Of a stretch of 64,000 bases of DNA, positions 1 through 64,000 are shown piece by piece (the first letter of the stretch is position 1; each line of letters opens with the position of its first letter). The notes below the pieces were generated by a model. That model saw nothing but the letters and a program-made list of their open reading frames with translations, made no database searches and was not told the DNA's origin. This DNA comes from Roseobacter sp. MH60115. Its GTDB lineage: Bacteria; Pseudomonadota; Alphaproteobacteria; Rhodobacterales; Rhodobacteraceae. The stretch spans positions 1 through 64,000 of the forward strand of contig NZ_JADOBQ010000007.1 of the NCBI RefSeq assembly GCF_015644665.1. The letters run 5' to 3'. The position numbers and the translations under genes are program-made.

Positions 1-148
1 TATGCGCACCGTTGGCCATATCGAGATCAACCGGCTCGTAAGGCACGCCCAGCAGAGCCATCATCAACTCGACCCGGTGGCAGTGACCGGACTTTGGATT
101 GCGATAGAGTTTTACCGGTGCTGCGGCGCGGGCATTGAGGGATGTCAT
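1..148 (-). CDS. Glutathione S-transferase family protein, N-terminal part (runs off the left edge)
   Basis: Reading leftward from an ATG at 146-148, the first 49 codons encode a thioredoxin-fold start: a short basic leader, then [19 protein letters not shown] and a [11 protein letters not shown] strand. This is the pattern of GST N-terminal domains (beta-alpha-beta with the SGxxxRVE helix). The rest lies outside the window, so the C-terminal helical domain and substrate class cannot be judged. It is divergent from the LysR gene at 276, a common pairing in which the regulator controls the adjacent enzyme. Family call is fairly sure; exact role unknown. Confidence 0.75.
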
Positions 149-229
149 GGCGGTCTCCTTGCATGACGGACATTGGTAGGTCCCGTCGGGTTCTTGGTTC
201 CCGCTCTAGGTAAATCATTTTCCGCTTGA

Positions 230-261
230 GAATAATGAGCCTCTGGTGAACTTCATTATTC
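230..261. promoter_or_regulatory. Inverted repeat in the GST/LysR divergent promoter
   Basis: A perfect 9-bp inverted repeat, GAATAATGA at 230-238 and TCATTATTC at 253-261, is separated by 14 bp in the 127-bp gap between the divergent GST and LysR genes. Position and geometry suit an operator for the LysR protein; this is inference, as no consensus is known for this regulator. Confidence 0.45.
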
Positions 262-275
262 CACGATAGAAAACA

Positions 276-1202
276 ATGATGGCGATGGATCGACTTCAGG
301 CCCTCAAGGTATTCGTTGCGGTGGCGGAAGCTGAAAGCTTCGCCGCCGGGGCGCGCGCGCTTGGGCTGAGTGCCCCCTCTGCAACGCGCGGGGTAAACGA
401 GCTGGAAACATCGCTGGGTGTTCGCCTCTTCACCCGGACGACGCGGCAGGTCCGGCTGACCGATGTGGGCCGAACCTATCTGGACGATATACGCGAAGCG
501 CTTGCGCGGCTTCAGGACGCGGACGATACGGCGGCAGGCACGGCAACCATGCCGGTGGGGCGGCTGCGCCTCACCTGCCCTAACGAGTTCGGCCGCATTT
601 ACGTATCGCCCATCCTTACCGAATATCTCGACATGTATCCGGCAATGACTGCCGATGTGGTGATGGTGGATCGGGTCGTCAATATGATCGAAGAGGGGTT
701 CGACGTCGCGGTACGCATCGGCCCCCTGCCGTCCTCAAACCTCGTTGCCGTGCGCGTGGGACAGGTGCGCCGGGTCGTCTGCGGGGCACCGTCCTATTTC
801 GCGAAACATGGCGTGCCGCAGTCACCGGCGGATCTTGCCGAACACCAGATCGTTGATGCGGCCCCAGTGAATACCGCGCGCGACTGGCGGTTTGCGCCGG
901 GCAAGGGCCAGTTTGCCCCCGTATCGCCCCGCATGATCGTCACCAGCATCGGCGCGGCCATCGAAGTGGCCCGCAGTGGCTGGGGCCTGACCCGGGTGCT
1001 CTCCTATCAGATCGGCCCGGATCTAGAGGCCGGCACCCTTCGCACGGTCCTTGACGCATATGAGCCGGACATCCTGCCCATCCATCTGGTCCATGTGGAA
1101 GGTCGTCATGCGGCCACCAAGGTCCGCAGCTTTGTGGACCTTGCCACGAGACGCTTGCGCGACATCACGGTTCTGCGTGGCGCGGCCTTGCACAGGGATT
1201 AA
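276..1202 (+). CDS. LysR-family transcriptional regulator
   Basis: A 308-residue protein of normal LysR length. Residues about 5-63 form the winged HTH (LQALKVFVAVAEAESF, then SAPSATRGVNELETSLGV and LFTRTTRQVRLT); residues about 90-300 form the periplasmic-binding-like effector domain. The start could be either of two tandem ATGs at 276 and 279, or the third at 285; MDRLQALKVF at the third is the usual LysR beginning. It probably controls the divergent GST gene, given the shared promoter and inverted repeat. The effector cannot be deduced. Confidence 0.9.
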   Translation: MMAMDRLQALKVFVAVAEAESFAAGARALGLSAPSATRGVNELETSLGVRLFTRTTRQVRLTDVGRTYLDDIREALARLQDADDTAAGTATMPVGRLRLTCPNEFGRIYVSPILTEYLDMYPAMTADVVMVDRVVNMIEEGFDVAVRIGPLPSSNLVAVRVGQVRRVVCGAPSYFAKHGVPQSPADLAEHQIVDAAPVNTARDWRFAPGKGQFAPVSPRMIVTSIGAAIEVARSGWGLTRVLSYQIGPDLEAGTLRTVLDAYEPDILPIHLVHVEGRHAATKVRSFVDLATRRLRDITVLRGAALHRD

Positions 1203-1276
1203 GTTGATCCTGACGCCTCCGGCAGATCTGTCACCCGCTCAAAAGGATCGCACCGCCGCGGTCGAGTTGACTTGCC

Positions 1277-2287
1277 CTAAGCAGCCGCGTCGAAAATCCG
1301 CTCCTGAGCAGCGTCGAAGTAAAACGCATCCTCTGGCGCAAAGGCGAGGTGCACCACATCGCCCACTTCCGTCGGATCCTGTCCGAACAATCGGACGGTC
1401 ACTGTTTCACCCTGGTCCGTCTTCACCAGCAGATTGGTGTCCCCGCCAAGGCGTTCGACATGGGTGACGACGCCCGAGAACTGACCCGACGGCGCAAGGC
1501 GAAGATGCTCCGGCCGGATGCCAATGGTCTGCCCGTCAGGCACCCCCGGGACGGAGCGTTCAAGGAAATTCATTGACGGTGACCCAAGGAAACTGGCGAC
1601 AAACCGATTGGCGGGATTGTTGTACAGCTCCATCGGGGTGCCCACCTGCTCGACGCGCCCATCCCGCAGCACCACGATTTTATCAGCGAGGGTCATCGCC
1701 TCGATCTGATCATGGGTCACATAGATCATGGAGGCCGACAACGTGCGGTGCAGCTCCGCAATCTCGACGCGGGTGTTCATCCGCAGCGCGGCGTCCAGAT
1801 TGGACAATGGCTCATCGAACAGGAACAGCTTCGGATCCCGTACGATCGCGCGACCGATGGCCACCCTCTGGCGCTGCCCCCCACTGAGTTCTGCAGGTCT
1901 GCGCGTGGCGTATTCTTCAAGGTCCAGCATCTTGCTGGCTTTGGACACCCGCTCTTCCACCACCGCTTTGGATTGGCCTTCCTGCTTCAGCCCCAGCCCC
2001 ATATTGTCCTTGACCGTCAGATGCGGATAGAGCGCGTAGGATTGAAAGACCATTGCGATGCCGCGCTTGGCCGGGGGTACGGTATTCACGACATCATCGC
2101 CGATGGTGACCGTGCCGGAGGACGCATCCTCAAGCCCCGCGATCACCCGCAACAGGGTTGATTTCCCGCATCCCGAGGGGCCGACAAAGACGACAAATTC
2201 ACCCTCTTCGACGGTCAGGTTGATGTCTTTCAACACATGCACCGAGCCAAAGAACTTGTTCACGTTTTCCAGTTTCAAAGCTGTCAT
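1277..2287 (-). CDS. Carbohydrate ABC transporter ATP-binding protein (MalK/UgpC type)
   Basis: A 336-residue nucleotide-binding subunit energising the import system encoded just upstream. Walker A GPSGCGKST is at residues 36-44, the signature LSGGQRQRV begins at 134, Walker B (LFLFDEP) is near 155-160 and is followed by a D-loop and the H-loop in YVTHDQ. A C-terminal TOBE-like regulatory domain (about 240-330) places it in the CUT1 sugar-importer subfamily. Its ATG overlaps the stop of the Gfo/Idh gene, so it is the last gene of a tightly coupled minus-strand operon. Its substrate is inferred from neighbouring amino-sugar enzymes. Confidence 0.93.
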   Translation of the reverse strand: MTALKLENVNKFFGSVHVLKDINLTVEEGEFVVFVGPSGCGKSTLLRVIAGLEDASSGTVTIGDDVVNTVPPAKRGIAMVFQSYALYPHLTVKDNMGLGLKQEGQSKAVVEERVSKASKMLDLEEYATRRPAELSGGQRQRVAIGRAIVRDPKLFLFDEPLSNLDAALRMNTRVEIAELHRTLSASMIYVTHDQIEAMTLADKIVVLRDGRVEQVGTPMELYNNPANRFVASFLGSPSMNFLERSVPGVPDGQTIGIRPEHLRLAPSGQFSGVVTHVERLGGDTNLLVKTDQGETVTVRLFGQDPTEVGDVVHLAFAPEDAFYFDAAQERIFDAAA

Positions 2288-3312
2288 GCGCTGTCTCCGA
2301 GGTAGATGGGTTTGCCGGTCCGGATACTCTCATCCGCTGCCAGGCAAATGCGGAGCGATTGCACCGCGTCATTCATATGGCGTGTCAGATCAATGTCGTT
2401 TCGGATCGCATGCACGATCCACGCCTGTTCAGCGTCACAGAGCGCCTGATGGCCGGGCTCGTCGGGCAAATCGATCAGGGTATCTCCCGCCGGGCGGTGC
2501 ACCAGCACCCCCCCCACCTTGGTGTGCCCGTCAATATCGTCCGAGGCGCCCTTGTTGCCATCGGTGATGGAGACCGCACCGTTCGGGCTGATCACGTCTT
2601 TTACAAAGAAGGCGGTCTCCGACATCATCGGACCCCACCCCGCCTCGTACCAACCCACGGAACCGTCGTCGAAGGTAACCTGAAGCTGCCCGTAGTTGTA
2701 CATGTCTGGTGCGATTTCATCGCTCAGCCGCAGCCCGATACCCTGCACCTGCACCGGGCGCGCATCGGTGATCTGGCACATCACATCAACGTAATGCACG
2801 CCACAATCCACCAGCGGCGAGGTGGTTTCCATCAGGGCTTTGTGGGTGTCCCAGGTCGCACCGTCCGATTGTTGATTGAGGTTCAGCCGGAACACATACG
2901 GCCCGCCAAGGCCGCGCGCTTCCGCGATCAACCGCACCCAGCTGGGGTGATGCCGCAGGATGTAACCCACGCCCAGCTTGCGGTTCAGCCGATGCGCCGT
3001 GTCCACCACGCGCTGCGCCTCCTCGGCGGTCATCGCCAGCGGCTTTTCCACGAAGACATGCGCGCCCGCTTCCATGGCGCGGATCGCATAGGCCGCATGC
3101 GTGTCCGTGTAGGTCGCAATGACGACAAGATCAGGGTGTGTGTCGGTCAGTGCCTTGTCGAAATCGGTATAGACCGGGTACCTCTGCAGCGCATCCGGCA
3201 CCTCTATGGCGGACCGGTTCACGAGGCCGACGATCTCCGTCCCTGCCAGATTATGATGCGCCAGCGCGTGGCTGCGGCCCATATTGCCCAATCCTGCGAT
3301 GAGAACCTTCAT
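2284..3312 (-). CDS. Gfo/Idh/MocA-family oxidoreductase
   Basis: A 342-residue NAD(P)-dependent sugar-type dehydrogenase. The N-terminal Rossmann motif GLGNMG is at residues 7-12, and the family signature EKPLA (in HVFVEKPLAMTAEEA) lies near residue 95. The C-terminal half is the usual mixed substrate-binding domain. I chose the ATG at 3312 because it overlaps the upstream permease stop (ATGA) and begins MKVLIAGLGNMG directly. It lies between permease and ATPase genes of a sugar importer, so it probably oxidises the imported sugar or a derivative; the precise reaction is not deducible. Confidence 0.88.
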   Translation of the reverse strand: MKVLIAGLGNMGRSHALAHHNLAGTEIVGLVNRSAIEVPDALQRYPVYTDFDKALTDTHPDLVVIATYTDTHAAYAIRAMEAGAHVFVEKPLAMTAEEAQRVVDTAHRLNRKLGVGYILRHHPSWVRLIAEARGLGGPYVFRLNLNQQSDGATWDTHKALMETTSPLVDCGVHYVDVMCQITDARPVQVQGIGLRLSDEIAPDMYNYGQLQVTFDDGSVGWYEAGWGPMMSETAFFVKDVISPNGAVSITDGNKGASDDIDGHTKVGGVLVHRPAGDTLIDLPDEPGHQALCDAEQAWIVHAIRNDIDLTRHMNDAVQSLRICLAADESIRTGKPIYLGDSA

Positions 3313-4148
3313 TTGACCGCCCCCGATGTGATGCCCCGGATGAGCTGGCGTGAGAAGATCACGTAGAGCACCATCACCGGCAGGATCGCCATCGACAGCG
3401 CCGACAGCACCGCATTCCAATCCGTCACGAATTGCCCGATAAAGACCTGGCTGCCGAGCGTCAGGGTTTTCACCTCTTCCGCCGGGGCGAGGATCAGCGG
3501 GAACCACAGGTCATTCCAGATCGGGATCATGTTGAACACCGCCACAGTTGCCATGGCCGGGCGGACCAGCGGCAAGACCAGACGGAAGAAGATTTTGTAT
3601 TCAGACAGCCCATCAATACGGCCTGCGTTCTTAAGATCGTCCGAGACCCCTTTCATGAACTCGCTGAGAATGAAGACCGCAAGCGGCAGGCCCTGCGCCG
3701 TGTAGACAAGGATCAGCGCCACAAGGGTGTTCACCAGCCCGGTCGATACCATCATCTCCAGGATGGCCACGGTCCCGATCCGGATGGGGATCATGATCCC
3801 CAGCGCCAGATAGAGGCCCATCAGCGTGTTGCCCTTGAACCGATATTCCGCCAGTGCAAAGGCCGCCATGGCCCCGAACAGCAGGATCAGCGTCAGAGAG
3901 ACCACCGTGACGATCATGGAATTCTGGAAGTAGAGAAAGAAATCCCCCTGCTTGAACACGGTCTGATAGCCGATGAGCGAAAACGTCTCCTCGGTCGGCA
4001 GGCCCAACGGGTCCCGAAAAATCGCGCGGCGTGTCTTGAAGCTGTTGATCAGGATCACGAAAACCGGGAACAGCGCGATGATCGTGTAGGTGATCAGAAC
4101 GGCATGGGCCGCTATGGCGGTGCCGGGGATGCGTCGGGTCTGGGTCAT
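3309..4148 (-). CDS. Sugar ABC transporter permease (MalG/UgpE type)
   Basis: A 279-residue inner-membrane permease with about six hydrophobic segments, beginning MTQTRRIPG followed by a long first membrane helix. The EAA loop that docks on the ATPase is visible as the NAGRIDGLSEYKIFFRLVLP stretch. The ATG at 4148 is preferred over longer in-frame extensions because it sits 10 bp after the upstream permease stop. Together with the other permease it forms the channel of a CUT1-type carbohydrate importer. Confidence 0.92.
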   Translation of the reverse strand: MTQTRRIPGTAIAAHAVLITYTIIALFPVFVILINSFKTRRAIFRDPLGLPTEETFSLIGYQTVFKQGDFFLYFQNSMIVTVVSLTLILLFGAMAAFALAEYRFKGNTLMGLYLALGIMIPIRIGTVAILEMMVSTGLVNTLVALILVYTAQGLPLAVFILSEFMKGVSDDLKNAGRIDGLSEYKIFFRLVLPLVRPAMATVAVFNMIPIWNDLWFPLILAPAEEVKTLTLGSQVFIGQFVTDWNAVLSALSMAILPVMVLYVIFSRQLIRGITSGAVK

Positions 4149-4158
4149 CGTCTCACCC

Positions 4159-5082
4159 CTAGAACTGGTAGTTGCGCAGGCGGCGCTGGATGCCGAAGAG
4201 GTAGATGCAGACCCCAATCAGGATGATCCCGAACATGGCCGAGGCGATGGTGGAGCCCATATGCGGATCGCCCAGCTGCAACTGAAACCCAAAGAAGGTG
4301 CGGTACATGAAGGTGCCCAGAATATCCGTGCTGAAATCCGGCCCGGCCAGCGCGCCCTGCGCGGCATAGATCAGGTCAAAGGCATTGAAATTCGCCACGA
4401 AGGTTAGCACCGAAATGATCCCGATGGAGGGCAGGATGAGTGGCAGTTTGATCTTCCAGAACGCCGCCATGCCGGTGATCCCGTCACATTCCCCCGCCTC
4501 AAGGATTTCATCCGGGATCGACAGAAGCGCTGCATAGATCAGCATCATCGGGATACCCACGTACTGCCAGACGGACACCAGGCTCAGCGTTGTCAGCGCG
4601 TATTCCTCCTTGCCCAGCCAGGGCTGGTAGAGAAACTTCAGCCCAATCGCATCCAGCATGCCGGGTGCAATGCCCCAGATCGGCGACAGGATCAGTTTCC
4701 AGGCAAAACCAACGATGACAAAGGACAGGATGGTCGGGATGAAGATCGCAGAACGGTAAAACGCCGAGAACCGCAGCCGGGGTGACGACAGGATCGCGGC
4801 CAGCGCGATGCCGATCGGGTTTTGCACCAGCATGTGGATGAGAAAGAACCATCCGTTATTGGCCAGCGCGTTCCAGAACTGCTCTGACCAGATTGCATCC
4901 CCAAAGAGCGTGCGAAAGTTCTGCAGCCCGACCCAGATGCGCTCCTGATCGATCTCGGAATAGAGCGACAACCGCAGGGTATTAAAGAGCGGATAGATCA
5001 TCACCGCCGTATAGACCAGCACGGCGGGCGCCAGAAAAACGACTATATGCCATCTGGTTTTTTGCTTTGAAGGCGCAGCCAT
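4159..5082 (-). CDS. Sugar ABC transporter permease (MalF/UgpA type)
   Basis: A 307-residue integral membrane protein starting MAAPSKQKTRWH and continuing straight into a hydrophobic helix (IVVFLAPAVLVYTAVMIYPL). The EAA loop appears as LEAGECDGITGMAAFWKIKL. The start at 5082 is preferred because upstream in-frame sequence lacks membrane-protein character. An 83-bp gap separates it from the binding-protein gene, typical where the binding protein is made in excess. It partners the permease at 3309-4148. Confidence 0.92.
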   Translation of the reverse strand: MAAPSKQKTRWHIVVFLAPAVLVYTAVMIYPLFNTLRLSLYSEIDQERIWVGLQNFRTLFGDAIWSEQFWNALANNGWFFLIHMLVQNPIGIALAAILSSPRLRFSAFYRSAIFIPTILSFVIVGFAWKLILSPIWGIAPGMLDAIGLKFLYQPWLGKEEYALTTLSLVSVWQYVGIPMMLIYAALLSIPDEILEAGECDGITGMAAFWKIKLPLILPSIGIISVLTFVANFNAFDLIYAAQGALAGPDFSTDILGTFMYRTFFGFQLQLGDPHMGSTIASAMFGIILIGVCIYLFGIQRRLRNYQF

Positions 5083-5165
5083 GGGCCGTCTCCTGGGCGA
5101 TGTGGGGAGAATACTATGCATCTCCGGGCGCACTCATGTCGCCCGGAGTTTCTCGGCAGCGCGCG

Positions 5166-6422
5166 TTACTGCTGCGGCGCGTACCAGCTGGCCAGCCCGT
5201 CCTGCAGACGTTTGCCCGCGTCCTCAGGGCTTTCATCGCCCTTGATCACCGCAACGGAGGCATTCCAGGTTTCGTTTTCCAGGTTCGGCGTGCCGCGCGA
5301 CAGGATCTGATAGGTCGAGCGGATCGAGCTTTCACATGTGTCGCGCCAGGAGATGAACTCCTGTGCCAGCGGGTCTTCGAGCTCTACGGCGGCGTTCGAC
5401 AGCGGGAAGAAACCCGGCAACGCATTGGCGAAGATGGTGGAGAACTCCGACGAGGCAACCCAGTTGAGGAAGGTTTTTGCCGCCTCGGGGCTGTCCGTCG
5501 CCGCGTTCATACCGATGCCGATATCCGTGTGATCGGAGATGTAGCAGGTATCACCAGCGTTCTGGACAGGTGGGTTGAAGGCACCCATCTCGAAATCCGC
5601 CTGGGCGTTGAAACCGGAGATTTCCCAACTGCCCGCTGGATAGATCGCCGCGCGCCCCAGCGTAAAGATGTTCTGGCTGTCTGGGTAGGTCTGCGCCTCA
5701 TAGCCGTCGCCCATATAGTCGCCCCATTTGGCCAGTTGGCGATAGGGCGCGACCCAGCCTTCATCTGTCAGCTTCTGCTCTCCGGCGATCAGGGCATTCC
5801 GCCCCTCTTCGCCCTTCCAGTAGTTCGGACCGATGTTGTTGTACCCCATGGTCGCCGCTTCCCACTGGTCATTCGTGCCCATGGCCATCGGGATGTAATT
5901 TCCATCCTCCTTGAACGCCTCAAGGGCTGCAAAGAATTCCTCTTCGGTCTGCGGCACCGCGACGCCAACCTCTTCAAAGGCGTCCTTGTTGTAGATGAAA
6001 CCGTGGATCACCGATGCCATCGGCACGCAATAGGTGGCGCTGCCATCATCCGTGGACCAGCCCGATTTCGCCACATCGGAAAAATTCGACATGCCCTGCA
6101 TGCCGCTCAGATCGGCCAGATGACCGGCCTCATAGAGCGCCAGTGAGGCGTCGAAAGGACGGCAGGTGATGATGTCACCGGCAGAGCCCGCGTCCAGCTT
6201 GGAGTTGAGCACGGCATTGTATTCGGCGGGTGCGGAGGGCGTGAATTTCACCTTGATGTCCGGGTGCTCGGCCTCGAAGGCCGGAATGATCTTATCCTGC
6301 CAGATTGCGAGATCATCATTGCGCCAGCTCTCGATGGTCAGCTCCGCCTGTTGTGCCGTGGCCGCACTGGCACCCAGCAGCGTGGCTGCCAGCAAAACGC
6401 CCTTTAATGTATTGGTTTTCAT
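5166..6422 (-). CDS. Extracellular sugar-binding protein of the ABC importer
   Basis: A 418-residue family-1 solute-binding protein. MKTNTLKGVLLAATLLG..AATAQQ is a clear Sec signal peptide with AxA-type cleavage near residue 24, followed by AELTIESWRNDD, the usual opening strand of sugar-binding proteins. It captures the sugar in the periplasm for the two permeases downstream. The ATG at 6422 overlaps the murQ-like stop by 4 bp, tying etherase and transporter into one transcript. Binding specificity (GlcNAc, MurNAc or small oligomers) is inferred only from context. Confidence 0.93.
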   Translation of the reverse strand: MKTNTLKGVLLAATLLGASAATAQQAELTIESWRNDDLAIWQDKIIPAFEAEHPDIKVKFTPSAPAEYNAVLNSKLDAGSAGDIITCRPFDASLALYEAGHLADLSGMQGMSNFSDVAKSGWSTDDGSATYCVPMASVIHGFIYNKDAFEEVGVAVPQTEEEFFAALEAFKEDGNYIPMAMGTNDQWEAATMGYNNIGPNYWKGEEGRNALIAGEQKLTDEGWVAPYRQLAKWGDYMGDGYEAQTYPDSQNIFTLGRAAIYPAGSWEISGFNAQADFEMGAFNPPVQNAGDTCYISDHTDIGIGMNAATDSPEAAKTFLNWVASSEFSTIFANALPGFFPLSNAAVELEDPLAQEFISWRDTCESSIRSTYQILSRGTPNLENETWNASVAVIKGDESPEDAGKRLQDGLASWYAPQQ

Positions 6423-7345
6423 TGGTTTCTCCCTTGGATTGAAGTCGTGTTCTGGTTTTTTGTTTTTGGTATGATGTGATGCAAACATGCGCGCAGGTGA
6501 CCATTGTTGCGGGCCAACAGAGCCTGCGCTTCGCTCAAGTCTGCCCCGGCTGCGACAAGTGTCGCAAGTTTTGCATTGTACCCCGTCCGTCTCAGGGCCT
6601 CATCCGCATCATCGGCGGCAACGCCGGCAATGCGGGAGACGATGTGAGTAGCCCGCTGGCGAAGCTTGATGTTGTCGGGGTTCAGATTGATCATCAGGCC
6701 ATCGTGCACATGCCCCAGCAACACGCCCACCTGAGTAGAAATCATGTTCAGGGCGGCCTTCTGCGCCGTCCCTGCCGCCAGCCGTGTGGAGCCTTCGACC
6801 ACCTCTGGCGCGGTATTGAGCGAAATGGCAATGTCTGACGCTTGCAGCAGCGCGGTATTGGCGGCATTTGCAATCCCGATGACGGACGCTCCCCTTGCGC
6901 GTGCTGCATCGGCGAAGCCAAGCGCATAGGGCGTTGTGCCGCTCGCACTCACGACGATCGCGACATCATTTTCATCGACCGCACGGGCCGCGCGAACTGC
7001 GTCCTCGCGATCGTCCTCCGTACTGCCCGGCATCATACCCTCCGTGGGCACACCCCCGGCCATATGGATGCCTATTTGACCCGGCGGGATCTGAAACGTG
7101 CCCGGCAGTTCGCATGCGTCTGCGAGGGCCATCAGCCCTGAGCTTCCAGCGGCGGCGTAGTGCACTGTCCCTCCAGCGGCAACGGCGCGCGCGACCAGAG
7201 CACCGGCGGCGGAGATATCGGCAATCGCCGACCGCGCCGCCTCCAGAGCGTCAATATGCGACGTGAGCATTGCAGACATCGCATCACGGTCAGACAACTG
7301 ATCTATTGCTGCGCTGCGACTGCATTGAGACCTATCAGTTTGCAC
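6419..7345 (-). CDS. murQ: N-acetylmuramic acid 6-phosphate etherase-like protein (MurQ family)
   Basis: A 308-residue SIS-domain protein. MurQ cleaves the lactyl ether of MurNAc-6-phosphate to GlcNAc-6-phosphate and D-lactate. Seen here: the sugar-phosphate loop HYAAAGSSG (about 62-70); ACELPGTF, carrying the Glu (about 79) that matches the catalytic acid of the family; a second acidic stretch STEDDREDA; and a C-terminal helical domain. The start appears to be GTG at 7345, where an aligned leader precedes LSDRDAMSAML. The loop AAGSSG differs from the usual GAGTSGR, so activity on another amino-sugar phosphate is possible. It is the first gene of the minus-strand operon. Confidence 0.82.
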   Translation of the reverse strand: MQTDRSQCSRSAAIDQLSDRDAMSAMLTSHIDALEAARSAIADISAAGALVARAVAAGGTVHYAAAGSSGLMALADACELPGTFQIPPGQIGIHMAGGVPTEGMMPGSTEDDREDAVRAARAVDENDVAIVVSASGTTPYALGFADAARARGASVIGIANAANTALLQASDIAISLNTAPEVVEGSTRLAAGTAQKAALNMISTQVGVLLGHVHDGLMINLNPDNIKLRQRATHIVSRIAGVAADDADEALRRTGYNAKLATLVAAGADLSEAQALLARNNGHLRACLHHIIPKTKNQNTTSIQGRNQ

Positions 7346-7372
7346 GTTCGACTCCCAAGATTTCCAGATACA

Positions 7373-7392
7373 ATACCTAAGTAATACCTTTT
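7373..7392. promoter_or_regulatory. Operator-like repeat, left copy, of the amino-sugar locus
   Basis: ATACCT, a 5-bp spacer, then ATACCTTTT: a direct repeat of ATACCT with 11-bp period just upstream of the murQ-like start at 7345. The same pattern appears in inverted orientation at 7481-7500. It is a candidate binding site for the GntR regulator encoded at 8394 (inference). Confidence 0.55.
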
Positions 7393-7480
7393 GTCTACCA
7401 ATTTCTTCACTTATTAATAATTAGTTAAAAAATCGGCATTATCCGCGTCATTTGGTTTCTAATTGGATGTTGTATCTGCT

Positions 7481-7500
7481 AAAAGGTATGATATAGGTAT
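7481..7500. promoter_or_regulatory. Operator-like repeat, right copy, of the amino-sugar locus
   Basis: AAAAGGTAT, a 5-bp spacer, then AGGTAT, the mirror image of 7373-7392 with only the spacer differing. It ends 3 bp before the ATG of the kinase gene, so a bound protein would block initiation of that operon. Confidence 0.55.
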
Positions 7501-7503
7501 CTC

Positions 7504-8397
7504 ATGAGCATATTCTCTGCACATTTTCTGGTGGGCGTGGACGGCGGCGGAACCGGCTGTCGGGTTGTCATTGCCGATCCGGGTGGCACGCGGATAAGCG
7601 AGGCGCCCGGCGGCCCGGCAAACTTTGCAACCGACCCGGACGCAACGCTGAGGAACATCCTGTCCGCCCTGCAGGCCGCTGGATCAAGCGCAGGGCTCGC
7701 GGACGGGTGGCAAGGGAACTGCATTGCACATTTGGGGCTGGCCGGCGTGATGGACGCCTCGGATGCGGCGTCGGTTGCCGCTGCGATGTCTTTCAGAAAA
7801 ACCGCCGTGACGGATGATCGGATAACCTCCCTCACCGGCGCGCTGAGGGAGGACGACGGGATACTGGCAGCCATCGGCACCGGAACCATCGTTGCGTCGA
7901 AATCCGGCCATGCGGTGCGATATTTCGGAGGCTGGGGTCATGATCTGGCGGACCAGGCGTCCGGCGGATGGCTCGGGCATAACGCCCTGCGGCGTGCGAT
8001 GCTGGCGCAAGACGGGCTCACGAAGCATTCTGACCTCACAACGGCCCTTCTGGCGCATTTCAACGACGCACCCAACGAGATTGTGCAGTTCACCAAGGAC
8101 GCCGCGCCGGGTGACTACGCCAGCTTTGCGCCTCTGGTGGTTGAGGCCGCCCGGCAGGGTGATCCAAACGCGCTGACCCTTATGCAGTGGGGCGCAGAGT
8201 ACCTGAACACCTGCATCGCGACGGTGGGTCTGAAGTATGGCGACAAACTCTGTCTCGCAGGTGGGGTCGGCCCGCACTACGAACCCTATGTCGACGCTGG
8301 GTTCAGAAAGCACATTCATCCGTCCGCCGGCTCCGCGCTGGACGGCGCACTGCACCTGGCGCAGCAGCATCTGCACAGCATGGGGGAGGTGTCATGA
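7504..8397 (+). CDS. BadF/BadG-type sugar kinase (N-acetylglucosamine kinase family)
   Basis: A 297-residue ASKHA-fold ATPase of the size of eukaryotic-type GlcNAc kinases. The phosphate-1 loop DGGGTGCR is near residues 12-19; GTGTIVASKSG (phosphate 2) and GGWGHDLADQASGGWLG follow mid-protein. It probably phosphorylates the imported amino sugar (GlcNAc or MurNAc) at C6, giving the substrate for NagA or the MurQ-like etherase. It opens the plus-strand operon and overlaps the GntR gene by 4 bp. Confidence 0.87.
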   Translation: MSIFSAHFLVGVDGGGTGCRVVIADPGGTRISEAPGGPANFATDPDATLRNILSALQAAGSSAGLADGWQGNCIAHLGLAGVMDASDAASVAAAMSFRKTAVTDDRITSLTGALREDDGILAAIGTGTIVASKSGHAVRYFGGWGHDLADQASGGWLGHNALRRAMLAQDGLTKHSDLTTALLAHFNDAPNEIVQFTKDAAPGDYASFAPLVVEAARQGDPNALTLMQWGAEYLNTCIATVGLKYGDKLCLAGGVGPHYEPYVDAGFRKHIHPSAGSALDGALHLAQQHLHSMGEVS

Positions 8398-9152
8398 GCG
8401 TTGCCGACTTCCTGGAACCCGCGGATTGGTTTCGCCACGATGGCGGGCCGAGGTACGTTCAACTGCGTCAACGTCTGAGCGAAGGCGTGTCCAAAGGCAT
8501 TCTGCCGCCGGGCAGCCCCCTGCCCCCCGAGCGCGAAATAGCCTCCATCACGGATTTCTCACGCGTGACCGTGCGCAAGGCGATCCAATCCCTGGCAGAA
8601 GACGGCACCATTGTTCAGAAACAGGGTTCCGGCTCTTTCATCTCTTCCAAGCCCGAGCGGATCGAGCAGAAACTATCCCGGCTGACCTCTTTCTCCGAAG
8701 ATATGGAGCGGCGCGGCAAGGCCTCGACCTCCCGCTGGCTGGAGCGCGGCCTCTTCATCCCGTCCCCAGATGAAATGACCTCACTGGGCTTGTCATCAGA
8801 GGACTCCGTGGCGCGTATCACGCGATTGCGGATGGCGGATGGCGAACCCATCGCGATTGAACGCGCCTCGCTGCCCACGGATATCCTGCCCAACCCGCTG
8901 GCCGTCGAAACCTCGCTCTATGAAACGCTGGAGCAGGACGGGCATCGGCCGGTTCGGGCGCTCCAGAAAATCTCCGCGATCAATCTTGCGCTGGCGGATG
9001 CCGAACTGCTGGCCGTTTCACCGGGCGACGCAGGTCTGCGGATTGAACGCACCTCCTACCTTGCCACCGGGCGCGTCGCGGAATTCACGCAATCGATCTA
9101 TCGCGGCGATTCCTACAATTTTGTTGCCGAACTCAGGCTATCCAAGGAATAA
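8394..9152 (+). CDS. GntR-family (HutC subfamily) transcriptional regulator
   Basis: A 252-residue regulator. The N-terminal winged HTH covers about residues 20-85 (RYVQLRQRLSEGVSKGILPPGS; LPPEREIASITDFSRVTVRKA; QKQGSGSFI) and the C-terminal UTRA ligand-binding domain about 105-245. The ATG at 8394 overlaps the kinase stop (ATGA). NagR/DasR-type members sense GlcN-6-P or GlcNAc-6-P, which fits the surrounding genes. It is the likely reader of the mirrored repeats at 7373 and 7481. Confidence 0.92.
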   Translation: MSVADFLEPADWFRHDGGPRYVQLRQRLSEGVSKGILPPGSPLPPEREIASITDFSRVTVRKAIQSLAEDGTIVQKQGSGSFISSKPERIEQKLSRLTSFSEDMERRGKASTSRWLERGLFIPSPDEMTSLGLSSEDSVARITRLRMADGEPIAIERASLPTDILPNPLAVETSLYETLEQDGHRPVRALQKISAINLALADAELLAVSPGDAGLRIERTSYLATGRVAEFTQSIYRGDSYNFVAELRLSKE

Positions 9153-9154
9153 CC

Positions 9155-10183
9155 ATGTCTGCCCAAACACATATGCGACGGGAGATTCTCGAAATCCCCG
9201 CTGTCGTCGATACGCTTCTCACCAAGGGTGCAGGGTCGATAGAAGCAGCGGCAGCGGCGTTGCAGGCCGCTGATCCCCACTTCATGATCTCGGTTGCCCG
9301 AGGGTCTTCCGACCATGCCGCGACCTACTTCAAATATGCCTGTGAGCTTGTGGCGGGTATTCCGGTTGCATCGGTCGGACCGTCCGTGTCCTCCATCTAT
9401 GAGCGCGAGCTGTCCCTGTCACACTGCGCCTGCCTGTCGATTTCACAGTCGGGCAAAAGCCCGGACATTGTGCAATTGGCCAGGATGGCAACCGCTCAGG
9501 GCGCGCTGAGCCTTGCGCTCACCAATCACACGGACAGTGATCTTGCACGTGTGAGCACCCACGCCATCGATTTGCACGCCGGAGCGGAACTGAGCGTGGC
9601 GGCGACCAAGACGTTCGTGACCTCCGCCATCTCTGCCGTCTGGCTGCTGGCGGAATGGCAAAGGGACGCAGACCTGTTGCGGGCACTTCACGCCCTGCCC
9701 GAGGCGCTGGAGAGTGCGGCCCAAATGGACTGGGGCGCATTGGCCGCGGACATCGCATCGCGGCAATCGCTTTTCTGTCTGGGGCGCGGGCCGGTGCTGG
9801 CCATCTCGAACGAGGCCGCGCTGAAATTCAAGGAGACCTGTCAGCTGCACGCGGAATCCTACTCGTCCGCCGAAGTGTTGCACGGGCCGGTGTCCATCGT
9901 GGAACAGGGTTTTCCCGTCATCGCCCTGACCGCCACGGACCAAGCGGAATCCTCTCTTGTAGACGTGGCCGACCAGATCGCAGGCAAAGGCGCATCGGTC
10001 TTTGTGACATCCGATAAGGCGTCAAAAGCCGGTTGCCTGCCCTGTGTCCGCACGGCGCATCCCTTGCTCGATCCGATTTCGCTGATCGTGTCGTTCTACG
10101 CGATGGTCGAACAGGTTGCCTTGTCGCGCGGGATAAATCCCGACGAACCGCGGCACCTCAAGAAAGTAACGGAAACGGTGTGA
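9155..10183 (+). CDS. SIS-domain sugar-phosphate isomerase/deaminase (NagB-II / GlmS isomerase-like)
   Basis: A 342-residue protein equal to the isomerase half of GlmS without the glutaminase domain. Motifs visible are ARGSSDHAATYFKY, SQSGKSPDIV, SVAATKTFV, the catalytic-face segment SSAEVLHGP, and the C-terminal DEPRHLKKVTETV typical of GlmS-like enzymes. Such stand-alone proteins act as GlcN-6-P deaminases (NagB-II), delivering fructose-6-phosphate. Its stop overlaps the nagA ATG by one base (TGATG), so the pair is translationally coupled. Confidence 0.88.
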   Translation: MSAQTHMRREILEIPAVVDTLLTKGAGSIEAAAAALQAADPHFMISVARGSSDHAATYFKYACELVAGIPVASVGPSVSSIYERELSLSHCACLSISQSGKSPDIVQLARMATAQGALSLALTNHTDSDLARVSTHAIDLHAGAELSVAATKTFVTSAISAVWLLAEWQRDADLLRALHALPEALESAAQMDWGALAADIASRQSLFCLGRGPVLAISNEAALKFKETCQLHAESYSSAEVLHGPVSIVEQGFPVIALTATDQAESSLVDVADQIAGKGASVFVTSDKASKAGCLPCVRTAHPLLDPISLIVSFYAMVEQVALSRGINPDEPRHLKKVTETV

Positions 10184-11310
10184 TGAAACGGGCGCTGACC
10201 GGAGCGGATATTTTCGACGGGCGACATCTCCATACCGGAAAGGCGCTCCTGCTGGACGGCGGAATTTTTCGCGGGATTGTCGCACTGGACGCCGTGCCTG
10301 CAGATTTCAAAGAGGAAGCATTGCCCGGGGGCACCATCCTGCCGGGATTTGTGGATCTGCAGGTCAATGGCGGCGGCGGCGTGATGTTCAACGACAAAAC
10401 CTCGCCCGACGGCCTCAGGGTCATCGCGGAGGCCCATGCAACCACCGGCACGCGCGCCCTGCTGCCGACCCTGATCACCGATACACCGGCGCGCACGCGG
10501 GCGGCAGTGGACGCTGTTGAGGCCGCTATCCGGGACAAGATACCCGGGATTATTGGCATTCACCTAGAGGGGCCGCATCTGTCCATCGCGCGGAAAGGCG
10601 CGCATGACCCTGCGTTGATACGCCCGATGACAGATGCCGATGAAACCTTTCTTTTGCAGACGGCACAACGCCTGCCGAATGTCATGCTGACAGTCGCCCC
10701 GGAGAACGTGACATCGGCCCAGATCGCGCGGCTCTCCCAGGCGGGGGTGATCGTGTCTTTGGGTCACACCGATTGCACCATGGCTGAGGCCGAAGCGGCT
10801 TTTGATGTCGGCGCGCGTTGCGTCACGCACCTCTTTAACGCCATGAGCCAGATGGGCAACCGGGAGCCGGGGCTTGTTGGGGCAGCCCTCGACACTGCGG
10901 CCGTTTCAGCCGGATTGATTGCGGACGACATCCACGTCCACCCGGCCAGCATGCGCGTCGCCCTTTTGTCCAAACAGGGCCCCGGCACGATTTTTCTCGT
11001 GACGGATGCCATGTCGACGGTTGGCTCAGACATTCGGGAACTCAAACTGAACGGTCGGCGCATATTGCGACAGCACGGTCGGCTGACCTTGGAAGACGGG
11101 ACCCTCGCAGGCGCTGATCTGGAGCTGTCCCGCGCGCTTTCGATACTTGTCCATAAAATGGGTGTTCCCAAGGAACAGGCCTTTGCCATGGCGACCTCAT
11201 CTCCTGCACAGGTCTTGTCCCGCCCGGGCATGGCGGGGAGATTTGCCGAGAACGAGGCCTCCAGCGCAATTCTTCTGGACGAGCGCTTGAAGTATCTGCG
11301 CGGTCTCTAA
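10183..11310 (+). CDS. nagA: N-acetylglucosamine-6-phosphate deacetylase
   Basis: A 375-residue amidohydrolase. Family motifs in order are GFVDLQVNGGGGVMFND, HLEGPHLS with KGAHDP, SLGHTDC, THLFNAMSQMGNREPGLVG and LVTDAMSTVG. These contain the metal and substrate residues (Glu of HLEGPH, His of GHTD, His of THLFNAM, Asp of VTDAM). It converts GlcNAc-6-P to GlcN-6-P and acetate. The ATG at 10183 is preferred because it overlaps the upstream stop and begins MKRALTGADIFDG. It is the last gene of the plus-strand amino-sugar operon. Confidence 0.94.
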   Translation: MKRALTGADIFDGRHLHTGKALLLDGGIFRGIVALDAVPADFKEEALPGGTILPGFVDLQVNGGGGVMFNDKTSPDGLRVIAEAHATTGTRALLPTLITDTPARTRAAVDAVEAAIRDKIPGIIGIHLEGPHLSIARKGAHDPALIRPMTDADETFLLQTAQRLPNVMLTVAPENVTSAQIARLSQAGVIVSLGHTDCTMAEAEAAFDVGARCVTHLFNAMSQMGNREPGLVGAALDTAAVSAGLIADDIHVHPASMRVALLSKQGPGTIFLVTDAMSTVGSDIRELKLNGRRILRQHGRLTLEDGTLAGADLELSRALSILVHKMGVPKEQAFAMATSSPAQVLSRPGMAGRFAENEASSAILLDERLKYLRGL

Positions 11311-11469
11311 AGTACCGCGACACTGACTTTCAAAGGGGCCGGTTTTAGTTGGGTGTTCAGGGCGCATTCGATCATCCTCTTGCCGGATGCCGTCGGGAGG
11401 GTGGAGCAATTCTCGGGCACCGGGCGGCGATGAGCAAAACGCAAGACATAGTCGCGGCTCTGGCAGGTC

Positions 11470-13503
11470 TCAGTTGGCGTCCGCGCCGACCTCGTTGAGC
11501 GGCGCCGGGCGCGCAATGAAAAACCCTTGAATCTGGTCGCACTGATGAAGGGCGAGCCAGTCATATTGATCTTGGGTTTCGACGCCTTCGGCAACGATCG
11601 TGGCGCCAATCTGTTTCCCCAGCGACAGGATCAGACGGATGATCGGGCCGGATTTTGGAAGCTGGCTCACGAAGGACTGATCAATCTTGACGCAACTTAG
11701 GGGAATTCGGGAGATGTAGGATAGATTGGAGTATCCGGTACCGAAATCATCAATTGCGATCCGGTACCCCATATCGGTGATCTCTTTCAGCTTGGATGCG
11801 ATGTCGTCAAGGTCGCCGATCAGAACGTTCTCGGTGATTTCCAACTCTATCCTGTCGGTCGGGAAGCCGGGTTTCTTTGCAAAGGTTTCCAGCATTTCCG
11901 TGAGCCGGTCATCCGCGAACTGACGCGGCGAGATGTTGAGGGAAAGATGCATGTATTCCCCGGCTTCCTGCCATCTCATTGCCTGCTCGAAACCGAGCTC
12001 CAGAACTTGCTGCCCAAGATGGTCGATCATGCCGGTCTCTTCGCAGATCGGGATGAACTTGTTGGGGCCCACGACGCCCTTTTCAGGGTGGTTCCAACGC
12101 ACCAGACCTTCCATGGACACGACATTTCCGGACCGAAGATCGATCCTGGGCTGGTAGTACAGGACGAATTCGCGCCGCTTCAGTGCCGCTTCAATCTCCG
12201 CCTTGAAGCGCGCGCGGTCCAACGCGGCAGCGCCCATTTCATCGGTGTAGGTCGTGTATCTGTTCCGACCCTCGCGCTTTGACTGATAGAGCGCGATGTC
12301 GGCCTGACGCAGTGCGGATTCGAAATCGGTTTGCGCCGGGGCGAAATCCGTGATGCCCATGCTGACATTGACATCGATATTGGTTGGCCCCTGCCCGACA
12401 GGCCCCGACAGGTTGCGGAACAGGGCCTTTGCCTTTTGATGGGGGTGCACACAGCCTACGTCTTCATAGAGCAGAATGGCAAACTCGTCGCCGCCGAGGC
12501 GCACCACGATATCCTCGGGGCCAACCGCCTCCTGCGCACGCACTGCAAGCTCTTTCAACACGTTGTCACCCGCTTCGTGCCCGAAGGTATCATTGACACT
12601 CTTGAAGCGGTCCACGTCGAAATAAACCAGCGTGCATTGCATTGCCTCGGTGCTGGCAAGGCCTTCGATGAGCCGGTGCATGAAGGCCCGGTTGTAGCAT
12701 CCCGTCAGCTGATCTCTGTCAGCAAGGTAGCGCGCCTTGTCCCGCGCAATTTTCAGCTCGCTGACATCGAATGCCGTCAGCAAAACGGCCGGTTGGCCGG
12801 TGACAGCATCGCTGCAGAGTTTGGCGGAGAGATCAAACCAACGCTTGCCGGTCGAGGTCTTTACCTTGGCAACCATCCGATGTTCACCGGAACCATCCAG
12901 TTCGAACATCATCACGTGGTAATCTTTTGAGTTTACAAAAAGTTTCAGGAAGCTGATGGACGGACCGCCGATGGAGTTACGCGCCGCCGGGTTCATGTAG
13001 AGCGCCGGACCGTCGAGTTCGAAAAGAGCAATCTTCACGTCCGTATGCAACAACGCTTCGGCGCTGCGCAGATTGTCCGGCTCGCTGTCCGCCCTTTCGA
13101 GCACTTCGCACTGCATCGCCATGCGGCCGTCCGGCAGGCGGAATCCGCGAAAAGCGACGCTGGAACTGACGGGTTTGCCGTTAGGATACAACGTCCACAT
13201 TTCGCGGAACGTGGTCTGACGCTCAATGAAATCTGTCTGGTATTGCTTCAGTCTTTTGGCGACCGTGGACGACATGCCCTTGGACATGTCTCGCGCACAG
13301 AGATCTTCTTCGCTCTCTGCCTGCCACATCCGGCAGGCCTGTGCATTCGCATAGACGACCCGGCAGTTGTCGACATCATAGACCCAGACAGGGGTCGACA
13401 GATTCCGCGCGCCCGAAAATAGATCGAGAACAGCATGCGCTTCACTGGCGATGTGGTCAGTGTCGCTGATGTCCTCTTCCGATTTCGCCTTCTTTGCGTG
13501 CAT
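11470..13503 (-). CDS. PAS-GGDEF-EAL cyclic-di-GMP signalling protein
   Basis: A 677-residue protein without evident membrane segments. Two PAS-like regions (about 35-130 and 145-255) precede a GGDEF domain (about 258-425; GGDEF at 337-341) and an EAL domain (about 432-670). The diguanylate cyclase signature is intact, but the position of the inhibitory RxxD site reads GPED, so product inhibition is probably lost. The EAL motif is written EGLVRW; the other phosphodiesterase residues (LSLNISPRQF, ELEITEN, AIDDFGTGYS, VKID, AEGVET) are present. Both activities are therefore plausible. Confidence 0.93.
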   Translation of the reverse strand: MHAKKAKSEEDISDTDHIASEAHAVLDLFSGARNLSTPVWVYDVDNCRVVYANAQACRMWQAESEEDLCARDMSKGMSSTVAKRLKQYQTDFIERQTTFREMWTLYPNGKPVSSSVAFRGFRLPDGRMAMQCEVLERADSEPDNLRSAEALLHTDVKIALFELDGPALYMNPAARNSIGGPSISFLKLFVNSKDYHVMMFELDGSGEHRMVAKVKTSTGKRWFDLSAKLCSDAVTGQPAVLLTAFDVSELKIARDKARYLADRDQLTGCYNRAFMHRLIEGLASTEAMQCTLVYFDVDRFKSVNDTFGHEAGDNVLKELAVRAQEAVGPEDIVVRLGGDEFAILLYEDVGCVHPHQKAKALFRNLSGPVGQGPTNIDVNVSMGITDFAPAQTDFESALRQADIALYQSKREGRNRYTTYTDEMGAAALDRARFKAEIEAALKRREFVLYYQPRIDLRSGNVVSMEGLVRWNHPEKGVVGPNKFIPICEETGMIDHLGQQVLELGFEQAMRWQEAGEYMHLSLNISPRQFADDRLTEMLETFAKKPGFPTDRIELEITENVLIGDLDDIASKLKEITDMGYRIAIDDFGTGYSNLSYISRIPLSCVKIDQSFVSQLPKSGPIIRLILSLGKQIGATIVAEGVETQDQYDWLALHQCDQIQGFFIARPAPLNEVGADAN

Positions 13504-13526
13504 CTGGGATTACCTTTGAAATCGGG

Positions 13527-14159
13527 TCAGGCGGCCTTGCCCTCCTGAAATCCGAGTTTCGAAAGGGGTCGGAACCCCTTGGTCGCACAAACATCCCCAA
13601 TCCAGCGCGTGATGTTCGGATAGTCACGCATCGACAGGCCTGCTTCCTCCAGGACGTGCACGTATCCAAAAACACCGATATCGGCGACAGAATATCCAGA
13701 CCCCACCATGAATTGAAACTCACGCAAGTGTTCGTCCAGTCGCGCAAGACCCGGGGCCGCTGCATTCTGCCAGTTTTCGATATCGGCGGCGCGGGCCTCG
13801 CGTTCCTCTGGCAGGATTGTCGTGAAAAAGCGGGCCGGTGAGATGAAGGGCTCCAGTTTGGACTGCTCGAAATACATCCATTGCAGCGCCTGCGCACGCT
13901 CGGCCTTGTTCTGCGGCATCAGGTGCGTTCCCTCGGCCACGTACCAGAGCATCGCATTGCTTTCGCCCAAACCATGGCCATCTTCCGTCACCATATAGGG
14001 GACCACCCCATTTGGATTGATCTCAAGGAACCAGTCGGTCTTCTGCTCACCCGCCAGAACGTCCACCAGACGAAGCTCGAACGGGGTCTGAAGCTGGTGC
14101 AGCGCCAGCCAGGGCTTGAAACAATTGCCCGACCCCAGGCACGCATATAGTTTGATCAT
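13527..14159 (-). CDS. Glutathione S-transferase family protein
   Basis: A 210-residue two-domain GST. The N-terminal thioredoxin fold begins MIKLYACLGSGNCFKPWLAL, with the cis-proline element NPNGVVPYM and the ESNAML glutathione-binding segment near 60-70; the C-terminal half is helical with SVADIGVFGYVH. The ATG at 14159 is preferred over an upstream extension because it begins at the first beta strand. It lies 23 bp downstream of the c-di-GMP gene start on the same strand. Substrate not deducible. Confidence 0.9.
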   Translation of the reverse strand: MIKLYACLGSGNCFKPWLALHQLQTPFELRLVDVLAGEQKTDWFLEINPNGVVPYMVTEDGHGLGESNAMLWYVAEGTHLMPQNKAERAQALQWMYFEQSKLEPFISPARFFTTILPEEREARAADIENWQNAAAPGLARLDEHLREFQFMVGSGYSVADIGVFGYVHVLEEAGLSMRDYPNITRWIGDVCATKGFRPLSKLGFQEGKAA

Positions 14160-14579
14160 TAAAAATACCCATCGTTGAATCCGACCGTCCGAGTTCATTA
14201 TTTTGCAAACGTTAACCCAGCTTGAACAGGAGGCTTGCGGTGCGGGGTTTCTCCCGACAATGTCTTTCAAATTTGGGCTAATTCAGAACGGTCAAGACCC
14301 CGCGGAGGGCCGACGTATTCAATGCCGGTTTCCTCACACCACACGTCCTCAGGACCGGCTGGTGTCAATGAAAGCAGCGCCGCAAATCAGCCCGATCCGG
14401 CTCTGGAATAGGCAACCGACCTTCAAATCGTTAAGATCTTGGAGGAAGTGACGCGTGATTGGGCAACACTCCCAAACTCACGCGGATTTTAAGATTCTTG
14501 TTTACCATCTTTTAACTTTAAACCTGATCTTAACACTTTGAATCAAACTCTTCGCTAAGCGTCCTCACCAGATAAGGGG
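14160..14579. other. Intergenic region between the GST and nrdJ, with a hairpin
   Basis: 420 bp between divergent genes. No convincing reading frame. Apart from the hairpin at 14452-14484, a long AT-rich stretch (about 14480-14540) precedes the nrdJ ribosome-binding site and probably contains its promoter. I looked for a cobalamin riboswitch and did not find the B12 box. Confidence 0.5.
14452..14484 (+). promoter_or_regulatory. Hairpin upstream of nrdJ
   Basis: CGCGTGA (14452-14458) and TTGGG (14459-14463) pair with CCCAA (14471-14475) and TCACGCG (14478-14484), giving a 12-bp stem with a 2-nt bulge and 7-nt loop, about 95 bp before the nrdJ ATG. It could be a leader structure or an operator. 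Confidence 0.45.
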
Positions 14580-16313
14580 ATGTCAAAAATGCGAAGTGAA
14601 GCAAATCTTGTTCCGCAAAACACCAACTCGGAAAATCCAATTGCGCATCGTATCTGGAGCGCCAAGTATCAGTATCGCTCTCAGGGGCGCGCCGTGGATC
14701 AAACGGTTTCTGACACATGGAAACGGGTCGCCCACGGGCTGACGGAGAATGAAAAGCCATCCGACCGGCAGGCCGTAGCGTCGCAATTCTACGATGCCAT
14801 GGCATCCTACAAACTGTTGCCGGGCGGGCGCATCCTTTCGGGGTGCGGGACCGCGCGCGATGTGACGCTGTCCAATACCTTTGTCATGCAAGAAATTCCC
14901 GATTCAGTCGAAGGCATCATGGACACCGCCAAACAGGCGGCGCTGACAATGAAGATGGGCGGCGGCATCGGGTTCGATTTCTCGACCCTGCGCCCCAAGG
15001 GCACCGGGGTCGCTGGTCTGGATTGCCCTGCGGCGGGACCGCTTGCCGCAATGGATATCTGCAATTCGGTCTGCAAGATGGTGGTCAGTGGCATGGGCCG
15101 CGGCGCGATGATGGCAACGCTGCGCTGTGACCACCCGGACATCGAGGCCTTCATCTCGGCCAAGGAAGCCTCTGCAGAGCTGAGAAACTTCAACTTGTCG
15201 GTCATGATCACCGATGACTTCATGGAGGCCGTGCGTAAGAACGACGACTGGAACCTGACCTGGAATGGCTGGACGTTGCGGCAGATAAAGGCACGGGAAC
15301 TTTGGGACAAGATCCTGACAACGAACTATGAAACAGCGGAACCCGGTGTCCTGTTCATTGATCGGATCAACACGCTCAACACGCTCAACTACCTTGAAAG
15401 CATCTCCTCGACCAACTCCTGCGCGGAACAGCCGCTGCCGCCGAACGGGACCTGTCCGCTGGCCTCGATCAACCTGGCGCGACTGGTAAGATCGCCGTTT
15501 CAGCCCGGGGCCACAATGGACCTGGAGGAGTTGAAGCGCCTGGCCAAGATCGCCGTGCGAATGCTGGACAATGCGATTGATGTGTCGCGGTTCGCGGTCG
15601 AGGCGCAAAAAGGCGAAGCGCAAGCCAAACGCCGCATCGGCATTGGCGTCACCGGGGTCGCGGACGCGCTGATGATGCTCGGCCTGCGCTACGGGTCCGA
15701 ACCGGCGGCGGAGGTACTGACGCAGTGGATGCGCACCCTGCAAAACGCGACCTACCTTGCCTCGTCAAAGCTCGCGGCAGAGCGGGGCAGCTTCCCGCTC
15801 TTTGACAGCACGCGGCACCAGAAACACGAAAACATCCGCAAGCTTGACCCGGACGTCCGACAGGCGATCATGCGCAATGGGCTGCGCAACGGCCTGCTGA
15901 CCACGATCGCCCCCACAGGCACAACATCGATGTACGCGGGCAACGTCTCCTCCGGGATCGAGCCGATCTTTTCCGCCTCCTACCAGCGGCTGTTCAGCAA
16001 TCCCGATGGCAGCAAGTCGCTGGAGGCGGTGGAAGACTATGCCATCTGGCTGCACCGCCGTATTTTCGGGGAGGACGCCGCGCTGCCCGAGGCTTTCGTG
16101 ACCGCGATGGACCTTGAGCCGGCAGATCACGTGGCCATGCAGGCGGCTGCGCAGGCCTGGGTGGACAGCGGCATTTCGAAAACCGTGAATTGCCCGGTAG
16201 ATATGCCCTTTGAGCTCTTCAAGGACGTCTACATGAAGGCTTATGATAGCGGCTGCAAGGGGTGCACGACCTTCCGCCCCAATGCCGTCACGGGGTCTAT
16301 CCTCTCGACGTAA
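14580..16313 (+). CDS. nrdJ: Short class II (adenosylcobalamin-dependent) ribonucleotide reductase
   Basis: A 577-residue barrel protein, shorter than many NrdJ proteins because the Cys-rich C-terminal tail is nearly absent. Seen: PGGRILSGCGT (about 81-91), the substrate-loop region TMKMGGGIGFDF, the N-x-C-x-E active site NSCAE (Asn279, Cys281, Glu283), Cys292 in NGTCPLASINL, the APTGTTS loop and the C-terminal KGCTTFRPN. The position that usually holds the first redox cysteine (LSNCFV) reads LSNTFV, with Thr100; Cys89 nearby might substitute. It reduces ribonucleotides for DNA synthesis without oxygen dependence. A strong AAGGGG precedes the ATG. Confidence 0.9.
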   Translation: MSKMRSEANLVPQNTNSENPIAHRIWSAKYQYRSQGRAVDQTVSDTWKRVAHGLTENEKPSDRQAVASQFYDAMASYKLLPGGRILSGCGTARDVTLSNTFVMQEIPDSVEGIMDTAKQAALTMKMGGGIGFDFSTLRPKGTGVAGLDCPAAGPLAAMDICNSVCKMVVSGMGRGAMMATLRCDHPDIEAFISAKEASAELRNFNLSVMITDDFMEAVRKNDDWNLTWNGWTLRQIKARELWDKILTTNYETAEPGVLFIDRINTLNTLNYLESISSTNSCAEQPLPPNGTCPLASINLARLVRSPFQPGATMDLEELKRLAKIAVRMLDNAIDVSRFAVEAQKGEAQAKRRIGIGVTGVADALMMLGLRYGSEPAAEVLTQWMRTLQNATYLASSKLAAERGSFPLFDSTRHQKHENIRKLDPDVRQAIMRNGLRNGLLTTIAPTGTTSMYAGNVSSGIEPIFSASYQRLFSNPDGSKSLEAVEDYAIWLHRRIFGEDAALPEAFVTAMDLEPADHVAMQAAAQAWVDSGISKTVNCPVDMPFELFKDVYMKAYDSGCKGCTTFRPNAVTGSILST

Positions 16314-16320
16314 TCAGGTG

Positions 16321-16608
16321 ATGGGGCAGAACATGATACGACGCGCACTTCAGGCCAGCGGTCGGATATTGAGCGGCTGGCGGGGGACGGCTCCCCCCGC
16401 CGCAACATGGCCCGATACGAACCAACCCGGTGGTGACGCCATCTGGACACCGACACATCGACACCGCAAGGGCGGGCTCTACCGCGTGCTGTCCGAAGGT
16501 ATCCTGGAGGCAGATCGCAGTGCTGTCGTGATCTATGATGATGCGGAGGGCACCGTGTGGGTCCGCGCGTCCAGCGAGTTCTGGGACGGCAGGTTCACAG
16601 CGATCTGA
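16321..16608 (+). CDS. Small DUF1653-like protein following nrdJ
   Basis: A 95-residue protein starting 7 bp after the nrdJ stop, so co-transcribed. Its C-terminal half (HRKGGLYRVLSEG, then VVIYDDAEGTVWVRASSEFW) resembles the short beta-rich DUF1653 fold, in which KGxxYxVL and a WVR strand are conserved. Function unknown. Confidence 0.7.
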   Translation: MGQNMIRRALQASGRILSGWRGTAPPAATWPDTNQPGGDAIWTPTHRHRKGGLYRVLSEGILEADRSAVVIYDDAEGTVWVRASSEFWDGRFTAI

Positions 16609-16624
16609 CCACCGCGCCGTGGCG

Positions 16625-17449
16625 TCAGAACAAAACCCCGGCCTCTGACGCCTTCTGGCGGAATGTCCGGCCAAGGGGAACAAGGCTGCCATCGGTCAGC
16701 TCCAACACCGCCCTGCCATCCACATTTCGTCGGGCAACGACCGCCGCGCGCGCAACCCAGTGGGAGCGATGCACTTGCACGCCCGTCTCCGCTCCGGTTT
16801 CTTCAATGGCATCCTTGAAACGCATGCCGACAAGGCTGCGGCCCTGATCCGTGATGACTTCGACATAGTGATCCTGCGCCGCCAGGCGGATCAGCCGACC
16901 GCGCCGTGCACCGGGCAGGCGGCGCAGCAGCATGGGCTCTGGTGCCGCCGCTATCGGCGTGGCATCTGCTGGCGACAGGAGTTTGATCATTGTGCCGATG
17001 GACAGGATGACCACGGCGCATTGCACGTATAGCTCGGCCATCCCTGCCCTGCCGATGCAGGACCCAAAGGCACAGGCGATGCCATTCACGACCGTCATCG
17101 CGGGCAAGGCCGCGACCACGGACGCCATGGGCACCCAGATCACAGCAGGCCAGCCCATGCGCCGGCGCGCCCGTTCCACGACAAAAAACACCAATTGTAC
17201 CGGGATCGCCGTGCCAAAGACGATCAGCGCCCAGTAGAGATATCGCTGCACCTCAAGAAAATGCATGTCCGTCCCGAAGGGCCCCACAAGACCCGTCAAC
17301 AAGGCGATCAGAATCAGGACGCAAACCCGCCTGCGCGTGCCAAAAAGCTCGGCAACCGCCTCTGCGAAAACCGCCCTGAGGGTGTTGTTCGCGAACTCTG
17401 CAGGCATTTCACGAAACTCCGCTTGAGTGTGCGTCAATCGATGCGTCAT
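16625..17449 (-). CDS. Membrane-anchored LytTR-type DNA-binding regulator
   Basis: A 274-residue protein from the ATG at 17449 (others are possible at 17404 and 17497). Four hydrophobic segments (about 40-175) precede a LytTR DNA-binding domain (about 175-270), recognisable by RLIRLAAQDHYVEVITDQG and the VQVHRSHWVARAAV segment typical of LytTR recognition strands. Such TM-LytTR proteins are membrane-located regulators. The start lies within 50 bp of the divergent hydrolase start, so it may regulate that gene; signal unknown. Confidence 0.85.
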   Translation of the reverse strand: MTHRLTHTQAEFREMPAEFANNTLRAVFAEAVAELFGTRRRVCVLILIALLTGLVGPFGTDMHFLEVQRYLYWALIVFGTAIPVQLVFFVVERARRRMGWPAVIWVPMASVVAALPAMTVVNGIACAFGSCIGRAGMAELYVQCAVVILSIGTMIKLLSPADATPIAAAPEPMLLRRLPGARRGRLIRLAAQDHYVEVITDQGRSLVGMRFKDAIEETGAETGVQVHRSHWVARAAVVARRNVDGRAVLELTDGSLVPLGRTFRQKASEAGVLF

Positions 17450-17495
17450 CCCGTCGGGCACAGGATTGCAACCGACAGATGCAGAGGATCGTAAC

Positions 17496-18575
17496 ATGGT
17501 TTTTCGAATTCAGGAATTGCTCGGCAAGAGACATTCCGCTTGGTCGCTGGCCGCGATCACATGTGTGGTGGCGCCTGCGGTGCTGGCCTGTTCAACCATG
17601 GCACTCGGCCCCGCCGGATCGAGGGTGATTGCCTATAGCTATGACACCTCGGCGACCGGGGCGGGCTATGTCTTTGTGAACCCCCGGGGTGGGACCCGCA
17701 CGTCCATCATGGAAGACAGTACGGCGCGCTGGCTCACCGAGCATGGTAGCGTCACGTTCAATCAGATGGGATTTGGCATGCCGACGGCGGGCATGAATAC
17801 CGCAGGGCTGTTCGTCTCGCTGATGTGGAACGACGACGCTGCATTTCCTGCCGCGAAGAGCACGGACATCCTGAATGAACTGGAGCTGATCCAATTGCTG
17901 CTGGACCGCGCGGCATCCGTTGAAGAGGCCGTAAGCCTTGCGCGAGATACCTCCGTGCAGGCGATGGTCTCGATCCACTACTTCGTTGCAGACGCCACCG
18001 GTGCGACGGCAGCACTCACACCAACACGTGACGGAATGACGGCGCACCTGGGACGTGATATGCCCGTTCCGGCACTGACCAACTCGGACTATGACGACCT
18101 TCTGGCCGGACTGGCGACGTTCGACGGGTTTGGCGGCAGCAAACCCCTGCCGGTGTCGAAGGCACATGAGCGCAGCAGCCTGAACCGATTTGTCCTGGCG
18201 GCACACGCCACCCACTCCGGATCGACGGATGGCTTTTCCGCGCTGGAGGACGTTGAAAACGATCAGACACGCTGGCAGATCGTGGCGTCACCGACGGAGC
18301 AGACCATCCAATTTACGCTGACCGACACCACATCGCAGGGGCGCATCGTGATGGGAGATATCGATTTCAGCTGCCGCGACAGCGTGACCGGACTGAACCT
18401 CGAAACCGCCCACACGACGGGCGATACTTTGGATTTCACTCAGCCCTCCACCGCGGAGATGACGGATGTTCTGTCCAACGTGCTGGCCGGTTTTGCGGAT
18501 ACGATAGGCATGCCGCTGGAATGGGCCGGACCGATCGTAAAAGCGCAGATGGGATCCTTTACCTGCCCTGACTAG
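17496..18575 (+). CDS. Exported choloylglycine-hydrolase-family (linear amide) Ntn-hydrolase
   Basis: A 359-residue protein with an N-terminal signal region (hydrophobic SLAAITCVVAPAVLA) followed immediately by CSTMALG. In the penicillin V acylase/bile salt hydrolase family the nucleophile is an N-terminal Cys uncovered by processing, which matches Cys after the VLA cleavage site. FNQMGFGMPTAGMNTAGLFVSLMW contains the conserved NxxGL element. It hydrolyses a linear amide, possibly an acyl-homoserine lactone or beta-lactam side chain; substrate cannot be read from sequence. Divergent from the LytTR regulator. Confidence 0.87.
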   Translation: MVFRIQELLGKRHSAWSLAAITCVVAPAVLACSTMALGPAGSRVIAYSYDTSATGAGYVFVNPRGGTRTSIMEDSTARWLTEHGSVTFNQMGFGMPTAGMNTAGLFVSLMWNDDAAFPAAKSTDILNELELIQLLLDRAASVEEAVSLARDTSVQAMVSIHYFVADATGATAALTPTRDGMTAHLGRDMPVPALTNSDYDDLLAGLATFDGFGGSKPLPVSKAHERSSLNRFVLAAHATHSGSTDGFSALEDVENDQTRWQIVASPTEQTIQFTLTDTTSQGRIVMGDIDFSCRDSVTGLNLETAHTTGDTLDFTQPSTAEMTDVLSNVLAGFADTIGMPLEWAGPIVKAQMGSFTCPD

Positions 18576-18640
18576 GCGCGCACCTTGATGCCCCCTACCC
18601 GGCCAAACATCCCCGTAAAGGAGGGACCTTGCAAAGCCAC

Positions 18641-20923
18641 CTAGGGCTCATCCGGGACAACGCCCGGTGCCACGGGCTGGGCAATGGCATCCTGGGCGGC
18701 GGCAGTGACAGCCTTGCGCTCTTCTTCCGTCAGCGGCTGGTCACCCGCGATCTCGACCTTCACGTTGCGCTCGGCCATGCGGATGCCATTGGCCTCGAAA
18801 GCGTCGCGCACCTTCTGATAGGCATCGCGCCGCACCAGCCATTGCTCGCCCGGCCGGGTCATGAATTTCACACCCACGACCATGTTGAACTCTTCCATCC
18901 GCCGCACACCCTGCGATTTCAGCGTGTCCAGAATACTGTCGCCATAATGCTCGTTGGCCTTCAGCTCGGCCCCGACCTTCTTGACGATCTTCTTGACCAG
19001 TTGCAGGTCCGTGTCGAAGGGCACGCGGAACTCCAGTTTCATGATCACCCAGTCGCGCGAATAGTTGGTCATGGACTTCAGCTCACCAAAGGGCAGCGTG
19101 TGCACCGCGCCGCGGTGATGCCGGATCTGCAGCGACCGGATGGAGATTTTCTCTACCGTGCCCCGCAGCTGGTCGATCTCGACATATTCGCCGACGCGAA
19201 ACGCATCATCGACAAGGAAGAAGATGCCGGACACCACGTCCTTGACCAGCGACTGCGCGCCAAAGCCGATGGCGATGCCCATAACGCTCGCGCCTGCGAG
19301 GATCGGCGCGATGTTGACCCCCATCGAGGACAGGACCGACATCACCACCATGCTGAGCAATGTGACCATCAGCACAACACGCAGCAGCGGCAGCAGGGTC
19401 GCCATCCGTGCCTCTGGCCCCGGGGCCTGCCCGTCCTCGGGGGGCTTGTAGGCGGCCAAGCGGCGATCAATCGACGATTTGCCCCAGGTCCAGATCAGAT
19501 CGGCAATCAGCACCGCCGCCGCGCTGTCGATCAGGATGGAAAACAGCCGCTGCGCAACGGTGGGGTTTTCCGAATTCTCGAAGATGCCCGCATTCCAGAT
19601 CAGCGCCAGCGTCAGCCCGAGGGCGATGAACATGGCAAAGCGGATCAACCGCTGGGCTATGGGCCGGTAGGTTTCGTAGGGGTCGACAATGGGCGCAGGC
19701 TCGACCGGCTCGTCCTCTTCGATGGCGGTATCTACAGGCTCCGATGGCGCGGGCGTCGTCGCCTTCTCCGCCTTTGCCCGGAAATCCGCGATGACCTGGT
19801 CAAAGGTCATATCCGTCCACGCCCGCAACAGCTTGAGGATCGGAATGGCCAGACCGATGCTGAGCACTGTCCACATCAAGGCCCGCACGTCAAAGAGCCA
19901 TGTGACAAAGACCAGCGCGCTCAAAAGGCTGAGATGAATACGCCAGCGGGCCATCGCGCGGTCGGAAAGGACATCGGTGTGCTTCTTGGCCTGCGCAAAA
20001 CAGATTGCAATCAGCAGGAGTGCGACCGCCAGCAGCAAGACGGCAAAGAGCACCGCCACAGAGAGCGTTTCCGGCGCCATGCCGCCCTGTTCCGGCGCCA
20101 TGCCGCCCTGCACATCCGATGTTGTGAGCTGATCAAAGACGTCGATCAGCGAGACGGCAAAGACGACCATCGCGGAAAAGAACATGATGGCCTGCCCGGT
20201 AACCCGCGCCATTTTATCCCCCACGGGCAAGAGCCGCAGTTGTGGCACACGCGGGGCGAGGAAAAGCTTGGTCAGCGAATTGATCGCCCGGACGATGAGG
20301 ATCCCCACCAGCGCGGCAAGGATCAGCGTGCGCAGCAGTGGCGGCCAGTCGATGGTGGAGAAGGCCCCGATGCTGCCGATGGCAAACATCGTCAGACCGA
20401 CAAAGGCCAGCGCCGTCCGGGTCAGCGCCGCAAAGAGCCGCTCTCTGGGGCGTTTGAAGGTGCTGAACTCGATCCGCCGTCGCAGGGGGTTGGTGTATTG
20501 GCGGGACAGCCATTCCAGCCCCGCCCCGAAGAACAGGAAGATCAGCGCGAAGGTCAGGCTGCGCACCCGCCGGTCCGGTGTCAGCTGCGCGCGCCACTTC
20601 TGTGCGATGACCTCGGGTGCCTCACCGAAACTGGCCCAGGCCGCGCTCAGATCGGCGACGCGCGCGCCGACATGGTCCGTGGCCTCCGCCAGCTGTTCGC
20701 GAATGGATTTGATGTTCTGCGGCGCGGCGGCTTCGGCGTCATTTGCCTGTTCCTGCATCCAGTTCTGAATGCGGTCATCCGCAAGAAGCCGGGTGAATTC
20801 ATGCAGGTCGTTTGCAGAGGGGGCATCGATGGTGGGTGCCGCGTCCTGCGCGGTGGCCAGCGCGGTCGAGAGTATCAGGAGGAGGGCCGCAAGCCCTGCC
20901 TTGATGCGCAGGAGGCCGATCAT
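18641..20923 (-). CDS. Mechanosensitive ion channel of the MscS family, large form
   Basis: A 760-residue protein: a signal-like N-terminus (LLRIKAGLAALLLILSTALATAQ), a periplasmic stretch, about ten hydrophobic segments, then the MscS core near residues 510-700 with the pore helix pattern GASVMGIAIGFGAQSLVKDVVSG and the beta domain after it. It releases solutes on hypo-osmotic shock. The start at 20923 overlaps the upstream ferredoxin-gene stop. A 21-bp tandem duplication (20069-20110) writes GGMAPE twice in a loop between membrane segments. A long antisense open frame here is a GC artefact. Confidence 0.92.
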   Translation of the reverse strand: MIGLLRIKAGLAALLLILSTALATAQDAAPTIDAPSANDLHEFTRLLADDRIQNWMQEQANDAEAAAPQNIKSIREQLAEATDHVGARVADLSAAWASFGEAPEVIAQKWRAQLTPDRRVRSLTFALIFLFFGAGLEWLSRQYTNPLRRRIEFSTFKRPRERLFAALTRTALAFVGLTMFAIGSIGAFSTIDWPPLLRTLILAALVGILIVRAINSLTKLFLAPRVPQLRLLPVGDKMARVTGQAIMFFSAMVVFAVSLIDVFDQLTTSDVQGGMAPEQGGMAPETLSVAVLFAVLLLAVALLLIAICFAQAKKHTDVLSDRAMARWRIHLSLLSALVFVTWLFDVRALMWTVLSIGLAIPILKLLRAWTDMTFDQVIADFRAKAEKATTPAPSEPVDTAIEEDEPVEPAPIVDPYETYRPIAQRLIRFAMFIALGLTLALIWNAGIFENSENPTVAQRLFSILIDSAAAVLIADLIWTWGKSSIDRRLAAYKPPEDGQAPGPEARMATLLPLLRVVLMVTLLSMVVMSVLSSMGVNIAPILAGASVMGIAIGFGAQSLVKDVVSGIFFLVDDAFRVGEYVEIDQLRGTVEKISIRSLQIRHHRGAVHTLPFGELKSMTNYSRDWVIMKLEFRVPFDTDLQLVKKIVKKVGAELKANEHYGDSILDTLKSQGVRRMEEFNMVVGVKFMTRPGEQWLVRRDAYQKVRDAFEANGIRMAERNVKVEIAGDQPLTEEERKAVTAAAQDAIAQPVAPGVVPDEP
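20069..20110. repeat. Two perfect tandem copies of a 21-bp unit inside the MscS gene
   Basis: Units at 20069-20089 and 20090-20110 are identical; they add seven residues in frame. This looks like a recent slippage duplication. Confidence 0.9.
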
Positions 20924-22086
20924 GCCGGGGCCTCTGCAGGTGCGGTGACCGGGTCCGGTTGTTCGAAATCCCGGTCCTTGAAACTGTAATCTGCCGGATA
21001 CAGCGGATCGACTTCCAGAAATCCGCCCGAGGGTGTCAGCTGGCAGGCAAGGCGCACATCTTCCGCGGCACCGATGCGGCGCAGCGTTTTCATCTCCAGC
21101 GCCGTGGGCTCCGGCAGGGGGAATTCCGACGAGACGATACGCACCGCACATGTGCCGCAGCGCCCGCGCCCCTCGCACAGACTGGCGTGGGGTTTATGGT
21201 TCTGTTTGAAACTGTCCAAAACGCTCAGATTTGATCGAGTGGTGATGGGCTGCGCATCACCATGCTTCAGCAGGACGAGCTGTGTCGGCTGCAGCGCCAG
21301 TCTTATGGACCTGGCAACAAAGGTCAGTGCGGCCAGAACAAGAGACCACCAGATCACCTGACTGGTTGCGGTTTTCACAGTCTGATAGGCCACCCTTTGC
21401 ACCGCGGGTGCCGCGGGCTGTGGGGCCTCAGCCGTTGCCGTCGGCGCAGTATAGGCCTGCGCACTTGCCCTTTGCGCAGCTTGCGCGTCTACCAGCACCC
21501 CTCGCCCGGCTTCCGCAAAGCCAAGGAGCGCCAAGACCGGGACCGCAACAGCGATGGGATAGATCCAGCCGAGCATGTTGCGCATGCTTTCCTTGGACCG
21601 CAGCCAGGTAAAGAGACCGGCGCAGCCATGCACCCAGACGACCGAGAGCAGGACAACCTGCAACAATCCAATCTGGGGCTGCGCGAGCCAGAAAAACCGG
21701 GTGGCGGCGGCGTAGTCAAAGGTCACGCCGTTGATTTTTAGGGAGGCAACCCCAATCGCATGGGTGGCCAGCAGCGGCACCACGATCACACCGGAGAGAA
21801 GCTGCACCAGGTCCTGCGGGTTCGTGCGCAGGGTCGGGCGTCGATAAATCGCCCACAGCCCGAGACAGAAATGGATCACCAGGGCGCTCAGCAGCAGCGG
21901 ACCCAACATCAGCGATGCCCAGATCTCGGACAGGTAAGGGCGGGCCGCGTCCATCGCCTCGAGTGAGATCACGCCGAGGCTGAGGTTCAGCAAATGGCTG
22001 GTCACGAATATCAGCAGGAATAGTCCTGACCAGATGCGCATGGTGCGCACGATCAGTCCGGAGCGCGTTCCCTTGGCTCGGTTCAT
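20920..22086 (-). CDS. Membrane protein fused to a C-terminal 2Fe-2S ferredoxin domain
   Basis: A 388-residue protein. Residues about 15-250 form five or six membrane helices with His residues (FVTSHLLNL, ALVIHFCLG, LATHAIGV, VVWVHGCAG) resembling haem-b binding succinate-dehydrogenase-type anchors. Residues about 285-370 form a plant-type ferredoxin with CEGRGRCGTC plus a later Cys in LACQL, the four 2Fe-2S ligands. It is probably a quinone-linked electron carrier in the inner membrane. In other alphaproteobacteria this architecture occurs near adenylate cyclases; here it is coupled to MscS by a 4-bp overlap. Confidence 0.82.
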   Translation of the reverse strand: MNRAKGTRSGLIVRTMRIWSGLFLLIFVTSHLLNLSLGVISLEAMDAARPYLSEIWASLMLGPLLLSALVIHFCLGLWAIYRRPTLRTNPQDLVQLLSGVIVVPLLATHAIGVASLKINGVTFDYAAATRFFWLAQPQIGLLQVVLLSVVWVHGCAGLFTWLRSKESMRNMLGWIYPIAVAVPVLALLGFAEAGRGVLVDAQAAQRASAQAYTAPTATAEAPQPAAPAVQRVAYQTVKTATSQVIWWSLVLAALTFVARSIRLALQPTQLVLLKHGDAQPITTRSNLSVLDSFKQNHKPHASLCEGRGRCGTCAVRIVSSEFPLPEPTALEMKTLRRIGAAEDVRLACQLTPSGGFLEVDPLYPADYSFKDRDFEQPDPVTAPAEAPA

Positions 22087-22121
22087 ACGATCTGTCCCTT
22101 ACAACGGCCCTGCAGCTTGAC

Positions 22122-22262
22122 CTACGGAGCCAGATACGCGTTTTCGCGATTATTCACGGACTTTCGGGATTCTGGCATGGCTTTGCAACCCGCCTGACGT
22201 TGATGACGCTTCTCGGCGGACAAGAAATCGCCTTCACGCACTTCATTGTCGGTATTGAACAT
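22122..22262 (-). CDS. Possible 46-residue small protein
   Basis: A short frame from ATG 22262 to TAG 22122, immediately upstream of and co-directional with the membrane ferredoxin gene. It reads MFNTDNEVREGDFLSAEKRH and onward, highly charged, with no signal or membrane segment. A GGAGG sits 13 nt before the ATG, further than ideal. I do not recognise it. Confidence 0.28.
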   Translation of the reverse strand: MFNTDNEVREGDFLSAEKRHQRQAGCKAMPESRKSVNNRENAYLAP

Positions 22263-22518
22263 CAGGTAGATTTTGACCTCCAAGTGATTGCCTGACCTAA
22301 GTCAGCCATGCAGCGCTTGGATCAAGCTGCAGCAAATAGCCGGAAAGAGCCCATTTTAATTATGCTGCGCGTCGCAAAAGCTACAGTGACGCGTACAATG
22401 CTGCCGCTGGAGTTTGCAAGGAACCGCCGAAACAGGCGGTTGCGGATGAGGTGGGATGCTGCGGTCGCAGCCCGCGTTGCCGCCTTTCACCGTAGTCGAC
22501 TTGCTATGCGGCAGAGAG
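22263..22518. other. Non-coding stretch before the VPLPA-CTERM gene
   Basis: Together with the small candidate frame at 22122-22262 this is the 430-bp gap between two minus-strand genes. I see no RNA gene, repeat or clear terminator in it. Confidence 0.4.
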
Positions 22519-23238
22519 CTAACTTCGCCGACGTCTACGTCTCCCCAACAGACCCAACGCGGCAAACCCGCCCAGCACCAGCGGAAGTCCCGCGGGCAGT
22601 GGGACCGGCGACACGACAACATTGATCGCGACACGCTGGTCTTCGGCCGTGGATTCAATTGCAAATGTGTATTCACCCGCAGCATTTGGATCAAAGGAGT
22701 CAAACAGCGGCGGGATGACAGCAGGCGCAAGGCTGTCGTCATTCAAAAAGCCGAACAGCAGGTTTTCCGACCCCTCGATCAAAGAAACAGATGGCGTGGG
22801 TCCGCCAAGAATGCCCAACTCCAGAATATTCGTGCCGATGCCGGGATCGAAATCATAGAAAATGCGCAGCCCCAGATCCGCTAGAGTTCCGCCGCCTGCA
22901 CCGTCGCTGTGTATGTAAAAACTAAAGTTCCAAAGCGCTCCCAAAAGGTTGCTGGGACCAACGGTTTTGCTGCCAGCCTTGGCAAAATACGTCCCATTTC
23001 CATCGTTTCCGAGGGGCTCACTGTCAAATCGAGGCGTTGCCGCGAGCCCCAGCGTTATATTGTCCCCTGACGACGCAGTGAAACGGGTGATTGCCGTTGG
23101 CTCCGTCGGAATACCGGAGCCTCCGAATGTCGCGCCGGGCAAATTCTCAAATGACGTAAACGTCGGAGCAATCGGCGACGCAAGTGCGGCCCCCGCCAAA
23201 TATGAAAGCGCTGCCGCAAAAAATGCAGATCTCAACAT
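22519..23238 (-). CDS. Exported protein with VPLPA-CTERM sorting signal
   Basis: A 239-residue protein with a signal peptide (MLRSAFFAAALSYLAGAALA), a beta-rich middle with many Gly/Asn/Asp, and a textbook C-terminal sorting tail: VPLPAGLPLVLGGFAALGLL followed by six arginines and a final serine. In rhodobacterial members of the PEP-CTERM system this tail is recognised by an exosortase-type transpeptidase, placing the protein at the cell surface or in exopolysaccharide. No exosortase gene lies in this window. Function of the mature domain is unknown. Confidence 0.88.
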   Translation of the reverse strand: MLRSAFFAAALSYLAGAALASPIAPTFTSFENLPGATFGGSGIPTEPTAITRFTASSGDNITLGLAATPRFDSEPLGNDGNGTYFAKAGSKTVGPSNLLGALWNFSFYIHSDGAGGGTLADLGLRIFYDFDPGIGTNILELGILGGPTPSVSLIEGSENLLFGFLNDDSLAPAVIPPLFDSFDPNAAGEYTFAIESTAEDQRVAINVVVSPVPLPAGLPLVLGGFAALGLLGRRRRRRS

Positions 23239-23762
23239 TAAAACGATCCTCTCCCCAGAAAAATCATAAATTTAATATTGCAGGAAATTTACATTTTATC
23301 AGGTGCCCGTCTACTTGAAACTTTCATTGCGCACTCGCGTGGTGTGAGGTAGGCTTTGCTGAGGCGGGGCTGTCGCTTGCACGGGTTCCCGAACGGGGGG
23401 CAATCGACACATTCTCGACCTTTGTGTTTTCACTGCAGTCGCGAACCGCACGGAGCAGTCCTTGATAATAACGCACGGAAGGGTGGATTTGTCCCGCGAT
23501 CCCGACCTTTGGCGTGCAAATCCAATGTCGGTTTCGGGCTGCCTGCCGACAACCGACCAAAACAGTCAGATGACGGCTCAGAGCCCAGAGTGACCGATGC
23601 CGCAACACGCTGCAATGACCGCTTTGCCATTCAGAAGCAAATTTGGAATTTTGCAAATTGAAGGCAGCAAAGGACTACTCAAACCGTCAGATTCATATTG
23701 AAGTTATCGCTTTAACCGCGATTTGATCCGCAGCAAAAAAACCGCTGACAGTACAGCACCCG
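23239..23762. other. Apparently non-coding border region
   Basis: About 520 bp. The only frame above 60 codons (minus, 23324-23656) encodes a composition rich in Arg, His, Cys and Ser without homology I recognise, so I treat it as non-coding. The first 60 bp upstream of the CTERM gene are AT-rich and probably hold its promoter. Confidence 0.5.
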
Positions 23763-24212
23763 TTAACAACCACTTGCCATGCGTACATAATGTGGGTGCT
23801 CTTCAAGTACGAGTGGTGGGCATTCGACATTGCCACCCAACTTCCTAATAGCGCTAGTCGCTGCTGCTACTGGGTTAGATGGAAGCTGGTTCTTAGAGAA
23901 AAACACTTCGACCTCCATGCGCCATCCGTCCGCATGTCCGGTCTCTTCGCCGTCATCGGAATAAAGAGGTATAGCGAAATGCACGTCTTCAAAAATCAAA
24001 ACTCGCGCTGGTACTGGTGCTAAATCGACAATTTGGTCAAGCCTAGGCTCGTATCTCTCATAGTACCAGGCAGAAGACGAAGTACGATCAACTGTAATCT
24101 CCGCAAAACCGGTCGTGGCAAATGCAAAAACCAATACCAGCGTACGTAGGGCTACTGAAACATTCCTGTATCTGGAATTCCTGTCTGAAAAAAGCCGCCA
24201 AACCAGTTTCAC
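23763..24212 (-). CDS. Hypothetical exported protein
   Basis: A 149-residue protein of lower GC than its neighbours. After a basic N-terminus, the stretch LRTLVLVFAFATTGFAE looks like a signal peptide with cleavage near residue 38; the mature part has an acidic, aromatic character (SSAWYYERYEPRLDQIVDL) and two late Cys (residues 134 and 149, the last residue). I do not recognise a family. It sits in the poorly coding border next to the photosynthesis cluster. Confidence 0.5.
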   Translation of the reverse strand: MKLVWRLFSDRNSRYRNVSVALRTLVLVFAFATTGFAEITVDRTSSSAWYYERYEPRLDQIVDLAPVPARVLIFEDVHFAIPLYSDDGEETGHADGWRMEVEVFFSKNQLPSNPVAAATSAIRKLGGNVECPPLVLEEHPHYVRMASGC

Positions 24213-24584
24213 AGCTTAAATCCCAAAGCTCCACACTTAGTTTTTGAAGTGCAGACCGACACAAGTCAACCGTTCCTGCGGGCTTGTATTATGTGCTTCC
24301 CAACAGACCCATGCTTTTCCCGCGCCTAACCGGACCTTCAAGCGCGTCCAAGTAGGGTTCGCTTTGTCCCGCAAAACCGCCGACCAAGGACAATGCCTCT
24401 GGCATCCGACCCGGGCAAGAGAAGCTCGACTTTTGGACCAGCATTTAAAGATTTACGACGCGGATTTCCTGCCGAAAGTCTCGCGCATTGCGTCTAATGT
24501 TCTCGGCATTTTGTCTTTGGGAAAAATACAGATCTGATGTCCGTCTTTATCGTGACCCTGAGGCCGCCTTTGGTCATCCTGACC
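24213..24584. other. Gap between the hypothetical gene and idi
   Basis: About 370 bp downstream of idi. A plus-strand frame (24244-24537) has no recognisable domain and poor composition. No terminator hairpin with a T-run is evident after idi. Confidence 0.45.
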
Positions 24585-25124
24585 TTAAGTCACGGAAGCG
24601 GTCGCCAGATCGCCAAAGATCGTCTCGCCATGATCCCGCATGTAAATCCGCAGCCAGGGGGTGAATTTCTCTGGCATTTCGTCGACTTCGGCTCGTAGGG
24701 TCTCGAACGGCATCCAGGAGACCGCCATGACCTCATCCGGGTTCAGTATGACCTGTAGATCAGTAGGGGCCTGCGCCACAAAGACATCCACCACCTCATG
24801 CTCGGTCAGGCCATTGCCGACATCCGCGCGATATTCCAGATGATGACGGTGCTGCGGGGCAAGGCCCGTCACGCCGATCTCTTCGTCCAGCCGCCGCATG
24901 GCACAGTCCAAAGGCGCTTCGTCCCATTCGGGGTGCGTGCAACAGGTGTTCGCCCAAAGCCCCGGCGTGTGGTACTTCCCCATGGCACGTTGCTGCATCA
25001 GCACCGCGTCGCCGTTCAGCACAAAGACCGATACGGCCTTGTGGCGCAACCCCTTGACGTGCGCTTCGAGTTTTTCCACTGGTGTGAGCGTGCCATTGAC
25101 CCAGGCCGGGATCATGATCGTCAT
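24585..25124 (-). CDS. idi: Isopentenyl-diphosphate delta-isomerase, type I
   Basis: A 179-residue Nudix-fold enzyme interconverting IPP and DMAPP, precursors of carotenoids and the bacteriochlorophyll tail. Seen: LMQQRAMGKYHTPGLWANTCCTHP, containing the active-site Cys and metal His, and the Nudix-like segment RRLDEEIGVTG with catalytic acidic residues. It is the last gene of the bchG-orf428-bchP-idi operon, its ATG overlapping the bchP stop by 4 bp, the classical purple-bacterial order. Confidence 0.95.
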   Translation of the reverse strand: MTIMIPAWVNGTLTPVEKLEAHVKGLRHKAVSVFVLNGDAVLMQQRAMGKYHTPGLWANTCCTHPEWDEAPLDCAMRRLDEEIGVTGLAPQHRHHLEYRADVGNGLTEHEVVDVFVAQAPTDLQVILNPDEVMAVSWMPFETLRAEVDEMPEKFTPWLRIYMRDHGETIFGDLATASVT

Positions 25125-26299
25125 ACGCGCGTCGGTGCCACAAGTCCGCTGAGGTGCGCAAGGTTCTTGAGGCCGATTTTCAGATGCGCCAGGGGCCGCG
25201 CACGCACCAGACGCTTGTTCATATAGGCCTCGAAGGTCAGACGCTGCACGTCGATGTCGTGGCAGAGCGAGACAAAGCGTTCGCGGCGTTCGTCACTGCG
25301 GTAATAGGCATTCTGCATGGAGCCGAGGACCCGGAAAACCGTCTTGTGCTCCTTCATGAAGAGGCTGCGCGCCAGGCGCAAATCCTTTATCCGCCCGGAG
25401 GCCAGCGTTGCCGCGCAGGCCGTTGCAGCCACCCTGCCCCCGACCATCGCGTAATAAATACCTTCGCCAGATGACGGCGCGACGACCCCCGCCGCATCCC
25501 CGGCAAGCACCACATCGCAGCCATTATCCCAACGGTCCAGCGGTTTCAGCGGGATGGGCGCGCCTTCCCGCCGCAGGGTCTCGCAGTCTGCCAAACCAGC
25601 GCTGGCGCGCAACGCTGCGGTGGACTGTTTGAGATCAACGGAAGAGATTTCGGTCCCCATGCCCACGCTGGCGCTGTCGCCATGCGGGAAAATCCAGCCG
25701 TAGAAATCCGGGGAGATATCGCCGTCATAGATCACATCACAGCGCACCGGGTCGTAAAGCTCCGACTTGGCGGGGGCCTTGATGATCTCGTGGTAGGCCA
25801 GCACGTAGGGGATCGTATCGCCGCCCGGCACTTCCGCCCGCCCCACCTTGGACCGCGCGCCATCCGCCCCGATCACCAGCCGGGTCTGCACCCGCGTCTC
25901 CTCGCCCGAGGCGCGGTCCCGGTAAACAACGAATACACCCGCATCCTCGCGCTCGATCCGCACAAAGGTGCCGCTCAGCAGCGTGGCCCCGGCCGCCGCC
26001 GCCCGCGCGCGCAGGAACGGGTCGAAGTCCTTGCGGTCGACCATGCCGACAAAGCCGTTTTCGATGGGAATATCCACATGCCGCCCCGTGGGCGAGATCA
26101 TCCGCGCCGTGTTCACCTTGGCCACCAGCTGGTCGTCTGCGATGTCGAAATCCTGCATCAGACGTGGCGGGATCGCCCCGCCGCAGGGCTTGATCCGCCC
26201 TTCGCGGTCCAACAGGGCGACCTTGTGGCCAGAGTTGACCAGATCCAGCGCCGCCGTCGCCCCGGAGGGCCCACCGCCCACGACAAACACATCATACAT
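25121..26299 (-). CDS. bchP: Geranylgeranyl diphosphate/bacteriochlorophyll reductase
   Basis: A 392-residue FAD-dependent reductase that saturates the geranylgeranyl tail of bacteriochlorophyll to phytyl. The N-terminal dinucleotide motif GGGPSGATAAL (about residues 8-18), the ATG-type second motif VIGADGARSKVGRA, and the FAD-contact segment VVLAGDAAGVVAPSSGEGIYYAM are all present. Length is normal. It follows orf428 after 3 bp. Confidence 0.96.
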   Translation of the reverse strand: MYDVFVVGGGPSGATAALDLVNSGHKVALLDREGRIKPCGGAIPPRLMQDFDIADDQLVAKVNTARMISPTGRHVDIPIENGFVGMVDRKDFDPFLRARAAAAGATLLSGTFVRIEREDAGVFVVYRDRASGEETRVQTRLVIGADGARSKVGRAEVPGGDTIPYVLAYHEIIKAPAKSELYDPVRCDVIYDGDISPDFYGWIFPHGDSASVGMGTEISSVDLKQSTAALRASAGLADCETLRREGAPIPLKPLDRWDNGCDVVLAGDAAGVVAPSSGEGIYYAMVGGRVAATACAATLASGRIKDLRLARSLFMKEHKTVFRVLGSMQNAYYRSDERRERFVSLCHDIDVQRLTFEAYMNKRLVRARPLAHLKIGLKNLAHLSGLVAPTRV

Positions 26300-26302
26300 G
26301 GC

Positions 26303-27589
26303 TCATTCTCCCGGAACCAGAACCTCATGCCGCACGGCGGGTCGGTTCATCACCCGCAGCGCCATATATGCGGCAGCCACGAAAAGCGCCGCCTCGATCA
26401 GAAAAACCGTGCCGAAGGCCGTGGCGTCCCGGCCCAGACCGGCGCGCATCACATCCACCAACGCTGCGCCCATCAGCCCACCGAAGCCTGCGGCCAAAGC
26501 CTGTGCCGCGCCCCAGAGCCCCATGCGGGTGCCTTCCCGCGCGTGCCGGCCCTGCCCGGCCAGAGCCATCATCGACCCGATCGCCCCGACGGCAAAAACG
26601 CCGTTGAAAAATCCAAGACCCACCACGGCAGGCGTCAAAGGCGCCCCGGCACCGAGCTGCCCCAGCATGGTCAAGGCGCCCAGCATTGCTGCCGATCCAA
26701 GGCAGCCGCCGATCACCCAGGTGCGCAGGCTGCCCAGCTTGAACCCTGTGGCCATGACGCCCACGACCACCATACCCAGAAACACGCCGCCGTTTTGCGC
26801 ACCGGACAGCGTGGTTGACTGACCGGGGCTGTAGTCGAAAACCAGACCCGCATAGGGTTCCAGGATCAGCTCCTGCATGAAATAGGCCGTCATCGACAGG
26901 AAGACGAAGAAGGTGAAATTGCGCGCCTTACGCTCCGCCCAGATCTCCGCCAGCCCTTCCCGGAAGGGCACATGTGCCGCTTCGGGGGCGGCATCCACAC
27001 GGGCTTCGACGCCCCAGACAGCCAGGCACGTCAGGACAAAGGCGCCCCCGGTGACGCAGGCCACGATCCGCAACAGCAGCCCGGCGGAATAGGGATCAAG
27101 CTGCGCGCCCACAACGCCAGCGGTCACCGCGATCCCTGCGATCATCATCAGCCATGTGATCGTTGCCGCCGCGGCGCGCCGGGTGGGCGCGGTGGCTGTT
27201 GCAAGCAGAGCCAAGAGAGACGTGCCCGAGGCCCCGACGCCGAGACCAATCAACGCATAGGCGAGGATCGACAGCACCAGCCCCAGGGCAAACTGCGCCT
27301 CCAGCACAACAACCCCATATGCGGCGAGCATGGCACCGGCCGCCAGGGCCGCCATCCCGAGGATGATCCACCGGGTCCGGTTGCCACCTGTGTCTGACAG
27401 AAACCCCCAGTTCGGGCGCGTGATCTGAATGCCGTAGTGCAAGGCGACCAAGAGGCCCGGCATCACCGCAGGCAAGGCCAGTTCCACCACCATCAGGCGG
27501 TTCAGGGTCGAGGTGGTGAGCACAACAATCGCGCCCAGACACATCTGCACCAGACCCAACCGCACGATGGAAAGCCAGCTCAGCCTCAT
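26303..27589 (-). CDS. PucC/LhaA-family membrane protein (ORF428 type, bch2)
   Basis: A 428-residue, twelve-helix MFS-like protein, exactly the length of the Rhodobacter ORF428 found between bchG and bchP. The start MRLSWLSIVRLGLVQMCLGAIVV is shared with PucC/LhaA, and NRLMVVELALPAVMPGLLVAL with the following RPNWGF motif is the family signature. Proposed role: delivering or channelling bacteriochlorophyll during pigment-protein assembly. The ATG at 27589 overlaps the bchG stop. Confidence 0.93.
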   Translation of the reverse strand: MRLSWLSIVRLGLVQMCLGAIVVLTTSTLNRLMVVELALPAVMPGLLVALHYGIQITRPNWGFLSDTGGNRTRWIILGMAALAAGAMLAAYGVVVLEAQFALGLVLSILAYALIGLGVGASGTSLLALLATATAPTRRAAAATITWLMMIAGIAVTAGVVGAQLDPYSAGLLLRIVACVTGGAFVLTCLAVWGVEARVDAAPEAAHVPFREGLAEIWAERKARNFTFFVFLSMTAYFMQELILEPYAGLVFDYSPGQSTTLSGAQNGGVFLGMVVVGVMATGFKLGSLRTWVIGGCLGSAAMLGALTMLGQLGAGAPLTPAVVGLGFFNGVFAVGAIGSMMALAGQGRHAREGTRMGLWGAAQALAAGFGGLMGAALVDVMRAGLGRDATAFGTVFLIEAALFVAAAYMALRVMNRPAVRHEVLVPGE

Positions 27590-28485
27590 GACAGGCCCCG
27601 GACCGCAAAAGCGGTGATCATCATGCCGCTGACATAGAGCAGAACACCAGTGCCGTTGTACCAAGGCGCCTTGGCCTTGGGATCCTTGAACATCACGGTC
27701 ATCGCCCAGAATTGCACGCCCAACACGGCGGCGACACCGAGCGCATGCAGCGGTTTGTCCCAGAGGAACAGCAAGGCAATCACCACCATCTGCGGCACCG
27801 CCATCACGGTGCAGGCGACGTTGGCCGCGCGTTCGGGCCCAAGGGTTACAGGCAGGGAGTTAACCCCGGTTTGCCGGTCCCCTTCCAGCGCCTTGAAATC
27901 GTTCAGCGTCATGATCCCATGCGCCCCGATACCATAGAGCAGGGCCACGCTGATGACATGAAGGCTCGGCGCCCCCGCGCTCAGAATGGCGGCACCGGTG
28001 AACCAGGGCAGGGTTTCGTAGCTCAGGCCCACCAGCCCCGGCCCCAGGATACCGGAACGCTTCAACCGCACCGGCTCAGCCGAATAGGCCCAGGCCGCAA
28101 GCACGCCGACGATGGTGGCCCCAAACCCCCAGGGACCGAACTGCCAGCCCACGATCAGGGACAGCACCGACATCGCCAGCGCGATCCACAAGCCCCAGCG
28201 GCCCGGAATGCGTCCCGAGGGGATCGGCCGGTCAGGCTCGTTGATGGCGTCGACATGGCGGTCGCACCAGTCGTTCGCCGCCTGGCTCATACCACAGACA
28301 ATCGGGCCCGCGAGGATCACCCCAAGGATTACCAGCCACCATTGCCCGGACGGTGAGGCGCCAGAGGAGATCACCCCGCACAGGTAGGCCCACATCGGCG
28401 GGAACCACGTGATGGGTTTGATCAATCGCAGCGTCGCTGCAGGGTCAGGAAAACGGCGCGACTGTATGACCTGAGTGACAGACAT
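27586..28485 (-). CDS. bchG: Bacteriochlorophyll a synthase (polyprenyltransferase)
   Basis: A 299-residue UbiA-family membrane prenyltransferase that esterifies bacteriochlorophyllide a. The first Asp-rich motif is in ANDWCDRHVDAINEPDRPIPSG (NDxxDxxxDxxNEPxRP), and the second is NDFKALEGDRQTG. About eight membrane helices. It is the first gene of the bchG-orf428-bchP-idi operon, with a PpsR-type palindrome (28487-28504) touching its start codon. Confidence 0.96.
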   Translation of the reverse strand: MSVTQVIQSRRFPDPAATLRLIKPITWFPPMWAYLCGVISSGASPSGQWWLVILGVILAGPIVCGMSQAANDWCDRHVDAINEPDRPIPSGRIPGRWGLWIALAMSVLSLIVGWQFGPWGFGATIVGVLAAWAYSAEPVRLKRSGILGPGLVGLSYETLPWFTGAAILSAGAPSLHVISVALLYGIGAHGIMTLNDFKALEGDRQTGVNSLPVTLGPERAANVACTVMAVPQMVVIALLFLWDKPLHALGVAAVLGVQFWAMTVMFKDPKAKAPWYNGTGVLLYVSGMMITAFAVRGLS

Positions 28486-28486
28486 G

Positions 28487-28504
28487 TGTAAACTATGGCT
28501 GACA
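28487..28504. promoter_or_regulatory. Candidate PpsR operator at bchG
   Basis: TGTAAACTATGGCTGACA matches TGT-N12-ACA. It begins 2 bp upstream of the bchG start codon, between bchG and ppsR, so binding would block bchG transcription or initiation. Confidence 0.65.
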
Positions 28505-28546
28505 CTTTGAGTCGGCGCAAGAGGAACAAGGTGGGAGAGTTGTTGC

Positions 28547-29971
28547 TCAGCTGTTCTTGCTGAGCAGACCGTATTTCCGCAGCTTCACGTAGAGGCTCTG
28601 GCGCGACAGGCCCAGCATTTCCGCCGCCGCTACACGGTTGTTGCTGGTCAATTCGACCGCGGTCTCGATACACATTTTTTCAACGACATCCGTCGTCTCG
28701 GCCACGATGTCCTTGAGCGAAGCGGAGCCCACCAGCTCCATCACATTGCGCGCAGGCTCTGCGGGCATCTGCGCAGACCCGCCACCCATGGGCTGGCGCC
28801 CGGCCTCCACATGGCTCACGTCGCGAATGACACAGCCGATCACGGCCTCACCCGTCTCTTCCAGATGTGACGCGGAGATCTCGACCGAAAGCCGTGTACC
28901 CAGTTCGTTGATCAGTTTGGTGGCGTAGATACGCATCTGCCCGGACCGCTGAGGCTGGTCCGTCAGGACACCCAGATCGATCTGTCCGCGCCCCAGGAAA
29001 TCCGCAAAACTGCGTCCGACGACATCCGACAGATGCGCGGCCCCTATGATATTGAGAAAGCTCTCGTTCACCGACACGATCACACCCTTGCCGGTCATGA
29101 ACAACATCGCGTCGCTGCCCGACCGGAAAAGCGACAGGGCTTGTGTGGCCGCCGCATCGGAAGATTTCACCTTTTCGTTCTGCTCCTCGATCCGGCAGAG
29201 CAGAACACGCTGACCGCCCGCGCGGAAGATGACGGGACGCACAGTCAACGCACGTCCGCCCCGCTGGGCGCGCAATGTGACCTTACCGCCTTCTTCCGCC
29301 AGGGTGGCATTCACCAGGCTTTCGGTCAGCTCTACGGTAGAACGGTCCGCGAATTGCTGCGCAAAGGCACTGCCTTTTAGCGAGTCCAGCTTCAGCCCCA
29401 GAAGAGACGCCGCCGCTTCATTGGCGTCATCCACCCGGCCCGACTGCACCGAAACGAAGGCAATTGCCTGATCGGTGTTGGCCAGCAGAATACGGAACCG
29501 CGCGTCAAATTCGCGGCGCGCTTCATACCCCTGCTCCAGCGCGATCTGCGCCTGTACCAGCTGCTGCTGCGTCTCGGCGATGGGGCGCAGATCACGGCCC
29601 AGCAACAGGGCCGCGTTCTCCTGACCGAACCGGTGGAACGTATAGCGCACCGGATACTGCCAGACCGCGTTGTCACTGTGGTTCAGCTCAAGCGGCTTGG
29701 TCGGCACTTCTCCGTCCAGATAGGCGGCATGTGCTGCCTCGAACTTCGGCGCCGTCTCGCGGGTCAGGAACTGGACAACCGGCCGACCTTCCCAATGTTT
29801 GAGATTGCCGAAGGATTCGCTGTGCGTGTTCAGCACGACCGACAGGATGATCCCTTCGGAAGAGACCACCAGCGCAATATCCGAGGCCGCCCCCAGGATG
29901 CTGCTCAGGAATTCAGGCTCGATCAGCGGCACAGCGCCACTGCTCCAGAACGTATTGGCGCTGGTTGTCAT
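28547..29971 (-). CDS. ppsR: Photosynthesis gene repressor PpsR/CrtJ
   Basis: A 474-residue regulator: N-terminal PAS-like region, a linker helix, further PAS domains (about 160-260 and 280-390), and a C-terminal Fis-type HTH in AAEMLGLSRQSLYVKLRKYGLL. Cys residues match the redox-sensing pair of the family: one in RVLLCRIEEQ between PAS domains and one in VEKMCIETAVEL next to the HTH. PpsR binds TGT-N12-ACA pairs and represses bch, crt and other genes in oxygen or light. It is followed upstream by ppaA with a 4-bp overlap. Confidence 0.96.
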   Translation of the reverse strand: MTTSANTFWSSGAVPLIEPEFLSSILGAASDIALVVSSEGIILSVVLNTHSESFGNLKHWEGRPVVQFLTRETAPKFEAAHAAYLDGEVPTKPLELNHSDNAVWQYPVRYTFHRFGQENAALLLGRDLRPIAETQQQLVQAQIALEQGYEARREFDARFRILLANTDQAIAFVSVQSGRVDDANEAAASLLGLKLDSLKGSAFAQQFADRSTVELTESLVNATLAEEGGKVTLRAQRGGRALTVRPVIFRAGGQRVLLCRIEEQNEKVKSSDAAATQALSLFRSGSDAMLFMTGKGVIVSVNESFLNIIGAAHLSDVVGRSFADFLGRGQIDLGVLTDQPQRSGQMRIYATKLINELGTRLSVEISASHLEETGEAVIGCVIRDVSHVEAGRQPMGGGSAQMPAEPARNVMELVGSASLKDIVAETTDVVEKMCIETAVELTSNNRVAAAEMLGLSRQSLYVKLRKYGLLSKNS

Positions 29972-30750
29972 TTCCTGTTCGGCATCCGGCCGCTTTTGGT
30001 ACAGAAGGTAACGGCGTCTTTGGCAGTCTTGGTCACGATATCTACGCCCGTCACTTTCTTCAGATCATCGGCCTCGTCCAGAACGGCGCCGCCAAGCGCA
30101 ATGATGGGACCCGTGTTGGTAGCCGTCCGAACTACTTGCACAGTCTCCATGACGGTTTCAAGGGTTTCACGCCGCGCACAAGAGATCATCACGAGATCGG
30201 GAAGCTCCTTGAGGACGCGGGCGCTGAGGCTGCCCAGCGTCTCGTCAAAGGATACCGAGACCTCGCAGCCCATGCGACGCAGTTGTGCCGCGACGACGTT
30301 TATGCCCAGGAAATGCTGTTCGCCCTGCGGCAGAACAACCAGAACCTGCAAACGCGTTTCATCGGTCGGCAGGTCGATCAGGGTCTGGCGCGATGCCTCG
30401 CCCAACAGCGATTGCAATCGCAGCGCCCCGACCGTTACGTCGGCAAAACTGATGTCATCATCGACCCAGCTTTGACCCAGAACGCAAGCCGCTTGCGGGA
30501 TATAGAGGTCGATGACCGCATCCACGCTCAGCCGGTGACCGCGCATCTCGTCCAGCAGCAACCCGGCGTCGAAAACGGTGCGCGATAGAATTGCGCGCAC
30601 CAGATGATCCAGCACGAACTGGCGCACCCCGTCGCGACACACAACCTGACGGTCGCGCAATACGGAAATGACCTTTGTCGCAAGTGTCCCGGCATATTCC
30701 GGTCGGTTGCGTTGAAGGCCACGCGTCTGTGATTGATCATCCTGCGACAT
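29968..30750 (-). CDS. ppaA: Cobalamin-binding antirepressor PpaA/AerR
   Basis: A 260-residue protein from the ATG at 30750, which has AAGGTGG well placed upstream; a longer form from 30822 is less likely. The C-terminal half is a B12-binding fold: LQVLVVLPQGEQHFLGINV carries the ExHxxG variant with the His (about residue 146) that ligates cobalt in AerR, and IIALGGAVL gives the later Gly-rich loop. The N-terminal half is the helical cap. AerR/PpaA antagonises CrtJ/PpsR in a light- and B12-dependent way. Confidence 0.93.
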   Translation of the reverse strand: MSQDDQSQTRGLQRNRPEYAGTLATKVISVLRDRQVVCRDGVRQFVLDHLVRAILSRTVFDAGLLLDEMRGHRLSVDAVIDLYIPQAACVLGQSWVDDDISFADVTVGALRLQSLLGEASRQTLIDLPTDETRLQVLVVLPQGEQHFLGINVVAAQLRRMGCEVSVSFDETLGSLSARVLKELPDLVMISCARRETLETVMETVQVVRTATNTGPIIALGGAVLDEADDLKKVTGVDIVTKTAKDAVTFCTKSGRMPNRK

Positions 30751-30844
30751 GGCACCACCTTGGCCGACTCCGGGCATATCGCCCACGGACACAGGCCCGC
30801 GTGGAGTCGCTGACTGCATCAAGCTTCTGCCGTGGCCGCCTTAA

Positions 30845-30862
30845 TGTCAAATCAAATTGACA
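30845..30862. promoter_or_regulatory. Candidate PpsR operator upstream of ppaA
   Basis: TGTCAAATCAAATTGACA, a full TGTC-N10-GACA palindrome, 94 bp upstream of the ppaA start and 202 bp upstream of bchF; it could serve either. Confidence 0.8.
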
Positions 30863-30989
30863 GATTCTGCCTATCTCCACCGCTAAAACTGGGCGCCCCA
30901 GCGCGCTCATACCCCAAAGGTTACTGGGCATTGCATTGATTTTCAGCACGAACGGGCCGATCCACAGTGTAAATATCGAGATTTGACGG

Positions 30990-31007
30990 TGTAAGTTTCA
31001 GTTGACA
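30990..31007. promoter_or_regulatory. Candidate PpsR operator over the bchF promoter
   Basis: TGTAAGTTTCAGTTGACA. Its right half contains TTGACA (31002-31007), a good -35 element, with TACCGT 18 bp later as a possible -10, so repression by occlusion is likely. Confidence 0.75.
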
Positions 31008-31064
31008 CTTTTCCGGAATTGCCGCTACCGTTGAGGGTATAAATCGAGGGAGGTCATCCACAAG

Positions 31065-32860
<1,796 letters not shown>

Positions 32861-32861
32861 G

Positions 32862-32883
32862 CCTTCATTGTTCCAAAAATATG
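32862..32883 (-). repeat. 22-bp repeat, left copy, in the bchN-bchB gap
   Basis: The 22 bp starting CCTTCATTGTTCC directly after the bchN stop are the exact reverse complement of 38059-38080 upstream of bchL. The two copies flank bchB and bchH. Confidence 0.85.
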
Positions 32884-32900
32884 CAAAAGCACCGCGAGCC

Positions 32901-34457
32901 ATGAAGCTCACCGTCTGGACATATGAGGGCCCGCCCCACGTTGGTGCCATGCGCGTCGCCACGGGCATGACCGGGCTGCACTATGTCCTGCACGCGCCGC
33001 AGGGCGACACCTATGCGGACCTGCTCTTCACGATGATCGAACGTCGCGACCACCGCCCGCCGGTCACCTACACGACCTTCCAGGCCCGAGATCTGGGCTC
33101 CGACACGGCCAACCTTTTCAAGAGTTCGCTGCAGGACGCCTATGCACGGTTTCAACCGGAAGCGCTGATCGTCGGCGCCTCCTGCACCGCTGAACTCATC
33201 CAGGACGACCCCGGCGGCATGGCCGAAACGATGGATATCCCCGTGCCGGTGATCCCTTTGGAACTGCCAAGCTACCAGCGCAAAGAGAACTTTGGCGCGG
33301 ATGAAACCTTCTTCCAGATCGTGCGCAGGCTGGCAAAGCCTATGGAACGTACCGCCCAGATCAGCTGCAATCTGATCGGCCCGACCGCGCTCGGCTTTCG
33401 CCATCGCGACGACATCACCGAGATGACCTCGCTGCTGTCGGATATGGGCATCAGCGTGAACGTTGTAGCCCCGATGAGCGCACGTCCCGCTGACATCGCC
33501 CGCATGGGCGCTGCGCATTTCAATGTTCTGATGTACCCCGAGACCGCCGACTCCGCCGCGCGCTGGATGGAACGGGAGCTCAATCAGCCCTACACCAAGG
33601 TCGTGCCCATCGGCGTCGGTGCCACCCGCGATTTCGTCAAGGAAGTGGCCGAAATCACCGGCGTGAAACCCTATCTGGATGACAGCCGCCTGCGCCTGCC
33701 GTGGTATTCGAAATCCGTCGACAGTACGTATCTTACCGGTAAGCGTGTCTTTCTCTTTGGCGACGGCACCCATGTGGCCGCCGCCGCCCGCATCGCGCGG
33801 GACGAGATGGGCTTCGAGGTGGTGGGCCTGGGCTGCTACAACCGCGAAATGGCGCGGCCCATCCGGGCGCTGGCCAAGGACTACGGCGTCGAGGCGCTGA
33901 TCACCGATGATTATCTAGAAGTCGAACGCGTGATCGAAGCGCTGCAGCCCGAGATGATCCTCGGCACGCAGATGGAACGTCACATCGGCAAGCGGCTTGG
34001 CATTCCCTGCGCCGTCATCTCCGCGCCGGTGCATGTGCAGGATTTCCCTGCGCGCTACTCTCCCCAGATGGGGATCGAAGGCGCAAATGTGATCTTCGAC
34101 ACCTGGGTGCACCCGCTGGTCATGGGGCTGGAGGAACATCTTTTGCACATGTTCCGCGACGATTTCGAGTTCCATGATGCTGCAGGACCTTCGCACCACG
34201 GCGGTCACGCGCCGAAACCTGATATGGAAGGGGGGCCAGCCCCCCAAGCTGCGCTTTCCCCCCGGGATATTTCAAGCCAGAAGAAGCAGGGCGCGGATGT
34301 CATCTGGCTCGACGACGCCGAACGCGAGTTGAAAAAAATCCCCTTCTTTGTGCGCGGCAAGGCAAGGCGCAATACCGAAACCTTCGCAACCGAACGCGGC
34401 GTTTCCGAGATCGGCATCGACACGCTTTACGAGGCCAAGGCCCATTATGCGCGATGA
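32901..34457 (+). CDS. bchB: Dark-operative protochlorophyllide reductase subunit B
   Basis: A 518-residue partner of BchN. The N-terminus [22 protein letters not shown] and [15 protein letters not shown] (cluster Cys) are conserved, as is the C-terminal lysine-rich domain [20 protein letters not shown]. Just before that domain a linker of about 20 residues ([18 protein letters not shown]) is encoded by repeat-like DNA at 34229-34288. The bchH ATG lies 11 bp inside this gene's end. Confidence 0.96.
34229..34288 (+). repeat. REP-like element within the bchB coding sequence
   Basis: GGGGGGC (34230-34236), loop CA, GCCCCCC (34239-34245) forms a perfect 7-bp hairpin, followed by CTTTCCCCCCGGGATATTTC and a purine-rich AGAAGAAG end. 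I recall this GC-hairpin plus CCCGGGATATTT pattern as typical of intergenic repeats in Rhodobacteraceae. Here it is read in frame as a linker. Confidence 0.6.
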
Positions 34458-37400
34458 CCGGGGCATAAACGGGCGTCTGCCTGGTTACCGCGTCGTGATC
34501 CTAACGCTGGACAGCCACGCGGCTGGCCCCGCCCTGCGCGCAATGGACCGGCTGAGCCTCGACTACCCCGGCCTTTCCGTCTCGGTGCACGCCGCCGCCG
34601 AATGGGGTGAGACGCCCGGCGCTTTCGAGGCCGCACAGGCGGCGGTGGAGACCGGCGACATTGTCGTCGCCAATCTGCTGTTCCTCGAAGAACATATCTT
34701 GCGCATCCTGCCCGCCCTGCAGGCCCGCCGTGATCATTGTGATGCGATGGTCGGCGTGATCGCCGATGCGGCCATCGTGAAGCTGACCCGCATGGGCGCG
34801 CTCGACATGATGGCGCCGCAATCAGGCACGATGAAGCTGATGAAGCGCCTGCGCGGGTCGTCAAAACCCTCAAGCTCGTCCGGGGCGCAGAAGATGACGC
34901 TGCTGCGCCGCCTGCCCAAGATCCTCAAATTCATCCCCGGCAAGAGCCAGGATCTGCGTGCCTGGTTCCTGACCATGCAGTACTGGCTGGGCGGGTCGGA
35001 CGACAATGTCGAAGCGATGGTGCGGTTCCTGGTCAACCGCTATGCAACCAATACCGGCTGGACGCAGGCCCCCGAGGCCGCAGCCCCCATCGAATACCCG
35101 GATGCCGGTCTTTATCACCCCGATCTGCCGGGCCGGATCACCACAGATGCCGCCAGCCTGCCTGCGCCAAAGGGCGCCAGGATGACCGTGGGCCTGCTGA
35201 TGATGCGCTCCTACGTGCTCTCGTCCGATACCGCGCATTACGACGCGGTGATCCGCGCCTTCGAGGCGCGCGGCGTCCGCGTGCTCGCGGGATTTGCGGG
35301 CGGGCTGGACGGGCGACCGGCCATCGATGCCTATTTCCGCGATGGCGAAGACGTCAAGATCGACGCATTGGTCTCGCTGACCGGGTTTTCGCTGGTCGGC
35401 GGGCCAGCCTACAATGACAATGCCGCAGCCATCCAGGTGCTGAACGCGCTCGACGTGCCCTATATTGCGGCCCATCCGCTGGAGTTCCAGACGCTCGACC
35501 AATGGTCCGCCTCGGCGCAGGGACTGGGGCCGATCGAGACCACGATGCTGATCGCCCTGCCCGAGCTTGATGGCGCCACAACACCCACGGTCTTTGCCGG
35601 ACGCCATGGCGAGAGGGGCTGCGCTGGCTGTGCGCGGACCTGCAGCGCGGCGCATCAGGGCAAGGCCATGGCCCCCTGCCCCGAGCGGATCGAGGCGCTG
35701 GTCGCGCGAACCGAACGGCAGGCACGGCTGCGGACATCAGCTACCTTTGACCGGACCGTCGGCATTGTGCTCTTTGGCTTCCCGCCGAATGCAGGCGCTG
35801 CCGGTACAGCAGCCTATCTCAGTGTTTTCGAAAGCCTTTTCAACACCTTGCGGCGCATGAAAGCTGAAGGATATGACGTCGAACTCCCCGATAATGTCGA
35901 CGCCCTGCGTGCCGCGGTCCTGCACGGCACCGCGCAGCAGTATGGGCAAGAGGCCAATGTTGCGGCGCATGTCAGCGCGGACGAGATCGTCGCGAACACC
36001 CCGTGGCTCAGCGAGATCGAGGCGCAGTGGGGGCCGGCCCCGGGCCGCGTCCAATCGGACGGGCGCGGGGTCTTCGTCCTGGGTGCGCAATTCGGCAAGG
36101 TCTTTGTCGGGCTGCAACCGGGTTTCGGCTATGAGGGCGACCCGATGCGCCTGCTCTTTGAGCGTGGCTTTGCCCCCACACACGCCTTCACAACCTTCTA
36201 TCTGTGGCTCAAGAACACGCTGAAAGCCGACGTGTTGCTGCATTTCGGAATGCATGGCGCGCTGGAGTTCATGCCCGGCAAGCAGGCCGGGCCTTGCGGT
36301 GCGGATTGGCCGGACCGTCTGATCGGCGATATGCCGAATGTGTATCTTTATGCCGCCAACAACCCGTCTGAGGCGACACTGGCCAAGCGGCGCAGCAATG
36401 CCGTCACTGTCAGCCATTTGACCCCACCCCTGGCGACCGCCGGGCTCTACAAGGGGCTGGCCGAACTGAAAGACAGCCTGACCCGCTGGCGTGGCACCGA
36501 CCCTGCGGCGCCCGAACGGGCAGAGCTTGAGGCGCTGATTGACGAACAGGCAGCGGCAGTTGATATGGCCGGGGTGCCTGCCGAAAAGCTTTGGATCAAG
36601 CTGCTCGAGACCGAAGACGCGCTGATCCCCGAAGGTCTGCATGTCGTCGGCCAGCCGCTGAGCGATGCCGAGCGGGCGGAGTATCTGCGCATCCTGCCGG
36701 ATGTGGACAATGAGACCCGGGCCCGCATTGATCACCTGCTGCAACAGGAAACGGAACTTGACGCGCTGATGGCCGCCCTTGCGGGGCATTTCACCGCGCC
36801 TGTGGCGGGTGGCGATCTGATCCGCTCACCCGAGATTCTGCCGACCGGGCGGAACATCCACGCCTTCGACCCCTTCCGGATGCCCACGGCCTTTGCCTGT
36901 CAGGACGGGGCGAAACAGGCGCAACTGCTGCTGGATACGCATGAAACTCTGCCGCGCACCGTGGCGCTGGTGCTTTGGGGCAGCGACAACATCAAATCCG
37001 ACGGCGGGCCCATCGCGCAGGCTTTGGCCTTGATGGGCTGTGCGCCGCGCTTTGACAGTTTCGGGCGGATTTCCGGGGCGGATCTGATCCCTCTGGAGGA
37101 CCTCGGTCGCCCGCGCATCGACGTGATCATGACCCTTTCGGGTATCTTCCGTGATTTGCTGCCGCTGCAAACCCGGATGCTGGCCGAGGCGGCGCTGAAA
37201 TGTGCCAAAGCCGAGGAGCCGCTGGAGCAGAACTACATCCGCGCCCACGCGCTGGCCTATGCCGAGAAGACCGGCTGCGCCATGGAAGAAGCCGCGTTGC
37301 GCGTCTTTTCCAATGCCGAAGGGGCGTATGGATCGAATGTGAACGGGCTGGTGGACAGTTCCGCCTTTGGCGATGAAGACGAGCTGGCCGACGCCTATGA

Positions 37401-38019
37401 GGCCCGGAAGAGCTTTGCTTATGGCACTGACGGCAAGGCCGCTGCCAATGCGGCGCTGCTGCAGGCCACGCTCGCCGAGGTCGATGTGGCCTATCAGAAC
37501 CTTGAATCCGTTGAGCTGGGCGTGACGACGGTGGATCACTATTTCGACACGCTGGGCGGCATCGCCCGGGCGGTGAAGCGGGCCAAGGGATCGGATGCCG
37601 CGATCTATATCGGCGATCAAACGCGCGGGGCGGGCAAGGTCCGCACGCTGAAGGATCAAGTGGCGCTGGAGACCCGCGCCCGCAGTCTGAACCCGAAGTT
37701 TTTTGAGGGTCTGCTGAAACACGGGCCCGAAGGGGTACGCCAGATCGAGGCGCATGTGACCAATACATTGGGCTGGTCGGCGACCACCGGGCAAGTCGAT
37801 GACTGGGTGTACCAGCGCATTTCCGAAACTTTTGTGCTGGACGCCGAAATGCGCCAGCGCCTGGCCGATCTGAACCCCACCGCTTCCAGCCGCATGGCGA
37901 ACCGTTTGCTGGAGGCCAATGATCGCAACTACTGGTCGCCTGATGCGGACACATTGGCCGCGCTGCAGGATGCGGCAGATGCGCTTGAAGACCAGTTGGA
38001 AGGGATCGCAGCACAATGA
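34447..38019 (+). CDS. bchH: Magnesium chelatase subunit H
   Basis: A 1190-residue porphyrin-binding subunit, the usual BchH length. It holds protoporphyrin IX while BchI/BchD drive Mg insertion. Seen: [16 protein letters not shown] at the start; the CobN-like body with [17 protein letters not shown] (conserved His/Glu of the active-site region) and [12 protein letters not shown]; late [19 protein letters not shown]. The ATG at 34447 overlaps bchB. A second gene product requirement, BchD/BchI, is met at 52-55 kb. Confidence 0.97.
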
Positions 38020-38058
38020 TCCGGATCTCCGACATCGACCTAGGATGCCTCCGGCGGA

Positions 38059-39009
<951 letters not shown>

Positions 39010-39010
<1 letters not shown>

Positions 39011-39753
39011 TGCGGGATGTCGCCCCTTTCACCCCACCGGCCGCTGTGCCTGAGGCCGCGTTGCAGACGCGGTCCGGGTATGATGCGACCCTGGGGCGGG
39101 TCGAGACCTATTTCGACAAGACTGCGACCAAGACATGGGAACGGCTGACCTCGGATGCGCCTGTGTCTCGAATTCGCGAGACGGTCCGGGCCGGGCGCGA
39201 CCGGATGCGGGCGCTGATGCTGAGCCGTCTGCCCGCCGACCTGACCGGGCACCGTGTGTTGGATGCTGGCTGTGGTGCCGGGCAGATGACGGCGGAACTC
39301 GCGGCACGCGGAGCCGAGGTGCTGGCGATTGATATATCACCGCAGCTTGTGGATATCGCAGAGCTGCGCCTGCCGGAAGAGTATCGCAAGCAGGTCACCT
39401 TCACCTCCGGCGACATGCTGGACACGGCCCTGGGCCGTTTCGACCATGTGATCGCGATGGACAGCCTGATCTACTACACTGCACAGGACATCGGCACAGC
39501 GCTGGCCGGGCTGGAAAAGCGGACGGACCGCACGATTGTGTTCACCGTCGCCCCGCGCACGCGCCTGCTGATGGCGATGTGGTATGCGGGCAAGCTGTTT
39601 CCCCGGTCGGACCGCAGCCCGGTCATGATCCCGCATGCGCATCAACCGCTGGCACGGGCCGCCCGCGCGGAAGGGGTCAGCGGCATGATCCGCCCGGTGG
39701 AGCGTATCTCCTCCGGTTTCTACATCTCCCAGGCGATGGAGGTGCGGACATGA
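39010..39753 (+). CDS. bchM: Magnesium-protoporphyrin IX O-methyltransferase
   Basis: A 247-residue class I SAM methyltransferase. Motif I VLDAGCGAGQMTAEL (about 80-94) and motif II AIDISPQLVDIAEL follow an N-terminal lid (YDATLGRVETYFDKTATKTWERL). It methylates the ring C propionate before cyclisation by AcsF. Overlaps lhaA by 4 bp. Confidence 0.96.
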
Positions 39754-41180
39754 CGTCGCCTCTGCAGTCCCTCTCGCTCAAGGCCATGCCCTTTGCCGAT
39801 GCGGCCAGTGCCGATCTGCCGATGGGGCAGCTTTTGCGTCTGTCGCTGTTTCAGGTCTCGGTGGGGATGGCGTCGGTACTGCTGCTGGGCACGCTCAACC
39901 GGGTGATGATCGTGGAGCTCAGCGTACCCGCGATGATCGTGGCGCTGATGATCGCCCTGCCGGTGCTGATCGCACCCTTCCGGGCCCTGCTGGGGTTCCG
40001 GTCGGATACGCATAAATCCGCGATTGGCTGGAAACGCATCCCCTACATCTGGTTCGGGTCGCTGTGGCAGTTTGGCGGGCTGGCGGTGATGCCTTTCGCG
40101 CTTTTGGTGCTGGGCGGCGATGTGGTGCACGATATTCCCTTTGCGGGTGAGGTGCTGGCCGCGCTTGCCTTCCTGATGACCGGCCTTGGCATGCATATGA
40201 CGCAAACCGCCGGGCTGGCGCTGGCCTCGGACCGGGCCACGGATGAAACCCGCCCCCGGGTGGTGGCGCTGCTCTATGTCATGTTCCTGGTGGGCATGGG
40301 AATTTCAGCGGTGATCATGGGCGTGCTGCTCACTGATTTCACCGCGCTGAAACTGATCCGCGTGGTGCAGGGTGCGGCCGTCGTGGGCATCGCGCTGGTG
40401 CTGATTGCCCTTTGGAAACAAGAACATGTGCGCCCGATGAGCCGCGCGGAGCGCGCAGAACCGCGCCCGGCCTTCTCGGAGGCATGGCGCGATTTCATGA
40501 CGGGCGGGCGCGCCGGACGGCTTCTGGCCTGCGTCTTTGTCGGCACCATGGCCTTCAACATGCAAGACGTGCTGCTGGAGCCCTACGGTGGCGAAATTCT
40601 GGGGCTGTCCGTCTCGGCCACCACCTTGCTCACCGCCCTCTGGGCCGCAGGCGCGCTGATCGGGTTTGCGCTGGCCGGGCGGCGGCTGTCAGGTGGCTCC
40701 AACCCCTACCGCTTGGCGGGCGCCGGGATCGTGGCGGGCATCTGGGCCTTCTCCATGGTGATCTTTGCCGCGCCGATGAATTCAAACGCCCTGTTCTTTG
40801 CAGGGGCGGGCGTCATCGGCTTTGGCGGCGGGCTTTTCGCTGTGGCCACGCTGACCGCCGCCATGACCATGCCCGCGACCGGCAAGGCGGGCCGCGGTCT
40901 TGCCCTCGGGGCCTGGGGCGCGGCGCAGGCCACGGCGGCGGGCGTCTCCATCGCCATTGGCGGGGGCCTGCGCGACTGGGTGGACCACGCGACCACCTCC
41001 GGCCAGCTGGGCGAGGTGCTGAATAGCCCCGCCACCGGATATTCATTTGTCTACCACACCGAGATTGGCCTCTTGTTTGCCACGCTCGTGATCCTGGGAC
41101 CGCTCGTGCGCCAAAGCGGCCCCCTCACCCCGACGGAGAGCGGCACCCGGCCCATGGGCCTGGCCGATTTCCCGACATGA
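39750..41180 (+). CDS. lhaA: Light-harvesting 1 assembly protein LhaA (PucC family)
   Basis: A 476-residue, twelve-helix protein. After a cytoplasmic leader, LLRLSLFQVSVGMASVLLLGTLNRVMIVEL is the family opening, followed by LGFRSDTHKSAIGWKRIPYIWFG, the most conserved loop. It assists insertion of LH1 polypeptides or pigment. Paralogous to the protein at 26303-27589. It sits in the usual slot between bchM and puhA. Confidence 0.95.
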   Translation: MTSPLQSLSLKAMPFADAASADLPMGQLLRLSLFQVSVGMASVLLLGTLNRVMIVELSVPAMIVALMIALPVLIAPFRALLGFRSDTHKSAIGWKRIPYIWFGSLWQFGGLAVMPFALLVLGGDVVHDIPFAGEVLAALAFLMTGLGMHMTQTAGLALASDRATDETRPRVVALLYVMFLVGMGISAVIMGVLLTDFTALKLIRVVQGAAVVGIALVLIALWKQEHVRPMSRAERAEPRPAFSEAWRDFMTGGRAGRLLACVFVGTMAFNMQDVLLEPYGGEILGLSVSATTLLTALWAAGALIGFALAGRRLSGGSNPYRLAGAGIVAGIWAFSMVIFAAPMNSNALFFAGAGVIGFGGGLFAVATLTAAMTMPATGKAGRGLALGAWGAAQATAAGVSIAIGGGLRDWVDHATTSGQLGEVLNSPATGYSFVYHTEIGLLFATLVILGPLVRQSGPLTPTESGTRPMGLADFPT

Positions 41181-41202
41181 CCCCGTTTCAGGAGGAAACA
41201 CT

Positions 41203-41970
41203 ATGACTGGAACATTCTTTGGCGAATTCGATCTGGCGAGCCTTTCGCTCTGGCTCTTTTACGTGTTCTTCGCGATCCTGATCATCTGGATTCAGCGTGA
41301 GAACATGCGCGAGGGCTATCCGCTGGAAGATGACGAGGGCAACAAGTCGTCCAACCCCAGCATGTGGCCCCTGCCCGAGGACAAGACCTTCAAACTGCCG
41401 CACGGGCGCGGCGAGGTCACCGTACCGAGCGGTCAGACGCCGGAGCGGGCGGATATCGCGCTGAAACGGGTCGGGCCGGGCAATGGCTATCCGCTGGAGC
41501 CGACGGGTGATCCGATGCTGGACGGGGTTGGACCCGCCAGCTGGGCCCCGCGCCGCGATGCGCCGGAACTGGACGGCCATGGGCACCCGAAAATCGTGCC
41601 GATGTCCGGTGCCGAAGGCTTCCATGTCGCTGCAGGCCGTGACCCGCGCGGGTTGCCCGTTGTCGCCGGAGACGGCGAGATCGTTGGCAAGATCGTGGAC
41701 ATGTGGCTGGACGAGCCGGAACAACTGGTGCGCTATCTGGAGCTGGAGCTCGATGCCAAATGGGGCGCTGGCAACCGCCTGCTGCCGATCACCTTCGCCC
41801 GCATCCGGTCGAACCGCGTGAGCGTGCATGCCCTGCACGGCAAGCATTTCGCCACCGTGCCCACCATCGCCAGCCCGCGCCAGGTGACCCTGCTCGAGGA
41901 AGACAAGATCTCGGGCTACTACGGCGGCGGCAAGCTCTTTGCCGGGAACCGCGCCGAACCGAAACTCTGA
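41203..41970 (+). CDS. puhA: Photosynthetic reaction centre H subunit
   Basis: A 255-residue protein with one N-terminal membrane helix (LWLFYVFFAILIIWIQREN) and a large cytoplasmic beta-rich (PRC-barrel) domain. It shields the quinones of the reaction centre and conducts protons to QB. The strong site CAGGAGG precedes the ATG. Conserved segments REGYPLEDDEG, GEIVGKIVDMW and KISGYYGGGKLFA are visible. Confidence 0.97.
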   Translation: MTGTFFGEFDLASLSLWLFYVFFAILIIWIQRENMREGYPLEDDEGNKSSNPSMWPLPEDKTFKLPHGRGEVTVPSGQTPERADIALKRVGPGNGYPLEPTGDPMLDGVGPASWAPRRDAPELDGHGHPKIVPMSGAEGFHVAAGRDPRGLPVVAGDGEIVGKIVDMWLDEPEQLVRYLELELDAKWGAGNRLLPITFARIRSNRVSVHALHGKHFATVPTIASPRQVTLLEEDKISGYYGGGKLFAGNRAEPKL

Positions 41971-42031
41971 CCACCTGCGCGCGGGTGGCCAAGGGCCCGC
42001 GCGCATCAACCCGCAAATGGAGATACTCGCC

Positions 42032-42664
42032 ATGTCCCATGATGATTTCGAGATCGAGCCCGTGGAAGGGCTGCCCGAGGAGCCGCCCAGAGGAGAGCAG
42101 ATCCTCTGGCAGGGCCGCCCCGACTGGTGGCGACTCAGCATCGAGGCGCTCAGCCTGAAATGGGTGGCGGGCTATTTTGCCCTGCTTGCGATCTGGCGAT
42201 TTCTCTCCGGTGTCGACCTGATGCCGCTGGGCCGGGCGATCGGATCGGCGGTGCCCTTTGTCCTGCTGGGTCTGGTGGTCTGCGGGCTGCTGATGCTGGT
42301 GGCCTATGTGCAGGCGCGGGCCGCCGTTTACACGGTAACTGACGCCCGCGTCGTGATGCGGATTGGCGCCGCGCTCACCATCACGCTCAACCTGCCCTAC
42401 ACGCAAGTCGGCAACGCCATGCTGGATCTGCGCAAGGGTGGCACCGGCACCATCGCGCTGGAGACCATCGGCGAGACCAGGCTGAGCTATCTGGTCTGTT
42501 GGCCGCATGTCCGCCCCTGGCACATCAAACATACGCAGCCCGCGCTGCGCTGCATCCCCGAGGCGGAGAAGGTCGCCCGCCTGCTGGCCGAGGCCGCCGA
42601 GGCGCGCGTATCTGTACCGCAGGTGAGCCGCGCCCTGCCCCGCACAGCCGTTGCGGCGGAGTAA
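42032..42664 (+). CDS. puhB: Photosynthetic complex assembly protein PuhB
   Basis: A 210-residue PH-domain-like membrane protein. EEPPRGEQILWQGRPDWW is the family opening, followed by about three hydrophobic segments and a beta-rich part with VYTVTDARVVMRIG. Known to assist reaction-centre assembly. I chose MSHDDFEIEP at 42032. Located between puhA and puhC. Confidence 0.93.
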   Translation: MSHDDFEIEPVEGLPEEPPRGEQILWQGRPDWWRLSIEALSLKWVAGYFALLAIWRFLSGVDLMPLGRAIGSAVPFVLLGLVVCGLLMLVAYVQARAAVYTVTDARVVMRIGAALTITLNLPYTQVGNAMLDLRKGGTGTIALETIGETRLSYLVCWPHVRPWHIKHTQPALRCIPEAEKVARLLAEAAEARVSVPQVSRALPRTAVAAE

Positions 42665-42670
42665 GCGGAT

Positions 42671-43138
42671 ATGAGCACCCGCACCCACCCCCGCATCCAT
42701 GCCAAGCCCGAAGAGCTGGTGCCCCGCATCCTTGTGCGCATCATGTTCGGGCTGGTCGCCTGCGTGCTGGTGATCGTGAGCCTCGCCACACTCACCGGAC
42801 GCCCGGTGCAGAACACGCCCCCCGTTGCCCCGATCATCGCGGAGCGCGCGATCATCCTGACTGGGGATGCCTCGGGCGCTGCGCGGGTCTTTGATACCAA
42901 CGGCACGCTGATCGCCGATTTCCCCTCTGACAAGGGCGGATTTGTTGCGGGCGTCGAGCGCGTTCTGGCCCGCAACCGTGGTCTGCAGGGCATCGACCCC
43001 GCCACCCCCGTCCTTTTGCAATTGCGCGCAGGCAACCGCCTGTCGCTCTATGACCCCGCCACCGGATGGTCCGCCGAGCTCATGGGCTTTGGCGCATCCA
43101 ACTCCCGCATCTTCGCCAGATTGCTGGACCAACCCTGA
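42671..43138 (+). CDS. puhC: Photosynthetic complex assembly protein PuhC
   Basis: A 155-residue protein with a single N-terminal membrane anchor (FGLVACVLVIVSLATLTG) and a periplasmic beta-rich domain. Family features are IILTGDASGAARVFDTNG, FPSDKGGFVAGV and NRLSLYDPATGWSAELMGFG. It supports reaction centre/LH1 levels. Six bases follow the puhB stop. Confidence 0.92.
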   Translation: MSTRTHPRIHAKPEELVPRILVRIMFGLVACVLVIVSLATLTGRPVQNTPPVAPIIAERAIILTGDASGAARVFDTNGTLIADFPSDKGGFVAGVERVLARNRGLQGIDPATPVLLQLRAGNRLSLYDPATGWSAELMGFGASNSRIFARLLDQP

Positions 43139-43158
43139 ACCTTAGGAGGAAGCCACCT

Positions 43159-43455
43159 ATGGGACTACTGACGAAAGACTTTGAACGTGCCCCCTGCACG
43201 GTCGAAATCAGCCACAAGTTCGAGAGCCTGCATGCGCATGTGCGCTTTGACAACGGCGCCGTGATCTACCCCGGCGACGAGGTAAAGGTGCATGGCGACG
43301 AGATCATGGCCCCTTTCGGTGAGATCGTCACCGAGAAGCGCGAGGCCACGATCATCCGCGCCAGCAAGCTCGAACAGCTCTGGACCCGCCTGACGGGCGA
43401 TTTCGAAGTGATGGAGCTCTGTGAATTTTCCTTCTCCGAGGAGGTCACGCTATGA
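43159..43455 (+). CDS. Small conserved protein between puhC and acsF
   Basis: A 98-residue soluble protein with AGGAGG upstream of the ATG, tightly placed after puhC and overlapping acsF by 4 bp. It has no signal or membrane segment; sequence such as KFESLHAHVRFDNGAVIYPGD and APFGEIVTEKREATI suggests a small beta-rich fold, possibly OB- or PRC-like. Its position in the cluster suggests a role linked to the AcsF cyclase or to complex assembly. I recognise it only as a cluster-associated small protein. Confidence 0.85.
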   Translation: MGLLTKDFERAPCTVEISHKFESLHAHVRFDNGAVIYPGDEVKVHGDEIMAPFGEIVTEKREATIIRASKLEQLWTRLTGDFEVMELCEFSFSEEVTL

Positions 43456-44600
43456 ACGTCCAGACCCCCCGTGCCTCTGATGTGGCACCGAAGACGGCCA
43501 AACACACCGCTGATGCCACCACGGTCGAGGAAGGCCTCGCCATTCAGGAGGAACAGGCCAAGTTCGACAGCAAATCCGCCACCGAAGTGGCGATGAGCAA
43601 CACGCTTTTGACGCCGCGCTTTTACACCACCGATTTCGATGAGCTGGATGCGATTGATGTCAGTTCCGTCCGCGAGGACTGGGACAAGCTGATCGACCAG
43701 ATGGTGTCCGACCCCAACAAGGGCCATTTCCGCAAGACCGAAGACTGGGACCACGTGGATTGGGAGAACATGGAGCCCGGTCTGAAGAAGGAGTTCATCG
43801 ACTTCCTGATCAGCTCCTGCACCGCCGAGTTTTCGGGCTGCGTGCTTTACAAGGAAATGAAACGCCGGGGTGCCAACAAGGACATCACCCAGCTCTTTCA
43901 ACTGATGGCGCGGGATGAGGCGCGGCATGCGGGGTTCATCAACGACGCGCTGCGCGAAGCGGGTGTGGCGGTGAACCTTGGCTTTCTGACGCAGAAGAAG
44001 AAATACACCTACTTCCGGCCCAAGTTCATCTACTATGCCACCTACCTCAGTGAGAAGATCGGTTATGCGCGTTACATCACCATCTTCCGGCATCTGGAGG
44101 CACATCCTGAACATCGCTTCCATCCGATCTTCAAGTGGTTCCACGAGTGGTGCAATGATGAGTTCAGCCACGGCGAAGCCTTTGCCTTGCTGATGAAAAC
44201 CGACCCCAAGCTGACCTCCGGATTCAACGTCTACTGGATCAAGTTCTTCCTGACGGCGGTCTACGCCACGATGTATGTCCGCGACCACCAGCGCCCGGCG
44301 TTTCACGAGGCTCTGGGCGTCGATCCGGACTGGTACGCGCATGAGGTCTTTACCAAGACCTCGAAGCTCAGCGAGCAGATCTTTCCGATCACGCTGGACA
44401 TCGAGCATCCGCGCTGGCAGCCGACGCTGGAGAAGCTGCAGAAGGCCAATGCGGATCTCGCCAAAGCCACGGAAGAGGGTCGTTTCTTTGCCAAGCTTGG
44501 CGCGCAAGCGCGAGCGGCGGCGGCGTTCATTTCGCTGATCACGATCCCCGCGAACAAGCATCAGGTGCCGGCCTCCACCCGGTTGGAGCCAGCCTATTGA
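43452..44600 (+). CDS. acsF: Aerobic Mg-protoporphyrin IX monomethyl ester oxidative cyclase
   Basis: A 382-residue diiron enzyme that uses O2 to form the isocyclic ring E. Ferritin-like iron motifs are visible as MARDEARHAGF and NDEFSHGEAF (ExxH twice) plus upstream carboxylates in SCTAEFSG and YKEMKRR. Length is normal for the proteobacterial form. Its presence fits an aerobic phototroph; the oxygen-independent bchE is not in this window. A structured 100-bp gap separates it from puhE. Confidence 0.97.
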   Translation: MNVQTPRASDVAPKTAKHTADATTVEEGLAIQEEQAKFDSKSATEVAMSNTLLTPRFYTTDFDELDAIDVSSVREDWDKLIDQMVSDPNKGHFRKTEDWDHVDWENMEPGLKKEFIDFLISSCTAEFSGCVLYKEMKRRGANKDITQLFQLMARDEARHAGFINDALREAGVAVNLGFLTQKKKYTYFRPKFIYYATYLSEKIGYARYITIFRHLEAHPEHRFHPIFKWFHEWCNDEFSHGEAFALLMKTDPKLTSGFNVYWIKFFLTAVYATMYVRDHQRPAFHEALGVDPDWYAHEVFTKTSKLSEQIFPITLDIEHPRWQPTLEKLQKANADLAKATEEGRFFAKLGAQARAAAAFISLITIPANKHQVPASTRLEPAY

Positions 44601-44624
44601 GACAGGGGCACGGCATAACCGGTG

Positions 44625-44693
44625 GCGCCCCAACGGGGCGCGGGCGCTGGGGCCATACGAGGCCCTGCGCGCCCGGTCTCCCTTGCGGGAGAC
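44625..44693 (+). promoter_or_regulatory. Three consecutive hairpins between acsF and puhE
   Basis: Hairpin 1: GCGCCCC/GGGGCGC, 44625-44641. Hairpin 2: imperfect, 44642-44674, outer GGGCGC/GCGCCC and inner GGGCC/GGCCC. Hairpin 3: GTCTCCC/GGGAGAC, 44676-44693, whose 3' arm holds the puhE ribosome-binding sequence GGGAG. None has a T-run, so they are not ordinary terminators. Confidence 0.6.
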
Positions 44694-44700
44694 GTGACCC

Positions 44701-45543
44701 GTGAGCCTCTGGACGCCTGCCCTTTTTGCGCTGTTTTTGTGGTGGTTTTCCACGGGCGCCATCCTCTGGGTGGTGAAGTCCGCAGATCGGAGCGGGTTTG
44801 CCGCCCGCAAACGCGCGGTGCTGCTAGGCCTGCCCTTCCTCGGTCTCGGTTGCCTGGGCTTCTGGGCCTCGCTGCACGACACCTCCGCCTTTGGGGCCTA
44901 CCTCGGCTTTGTTTCGGCGCTGGCCATTTGGGGTTGGATCGAACTGGCCTTCCTGACCGGCATCATCACCGGGCCCAACAATCACAAACTGCCCGAAGAC
45001 GTGCCGGAATGGGAGCGGTTCATTCGCGCCTGGGGCACGCTGGCCTATCACGAGATGCTGCTGGTTGCGACGCTCATTGCCATGGTGCTGATCGACTGGA
45101 ACCTCGCCGCGTCGAACCAATTCACCACCTGGACCTTTGCGGTGCTGTTCTTTGCGCGTCTCTCAGCCAAGCTGAACCTCTTTTTCGGCGTGCCCAAGAT
45201 CAACATCGAATTCCTGCCGCAAGCCCTGTCGCATTTGCCCAGCCACTTCCGGCACCGCGCCATGAACTGGTTCTTTCCGGTCTCGATCACGGCGCTGACC
45301 TTTGCCGCCGCCTGCTGGCTCGAACGGCTCCATGCCGCCGATACCGCCGGAGCGGTGGCGGGGTTTACCCTGCTGACCGCCATCACCGCCTTGGCGCTTT
45401 TCGAGCACTGGATGATGGTGTTGCCGATCCCGGACGAAAAGCTCTGGCGCTGGATGATACCGACCGACACACCGACCAAAACCAAACGCACGACACAAAG
45501 ACTACCGACAGCTAAAATCAAGGGGGGACATCATGGACTTTGA
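44701..45543 (+). CDS. puhE: Photosynthetic assembly/regulatory membrane protein PuhE
   Basis: A 280-residue DUF3623 protein with about seven hydrophobic segments, starting at a GTG ([19 protein letters not shown]). Family signatures are [32 protein letters not shown] and [16 protein letters not shown]. In Rhodobacter loss of PuhE alters bacteriochlorophyll levels. It follows acsF and overlaps hemA by 11 bp. Confidence 0.92.
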
Positions 45544-46747
45544 TGCACTGTTCCAGACACAGCTCGATGAGCTCAAGAACGATGGCAACTACCGCATCTT
45601 CGCGGAACTGGAACGCAAGGCGGGGTCGTTTCCGACCGCGAAATGCCATGACGCGGAGAGCCCCAATGAGGTGACGGTCTGGTGCTCGAACGACTACCTG
45701 GGCATGGGGCAGCACCCCTCGGTGATCAATGCGATGAAAGAAGCTATCGACAATTGCGGCGCGGGCGCGGGCGGCACGCGCAACATCTCCGGCACCAACC
45801 ACAATCACAAGCTGTTGGAGGCGGAACTGGCCGATCTGCATGGCAAGGAGGAGGCACTGCTCTTTACCTCGGGCTATGTGTCGAACTGGGCGGCGCTGAG
45901 CACGCTGGGCGCGCGCATCCCAGACTGCGTTATCCTCAGCGATGAGCTGAACCACGCCTCGATGATCGAAGGCATCCGGCATTCCCGCGCCAACAAGGTG
46001 CTGTGGCGGCATAACGACCCCGAAGACCTCGACCGCAAGCTGACCGCCCTGCCCGCCAATGCGCCGAAGATCGTGGCCTTTGAGAGCGTCTATTCGATGG
46101 ACGGCGACATCTGCCCGATGCAGGAAATCGTGGAGGTCGCCGAGAAACATGGCGCGATGACCTATCTGGACGAGGTGCATGCCGTGGGCCTCTACGGGCC
46201 GCGCGGCGGTGGCATTTCGGAACGCGAGGGCCTTGCCGACCGCATCACCCTGATCGAAGGCACCCTGGGCAAGGCCTATGGCGTCGTGGGCGGCTATATT
46301 ACGGGCTCTGAGGCCTTATGCGACTTTATCCGGTCCTTCGCCTCCGGATTTATCTTCACGACCGCCCTGCCCCCGGCTGTGGCGGCGGCGGCGCAAACCT
46401 CGATCCGGCACCTCAAGCAGTCCGACCAGGAACGCAAGCTGCAGCGCGAACGCGTGGCGTACCTGCGCAAACGGCTGGACATGGAAGGGATCCCGCATAT
46501 GGACAACCCCAGCCACATCATCCCGGTGATGATCAAGGACCCGGTGAAATGCCGGATGATCGCCGACTACCTGATGCAGCAATACGGGATCTACGTGCAG
46601 CCGATCAATTATCCGACCGTCCCCAAGGGCACGGAACGGCTGCGGTTCACACCCTCCCCGCTGCACAGCACGGAGGATATCGAAAAGCTGGTGCTGGCAC
46701 TGAAAGAGCTTTGGAAACAATGCGCGATCTCCCACGCAGTGGCCTGA
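45533..46747 (+). CDS. hemA: 5-aminolevulinate synthase
   Basis: A 404-residue PLP enzyme of the Shemin pathway, condensing glycine and succinyl-CoA. The N-terminal segment [16 protein letters not shown], the Gly-rich [24 protein letters not shown] (PLP-binding Asp) and Lys247 in [13 protein letters not shown] (Schiff-base lysine) are present. It supplies the whole tetrapyrrole pathway and is placed in the puh operon, overlapping puhE. Confidence 0.97.
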
Positions 46748-46780
46748 ACGCGCGACATTGTGACTGTTGACTCTGATAGA

Positions 46781-46817
46781 TATCTCCTACGTTGTACCGC
46801 GAGCAACTTAGGAGATA
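46781..46817 (+). promoter_or_regulatory. Inverted repeat covering the cycA ribosome-binding site
   Basis: TATCTCCTA (46781-46789) pairs with TAGGAGATA (46109 offset omitted: positions 46809-46817); after one mismatch, GTTG (46791-46794) pairs with CAAC (46804-46807), leaving a 9-nt loop. The 3' arm contains the AGGAG Shine-Dalgarno of cycA, whose ATG starts at 46821. As RNA this would mask the site; as DNA it could be an operator next to the TTGACT at 46767. Confidence 0.65.
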
Positions 46818-46820
46818 ACG

Positions 46821-47246
46821 ATGACACGTACCTTTGCAGCCATTCTCGCCCTCGGCTTCGCCGCACCCGCCTTTGCCGATGGCCATTCGACAGGTGACGC
46901 CGCCGCCGGTGAGAAGACGTTCAACAAGTGCAAATCCTGCCACATGATCGAGACGGATGCCGGCGAAGTGATTGTGAAGGGCGGCAAAACCGGCCCGAAC
47001 CTCTATGGTATTATCGGCCGTCAAGCTGGCACGGCGGACTTCCGCTATGGTGATGATCTGGTTGCCGCCGGTGAGGCCGGTCTCGTCTGGGACGAGACAA
47101 CCCTGGCCGAATATACTACGGATCCGCGCGCATTCTTGCGCACCTATCTTGATGATTCCAAAGCGAAATCGCGCATGGCCTTCAAGCTGAAGACAGGTGG
47201 CGAGGACGTCGCGGCCTATCTCGCGTCGGTCGGCCCTCAGAGCTGA
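46821..47246 (+). CDS. cycA: Cytochrome c2
   Basis: A 141-residue periplasmic electron carrier between cytochrome bc1 and the reaction centre. Signal peptide MTRTFAAILALGFAAPAFA; haem motif CKSCH at 37-41; axial Met in SRMAFKL near residue 116. The insertions relative to short c-type cytochromes match the long c2 of Rhodobacter. It is the last gene before the terminator and the replicon. Confidence 0.95.
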   Translation: MTRTFAAILALGFAAPAFADGHSTGDAAAGEKTFNKCKSCHMIETDAGEVIVKGGKTGPNLYGIIGRQAGTADFRYGDDLVAAGEAGLVWDETTLAEYTTDPRAFLRTYLDDSKAKSRMAFKLKTGGEDVAAYLASVGPQS

Positions 47247-47258
47247 TCCATGGGTGAC

Positions 47259-47297
47259 AAAAAGCCGCCGCTCACCCGTTGAGCGGCGGCTTTTTTT
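47259..47297 (+). terminator. Rho-independent terminator after cycA
   Basis: An 11-bp perfect stem GCCGCCGCTCA (47264-47274) / TGAGCGGCGGC (47280-47290), 5-nt loop, then seven T. Five A precede the stem, so it may also act on transcripts arriving from the minus strand. Confidence 0.93.
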
Positions 47298-47411
47298 ATT
47301 GGCCGGTGCACGATACGGTATGCCGCAGCTGCACGGTCATATGCACGAATTTCAGAAGCACGCGATCCTGAAGCGCGGGCCCGTAGGCCCGGAGCACTCC
47401 CGGTCTGAATT

Positions 47412-47876
47412 CTAAGAAGACGCTTTCATCGTCCCCTTGACGGACGGCAACCCGCCGTTCTTGCTTTCGACGAAGACTTCCAACTCGACGGTATCGATCT
47501 TGGACCAAACTGCAGTTCCGACCTTGTGACCCCCCCAGCCTGCCGCGGCGCCCACGGCAAACCCGCCGACAAGGGACACCAGATCAGATCGTCCCGACAC
47601 CGCAGCGATGCCCGCCCCGCCGAGCCCGGACATGAAGGCGGTGACAAACTCTGAACTCTCCTTCTCGCCCAGTTTGAAATCGGTCTTTTCAACGACCTTC
47701 CGGGCAAATTCCTTCTGTGCGTCGTCCAGTTCCTGATAGTTCTCAAAAACCGCCTGCGCTTCCGCATCGACGTCCGCGGCAGCATCAAGCGTGACGGTGT
47801 TGCCGTCGGCCAGTGCTTCGATGTTGCGCTTGTTCTGGACAATACTCGTCACGGGGCGTGTCGATTGAATGATCAT
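47412..47876 (-). CDS. Hypothetical protein between cycA and the replicon
   Basis: A 154-residue protein, no signal peptide. The N-terminal half is acidic and helical (DAEAQAVFENYQELDDAQKEF); the middle has small-residue-rich segments (FMSGLGGAGIAAVSG, GGFAVGAAAGWGGHKVG) resembling a glycine-zipper membrane hairpin. Co-directional with the replication initiator, about 115 bp downstream of it. I do not recognise a family; a role in plasmid biology is possible from position only. Confidence 0.65.
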   Translation of the reverse strand: MIIQSTRPVTSIVQNKRNIEALADGNTVTLDAAADVDAEAQAVFENYQELDDAQKEFARKVVEKTDFKLGEKESSEFVTAFMSGLGGAGIAAVSGRSDLVSLVGGFAVGAAAGWGGHKVGTAVWSKIDTVELEVFVESKNGGLPSVKGTMKASS

Positions 47877-47992
47877 GAATCTGTTCCTGTCTTCATTAAA
47901 ATTGGAGGGATTTTATCCAATCATCGCAACAATGAAATAAAAAATGCATCTGGCGCGGCCTGTGACCTCCCGCAAACAGGGTCGTGGGCTGG

Positions 47993-48676
47993 CTAGGTTG
48001 TGATCCGCACCTCTGACACCTCGGCATCCACATCCTGACAGGCCGCCAACAGACGCCGCTGCAGATGTGTCTGCACGTAACCTGCATGAAACTTCGACGG
48101 GGCGCGCAGGGTCAATCGCCCCCCTGCCCTCTCCACACGCTCCAGCGCCGCGATCCAGCTGGCATAGGTGCCCGTATCCTCCGTGTGCAACAACAGCCGG
48201 GCAAGCGCCCATTCCGTGCCGCTGGACGTGTCTGGCGTGGCGACCGTCCCACGCACCGGCAAGGGCACGACCTGCTGAGGCAGCACCTCCCCCTGCCCCA
48301 TGCGTATTTCGAAATCAGAGCCGACACAGGCCCATGTGATGGCGGTGTCCGTCAACAGTTGCTCGATGCCCAATCCGTATTGCGTGACACGCCCGCGCGC
48401 GCCCTGGCGTTTCACCACCAGCCAGCCCCGCCCGCGCAACTGCGCCATCTCGCGTTTCACAGTGCGTTCATCAACGGACCACAGCCGCGCGATTTCGCGC
48501 TGCCCCACGGCAAGCTCGTCGCGGGCCCAGTTGTAGCGCGCTGTGATCAGGGTCATCAGTCGGAGCGCTCTGCGCTGATCATGCTTGCCCTGCGACAGGG
48601 CAAAAGCCCCGAGCGCGGTCAGCAGATCGTATTTACGTGCAGACGCCCCACGACCTACCGGTTTCGTGGAAAGCAT
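47993..48676 (-). CDS. DnaA-like plasmid replication initiator
   Basis: A 227-residue protein. The N-terminal half contains a winged-HTH pattern (ELAVGQREIARLWSVDERTV, then KREMAQLRGRGWLVVKRQG). The C-terminal 70 residues (ASWIAALERVERAGGRLTLR, APSKFHAGYVQTHLQ) resemble domain I/N-terminal domain of DnaA (W..L.....g..l.l.aP..f...). This matches the DnaA-like replicase type described for Rhodobacteraceae plasmids, found next to parAB with the initiator divergent. It would bind the iterons in 48.85-48.98 kb and start replication. Confidence 0.82.
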   Translation of the reverse strand: MLSTKPVGRGASARKYDLLTALGAFALSQGKHDQRRALRLMTLITARYNWARDELAVGQREIARLWSVDERTVKREMAQLRGRGWLVVKRQGARGRVTQYGLGIEQLLTDTAITWACVGSDFEIRMGQGEVLPQQVVPLPVRGTVATPDTSSGTEWALARLLLHTEDTGTYASWIAALERVERAGGRLTLRAPSKFHAGYVQTHLQRRLLAACQDVDAEVSEVRITT

Positions 48677-48890
48677 GGAACTGCCCTCATTTTATGTGAT
48701 GTACGGCCATTGGCCGGTACTGCCTCGGAAACGGGCTGATGTGTCAGCCTCTTTTCGGCTCGGTCTGGAAAACCCGCCGCTTTTCAATGTGGTTCCCTGA
48801 TTTGCGTCCGATTGAACGATTCTGTCAAGCTTGAAGTAATTTGAGCGCTGATGTCGCCCCTATAATCAGAAAGAAAAACTGGTTTAAAGG

Positions 48891-48974
48891 TATTGGGGGA
48901 CGTTGAGTATGTCCCCTATTTCCATGGTTTTGTCCCCCAATAGGATGTGGTGTGATAAAAACTGTCCCCCAATA
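48891..48974. repeat. Iteron-like repeats of GTCCCCCAATA
   Basis: Exact 11-mers: inverted at 48891-48901 (TATTGGGGGAC), direct at 48932-48942 and 48964-48974 (each preceded by T). The last two are 32 bp apart, about three helix turns. GTCCCCTATT at 48911-48920 looks like a degenerate copy. Confidence 0.7.
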
Positions 48975-49142
48975 TCTCGTCCTATCACGGAGGGCAGTGT
49001 CTCCCGCAGGGAATCACCGCTGTAGTGCATATCATCCTTTGTTCCCACGTTGCCCGTGTCTGCGGAAATCTGCTCTTGTGACCATATTCGCTTTTGCATT
49101 TTTCTCCAAATCCGCGTAAATCTGGAAAAAACAAGAATTAGC

Positions 49143-49156
49143 GTCCCCGCGGGGAC
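49143..49156. promoter_or_regulatory. Partition-type palindrome 1 (upstream of parA)
   Basis: GTCCCCGCGGGGAC, 20 bp before the parA ATG; the only one of six copies outside coding sequence, well placed for autoregulation. Confidence 0.7.
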
Positions 49157-49175
49157 AGAAGATAACAGGCATTCC

Positions 49176-50480
49176 ATGTTTACACATACGGATCTGGCAC
49201 GGCTGCAGGCGCAATCGCTTAAGATGCAGGGGTTCATTCGGCAGCAGACCTATAGCCCGCAGAACGAAAAGACCCTGCGCCGCTTTTCCAGCTGGGAAGT
49301 GGCCGAGCTGATCTTCAAGGTGAACCAGTCCACGATGCGGGGGCGGCTGGCAGCAGACCCTACCCTGCCCCAGGGCACGGTAGAGGCCGATGGCCGCCAG
49401 CATTGGTACAGCCTCGAAGAGATCAACGAGCTGCGCCGCCGTCTCAAGGTGAACCGCAAGTCTCTGATGCCTTACCGACCGGACGGCAAACGGGCGATGC
49501 GCGCCGCCATCGCGAATTTCAAAGGCGGCGCGGGCAAGTCCACTGTCGCCCTGCACTTTGCCCATGCCGCGGCCCTGGACGGCTACCGCGTACTCTGCGT
49601 GGATTTTGACCCGCAGGCCACGCTCAGCCATTCGATGGGCCTCAGTGATGTGGCCGAGGAGTACACCGTCTGGGGCATCATGGCGCGCGATCTGGCGAGC
49701 GAGACGGAGCGGATGAACCGTGCCAGCCAAGGGGCGGAGAGCGGCACCGCCCTTCCCCAACGCCGCCTGCCCGCCAGCATCACCGACATGGGGCTTGCCG
49801 ACCTGCGTGCGGCGGATTTCATCAAGCCCACGAACTGGCCGACCATCGATATCGTGCCCTCCTGCGCCAATGCGGCCTTTGTGGAGTTTGCCTCTGCCCA
49901 ATACCGGCATCTGAACCCCGAATGGTCGTTCTTTGCTGCTGTCTCGCGCTTCCTTGATCAACTGCCTGCGGATGCCTATGATCTGGTGCTGTTCGACTGC
50001 CCGCCCGCCATTGGGTATCAGTCGATGAACGCGGTCTTCGCCGCCGACATGCTCTACATCCCCTCTGGTCCGGGCTATTGGGAGTACGACAGCACCACGT
50101 CATTCATCGGTCAGCTGTCCGAGGCGTTGGAGGATCTCAGCCGCTTCAACGGCCTTGTCCCCGCGGGGACAATGAACCTGCCCAAGGCGTTTCTGGACCT
50201 GCGGTTCCTGCTCACTAGGTTCGAGCCCAACAACGACCTGCACCGCGCGATGCAGCAGGCCTTCATCAAGGTCTGGGGCGATAGAGTGGCCGAACACCCG
50301 ATTGAGATGACCCGCGCGGTGGAGCAATCGGGCCGGTTCCTGTCCTCGATCTACGAGATCGACTACCGCGACATGACACGCGAAACCTGGCGGCGGGCCC
50401 GGGCGAGTTTCGATCAGGCCTACGGGGAGTTTCACAGACATCTCTGCGCGGCCTGGGATCAATTGGAGGATGAGGCATGA
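49176..50480 (+). CDS. parA: Plasmid partition ATPase ParA (RepA type)
   Basis: A 434-residue protein with an N-terminal DNA-binding region (about 20-95; RFSSWEVAELIFKVNQSTMRG is helix-turn-helix-like) and a deviant Walker ATPase from about residue 107. FKGGAGKST is at 115-123, VDFDPQATLS is Walker A', and LVLFDCPPAIGYQS is Walker B. It segregates plasmid copies together with ParB. Palindrome 2 lies inside it, read as VPAGT. It overlaps parB by 4 bp. Confidence 0.95.
   Translation: MFTHTDLARLQAQSLKMQGFIRQQTYSPQNEKTLRRFSSWEVAELIFKVNQSTMRGRLAADPTLPQGTVEADGRQHWYSLEEINELRRRLKVNRKSLMPYRPDGKRAMRAAIANFKGGAGKSTVALHFAHAAALDGYRVLCVDFDPQATLSHSMGLSDVAEEYTVWGIMARDLASETERMNRASQGAESGTALPQRRLPASITDMGLADLRAADFIKPTNWPTIDIVPSCANAAFVEFASAQYRHLNPEWSFFAAVSRFLDQLPADAYDLVLFDCPPAIGYQSMNAVFAADMLYIPSGPGYWEYDSTTSFIGQLSEALEDLSRFNGLVPAGTMNLPKAFLDLRFLLTRFEPNNDLHRAMQQAFIKVWGDRVAEHPIEMTRAVEQSGRFLSSIYEIDYRDMTRETWRRARASFDQAYGEFHRHLCAAWDQLEDEA
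50156..50171. promoter_or_regulatory. Partition-type palindrome 2 (inside parA)
   Basis: TGTCCCCGCGGGGACA, perfect over 16 bp; translated as V-P-A-G-T in a ParA loop after LSRFNGL. Confidence 0.7.
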
Positions 50481-51532
50481 GCAAGCGACGCGTCTTTGAC
50501 ATCGACTTCGACGAGGCGGCTGTCCCCGCGGGGACGGAAGAGGCCCCTGCCCGCCGTGGCCCCATGGCAGCGGCGATTTCCGAGAACGCGGATGCTCTGA
50601 GCGCGCGCCAGGCGGCAGAGGCCGAGATCCGGGCCGAGAATGATCGGCTCGCCCATGAATACGTGGCGCTCAAGAAAAACGGCCAGATTGTCGGGATGGT
50701 GGCGCTGGACCAGATCACGACGGTGAAACTGATCCGCGACCGGTCGGCGGATCGCGACCCTGATCTGGACGAGTTGAAAGCCTCCATTCTGGCCGTGGGC
50801 CTGTCCAATCCGATCCATGTGGAGGAAGTTGCCGACGGCTATGAGCTTATTCAAGGCTTTCGTCGTCTCAGCGCCTACCGCGAGCTTTTTGCCGAAACCG
50901 GTGAGGCGCGTTTTGCGCAGATCCCAGCGACGCTGCAGGCGCGCGGCGCGCAGCTCGATCACCTCTACCGGCGCATGGTCGATGAGAACCTCGTGCGGCG
51001 CGATATCTCCTTTGCGGAGATGGCGCAGCTGGCCATGTCCTATGCCAACCGGAGCGGGCAAAGCGTGGCGTCGGCGATCGAGGCGCTCTATGCCTCTGCC
51101 GGACGGCAGAAACGCAGCTACATCCGGCATTTTGCACAGCTGCTGACGGTGCTGGGCGGTGATTTGAAACACCCCGAGGGAATCCCCCGGGCCACGGGCT
51201 TGAGCCTGGTGAAACTGCTGGAGGAAAACCAGCGCTTTGCCGGACAGGTGCGCGCGGTGTTGAACAGCCAACCGGACCGCGATGCCGCCCTGGAACTCTC
51301 CTTGCTGCGCAGCGCCGTCAGTGGCGGGCAGGCTAAGCCGAAAAAAGCCAAGGCGCCGACGCCCAGATCGTCTGCCAAAACCACCATCAAACTGAACCGT
51401 CCGGAGGGGGTTGCGAAATGCACCGCGTCTTCTGGTCGGTTCGAGGTGACGCTGGATCACGATTTCGGATCCATCGAGCCGCGTCGGCTGGAGGCTGCCG
51501 CACGCGCGTTTCTGGACAGTCTCAAGGATTAG
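50477..51532 (+). CDS. parB: Plasmid partition protein ParB
   Basis: A 351-residue ParB/RepB protein. The ParB N-terminal nuclease-like domain covers about 70-165 (RSADRDPDLDELKASILAVGLSNPIHVEEV; GYELIQGFRRLSAYREL), with a central HTH (ISFAEMAQLAMSYANRSG) and a basic linker. It binds centromere sites for ParA. Palindrome 3 lies at residues 16-20. Its TAG stop overlaps the bchO stop on the other strand. Confidence 0.95.
   Translation: MSKRRVFDIDFDEAAVPAGTEEAPARRGPMAAAISENADALSARQAAEAEIRAENDRLAHEYVALKKNGQIVGMVALDQITTVKLIRDRSADRDPDLDELKASILAVGLSNPIHVEEVADGYELIQGFRRLSAYRELFAETGEARFAQIPATLQARGAQLDHLYRRMVDENLVRRDISFAEMAQLAMSYANRSGQSVASAIEALYASAGRQKRSYIRHFAQLLTVLGGDLKHPEGIPRATGLSLVKLLEENQRFAGQVRAVLNSQPDRDAALELSLLRSAVSGGQAKPKKAKAPTPRSSAKTTIKLNRPEGVAKCTASSGRFEVTLDHDFGSIEPRRLEAAARAFLDSLKD
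50522..50535. promoter_or_regulatory. Partition-type palindrome 3 (inside parB)
   Basis: GTCCCCGCGGGGAC with T before and G after; read as VPAGT in the N-terminal linker of ParB. Confidence 0.7.
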
Positions 51533-52392
51533 GTTTCCAGGAAATCTCTGATGTGTGCCACGACTTCTTTCGGCGCTTCTTCATGAGCGAGATGGCCGAG
51601 GCGCGGCAGGTCGATCACGCGTGCGTCACGCATGCGCTTTGCTGCTTCGTGAGAGACCTTTGCCGGGACCGCGCCATCCTTGCCGCCTGCGAGGAACAGC
51701 ACCTGGCTCGCAATCTCAGGCAGCGCGCGCGACAATTGGGTCAGGGACCATTGCGACATCATGAGCAATGTGGCGTCGACATGATCACGATCTGCCACCA
51801 GGCGGCGATAAAGATCCAGGCCCTCCGCGTCCAGTTCAGAGCCTGTACCCCTTATTAGAGCCTTGATCCGCGCCGGTGATGCGGCGGTGGCCGAGAACAG
51901 GCTGGCGCTGAACGGAATGGCCGCCAGCATCTTGGCGAGCGCGGGAAAGAGTACGCCAGCGATGCCGTCAAATGTGTCCAGTGCGGGATTGATGCCGGCA
52001 ATTCTGAGAGGTTGTCCCCGCGGGGACAGCATCAATTGCGACAGTCGCAACGCCAGCGCGCAGCCTGCGGAATGGCCGATGATGATGTCGGGGTGCCAGT
52101 CTTCCTGATCGCAGAGTGCCTTGATGTCTTCGGCCATGGGGTTCAGCCCGCACCGATGTCTGGCCCCCAGCTGCGTGAACCCTTGCCCGGGCAGGTCGAG
52201 CGCAACGATATGATAGCTTTCCCGAAGCTCGGCCATCAGCCCGCGCATGGAATGGGTGCTGCCCCCGGCACCGTGCAGCATCAGCATCGTCGGGCCTGCG
52301 CCGGTTTCCTGAATGTGCCATCTGTGCGGTGCGGCAAGCACCTGGCGTGACAGCGCCGCATTCGGCCAATCTGGAGGGGGTGGCCAACGCAT
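51529..52392 (-). CDS. bchO: Alpha/beta hydrolase BchO
   Basis: A 287-residue alpha/beta hydrolase, long associated with bchI-bchD as a putative Mg-chelatase accessory factor. LMLHGAGGSTHSMRGL is the oxyanion-hole region, IIGHSAGCALAL the nucleophile elbow (Ser in GHSAG), LAGGKDGAVPA the Asp strand and LGHLAHEEAP the His. Its precise reaction is not established. Palindrome 4 is read as SPRGQ after the nucleophile helix. It is the last gene of crtA-bchI-bchD-bchO, ending tail-to-tail on parB. Confidence 0.92.
   Translation of the reverse strand: MRWPPPPDWPNAALSRQVLAAPHRWHIQETGAGPTMLMLHGAGGSTHSMRGLMAELRESYHIVALDLPGQGFTQLGARHRCGLNPMAEDIKALCDQEDWHPDIIIGHSAGCALALRLSQLMLSPRGQPLRIAGINPALDTFDGIAGVLFPALAKMLAAIPFSASLFSATAASPARIKALIRGTGSELDAEGLDLYRRLVADRDHVDATLLMMSQWSLTQLSRALPEIASQVLFLAGGKDGAVPAKVSHEAAKRMRDARVIDLPRLGHLAHEEAPKEVVAHIRDFLET
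52013..52028. promoter_or_regulatory. Partition-type palindrome 4 (inside bchO)
   Basis: TGTCCCCGCGGGGACA, perfect over 16 bp, in a different reading phase from the other coding copies (S-P-R-G-Q). Confidence 0.7.
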
Positions 52393-52398
52393 GGGTCG

Positions 52399-54051
52399 CT
52401 ACCCCTGCAGAGTGGCGCTCACAGCGCCTGTGAGCGCCTGTGCGTCTGCGCGGGGCAATGGGAGGTACTGACCGTCGAATTGGCCTGCCAGGGCCTTCAG
52501 GCCTGCCTGTGGGCGCGCGGACATGTCGATGACCAGCGTCTGAATGCTGTGAGCACGAAAAACACGGGCCATCTGTTCGGCGTCCTCCATCGCTTGAGTG
52601 CGGTTCCTGCTGCCATCCAGCGCGATATTCGCGCGCCCGTCGGTCAGCACGATCAATGTGGGTGTGAGGCCCTTGCTGCGTGTCTGTGTGGCCAGCGCCA
52701 GCGCCTGCTGCAACCCGGTGGCCAAAGGCGTGCCGCCGCCGCCGGGCAGGCTGGCCAGACGCCGTTTGGTCTGCACCAGGGATCGGGTGGGCGGCAACAG
52801 CAGGTCGGCGGTCGTTCCTCTGAAAGAGATCAGCGCCACGTGATCACGCGCCGCATAGGCCTGTGCCAGCAGCAGTTCAACGGCGCCCTTGGCTTCGTTC
52901 AGGCGGGATACGGCGGCGGAGCCGGAGGCGTCCACGGCAAAGATCAACAGCCGGTCGGACTGCTCGACATAGCGTTTCAGCCGGATATCAGACGGGCGGA
53001 TCAGCAATCCCGGCGTATCCGGCTGGGCCTTGCGTCGGATCGGCTGCCACGGCGCGGCGGCGCGCAGGGTCGCTATGAGATCGATCCGGCTGCGGCCGTC
53101 CAGCCTGCCGGGCCGGGAGGGCAGGGGCCGTCCCCGCCGATTGCCCTTGCGCTTTTGGCCCGCGCCGTCTCCGCCCATGCGCCGTCCTGTCCCCGCGGGG
53201 ACAAGCCCGGCCAGAAGGTCCGGCGGCAGAAGCGCCCGCACCGCTTCAACCAGCATGTCGCCTTCTGGCATGGGGGACGACGCGTCGCTTTCAGCTTCTT
53301 GGCTCGTTTCGGGATTGGGGGGTGGGGGCACCTGGTTTTCCGGTTCGGCTTGCGGCAGGCGTGTTGCCCGGTGCGGGAACACGAGAAGGGCCGCGACCTC
53401 CAGATCCGTCTGTTCCAGACATGTGCGCTTATGGGTGGCGGCGTGCACGCGGGCGACACGCAAGGCCATCAGCGGCGCGCGCAGGCTGTCGATGCCAAAC
53501 TGGGCCGCCAGCAGGGTCAGCGTCTCTGCATCCGCCGCGGAGGCCGTCACCGCTGCGGGCGTCACCGACAGTGTCCCCGCGGGGACAACCCGCCAGTCTT
53601 TTGGCATACGACCCTCTGGCGCGATGTGAAACGGCAGGCGTTCGGCGAGTGCAGGGGGGAGGGTTTCGTCCGGCTCGGCCCCCTCGTCCAGCGCGATGAG
53701 GCAATGACCGACATCGCGATCCACCTGATGGGCCAGCTTGGCGGCCAGATCACTGCCGCAGCGCTCGGCCATCCCGACAACCATCGTGCTTGGATCAGAT
53801 AATATTCCTTTATTTTCAATTACTTGAATGGAGTTCAAGGTTGCGCTGAGGTCGACACCTCCAAACAGTTGTTCATCGGAAATAGAGGGATGGATTCTGC
53901 GCATGTTCAGCGGTTGTAAGATGTTGAGCAGTCGGTCGCGATCCGGGCTGGCACGCATACGGATGGTCGCGCCCGCCAGGTATCCGGGGGCGGACAGCAG
54001 CAGGCGCAGGCAGAGCGCCGCGCGCGCCCAGCTGTCCGCGTCCGGCGTCAC
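52399..54051 (-). CDS. bchD: Magnesium chelatase subunit D
   Basis: A 550-residue protein with an N-terminal AAA-like domain lacking a good P-loop, a Pro/acid-rich linker (about 235-265), and a C-terminal integrin-I (VWA) domain with MIDAS residues DASGS at 374-378 and VLTDGRANI further on. It pairs with BchI hexamers to drive Mg insertion by BchH. The start is GTG at 54051, overlapping the bchI stop. It holds palindromes 5 and 6, read as VPAGT at residues 284-288 and 156-160. Confidence 0.95.
   Translation of the reverse strand: MTPDADSWARAALCLRLLLSAPGYLAGATIRMRASPDRDRLLNILQPLNMRRIHPSISDEQLFGGVDLSATLNSIQVIENKGILSDPSTMVVGMAERCGSDLAAKLAHQVDRDVGHCLIALDEGAEPDETLPPALAERLPFHIAPEGRMPKDWRVVPAGTLSVTPAAVTASAADAETLTLLAAQFGIDSLRAPLMALRVARVHAATHKRTCLEQTDLEVAALLVFPHRATRLPQAEPENQVPPPPNPETSQEAESDASSPMPEGDMLVEAVRALLPPDLLAGLVPAGTGRRMGGDGAGQKRKGNRRGRPLPSRPGRLDGRSRIDLIATLRAAAPWQPIRRKAQPDTPGLLIRPSDIRLKRYVEQSDRLLIFAVDASGSAAVSRLNEAKGAVELLLAQAYAARDHVALISFRGTTADLLLPPTRSLVQTKRRLASLPGGGGTPLATGLQQALALATQTRSKGLTPTLIVLTDGRANIALDGSRNRTQAMEDAEQMARVFRAHSIQTLVIDMSARPQAGLKALAGQFDGQYLPLPRADAQALTGAVSATLQG
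53188..53203. promoter_or_regulatory. Partition-type palindrome 5 (inside bchD)
   Basis: TGTCCCCGCGGGGACA, perfect over 16 bp, in the linker between the AAA-like and VWA domains. Confidence 0.7.
53572..53587. promoter_or_regulatory. Partition-type palindrome 6 (inside bchD)
   Basis: TGTCCCCGCGGGGACA, perfect over 16 bp, encoding VPAGT after KDWRV; 384 bp from copy 5, much like the 365 bp between copies 2 and 3. Confidence 0.7.
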
Positions 54052-55052
54052 CCCAGAACCTCGTCGACGGTGCGCAGGACGCGGGTTCCGGATCCGGCTT
54101 CATCCAGCGGATCGCGGCGCAGGCGGTGGGAGAGGGCAGAGGGGGCGACGGCCCGCAAATGGTCACGGCTCAGTTTCCGCTTTCCCTGATAGGCGGCCAG
54201 TGCGCGGGCGGTGCGCAGCAGCGTCAATTCTCCACGCAGCCCGTCGGAGCCAAGAGCGATGCAAAGGGCGGCGCAATCCTCCAGAATAGGCTCAGGGGTT
54301 GCGATTTTTGGCAGCCGTTTGCGGGCCTTCAGGATCGTGTCGCGGATTTTTGCATCCTCGGCACCATAGTGGGCCATGAACGCGGCGTGATCGGTCTCGA
54401 AGGAATCGCGGCGTTTGATCACCTCGACCCGTTCGGCCACATCATTGGGGGACCGTACTTCGACGGACAGGCCAAACCGGTCGAGCAGTTGCGGGCGCAA
54501 TTCGCCCTCTTCGGGATTGCCGGATCCGACCAGCACGAAACGCGCGGCATGGCGGATCGACAGCCCTTCGCGTTCCACGACGTTCTCGCCGGATTGCGCG
54601 ACGTCCAGCAGCAGATCGACGATGTGATCCTCCAGCAGGTTGACCTCGTCGATGTAGAGATAGCCGCGATTGGCGCGCGCCAGCAGGCCGGGTTCAAACG
54701 CCTTCTCGCCGCGCGTCAGGGCGCGTTCGATGTCCAGCGCGCCGACCACCCGGTCTTCGGTGGCGCCAAGCGGCAAGTCGATGACGGGCGTCGGGCGGGA
54801 GACCAGCTTTTTCGACCCTAACTCGGCCCATGCGGGGCATTCGGCGCTTTTGGCGGAGTTGACGGGGCAGCTTTCAACGGCTCGGATGGGGGGCAGCAGG
54901 GCCGCCAGGGCCCGCACGGCGGTGGATTTGCCGGTGCCCCGGTCGCCAAAAACCAGAACACCACCGATGCCGGGATCAACCGCCGTCAGCACCATGGCCT
55001 GTTTCATGGCCTCCTGACCGACGATGGCAGAGAAAGGGAAGGGGGTGTTCAT
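54048..55052 (-). CDS. bchI: Magnesium chelatase ATPase subunit I
   Basis: A 334-residue AAA+ ATPase. FPFSAIVGQEAMKQAM is the conserved start, Walker A GDRGTGKST is at 36-44, Walker B appears in LYIDEVNLLEDHIVDLLLD, and sensor residues in LVGSGNPEEGELRPQLLDRF. It powers Mg2+ insertion with BchD and BchH. The ATG at 55052 overlaps the crtA stop by 4 bp. Confidence 0.97.
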   Translation of the reverse strand: MNTPFPFSAIVGQEAMKQAMVLTAVDPGIGGVLVFGDRGTGKSTAVRALAALLPPIRAVESCPVNSAKSAECPAWAELGSKKLVSRPTPVIDLPLGATEDRVVGALDIERALTRGEKAFEPGLLARANRGYLYIDEVNLLEDHIVDLLLDVAQSGENVVEREGLSIRHAARFVLVGSGNPEEGELRPQLLDRFGLSVEVRSPNDVAERVEVIKRRDSFETDHAAFMAHYGAEDAKIRDTILKARKRLPKIATPEPILEDCAALCIALGSDGLRGELTLLRTARALAAYQGKRKLSRDHLRAVAPSALSHRLRRDPLDEAGSGTRVLRTVDEVLG

Positions 55053-55765
55053 AGATGCAGATCCAACGTGTCGAGCGGGCTTTTGCCGCCCCAGGAGCCG
55101 GTCTCGCCGAGAATGGCGAAACGGGCATAGAGTTCTTCGGAAAACCAGTTCCCGTCCCGTACGGCGCGAATGGCCGCCGCATGGGGCCCGTTTTCGCGGG
55201 CAAATCCGGCCATGGCGCTGGCATCCGGCCAGATGGAGAAAGTGATCTGGTGCAACAGCGGCACCTCGCCAATACCGATCTTGAAGGCGACGTTCCGGTC
55301 TGCCCCGATCATCCGGCTGATATCCGGCACACGCCGCCAGAAGTTGAGCGCGATGGCGGGCTTGATTGTTGCGCGGGTCAGGGCGGCGAGGGGGCCTTTG
55401 GGCGTTTTCGCAGTGGCATGAAAGGGCGTTTTTCCCGACCACTGACCCCGCGCTGACGTCGTTTCCAAAAATATCGTCCAGTTTTCCGACGCGCGACGGC
55501 GATAGCGCGTGTAGATCCGGGCGCTTTCGATCTGGGTGCGGGCCGTCATCTCATCCGGCCAACTGGCCAGAATCGCGTAGACGGCGGTGTTGGGCAGGGG
55601 CGTGAAGCCTTCGCCCGTACCGGAGCCGCAGAGCTTCCAGAAACCGATGCCCGGCACCTTTGGCAGGGCAAAGCGTGCAAAGCCCATCATCGCAAGTGCC
55701 CAGAGCCGCGCGGTTGGGCGTGCAAAGCGAAAAAAGCTCAAAGATACAATGGGTGTGTCGGTCAT
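55049..55765 (-). CDS. crtA: Spheroidene monooxygenase
   Basis: A 238-residue enzyme that introduces the 2-keto group, turning spheroidene into spheroidenone when oxygen is present. Recognisable family segments: VSLSFFRFARPTARLWALAMMG, IGFWKLCGSGTGEGFTP and FSIWPDASAMAGFAR. Start MTDTPIVSL at 55765. It heads the crtA-bchIDO operon, divergent from crtI across two or three PpsR-type sites. Confidence 0.95.
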   Translation of the reverse strand: MTDTPIVSLSFFRFARPTARLWALAMMGFARFALPKVPGIGFWKLCGSGTGEGFTPLPNTAVYAILASWPDEMTARTQIESARIYTRYRRRASENWTIFLETTSARGQWSGKTPFHATAKTPKGPLAALTRATIKPAIALNFWRRVPDISRMIGADRNVAFKIGIGEVPLLHQITFSIWPDASAMAGFARENGPHAAAIRAVRDGNWFSEELYARFAILGETGSWGGKSPLDTLDLHL

Positions 55766-55787
55766 TGCGCGCGGTATTTGTCCCAAG

Positions 55788-55805
55788 TGTCAAGTAAGTC
55801 TGACA
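55788..55805. promoter_or_regulatory. Candidate PpsR operator A (crtA/crtI)
   Basis: TGTCAAGTAAGTCTGACA, a full TGTC-N10-GACA palindrome 23 bp upstream of crtA. Confidence 0.8.
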
Positions 55806-55834
55806 CGCAAAAGCGCGAATTGGAAGAACGCAAT

Positions 55835-55852
55835 TGTCAAGTTAACTAGACA
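55835..55852. promoter_or_regulatory. Candidate PpsR operator B (crtA/crtI)
   Basis: TGTCAAGTTAACTAGACA, with GTTAAC at its exact centre; 11 bp upstream of the crtI start and 29 bp from operator A. Confidence 0.8.
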
Positions 55853-55859
55853 CATCTAC

Positions 55860-55877
55860 TGTATGAATGTGATGACA
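55860..55877. promoter_or_regulatory. Weak PpsR-like palindrome over the crtI start codon
   Basis: TGTATGAATGTGATGACA fits TGT-N12-ACA but includes the first crtI codons; 7 bp after operator B, the spacing used for cooperative pairs. May be coincidence. Confidence 0.3.
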
Positions 55878-57416
55878 CGTGTTGATCCCATCGAATCTGC
55901 TGAGGCCGCCACGGCGGGACGAAACCGGGCGATTGTGATCGGTGCGGGCCTGGGCGGGCTGGCGGCGGCGATGCGGCTGGGGGCAAAGGGCTACCGGGTC
56001 ACGGTGATCGACAAACTAGATGTGCCCGGCGGGCGGGGGTCGGCCATATGGCAGGACGGACATCGGTTCGATCTGGGCCCAACAATCGTGACCGTGCCGC
56101 AGCTTTATCGTGATCTTTGGGCGGCCTGTGGGCGGGATTTCGATGCGGATGTGACGCTGACATCGCTCGATCCCTTTTACGAAATCCGCTGGCCGGACGG
56201 CACGACGTTCGTCGCGCAGCAGAACACCGACAAACTGCGCGCCGAGGTGGCAAAGCTTGCGTCCCATGATGTTGCCGGGTTCGACCGTTTTCTGAAAGAC
56301 AGTGCCGCGCGCTACTGGTTCGGGTTCGAGGATCTGGGCCGCCGGTCGATGCATCAGCTCTGGGAACTGCTCAAGGTGCTGCCCACCTTTGCGATGCTGC
56401 GCGCGGATCGGTCGGTTTACGCCCATGCGGCGCGGCGCGTGAAGGATGAGAAACTGCGCATGGCGCTGAGTTTCCATCCGCTGTTCATTGGCGGTGACCC
56501 GATGCATGTCACGTCGATGTATATCCTCGTGGCCTATCTCGAAAAGGAATTCGGGGTGCATTATGCCATGGGCGGTCTGGCGGGCATGGCACGCGCCATG
56601 GCGGATGTGATTGAGGATCAGGGCGGCACGCTGCTGATGGAGACGGAGGTGGATGAGATCGTGGTGCGCGACGGTGCCGTGACCGGCGTGCGGCTGGCCT
56701 CCGGTCTGGAAATGGGCGCCGATGTGGTCGTTTCCAATGCGGATTCGGGTCACACTTACAACAGGCTGCTGCGCAATCACAAAAAACGCCGCTGGACGCC
56801 GAAACGTCTGGCGCGGACGCGCTATTCGATGAGCCTGTTTGTCTGGTATTTCGGCACCAGAGGCACTGCGGGTCAGTGGCCGGATGTAGGTCACCACACC
56901 ATCCTGAACGGGCCGCGCTATACCGGGCTGCTCAGGGATATCTTCATCAAGGGCAAGCTCTGCGATGATATGAGCCTTTACGTGCACCGCCCGTCGGTGA
57001 CGGACCCGTCCGTGGCGCCCGAGGGTGATGACAGTTTCTATGTGCTTAGCCCGGTGCCGCATCTGGGCCATGACAACGGTGTCGATTGGGCGGAGGAAGA
57101 GCCGCGCTATAAAGCGAAGATGCTCAAGGTGCTGGAGGATCAGCTGCTGCCGGGGCTGGGCGAAAAGGTCAGCACCGAAGTTGTGTTCACGCCCGAGACT
57201 TTTCGCGACCGCTACCTCAGCCCCTTTGGCGCGGGGTTTTCCATCGAGCCGCGCATTCTGCAAAGCGCGTGGTTTCGCCCGCATAACGTCTCCGAAGAGG
57301 CGAAGGGTCTCTATCTGGTGGGCGCGGGCACGCATCCCGGGGCAGGGGTGCCGGGGGTGATTTCCACGGCTGAAGTATTGAGCACTCTGGTGCCGGATGC
57401 GGCGCCGGTCCGATGA
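55863..57416 (+). CDS. crtI: Phytoene desaturase (three-step, CrtI type)
   Basis: A 517-residue FAD enzyme converting phytoene to neurosporene (three desaturations in Rhodobacter relatives). The dinucleotide motif GAGLGGLAAAMRL is near residue 27, PGGRGSAIWQDGHRFDLGPT follows, and the C-terminal carotenoid-binding signature GLYLVGAGTHPGAGVPGV is intact. No good Shine-Dalgarno precedes the ATG at 55863; an in-frame ATG at 55872 is an alternative. First gene of crtI-crtB-tspO. Confidence 0.96.
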   Translation: MNVMTRVDPIESAEAATAGRNRAIVIGAGLGGLAAAMRLGAKGYRVTVIDKLDVPGGRGSAIWQDGHRFDLGPTIVTVPQLYRDLWAACGRDFDADVTLTSLDPFYEIRWPDGTTFVAQQNTDKLRAEVAKLASHDVAGFDRFLKDSAARYWFGFEDLGRRSMHQLWELLKVLPTFAMLRADRSVYAHAARRVKDEKLRMALSFHPLFIGGDPMHVTSMYILVAYLEKEFGVHYAMGGLAGMARAMADVIEDQGGTLLMETEVDEIVVRDGAVTGVRLASGLEMGADVVVSNADSGHTYNRLLRNHKKRRWTPKRLARTRYSMSLFVWYFGTRGTAGQWPDVGHHTILNGPRYTGLLRDIFIKGKLCDDMSLYVHRPSVTDPSVAPEGDDSFYVLSPVPHLGHDNGVDWAEEEPRYKAKMLKVLEDQLLPGLGEKVSTEVVFTPETFRDRYLSPFGAGFSIEPRILQSAWFRPHNVSEEAKGLYLVGAGTHPGAGVPGVISTAEVLSTLVPDAAPVR

Positions 57417-57437
57417 GGATGCTAGGGAGGATGCCCA

Positions 57438-58475
57438 GTGATAGCGCCTGCTGATCTTGACCACTGCCGCGAGGCGATCCGGCATGGATCGCTGTCCTTT
57501 CATGCTGCGTCCCGTCTGCTGCCCGCGCGCGTCCGTGACCCGGCGCTGGCGCTTTATGCTTTTTGCCGGTTGGCGGATGACGAGGTCGATCTGAAGGCTG
57601 AGAAGGTGGAGGCGGTGTTGCGGCTGCGCGACCGGCTGGATGCGGTTTATGCGGGTCAGCCGCAGAATGCGGCGCCAGACCGGGCCTTTGCTGCGATTGT
57701 CGAGGATTTTCAGATGCCCCGCGCGCTGCCCGATGCCCTGCTGGAAGGGCTCGCGTGGGACGCGGAGGGGCGCCGATATCACACGCTTTCCGACGTGCGG
57801 TCCTATTCCGCCCGGGTTGCCTCCGCCGTGGGGGCGATGATGTGTGTGCTGATGGGCGTGCGGGATGCGGATGCGCTGGCGCGGGCCTGCGATCTGGGCG
57901 TGGCGATGCAGCTGACCAATATCGCGCGGGACGTGGGCGAGGATGCCTTGGAAAACCGTATCTATCTGCCGCTCGACTGGCTGGACGAGGCGGGCATGGA
58001 CGTCGAGGGTTTCCTTGCCAACCCGAAACCCACCAAGGCCCTGCGCAAGATGGTCAAACGTTTGGTGATGGAGGCGAACCGGCTTTACATGCGCTCGGAG
58101 GCCGGGGTCGGGGCCTTGCCCCGCGGCTGCCGCCCGGGGATTTATGCGGCGCGATTCATCTATGCGGGCATCGGTGGCCAGCTGACGGCGATGGGGTACG
58201 ATTCCATCTCGGCCCGGGCGCGTACGAGCAAGGCACAGAAAATCGGCTGGCTGGGGCAGTCGATGCTCCTGACTGCGGCGGGTCTGGTGATGCCGCGATC
58301 CCCGGTGCTTTATGCCAAACCGCTGCCCGAGGTGCAGTTTCTGGTCTCGGCGGCGGCGCGCAACACGACTGCGACATCGCGCAGTGATACGCTGATTTCG
58401 GTGCTGGCAACGCTGGAGGCGCGCAGGCAGGCGCAACGTGAGCGCTTGACCGGTCGCAGGACTGGTCTTACCTAG
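57438..58475 (+). CDS. crtB: Phytoene synthase
   Basis: A 345-residue enzyme condensing two GGPP to phytoene. The two Asp-rich motifs are ADDEVD (in FCRLADDEVDLKAEK) and NIARDVGEDALENRIYLP. Start is GTG at 57438 with AGGGAGG upstream. Located 21 bp after crtI. Confidence 0.96.
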   Translation: MIAPADLDHCREAIRHGSLSFHAASRLLPARVRDPALALYAFCRLADDEVDLKAEKVEAVLRLRDRLDAVYAGQPQNAAPDRAFAAIVEDFQMPRALPDALLEGLAWDAEGRRYHTLSDVRSYSARVASAVGAMMCVLMGVRDADALARACDLGVAMQLTNIARDVGEDALENRIYLPLDWLDEAGMDVEGFLANPKPTKALRKMVKRLVMEANRLYMRSEAGVGALPRGCRPGIYAARFIYAGIGGQLTAMGYDSISARARTSKAQKIGWLGQSMLLTAAGLVMPRSPVLYAKPLPEVQFLVSAAARNTTATSRSDTLISVLATLEARRQAQRERLTGRRTGLT

Positions 58476-58479
58476 GCGC

Positions 58480-58962
58480 ATGTTCTGGTTCCTCTTCTGC
58501 ATCTTTTTCGCGGCCTGTTTGGCGGCAGGCGTCACCGGCGGGCTGTTTGCGCCCGGTCCCTGGTACCGCAGCCTCGACAAGCCCTGGTTCACCCCGCCCG
58601 ATTGGGTGTTCCCGGTCACATGGATGGTGCTTTACATCTGTATCGCGACTGCCGGGGCGCGGGTTGCGATGCTGGAAAACAACGGGGTTGCCATGGCCTT
58701 CTGGGCGCTGCAGATCGCGTTCAATGGGCTGTGGACGCCGGTCTTCTTTGGCCTCAAAAACATACGCCTCGGTATGGCGATTGTCTCACTGCTCTGGCTG
58801 TCGGTGCTCTGCGGGATTCTGGCGATGTGGTCACTGGATGTGATCGCAGCCCTGCTGTTCGTGCCCTACCTGATCTGGGTGAGCATCGCAGCGGCGCTGA
58901 ACGCGGGCGTCTGGCGGTTGAACCCCGAGGTCGCGCGCCACCCGCCGCCGGTGCCGTCTTAA
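58480..58962 (+). CDS. tspO: Tryptophan-rich sensory protein TspO/CrtK
   Basis: A 160-residue, five-helix membrane protein of the TspO/MBR family. PWYRSLDKPWFTPPDWVFPVTW is the hallmark, followed by ALQIAFNGLWTPVFFGLKN. In R. sphaeroides TspO tunes photosynthesis gene expression in response to oxygen, probably by handling porphyrin intermediates. It lies four bases after crtB and faces crtC. Confidence 0.95.
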   Translation: MFWFLFCIFFAACLAAGVTGGLFAPGPWYRSLDKPWFTPPDWVFPVTWMVLYICIATAGARVAMLENNGVAMAFWALQIAFNGLWTPVFFGLKNIRLGMAIVSLLWLSVLCGILAMWSLDVIAALLFVPYLIWVSIAAALNAGVWRLNPEVARHPPPVPS

Positions 58963-58965
58963 AGG

Positions 58966-59808
58966 CTAGTTAAAACTCCAGTGCCGACGGCGGGGCACCC
59001 GCACGGCCAGCATCGGTTTGATCAACGGGCTTCGAAAGCGCCGCAGGTCCAGCGCTTCGTGCACGCCGGTGACGCGTTCCTTGCCCAGTTGAATTTCCAC
59101 GGCCGAGCGTGTGTAGAAGGGCGCGTCCAGCATGCCGAGCTTTTGTCTGGGTGCTGGTCCCGGATCGGACCGGGTGTCGCGCTTTACCGCCCAGAGGCTG
59201 CGGGGCAGGCGGGTCTTGGGGGGCAAGGAGATTGCCGTGCCGTGCCCGTCTTCGTCAAAATGGAACCCTGCCGCGAGCTGTGAGCCATCCAGCCGGGTGG
59301 CGTCGTAAAAGCACGTGGCCCCATCGCCGGTCGGAAACCGACCCCATGTCCAATAGCTGAAATCCTCTTCGAGGGCGCGGGTGCCGAAATTAGCGTCGAA
59401 ATATCCTTCGCCCTCCCACTGCCAGCCCGGTCGGTCGATGGCGACCTCGATACGTGATTTTGGCGCAAAGGGGCGCCAGATATGCGCGCCATCCTCGGTC
59501 AGCGGCAGTTCCACAGATGTCAGCGCAGAGGGGGTCACGCGGATCTGCCCGCGCAGGCGGTTGATGAGCGGCGGCCCGGAGACCTCGTCGATGTCGATGA
59601 TCAGCTGCGCCCCATTCCAGCGCATCATGGAGGGGCCGACCTCAAGCCGCGAGGCGGTCTGGCGCAGGGCAGAGGACCCGCGATCCGTCATCGCAAAGCG
59701 CCCGCCCGGACCATAGGTCGCCACGTTGATGCAGACGTGGTTCTCCGGGTTCTTGCGCCCGGACCAGCGGTACCAGGGCGAGAAGACCGACCCGATGAAC
59801 CCGATCAC
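58966..59808 (-). CDS. crtC: Carotenoid 1,2-hydratase (hydroxyneurosporene synthase)
   Basis: About 280 residues from a GTG at 59808 beginning (M)IGFIGSVFSPWYRWSG, close to the length I recall for Rhodobacter CrtC. It adds water at C1 of neurosporene-type carotenoids. Conserved blocks: NHVCINVATYGPGGRFAMTD, GYFDANFGTRALEEDFSYW, MLDAPFYTRS. Upstream in the same frame GPNGYAWWYIDGLSDCGT also looks CrtC-like and overlaps the crtD end, so the true start may lie further left on this strand (for example GTG at 59985). Gene sure, start unsure. Confidence 0.88.
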   Translation of the reverse strand: MIGFIGSVFSPWYRWSGRKNPENHVCINVATYGPGGRFAMTDRGSSALRQTASRLEVGPSMMRWNGAQLIIDIDEVSGPPLINRLRGQIRVTPSALTSVELPLTEDGAHIWRPFAPKSRIEVAIDRPGWQWEGEGYFDANFGTRALEEDFSYWTWGRFPTGDGATCFYDATRLDGSQLAAGFHFDEDGHGTAISLPPKTRLPRSLWAVKRDTRSDPGPAPRQKLGMLDAPFYTRSAVEIQLGKERVTGVHEALDLRRFRSPLIKPMLAVRVPRRRHWSFN

Positions 59809-59834
59809 GGAGACCGCGCGCGTGCCGCAATCGC

Positions 59835-61385
59835 TCAGGCCGTCGATATACCACCACGCATAGCCGTTTGGCCCGACTTTGATGTCGAAGTTCGGCCGCG
59901 CAAGATCGCCTCGGCCGCGTGCCGGGCGGAGAGGGTGGCCATCGGCAGGCCCGCGCCCGGATGGGTTCCGCCGCCCGCCAGCCACAGCCCCCGGATCGGT
60001 GTCTGCGCCGTGGGTCGTTGCAGCGCAGCGGTCAGCCCGTGCGGCGTTTGCCCGTAAAGCGCGCCCTGCGTTTCGGGGAACATCTCGGCGAAATGCTGCG
60101 GTGTCGTGATCGTTGTGGCGGTCGGTGTCGGCGACATAGTCACGCCCATATCCGCCATCCTCTGCATGATCTGATGATGCCATAGGTCCAAATCCGTTGG
60201 AGGGGTGAGTGTTGAGGTGGCCGGCGCGTTCGAGATGATCTCAAAGCGCTCCTGTGTGCAAGGGGGGCTGTCCTGGCCGCGATCCTCGGCGCAGAGATAA
60301 AGCGTCGGGTCGCGGGGGATTTTTCCGGCCATCAGGTCATCGAATTCCGACCGGGGATCATCGGCAAAAAAGACGTTGTGATGGGCGAGGTCGACCCCCG
60401 AGGGGATCGCGGCAAAGCTGTGCACGCGCGCCGAAAAGGACCGGGGCAGTCTGGCGGTTTGCGGTGCAACGCAGGTCAGAGCCGCACCCATGCTGCCGGT
60501 GGCCAGCGCGCGCGGATCCCCGGCATAGACAATCGTATCGGCGTCCAGCTGTTCACCGCCGTTGATTTCCACGCCGGTGACCGCCCCGCCGATAACATCG
60601 ATCCGGTCGACATGGGTGTTGCGGCGCACGTGGACGCCCCGGTCCAATGCGAGCCGGGTCAGGGCATCGGTCAGCGCATGCATCCCCCCTTTGACGACCC
60701 AGACACCTGCGGATTCCGCCTGCCAGATCAGCGACAGGATCGCCGGGCTGAGATGCGGCGCGCCGCCGACATAGGTGGCATAGCGGCCAAAAAGCTGCGC
60801 CAGACGCGGATCGCTGAACTGCCGTTTCAGACGTGCCGCCAGCGTTGACAGCGGCGTCATGGCGGGGATCAGCGTGGGCTGTCGCAGCACATGCGGGATC
60901 AGTTTTGCCATCCGGGGGCGGGGGGCCTGCATCATCGGCGCGTCAAAGGCCGCGAACAGCCGGGCGGTGCTGGCGTTGAAGCGCTGGAAGTCGTCAGCGG
61001 CCTTGCCGCCCGCGAAATCGGCGATGGCGGCCGTGGTGGCGTCCGCATCGGCGTGCAGATCAAGGCGGCTGCCGTCGGACCAGAAATGTCGGGCTAGAAT
61101 GTCTTGTTTGATCAGCGTCACATGATCGTCGAGCCGCGTGCCCGCGCAGGCAAAAAGCGCATCGAAGACATGGCGCAGGGTCAGCACCGTGGGGCCCGCG
61201 TCCACCGGTCCGGCGTCGCTGGGGAGGGTCCTGATCTTGCCGCCGGTGTGGCTGTGGCGTTCCAGAAGCGTGACGGACATGCCACCCGTGGCCAGCCTGA
61301 GCGCTGTGGCCAGCCCGGCAATACCCGCACCGATCACGATGACCTCCGGGCGCGGGCGTCTTAGGGAAGGGGTTTTCACAGCCAT
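59835..61385 (-). CDS. crtD: 1-hydroxycarotenoid 3,4-desaturase
   Basis: A 516-residue CrtI-like FAD enzyme acting after CrtC to introduce the 3,4 double bond. VIGAGIAGLATALRL is the FAD motif near residue 16; RGLWLAGGGTHPGAGLPMATLSA is the C-terminal signature. The last 20 or so residues (ending SGQTAMRGGISTA) look atypical because that DNA also encodes the CrtC-like N-terminus. It heads crtD-crtC, divergent from crtE. Confidence 0.95.
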   Translation of the reverse strand: MAVKTPSLRRPRPEVIVIGAGIAGLATALRLATGGMSVTLLERHSHTGGKIRTLPSDAGPVDAGPTVLTLRHVFDALFACAGTRLDDHVTLIKQDILARHFWSDGSRLDLHADADATTAAIADFAGGKAADDFQRFNASTARLFAAFDAPMMQAPRPRMAKLIPHVLRQPTLIPAMTPLSTLAARLKRQFSDPRLAQLFGRYATYVGGAPHLSPAILSLIWQAESAGVWVVKGGMHALTDALTRLALDRGVHVRRNTHVDRIDVIGGAVTGVEINGGEQLDADTIVYAGDPRALATGSMGAALTCVAPQTARLPRSFSARVHSFAAIPSGVDLAHHNVFFADDPRSEFDDLMAGKIPRDPTLYLCAEDRGQDSPPCTQERFEIISNAPATSTLTPPTDLDLWHHQIMQRMADMGVTMSPTPTATTITTPQHFAEMFPETQGALYGQTPHGLTAALQRPTAQTPIRGLWLAGGGTHPGAGLPMATLSARHAAEAILRGRTSTSKSGQTAMRGGISTA

Positions 61386-61413
61386 AGGGGATTGTTGACT
61401 CGCAGCGGCAATG

Positions 61414-61431
61414 TGTCCAGTATGATTTACA
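61414..61431. promoter_or_regulatory. Candidate PpsR operator A (crtD/crtE)
   Basis: TGTCCAGTATGATTTACA; 28 bp upstream of the crtD start. Confidence 0.6.
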
Positions 61432-61437
61432 CTTTAG

Positions 61438-61455
61438 TGTCGGAAATATATGACA
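61438..61455. promoter_or_regulatory. Candidate PpsR operator B (crtD/crtE)
   Basis: TGTCGGAAATATATGACA, a full TGTC-N10-GACA palindrome, 6 bp from operator A and 23 bp before the chosen crtE start. Confidence 0.75.
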
Positions 61456-61478
61456 CTCTGCCGATGAAAGGATCCCCC

Positions 61479-62363
61479 ATGGGCATGACCTCCCGAATCG
61501 AAGCGGCAATTTCCTCGGCAGTTTCCGTGGGGCAGGGGCGGGGCGCGGTGCCGCCTCGGCTGGCCTCGGCGCTGGGATATGCGACCGCGCCCGGGGGCGC
61601 ACGCATAAGGCCCACCATCCTGACATCCGTGGCGATGGCCTGCGGGGACGACAAGCCCGGGCTGACCGATGCCGCCGCCTCCGCGCTGGAGATGATCCAT
61701 TGCGCCAGCCTCGTGCATGACGATCTGCCCTGTTTCGATGACGCGGATGTGCGCCGGGGCAAGGCGTCGGTGCACAAGGCCTATTCCGAACCACTGGCCG
61801 TGCTGACCGGGGACAGCCTGATCGTGCTGGCCTTCGAGACGCTGGCGCGGCAGTCGGCGCACGCCCCGGACCGTGTGGCGCAGATGATCATGACGCTGGC
61901 ACAGCGCACCGGCATGCCGGGCGGCATCTGCGCGGGGCAGGGGTGGGAGAGTGAGGCGGAGATTGACCTCTCGGCCTACCATCAGGCCAAGACCGGGGCG
62001 TTGTTCATCGCGGCGACGCAAATGGGTGCGGTGGCCGCCGGTCAGGAGGCAGAGCCCTGGTTTGAACTGGGCGCGCGGATCGGCGAGGCGTTCCAGGTGG
62101 CCGACGATTTACGCGATGCGCTCTACGATGAAGAAACTCTGGGCAAGCCCGCCGGTCAGGACGATCTGCACGGGCGTCCCAACGCAGTCTCGCTGCTGGG
62201 CGTGCAGGGCGCGATTTCGCGGCTGAAGGATATTCTGGGCGGGGCCATTGCCTCGATCCCCTCTTGTCCGGGAGAGGCGCAACTGGCCGAGATGGTGCGT
62301 ACCTATGCCGAGCGGCTGACGCCCGTCGCGCCGCATGTGACCGCCACGCGCAGCAATGTCTGA
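61479..62363 (+). CDS. crtE: Geranylgeranyl diphosphate synthase
   Basis: A 294-residue prenyltransferase making the C20 precursor for carotenoids and the bacteriochlorophyll tail. The first Asp-rich motif is in HDDLPCFDDADVRRGKASVH, the second in ADDLRDALYDEE. I chose ATG 61479 (MGMTSRIEAA) because AAAGGA sits 6 nt upstream; ATGs at 61464 and 61485 are alternatives. The stop overlaps the crtF ATG by 8 bp. Confidence 0.95.
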   Translation: MGMTSRIEAAISSAVSVGQGRGAVPPRLASALGYATAPGGARIRPTILTSVAMACGDDKPGLTDAAASALEMIHCASLVHDDLPCFDDADVRRGKASVHKAYSEPLAVLTGDSLIVLAFETLARQSAHAPDRVAQMIMTLAQRTGMPGGICAGQGWESEAEIDLSAYHQAKTGALFIAATQMGAVAAGQEAEPWFELGARIGEAFQVADDLRDALYDEETLGKPAGQDDLHGRPNAVSLLGVQGAISRLKDILGGAIASIPSCPGEAQLAEMVRTYAERLTPVAPHVTATRSNV

Positions 62364-63480
62364 CAACACTGGCGACATGCCGGGCTGGCGTGGTGGCTGG
62401 CTGAACCGGCTGGTCGCACGCCCCGGCTTTCAAAGCTGGGCCAGCAAGTTCCCCCTGACCCGCAGGCAGGCGCGCAAGGATGGCGCGCTGCTTTTCGATG
62501 TGGTGCAGGGGTTCGTGCAAAGCCAGGTGCTGATGGCGCTGGTGGAGCTCGACATTCTCAAACGTCTGCGCGCAGGGCCGCAAAGTGCTGATCTGCTGGG
62601 ACGCGCAACAGACATTCCGGCGGACCGGATGCGGGTGCTGCTGCAAGCGGCCGCGGCGCTGGACCTGCTCAAGCGGGACCGCAAGGGGGCGTACCGGTTG
62701 GCGCGCAAGGGGGCGGCGCTGATGGGTGTGCCGGGACTGGAGGCGATGATCCGTCACCACCGCGCTTTCTACGCCGATCTGGCCGATCCGGTTGCTTTGC
62801 TGCAGGGGCCAATGCAGACCGAGCTATCGGAGTTCTGGCCCTACGTCTTTGGCGCGCGCGGGGACATTGATCCGGACGTGGCTGCGACATATTCCGACCT
62901 GATGGCGCAAAGCCAGCGGTTGGTGGCAGAGGACACGCTGCGCGCCGTTTCGCTCAAAGACACGCAATGCTTGCTGGATGTGGGCGGCGGCACCGGCGCT
63001 TTTCTGGAGGCAGCCGGGCGACAGGCCACGGGGCTGCAGATGATGCTCTTCGATCTGCCGCAGGTGGTGTCGGCGGCGCGGGTGCGGCTCAATGCGGCGG
63101 GTATGGGGGACCGGGTGACCATCCACGCCGGGTCGTTTCGGGAGGATCCTTTGCCGCTGGGTGCAGATGCGCTTTCCTTGATCCGGGTGCTTTACGATCA
63201 TTCTGATGACACCGTGCGCAACCTGCTGGCGGCGGCCTTCGCGGCGCTGCCGCCGAGTGGTCGTCTGATCATTTCCGAGCCGATGGGTGGGGGCGCCTCC
63301 CCTGATCCGGCGGGGGACATATATTTCGCTTTCTACACGCTGGCGATGCAGACCGGGCGCGTACGCTCGGCGGATGAGATATCCGACCTTTGTGCGACAG
63401 CAGGATTTGTGGACATGCGCAGCCCGAAACCGGCGCGGGCTTACGTCACGCGGGTGCTGACGGCGCGCAAGCCGGGATAG
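62356..63480 (+). CDS. crtF: Demethylspheroidene O-methyltransferase
   Basis: A 374-residue SAM-dependent methyltransferase that O-methylates the C1-hydroxyl of carotenoids. An N-terminal dimerisation/winged-helix part (FDVVQGFVQSQVLMALVELD) precedes the SAM domain: motif I LLDVGGGTGAFLEAAG, then LIRVLYDHSDDTVRNLL and LIISEPMGGG. Typical of plant-type O-methyltransferases. Translationally coupled to crtE. Confidence 0.95.
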   Translation: MSDNTGDMPGWRGGWLNRLVARPGFQSWASKFPLTRRQARKDGALLFDVVQGFVQSQVLMALVELDILKRLRAGPQSADLLGRATDIPADRMRVLLQAAAALDLLKRDRKGAYRLARKGAALMGVPGLEAMIRHHRAFYADLADPVALLQGPMQTELSEFWPYVFGARGDIDPDVAATYSDLMAQSQRLVAEDTLRAVSLKDTQCLLDVGGGTGAFLEAAGRQATGLQMMLFDLPQVVSAARVRLNAAGMGDRVTIHAGSFREDPLPLGADALSLIRVLYDHSDDTVRNLLAAAFAALPPSGRLIISEPMGGGASPDPAGDIYFAFYTLAMQTGRVRSADEISDLCATAGFVDMRSPKPARAYVTRVLTARKPG

Positions 63481-63494
63481 TGCCTTTGGTCAAC

Positions 63495-63512
63495 TGTCCA
63501 ATTTAGTTGACA
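63495..63512. promoter_or_regulatory. Candidate PpsR operator A (bchC)
   Basis: TGTCCAATTTAGTTGACA. Its right half contains TTGACA (63507-63512), a consensus -35, with TAAACT at 63529-63534 as the -10 (16-bp spacing). Confidence 0.85.
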
Positions 63513-63520
63513 CAATGGTA

Positions 63521-63538
63521 TGTAAGATTAAACTGACA
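63521..63538. promoter_or_regulatory. Candidate PpsR operator B (bchC)
   Basis: TGTAAGATTAAACTGACA, overlapping the -10. It is exactly 8 bp from operator A, the spacing known for cooperative CrtJ binding at the R. capsulatus bchC promoter. Confidence 0.85.
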
Positions 63539-63608
63539 GTGACAGCATGAGCTGCGGGATGAGTCTTTGACGGAGATCAAAAGCGATCACGCCAGCGAGG
63601 AGAGAGAT

Positions 63609-64000
63609 TTGGAAACCACCGCCGTTCTCCTGAAAGGTCCACGCGATCTTGACGTAGATACCCTGACGCTCACACCGCCGGGGGCCGCGGATCTGGTGGT
63701 TGATATCCAGCATTCCGGCATTTCCACAGGAACGGAAAAGCTCTTCTGGACAGGGGATATGCCGCCCTTTCCGGGCATGGGTTACCCACTGGTGCCGGGC
63801 TATGAGGCTGTCGGCGAAGTGGTGGAAGCCGCCTCGGCGACGGGGTACCGGCCCGGCGATCATGTCTTTGTCCCGGGCGCCAATTGTTATGACGGCGCTT
63901 TCGGTCTTTTTGGCGGCGCCGCCTCCCGGATTGTAACCGCAGCAGATCGTGTGACGCGAATCGATGCGGGCCTTGGCGCGCAGGGGGCGCTGCTGGCGCT
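63609..64000 (+). CDS. bchC: 3-hydroxyethyl bacteriochlorophyllide a dehydrogenase, N-terminal part
   Basis: The first 130 codons of bchC, truncated by the window end. Translation must begin at TTG 63609: GAGGAGAG lies 6 nt upstream and the product reads (M)[20 protein letters not shown], with no ATG in a suitable place. The MDR-type fold is recognisable by [20 protein letters not shown] and [17 protein letters not shown]. It oxidises the 3-hydroxyethyl group to 3-acetyl. It probably heads bchCXYZ-puf, outside the window. Confidence 0.93.

Follow-up and report, generated by a model that had tools for sequence, protein, structure and literature searches.

A repeated palindrome, probably the parS array of a DnaA-like I photosynthesis plasmid, extends into bchO and bchD

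Six copies of the palindrome GTCCCCGCGGGGAC very probably constitute the parS (centromere) array of a DnaA-like I replicon bearing a photosynthesis cluster, and this array reaches into the genes bchO and bchD. The window, which is the whole 64,000-nt stretch of DNA that was analysed, belongs to a contig of 130,866 bp. An exact search located the copies at 49143, 50157, 50522, 52014, 53189 and 53573 and detected no seventh copy in the window, as the initial annotation had claimed, and the palindrome was absent from 100 of 100 dinucleotide-shuffled windows. Four of the six copies are the 16-mer TGTCCCCGCGGGGACA (starts at 50156, 52013, 53188 and 53572), which is the number that had been claimed. 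The whole genome (G000; 4,760,986 bases in 19 contigs) also contains six copies, all in this one 4.4-kb cluster around parAB and none elsewhere, and the reversed control pattern has no match in the same contigs. Several identical palindromic sites are thus clustered at the operon, which is one mark of a ParABS system.

The cluster lies at a replication and partition module. A DnaA-like I replicase gene (47993..48676, minus strand), which encodes a DnaA N-terminal domain protein (Pfam DnaA_N, E 2.6e-5, with 24.3 bits below the cut-off of 24.6), is divergent from parA, and the gene at the same place in several related plasmids is annotated 'DnaA N-terminal domain-containing protein'. ParA (49176..50480, plus strand; 434 aa) matches Pfam AAA_31 with an E value of 7.8e-24; its ATG was read from the sequence, and the Pfam query started at 49170, two codons 5´ of this ATG. 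The adjoining parB (50477..51532, plus strand; 351 aa) encodes a ParB N-terminal domain, matched by Pfam ParB_N at E 7e-5, below the curated cut-off, and a predicted helix-turn-helix. This pair presents the Walker-type ParA next to ParB that characterises ParABS systems. The stop codons of parB and bchO (51529..52392, minus strand; Pfam alpha/beta hydrolase, annotated as bchO in relatives) overlap by 4 bp, tail to tail, with zero intergenic space. The next gene, bchD (52399..54051, minus strand), encodes Mg-chelatase subunit D. The replicase gene thus diverges from parAB and sits within the photosynthesis cluster next to bchO, the arrangement that marks a DnaA-like I replicon; the gene order is the same in R. 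ponti and in R. litoralis, both of which have the replicase annotated as hypothetical. The replicon is classed as DnaA-like I, with group I assigned by similarity to R. litoralis. A repABC replicon was considered and rejected, as the palindrome is unlike the repABC consensus GTTNNNNGCNNNNAAC and a DnaA_N-type protein is located at the module.

Copy 1 (49143..49156) is intergenic, with its 3´ end 19 bp upstream of the parA ATG, and is a probable parS and possibly an operator. The remaining copies are located in coding sequence. Copy 2 (50157..50170) in parA lies within an 18-bp perfect palindrome, TTGTCCCCGCGGGGACAA, and copy 3 (50522..50535) encodes residues 16–20 of ParB, in the low-confidence N-terminus of the model. 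In bchD, copy 5 (site D2, 53189..53202) encodes residues 284–288, within a low-confidence model segment (282–317), and copy 6 (site D1, 53573..53586) encodes residues 156–160, within a model coil (144–164). These four copies are read as VPAGT, and copy 4 (site O1, 52014..52027) is read in bchO as LSPRGQ (residues 122–127); the translations agree with the VPAGT and SPRGQ frames given in the initial annotation.

That annotation had proposed that a parS cluster extends from the plasmid backbone into the photosynthesis genes and that partition DNA dictates residues of BchO and BchD, a proposal that the comparison of 94 distinct BchD loci strongly supports. Of the 28 loci that have a parB relative on the examined stretch, 24 carry the exact motif inside bchD or bchO; of the 66 that lack one, none does. 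In a tree-corrected independent-pairs test of motif against parB, 8–10 of 11 pairs were concordant and none was opposed (median p 0.004). VPAGT occurs 47 times in BchD and BchO of the 28 parB loci and never in the 66 parB-less loci, and its codons are exactly GTC CCC GCG GGG ACA in 41 of the 47 cases (codon-usage product 0.003). Across the surveyed bchD and bchO genes the same DNA is read in all three frames, as VPAGT, SPRGQ/H and CPRGD, which indicates that the DNA, not the peptide, is conserved. Among 13 Roseobacter loci with parAB, the pairwise identity of the motif is 0.97–0.99 and that of the 30-bp flanks is 0.44–0.74 (unconditioned values). In alignments of BchD and BchO with their homologues, the site columns of parAB-less loci are occupied by other residues or gaps, save for remnants in four Roseobacter loci. 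The annotation had expected these stretches to be insertions or unconserved replacements. The BchO loop with SPRGQ has a median length of 19 residues (16–19) in the 21 loci whose bchO contains the motif, compared with 16 residues (13–24) in 60 parAB-less loci, so that the two ranges overlap. Sites do lie in the neighbouring genes, as claimed, but the word 'extended' does not describe a recent event in one strain, because the bchD and bchO sites are common to many parAB-bearing photosynthesis clusters. Against the parS reading, two photosynthesis loci with a related parAB (L198 and L199) have the parA copy as their sole exact match.

The loci surveyed were not sampled at random; they derive from one collection (35 loci), plasmid records and whole genomes of the family. 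Seven plasmid records supplied loci (two Roseobacter, Tateyamaria, Thalassococcus, two Sulfitobacter covered over the whole of bchD, and Roseinatronobacter), and S. alexandrii makes an eighth record. The whole genomes comprise 16 other Roseobacter with a BchD match and 54 further family genomes, 44 of them taken by BchD score order and 10 chosen for holding the motif. BchD is present in 161 of 394 family genomes (E 1e-60), and 22 of these 161 contain the motif anywhere in the genome. All of the 22 except G343 were examined for bchD, which excludes the exact motif from bchD and bchO of the other genomes outside the survey. Before the count, rows that had less than 1000 bases of bchD were removed, as were identical copies. 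A parB was scored on the stretch when the locus had a tblastn match above 100 bits, which includes L159 though it has no ParA. The tree contains 58 rows, after omission of L023 and L194, which are partial, and of parB-less rows below 53% BchD identity.

As far as the aligned sequences record it, the motif decays where photosynthesis genes sit without plasmid partition genes. In the four Roseobacter loci without parAB, its identity is 0.48–0.52, and that of the flanks is 0.39–0.71. One of these loci (L140, most likely R. denitrificans) retains eroded copies at the same codons, with 2–4 mismatches of 16, and the only places in its 13.1 kb with four or fewer mismatches are D1, D2 and O1. Erosion in the other three is so deep that most sites are indistinguishable from background.

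The model of ParB is of moderate confidence (pTM 0.42) and contains helices at 197–204 and 210–226. Its best Foldseek matches are crystal structures of ParB and Noc (E 1e-7, probability 1.00), with low TM scores (0.20–0.35) and an rmsd of 11–17 over the whole chain; on these matches the protein has a ParB-type N-terminal fold with a helix-turn-helix. A sequence-profile ranking of PDB entries placed sulfiredoxin first (E 1e-6), followed by ParB, Spo0J and Noc. In an unguided scan of ParB columns against palindrome type, the top column was residue 210, with which the predicted recognition helix begins. All 51 ParBs that lie near GTCCCC-type sites have Arg at this position (one genome enters this count twice), against 1 of the 23 near TTCCCC-type sites, and the two types differ by G/T at position 7 from the centre. 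Arg210 thus appears to track the palindrome type on the sequences compared; the tree has three changes of type, two of them accompanied by a change at residue 210, and the independent-pairs test of this relation, with one pair, has no power. The divergent replicon of L156 retains Arg and carries TGTTCCCCGCGGGGAACA in all four places, namely upstream of parA and in parB, bchO and bchD. Another divergent parAB (S190, locus L077) has one other palindrome and none within genes, which also counts against the parS reading. In photosynthesis plasmids with other partition systems, no repeated 12-base palindrome core that could substitute for the intragenic sites was observed in the stretches examined of S190, S. 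guttiformis (RepB-III) and S. alexandrii, and no parAB is annotated in S. alexandrii within 8 kb past the start of the record.

Relatives without photosynthesis genes carry the same motif. Seven of ten annotated related plasmids without the photosynthesis cluster have an exact in-frame copy inside parA, and three of the ten have an array of sites in non-coding DNA after parB. In L. methylohalidivorans, 12 exact copies occupy this space and one lies in the next gene. Five exact copies are located between the replicase gene and parA in L228, and one is located inside the replicase gene in L225.

The motif is not restricted to parAB clusters in every relative. Dispersed copies, which a plasmid centromere does not explain and which count against the parS reading, were observed in some genomes (64 in total in G247 and 89 in G063, the latter across many contigs, within and between open frames). 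The closest ParB relative in G063 lies beside bchO, its alignment with the plasmid ParB begins only at residue 72 of the latter, and no ParA or DnaA-like match was detected on its 47.9-kb contig; the ParB of G247 is similarly shortened. A tentative reading, which we consider rather doubtful, is that in at least one relative (G063) the plasmid ParB turned into a Noc-like protein that binds DNA throughout the chromosome. A plasmid ParB whose sites lie within genes would in that case have been recruited from partition to the organisation of the chromosome, carried by the photosynthesis cluster.

The palindromes could instead be iterons of a replication origin that are bound by the DnaA-like replicase and not by ParB. 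The replicase gene adjoins the cluster, and the replicase-side copies in L228 and L225 fit such a role; however, the motif lies beside a ParB relative on the G063 contig that is devoid of DnaA-like matches, and in L204 it lies beside parAB with no DnaA-like match in the 14 kb examined. Together with the post-parB arrays and the co-variation of palindrome type with the recognition-helix residue, these cases render iterons improbable. An even smaller chance is left to a mobile or repetitive element that spread by copying and has no binding function. Several copies per replicon and the dispersed copies would be expected of such an element, and some dispersed copies in G247 have common flanks (at least 12 of 18 bases alike in 7 of 220 arm pairs, best 17). 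The flanks in G063 are barely similar (3 of 1104 arm pairs alike, best 12 of 18), the cluster copies have only 14–18 bp in common, conservation of the motif is lost where parAB is absent, and in L156 each of the four places has a different palindrome from this one.

The outer TGT...ACA of the palindrome resembles operators of a PpsR-like photosynthesis regulator, whose consensus is TGT-N12-ACA. The spacing here is 10, not 12, and the distribution of the motif, which surrounds parAB in seven of the ten annotated plasmids without photosynthesis genes there and is absent from bchD and bchO in all 66 parAB-less loci, already contradicts this reading and leaves it a negligible probability. Selection on the peptides themselves, with no function of the DNA, is just as hard to credit: it would fit the recurrence of VPAGT and SPRGQ at the same columns but would not account for the identical five codons, for three peptides from the same DNA in three frames, or for the lack of VPAGT in every parAB-less locus.

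In the preferred parS reading, ParB would recognise each 16-bp site through its helix-turn-helix and load there, and the loaded sites would jointly form a partition complex that is moved by ParA during segregation. Sites can be arrayed in non-coding space after parB, as in some of the relatives without the photosynthesis cluster. On this plasmid, parB adjoins bchO without a gap, and we propose that this lack of room led to the housing of sites in the coding sequence of bchO and bchD, where loops and linkers may accommodate the resulting peptides. The site codons would then be fixed by selection for ParB binding, so that VPAGT and SPRGQ would be by-products of partition DNA, and in a photosynthesis cluster without parAB the constraint would be gone and the sites would decay.

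The array would provide a clear case, across a whole plasmid family, of metabolic enzymes whose amino-acid sequence is most likely constrained by segregation DNA. Eroded copies in a parAB-less photosynthesis cluster would be a sequence-level trace of past plasmid residence, and can test the published scenario of a spread of photosynthesis on DnaA-like I plasmids followed by a return to chromosomes. The two palindrome types would also supply a natural ParB–parS specificity pair for experiment.

Intragenic parS as such is already known from repABC plasmids, and the present array is a variant of it in photosynthesis genes. Passages of PMC9040568 describe parS palindromes of Rhodobacterales repABC plasmids in the coding sequences of cas3, casA and casB, with six contigs from six species named for the cas genes, and propose selection for parS even inside coding sequences. 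As in that case, the palindromes reach past the replication and partition operon into adjacent genes. Unlike that case, the replicon is of another type with another consensus, the host genes are photosynthesis genes, and the evidence spans 24 loci, many of which have their sites at common codon positions, and includes a test on independent pairs, one replicon in which a variant palindrome occupies every place, and the erosion of sites where parAB is missing. For DnaA-like I photosynthesis plasmids, passages of PMC6052148 and PMC6739100 place the module centrally in the photosynthesis cluster, which is the replicon type and module position observed here, and propose reintegration for R. denitrificans. 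The stem 'palindrom' is absent from both texts, as is 'pars' from PMC6739100, and at least two of three occurrences of 'pars' in PMC6052148 belong to 'parsimon-'. According to passages of PMC5613091, a single base change in the 14-nt palindromes next to the module separates compatibility groups of repABC plasmids, and ParB evolves together with its palindrome; these passages concern other replicons and contain no intragenic sites. In the chromosomal ParB/Noc specificity switch described in parts of PMC7383237, the choice of palindrome is set by a few residues in the recognition helix and its vicinity, as tested by experiment, whereas the present co-variation concerns a plasmid ParB family and a G/T difference, and derives from sequence comparison alone.

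The 14-bp palindrome GTCCCCGCGGGGAC, a putative parS, is found in the window at 49143, 50157, 50522, 52014, 53189 and 53573 and nowhere else in it; our recount thus agrees with the initial annotation, as it does for the 16-mer TGTCCCCGCGGGGACA, present at 4 of the 6 copies. These six are also the only copies in the genome (4,760,986 bases, 19 contigs), in which a reversed control pattern has 0 copies; 100 dinucleotide shuffles of the window contain no GTCCCCGCGGGGAC. The upstream copy is positioned 19 bp before the parA ATG. Of the others, as first described, parA and parB hold one each (read as VPAGT), bchO one (SPRGQ) and bchD two (VPAGT). The carrying contig is 130,866 bp long. A DnaA-like replication module, comprising a DnaA_N protein (47993-48676), ParA (49176-50480) and ParB (50477-51532), sits within the photosynthesis gene cluster, and bchO, bchD and bchI are oriented toward parB. 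The tail-to-tail overlap of parB and bchO leaves no non-coding space after parB. The same gene order was observed on R. ponti p1 and R. litoralis pRLO149_94. A 154-aa ORF adjoining the replicase (47412-47876) has no Pfam match at E 0.001, and an 18-bp perfect palindrome, TGGGGATCATGATCCCCA, occurs once in the window (3785-3802).

The presence of the motif in the photosynthesis genes follows that of the partition genes. Of 94 distinct bchD loci drawn from named contigs, plasmids and whole genomes, 28 have a parB match within the stretch fetched, and 24 of these carry the exact motif in bchD or bchO; of the 66 without such a match, 0 do (Fisher p 1.4e-18, kinship ignored). A tree built from BchD, BchO and BchI (58 rows, motif columns excluded) yields 11 independent pairs, on starred branches, that differ in parB; across 200 random pairings, 8-10 of the pairs are concordant for the motif and 0 opposed (median p 0.004). 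Four parB loci lack the exact motif in bchD and bchO: S190, whose ParB is divergent (34%), L198 and L199, where parA alone holds an exact copy, and L156 (genome G105), whose ParB is 50% identical and which has no exact motif. In L156, TGTTCCCCGCGGGGAACA was found four times (G105:C6, 5762-9621): upstream of parA and in parB, bchO and bchD. The photosynthesis-gene sites thus share the form of the sites beside parAB. In Sulfitobacter sp. S190 (L077), a single 24-bp palindrome, CAGGGTTACCCGCGGGTAACCCTG, lies between parB and bchO of the divergent DnaA-like module (11515-11538) and may be the parS of that module. In Roseobacter insulae (L012, G397:C10), a 1,074,209-bp contig carries the photosynthesis cluster together with parAB, the replicase and six sites, all intact; at more than 1 Mb, it either represents a very large replicon or holds a module that has integrated and still keeps its sites.

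In the parB loci, BchD and BchO together contain 47 VPAGT stretches; the 66 loci without parB contain none. Its five codons are identical in 41 of the 47 stretches, against about 0.003 from codon usage (twelve of the loci), and across loci the motif is translated in all three frames (VPAGT, SPRGQ/H and CPRGD). In 13 Roseobacter loci with parAB, the 14 bases at the two bchD sites (D1, D2) and the bchO site (O1) are 0.97-0.99 identical, computed without conditioning on the motif, and their 30-bp flanks 0.44-0.74; of these 39 site instances, 33 match exactly and 6 differ at a single base. Where parAB is missing, in four Roseobacter loci, identity is 0.48-0.52 at the same bases and 0.39-0.71 in the flanks. 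Judged from these alignments, what is conserved at the sites is the DNA, not the peptide. The D2 peptide falls within BchD segment 282-317 (pLDDT under 50) and the D1 peptide in a coil of the same model (pTM 0.45), the ParB VPAGT lies in the first 28 residues, a low-confidence part of its model, and the BchO loop varies in length between homologues.

The motif is present in 14 of 19 genomes of the genus Roseobacter. The locus L140 (G395:C1), the sister of R. litoralis in the tree, lies on a 4,133,097-bp contig that we take to be most likely the R. denitrificans chromosome, in a genome without any intact copy. No parB match was found in its fetched stretch, and frames resembling the window cytochrome c and hemA genes lie 3´ of its bchO. 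Within 13.1 kb, only the homologous D1, D2 and O1 places have 4 or fewer mismatches (3, 2 and 4, respectively); a fourth site, D3, has 6. In R. cerasinus (L014), L136 and L141, D1, D2 and O1 show 5 to 10 mismatches, and most are indistinct from the background of their own genes. The 19-residue BchO loop is kept in all four loci. Such sites could be eroded or not yet gained; because of the tree, loss is the simpler reading. The eroded L140 sites agree with the return of the R. denitrificans photosynthesis cluster from plasmid to chromosome, as proposed in PMC6052148.

Ten annotated plasmids without photosynthesis genes were examined around parAB. Seven carry exact copies, and in every one of these parA holds a copy. 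Arrays occupy the non-coding stretch 3´ of parB in two Leisingera plasmids (12 and 6 exact copies) and in Alloyangia (9), which has five more before parA; non-coding arrays therefore occur in some replicons having room. Lack of room may have pushed the sites into bchO and bchD. Both Leisingera plasmids carry one further exact copy within the next gene (OmpA-family), and Falsirhodobacter has one inside the replicase gene. Paracoccus, Limimaricola and Marivivens plasmids bear palindromes that share the CCCCGCGGGG core and have the ends TT...AA or GGTT...AACC.

A second palindrome type, TTCCCCGCGGGGAA, lies near related ParBs (L226, L229, L231), nearly all without R210, and probably marks another compatibility group. 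Of 394 family genomes, 46 hold it, and in many of these the matches listed include small clusters. Among 74 ParBs with either type within 4.5 kb, the residue aligned to window ParB R210 is Arg in 51/51 of the GTCCCC type (G042 counted twice) and 1/23 of the TTCCCC type, and this column has the highest mutual information with palindrome type among those scanned. The association is weakened by kinship, since the tree holds only three changes of type and two at R210, and the pair test is powerless. The ParB AlphaFold model (pTM 0.42) places helix 197-204 before helix 210-226, as in a helix-turn-helix; Foldseek matched it to structures of ParB and Noc, at low whole-chain TM-scores.

A point against the parS reading is that some genomes hold more copies than the cluster accounts for: 89 in all in G063, 64 in G247 and 14-17 in five others. 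Those of G063 (L285, L296, L301-L314, L320) and G247 (L286, L299, L315-L319) fall both inside open frames and between them. Among 35 copies taken from 24 stretches of the two genomes, T precedes the motif in 30 and A follows it in 34, and little is conserved farther out. The G063 flanks are hardly alike (3/1104 arm pairs with at least 12 of 18 bases); some G247 copies share flanks (7/220, best 17 of 18). The closest ParB relatives of both genomes align to window ParB only from residue 72 on. That of G063 adjoins bchO, and its contig has neither a ParA nor a DnaA-like match; near that of G247, the only ParA-like match in 40 kb searched is at 32%. With no close ParA beside it, the relative in these two genomes is possibly a Noc-like chromosomal protein.

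The stem "palindrom" has no match in PMC6052148 or PMC6739100. The 14-mer was not found in the text of the literature searched, although the original DnaA-like plasmid description (PubMed 21097494) may name the palindrome; nor did that literature, judged mostly by listing entries, yield papers joining parS and the photosynthesis gene cluster. For repABC replicons, compatibility-specific palindromes are published (PMC5613091). Also published for repABC are parS sites within neighbouring ORFs, cas genes included, and selection for these sites even in coding sequences has been proposed (PMC9040568). Intragenic parS as such is thus known from repABC, and putative parS inside photosynthesis genes would be new.
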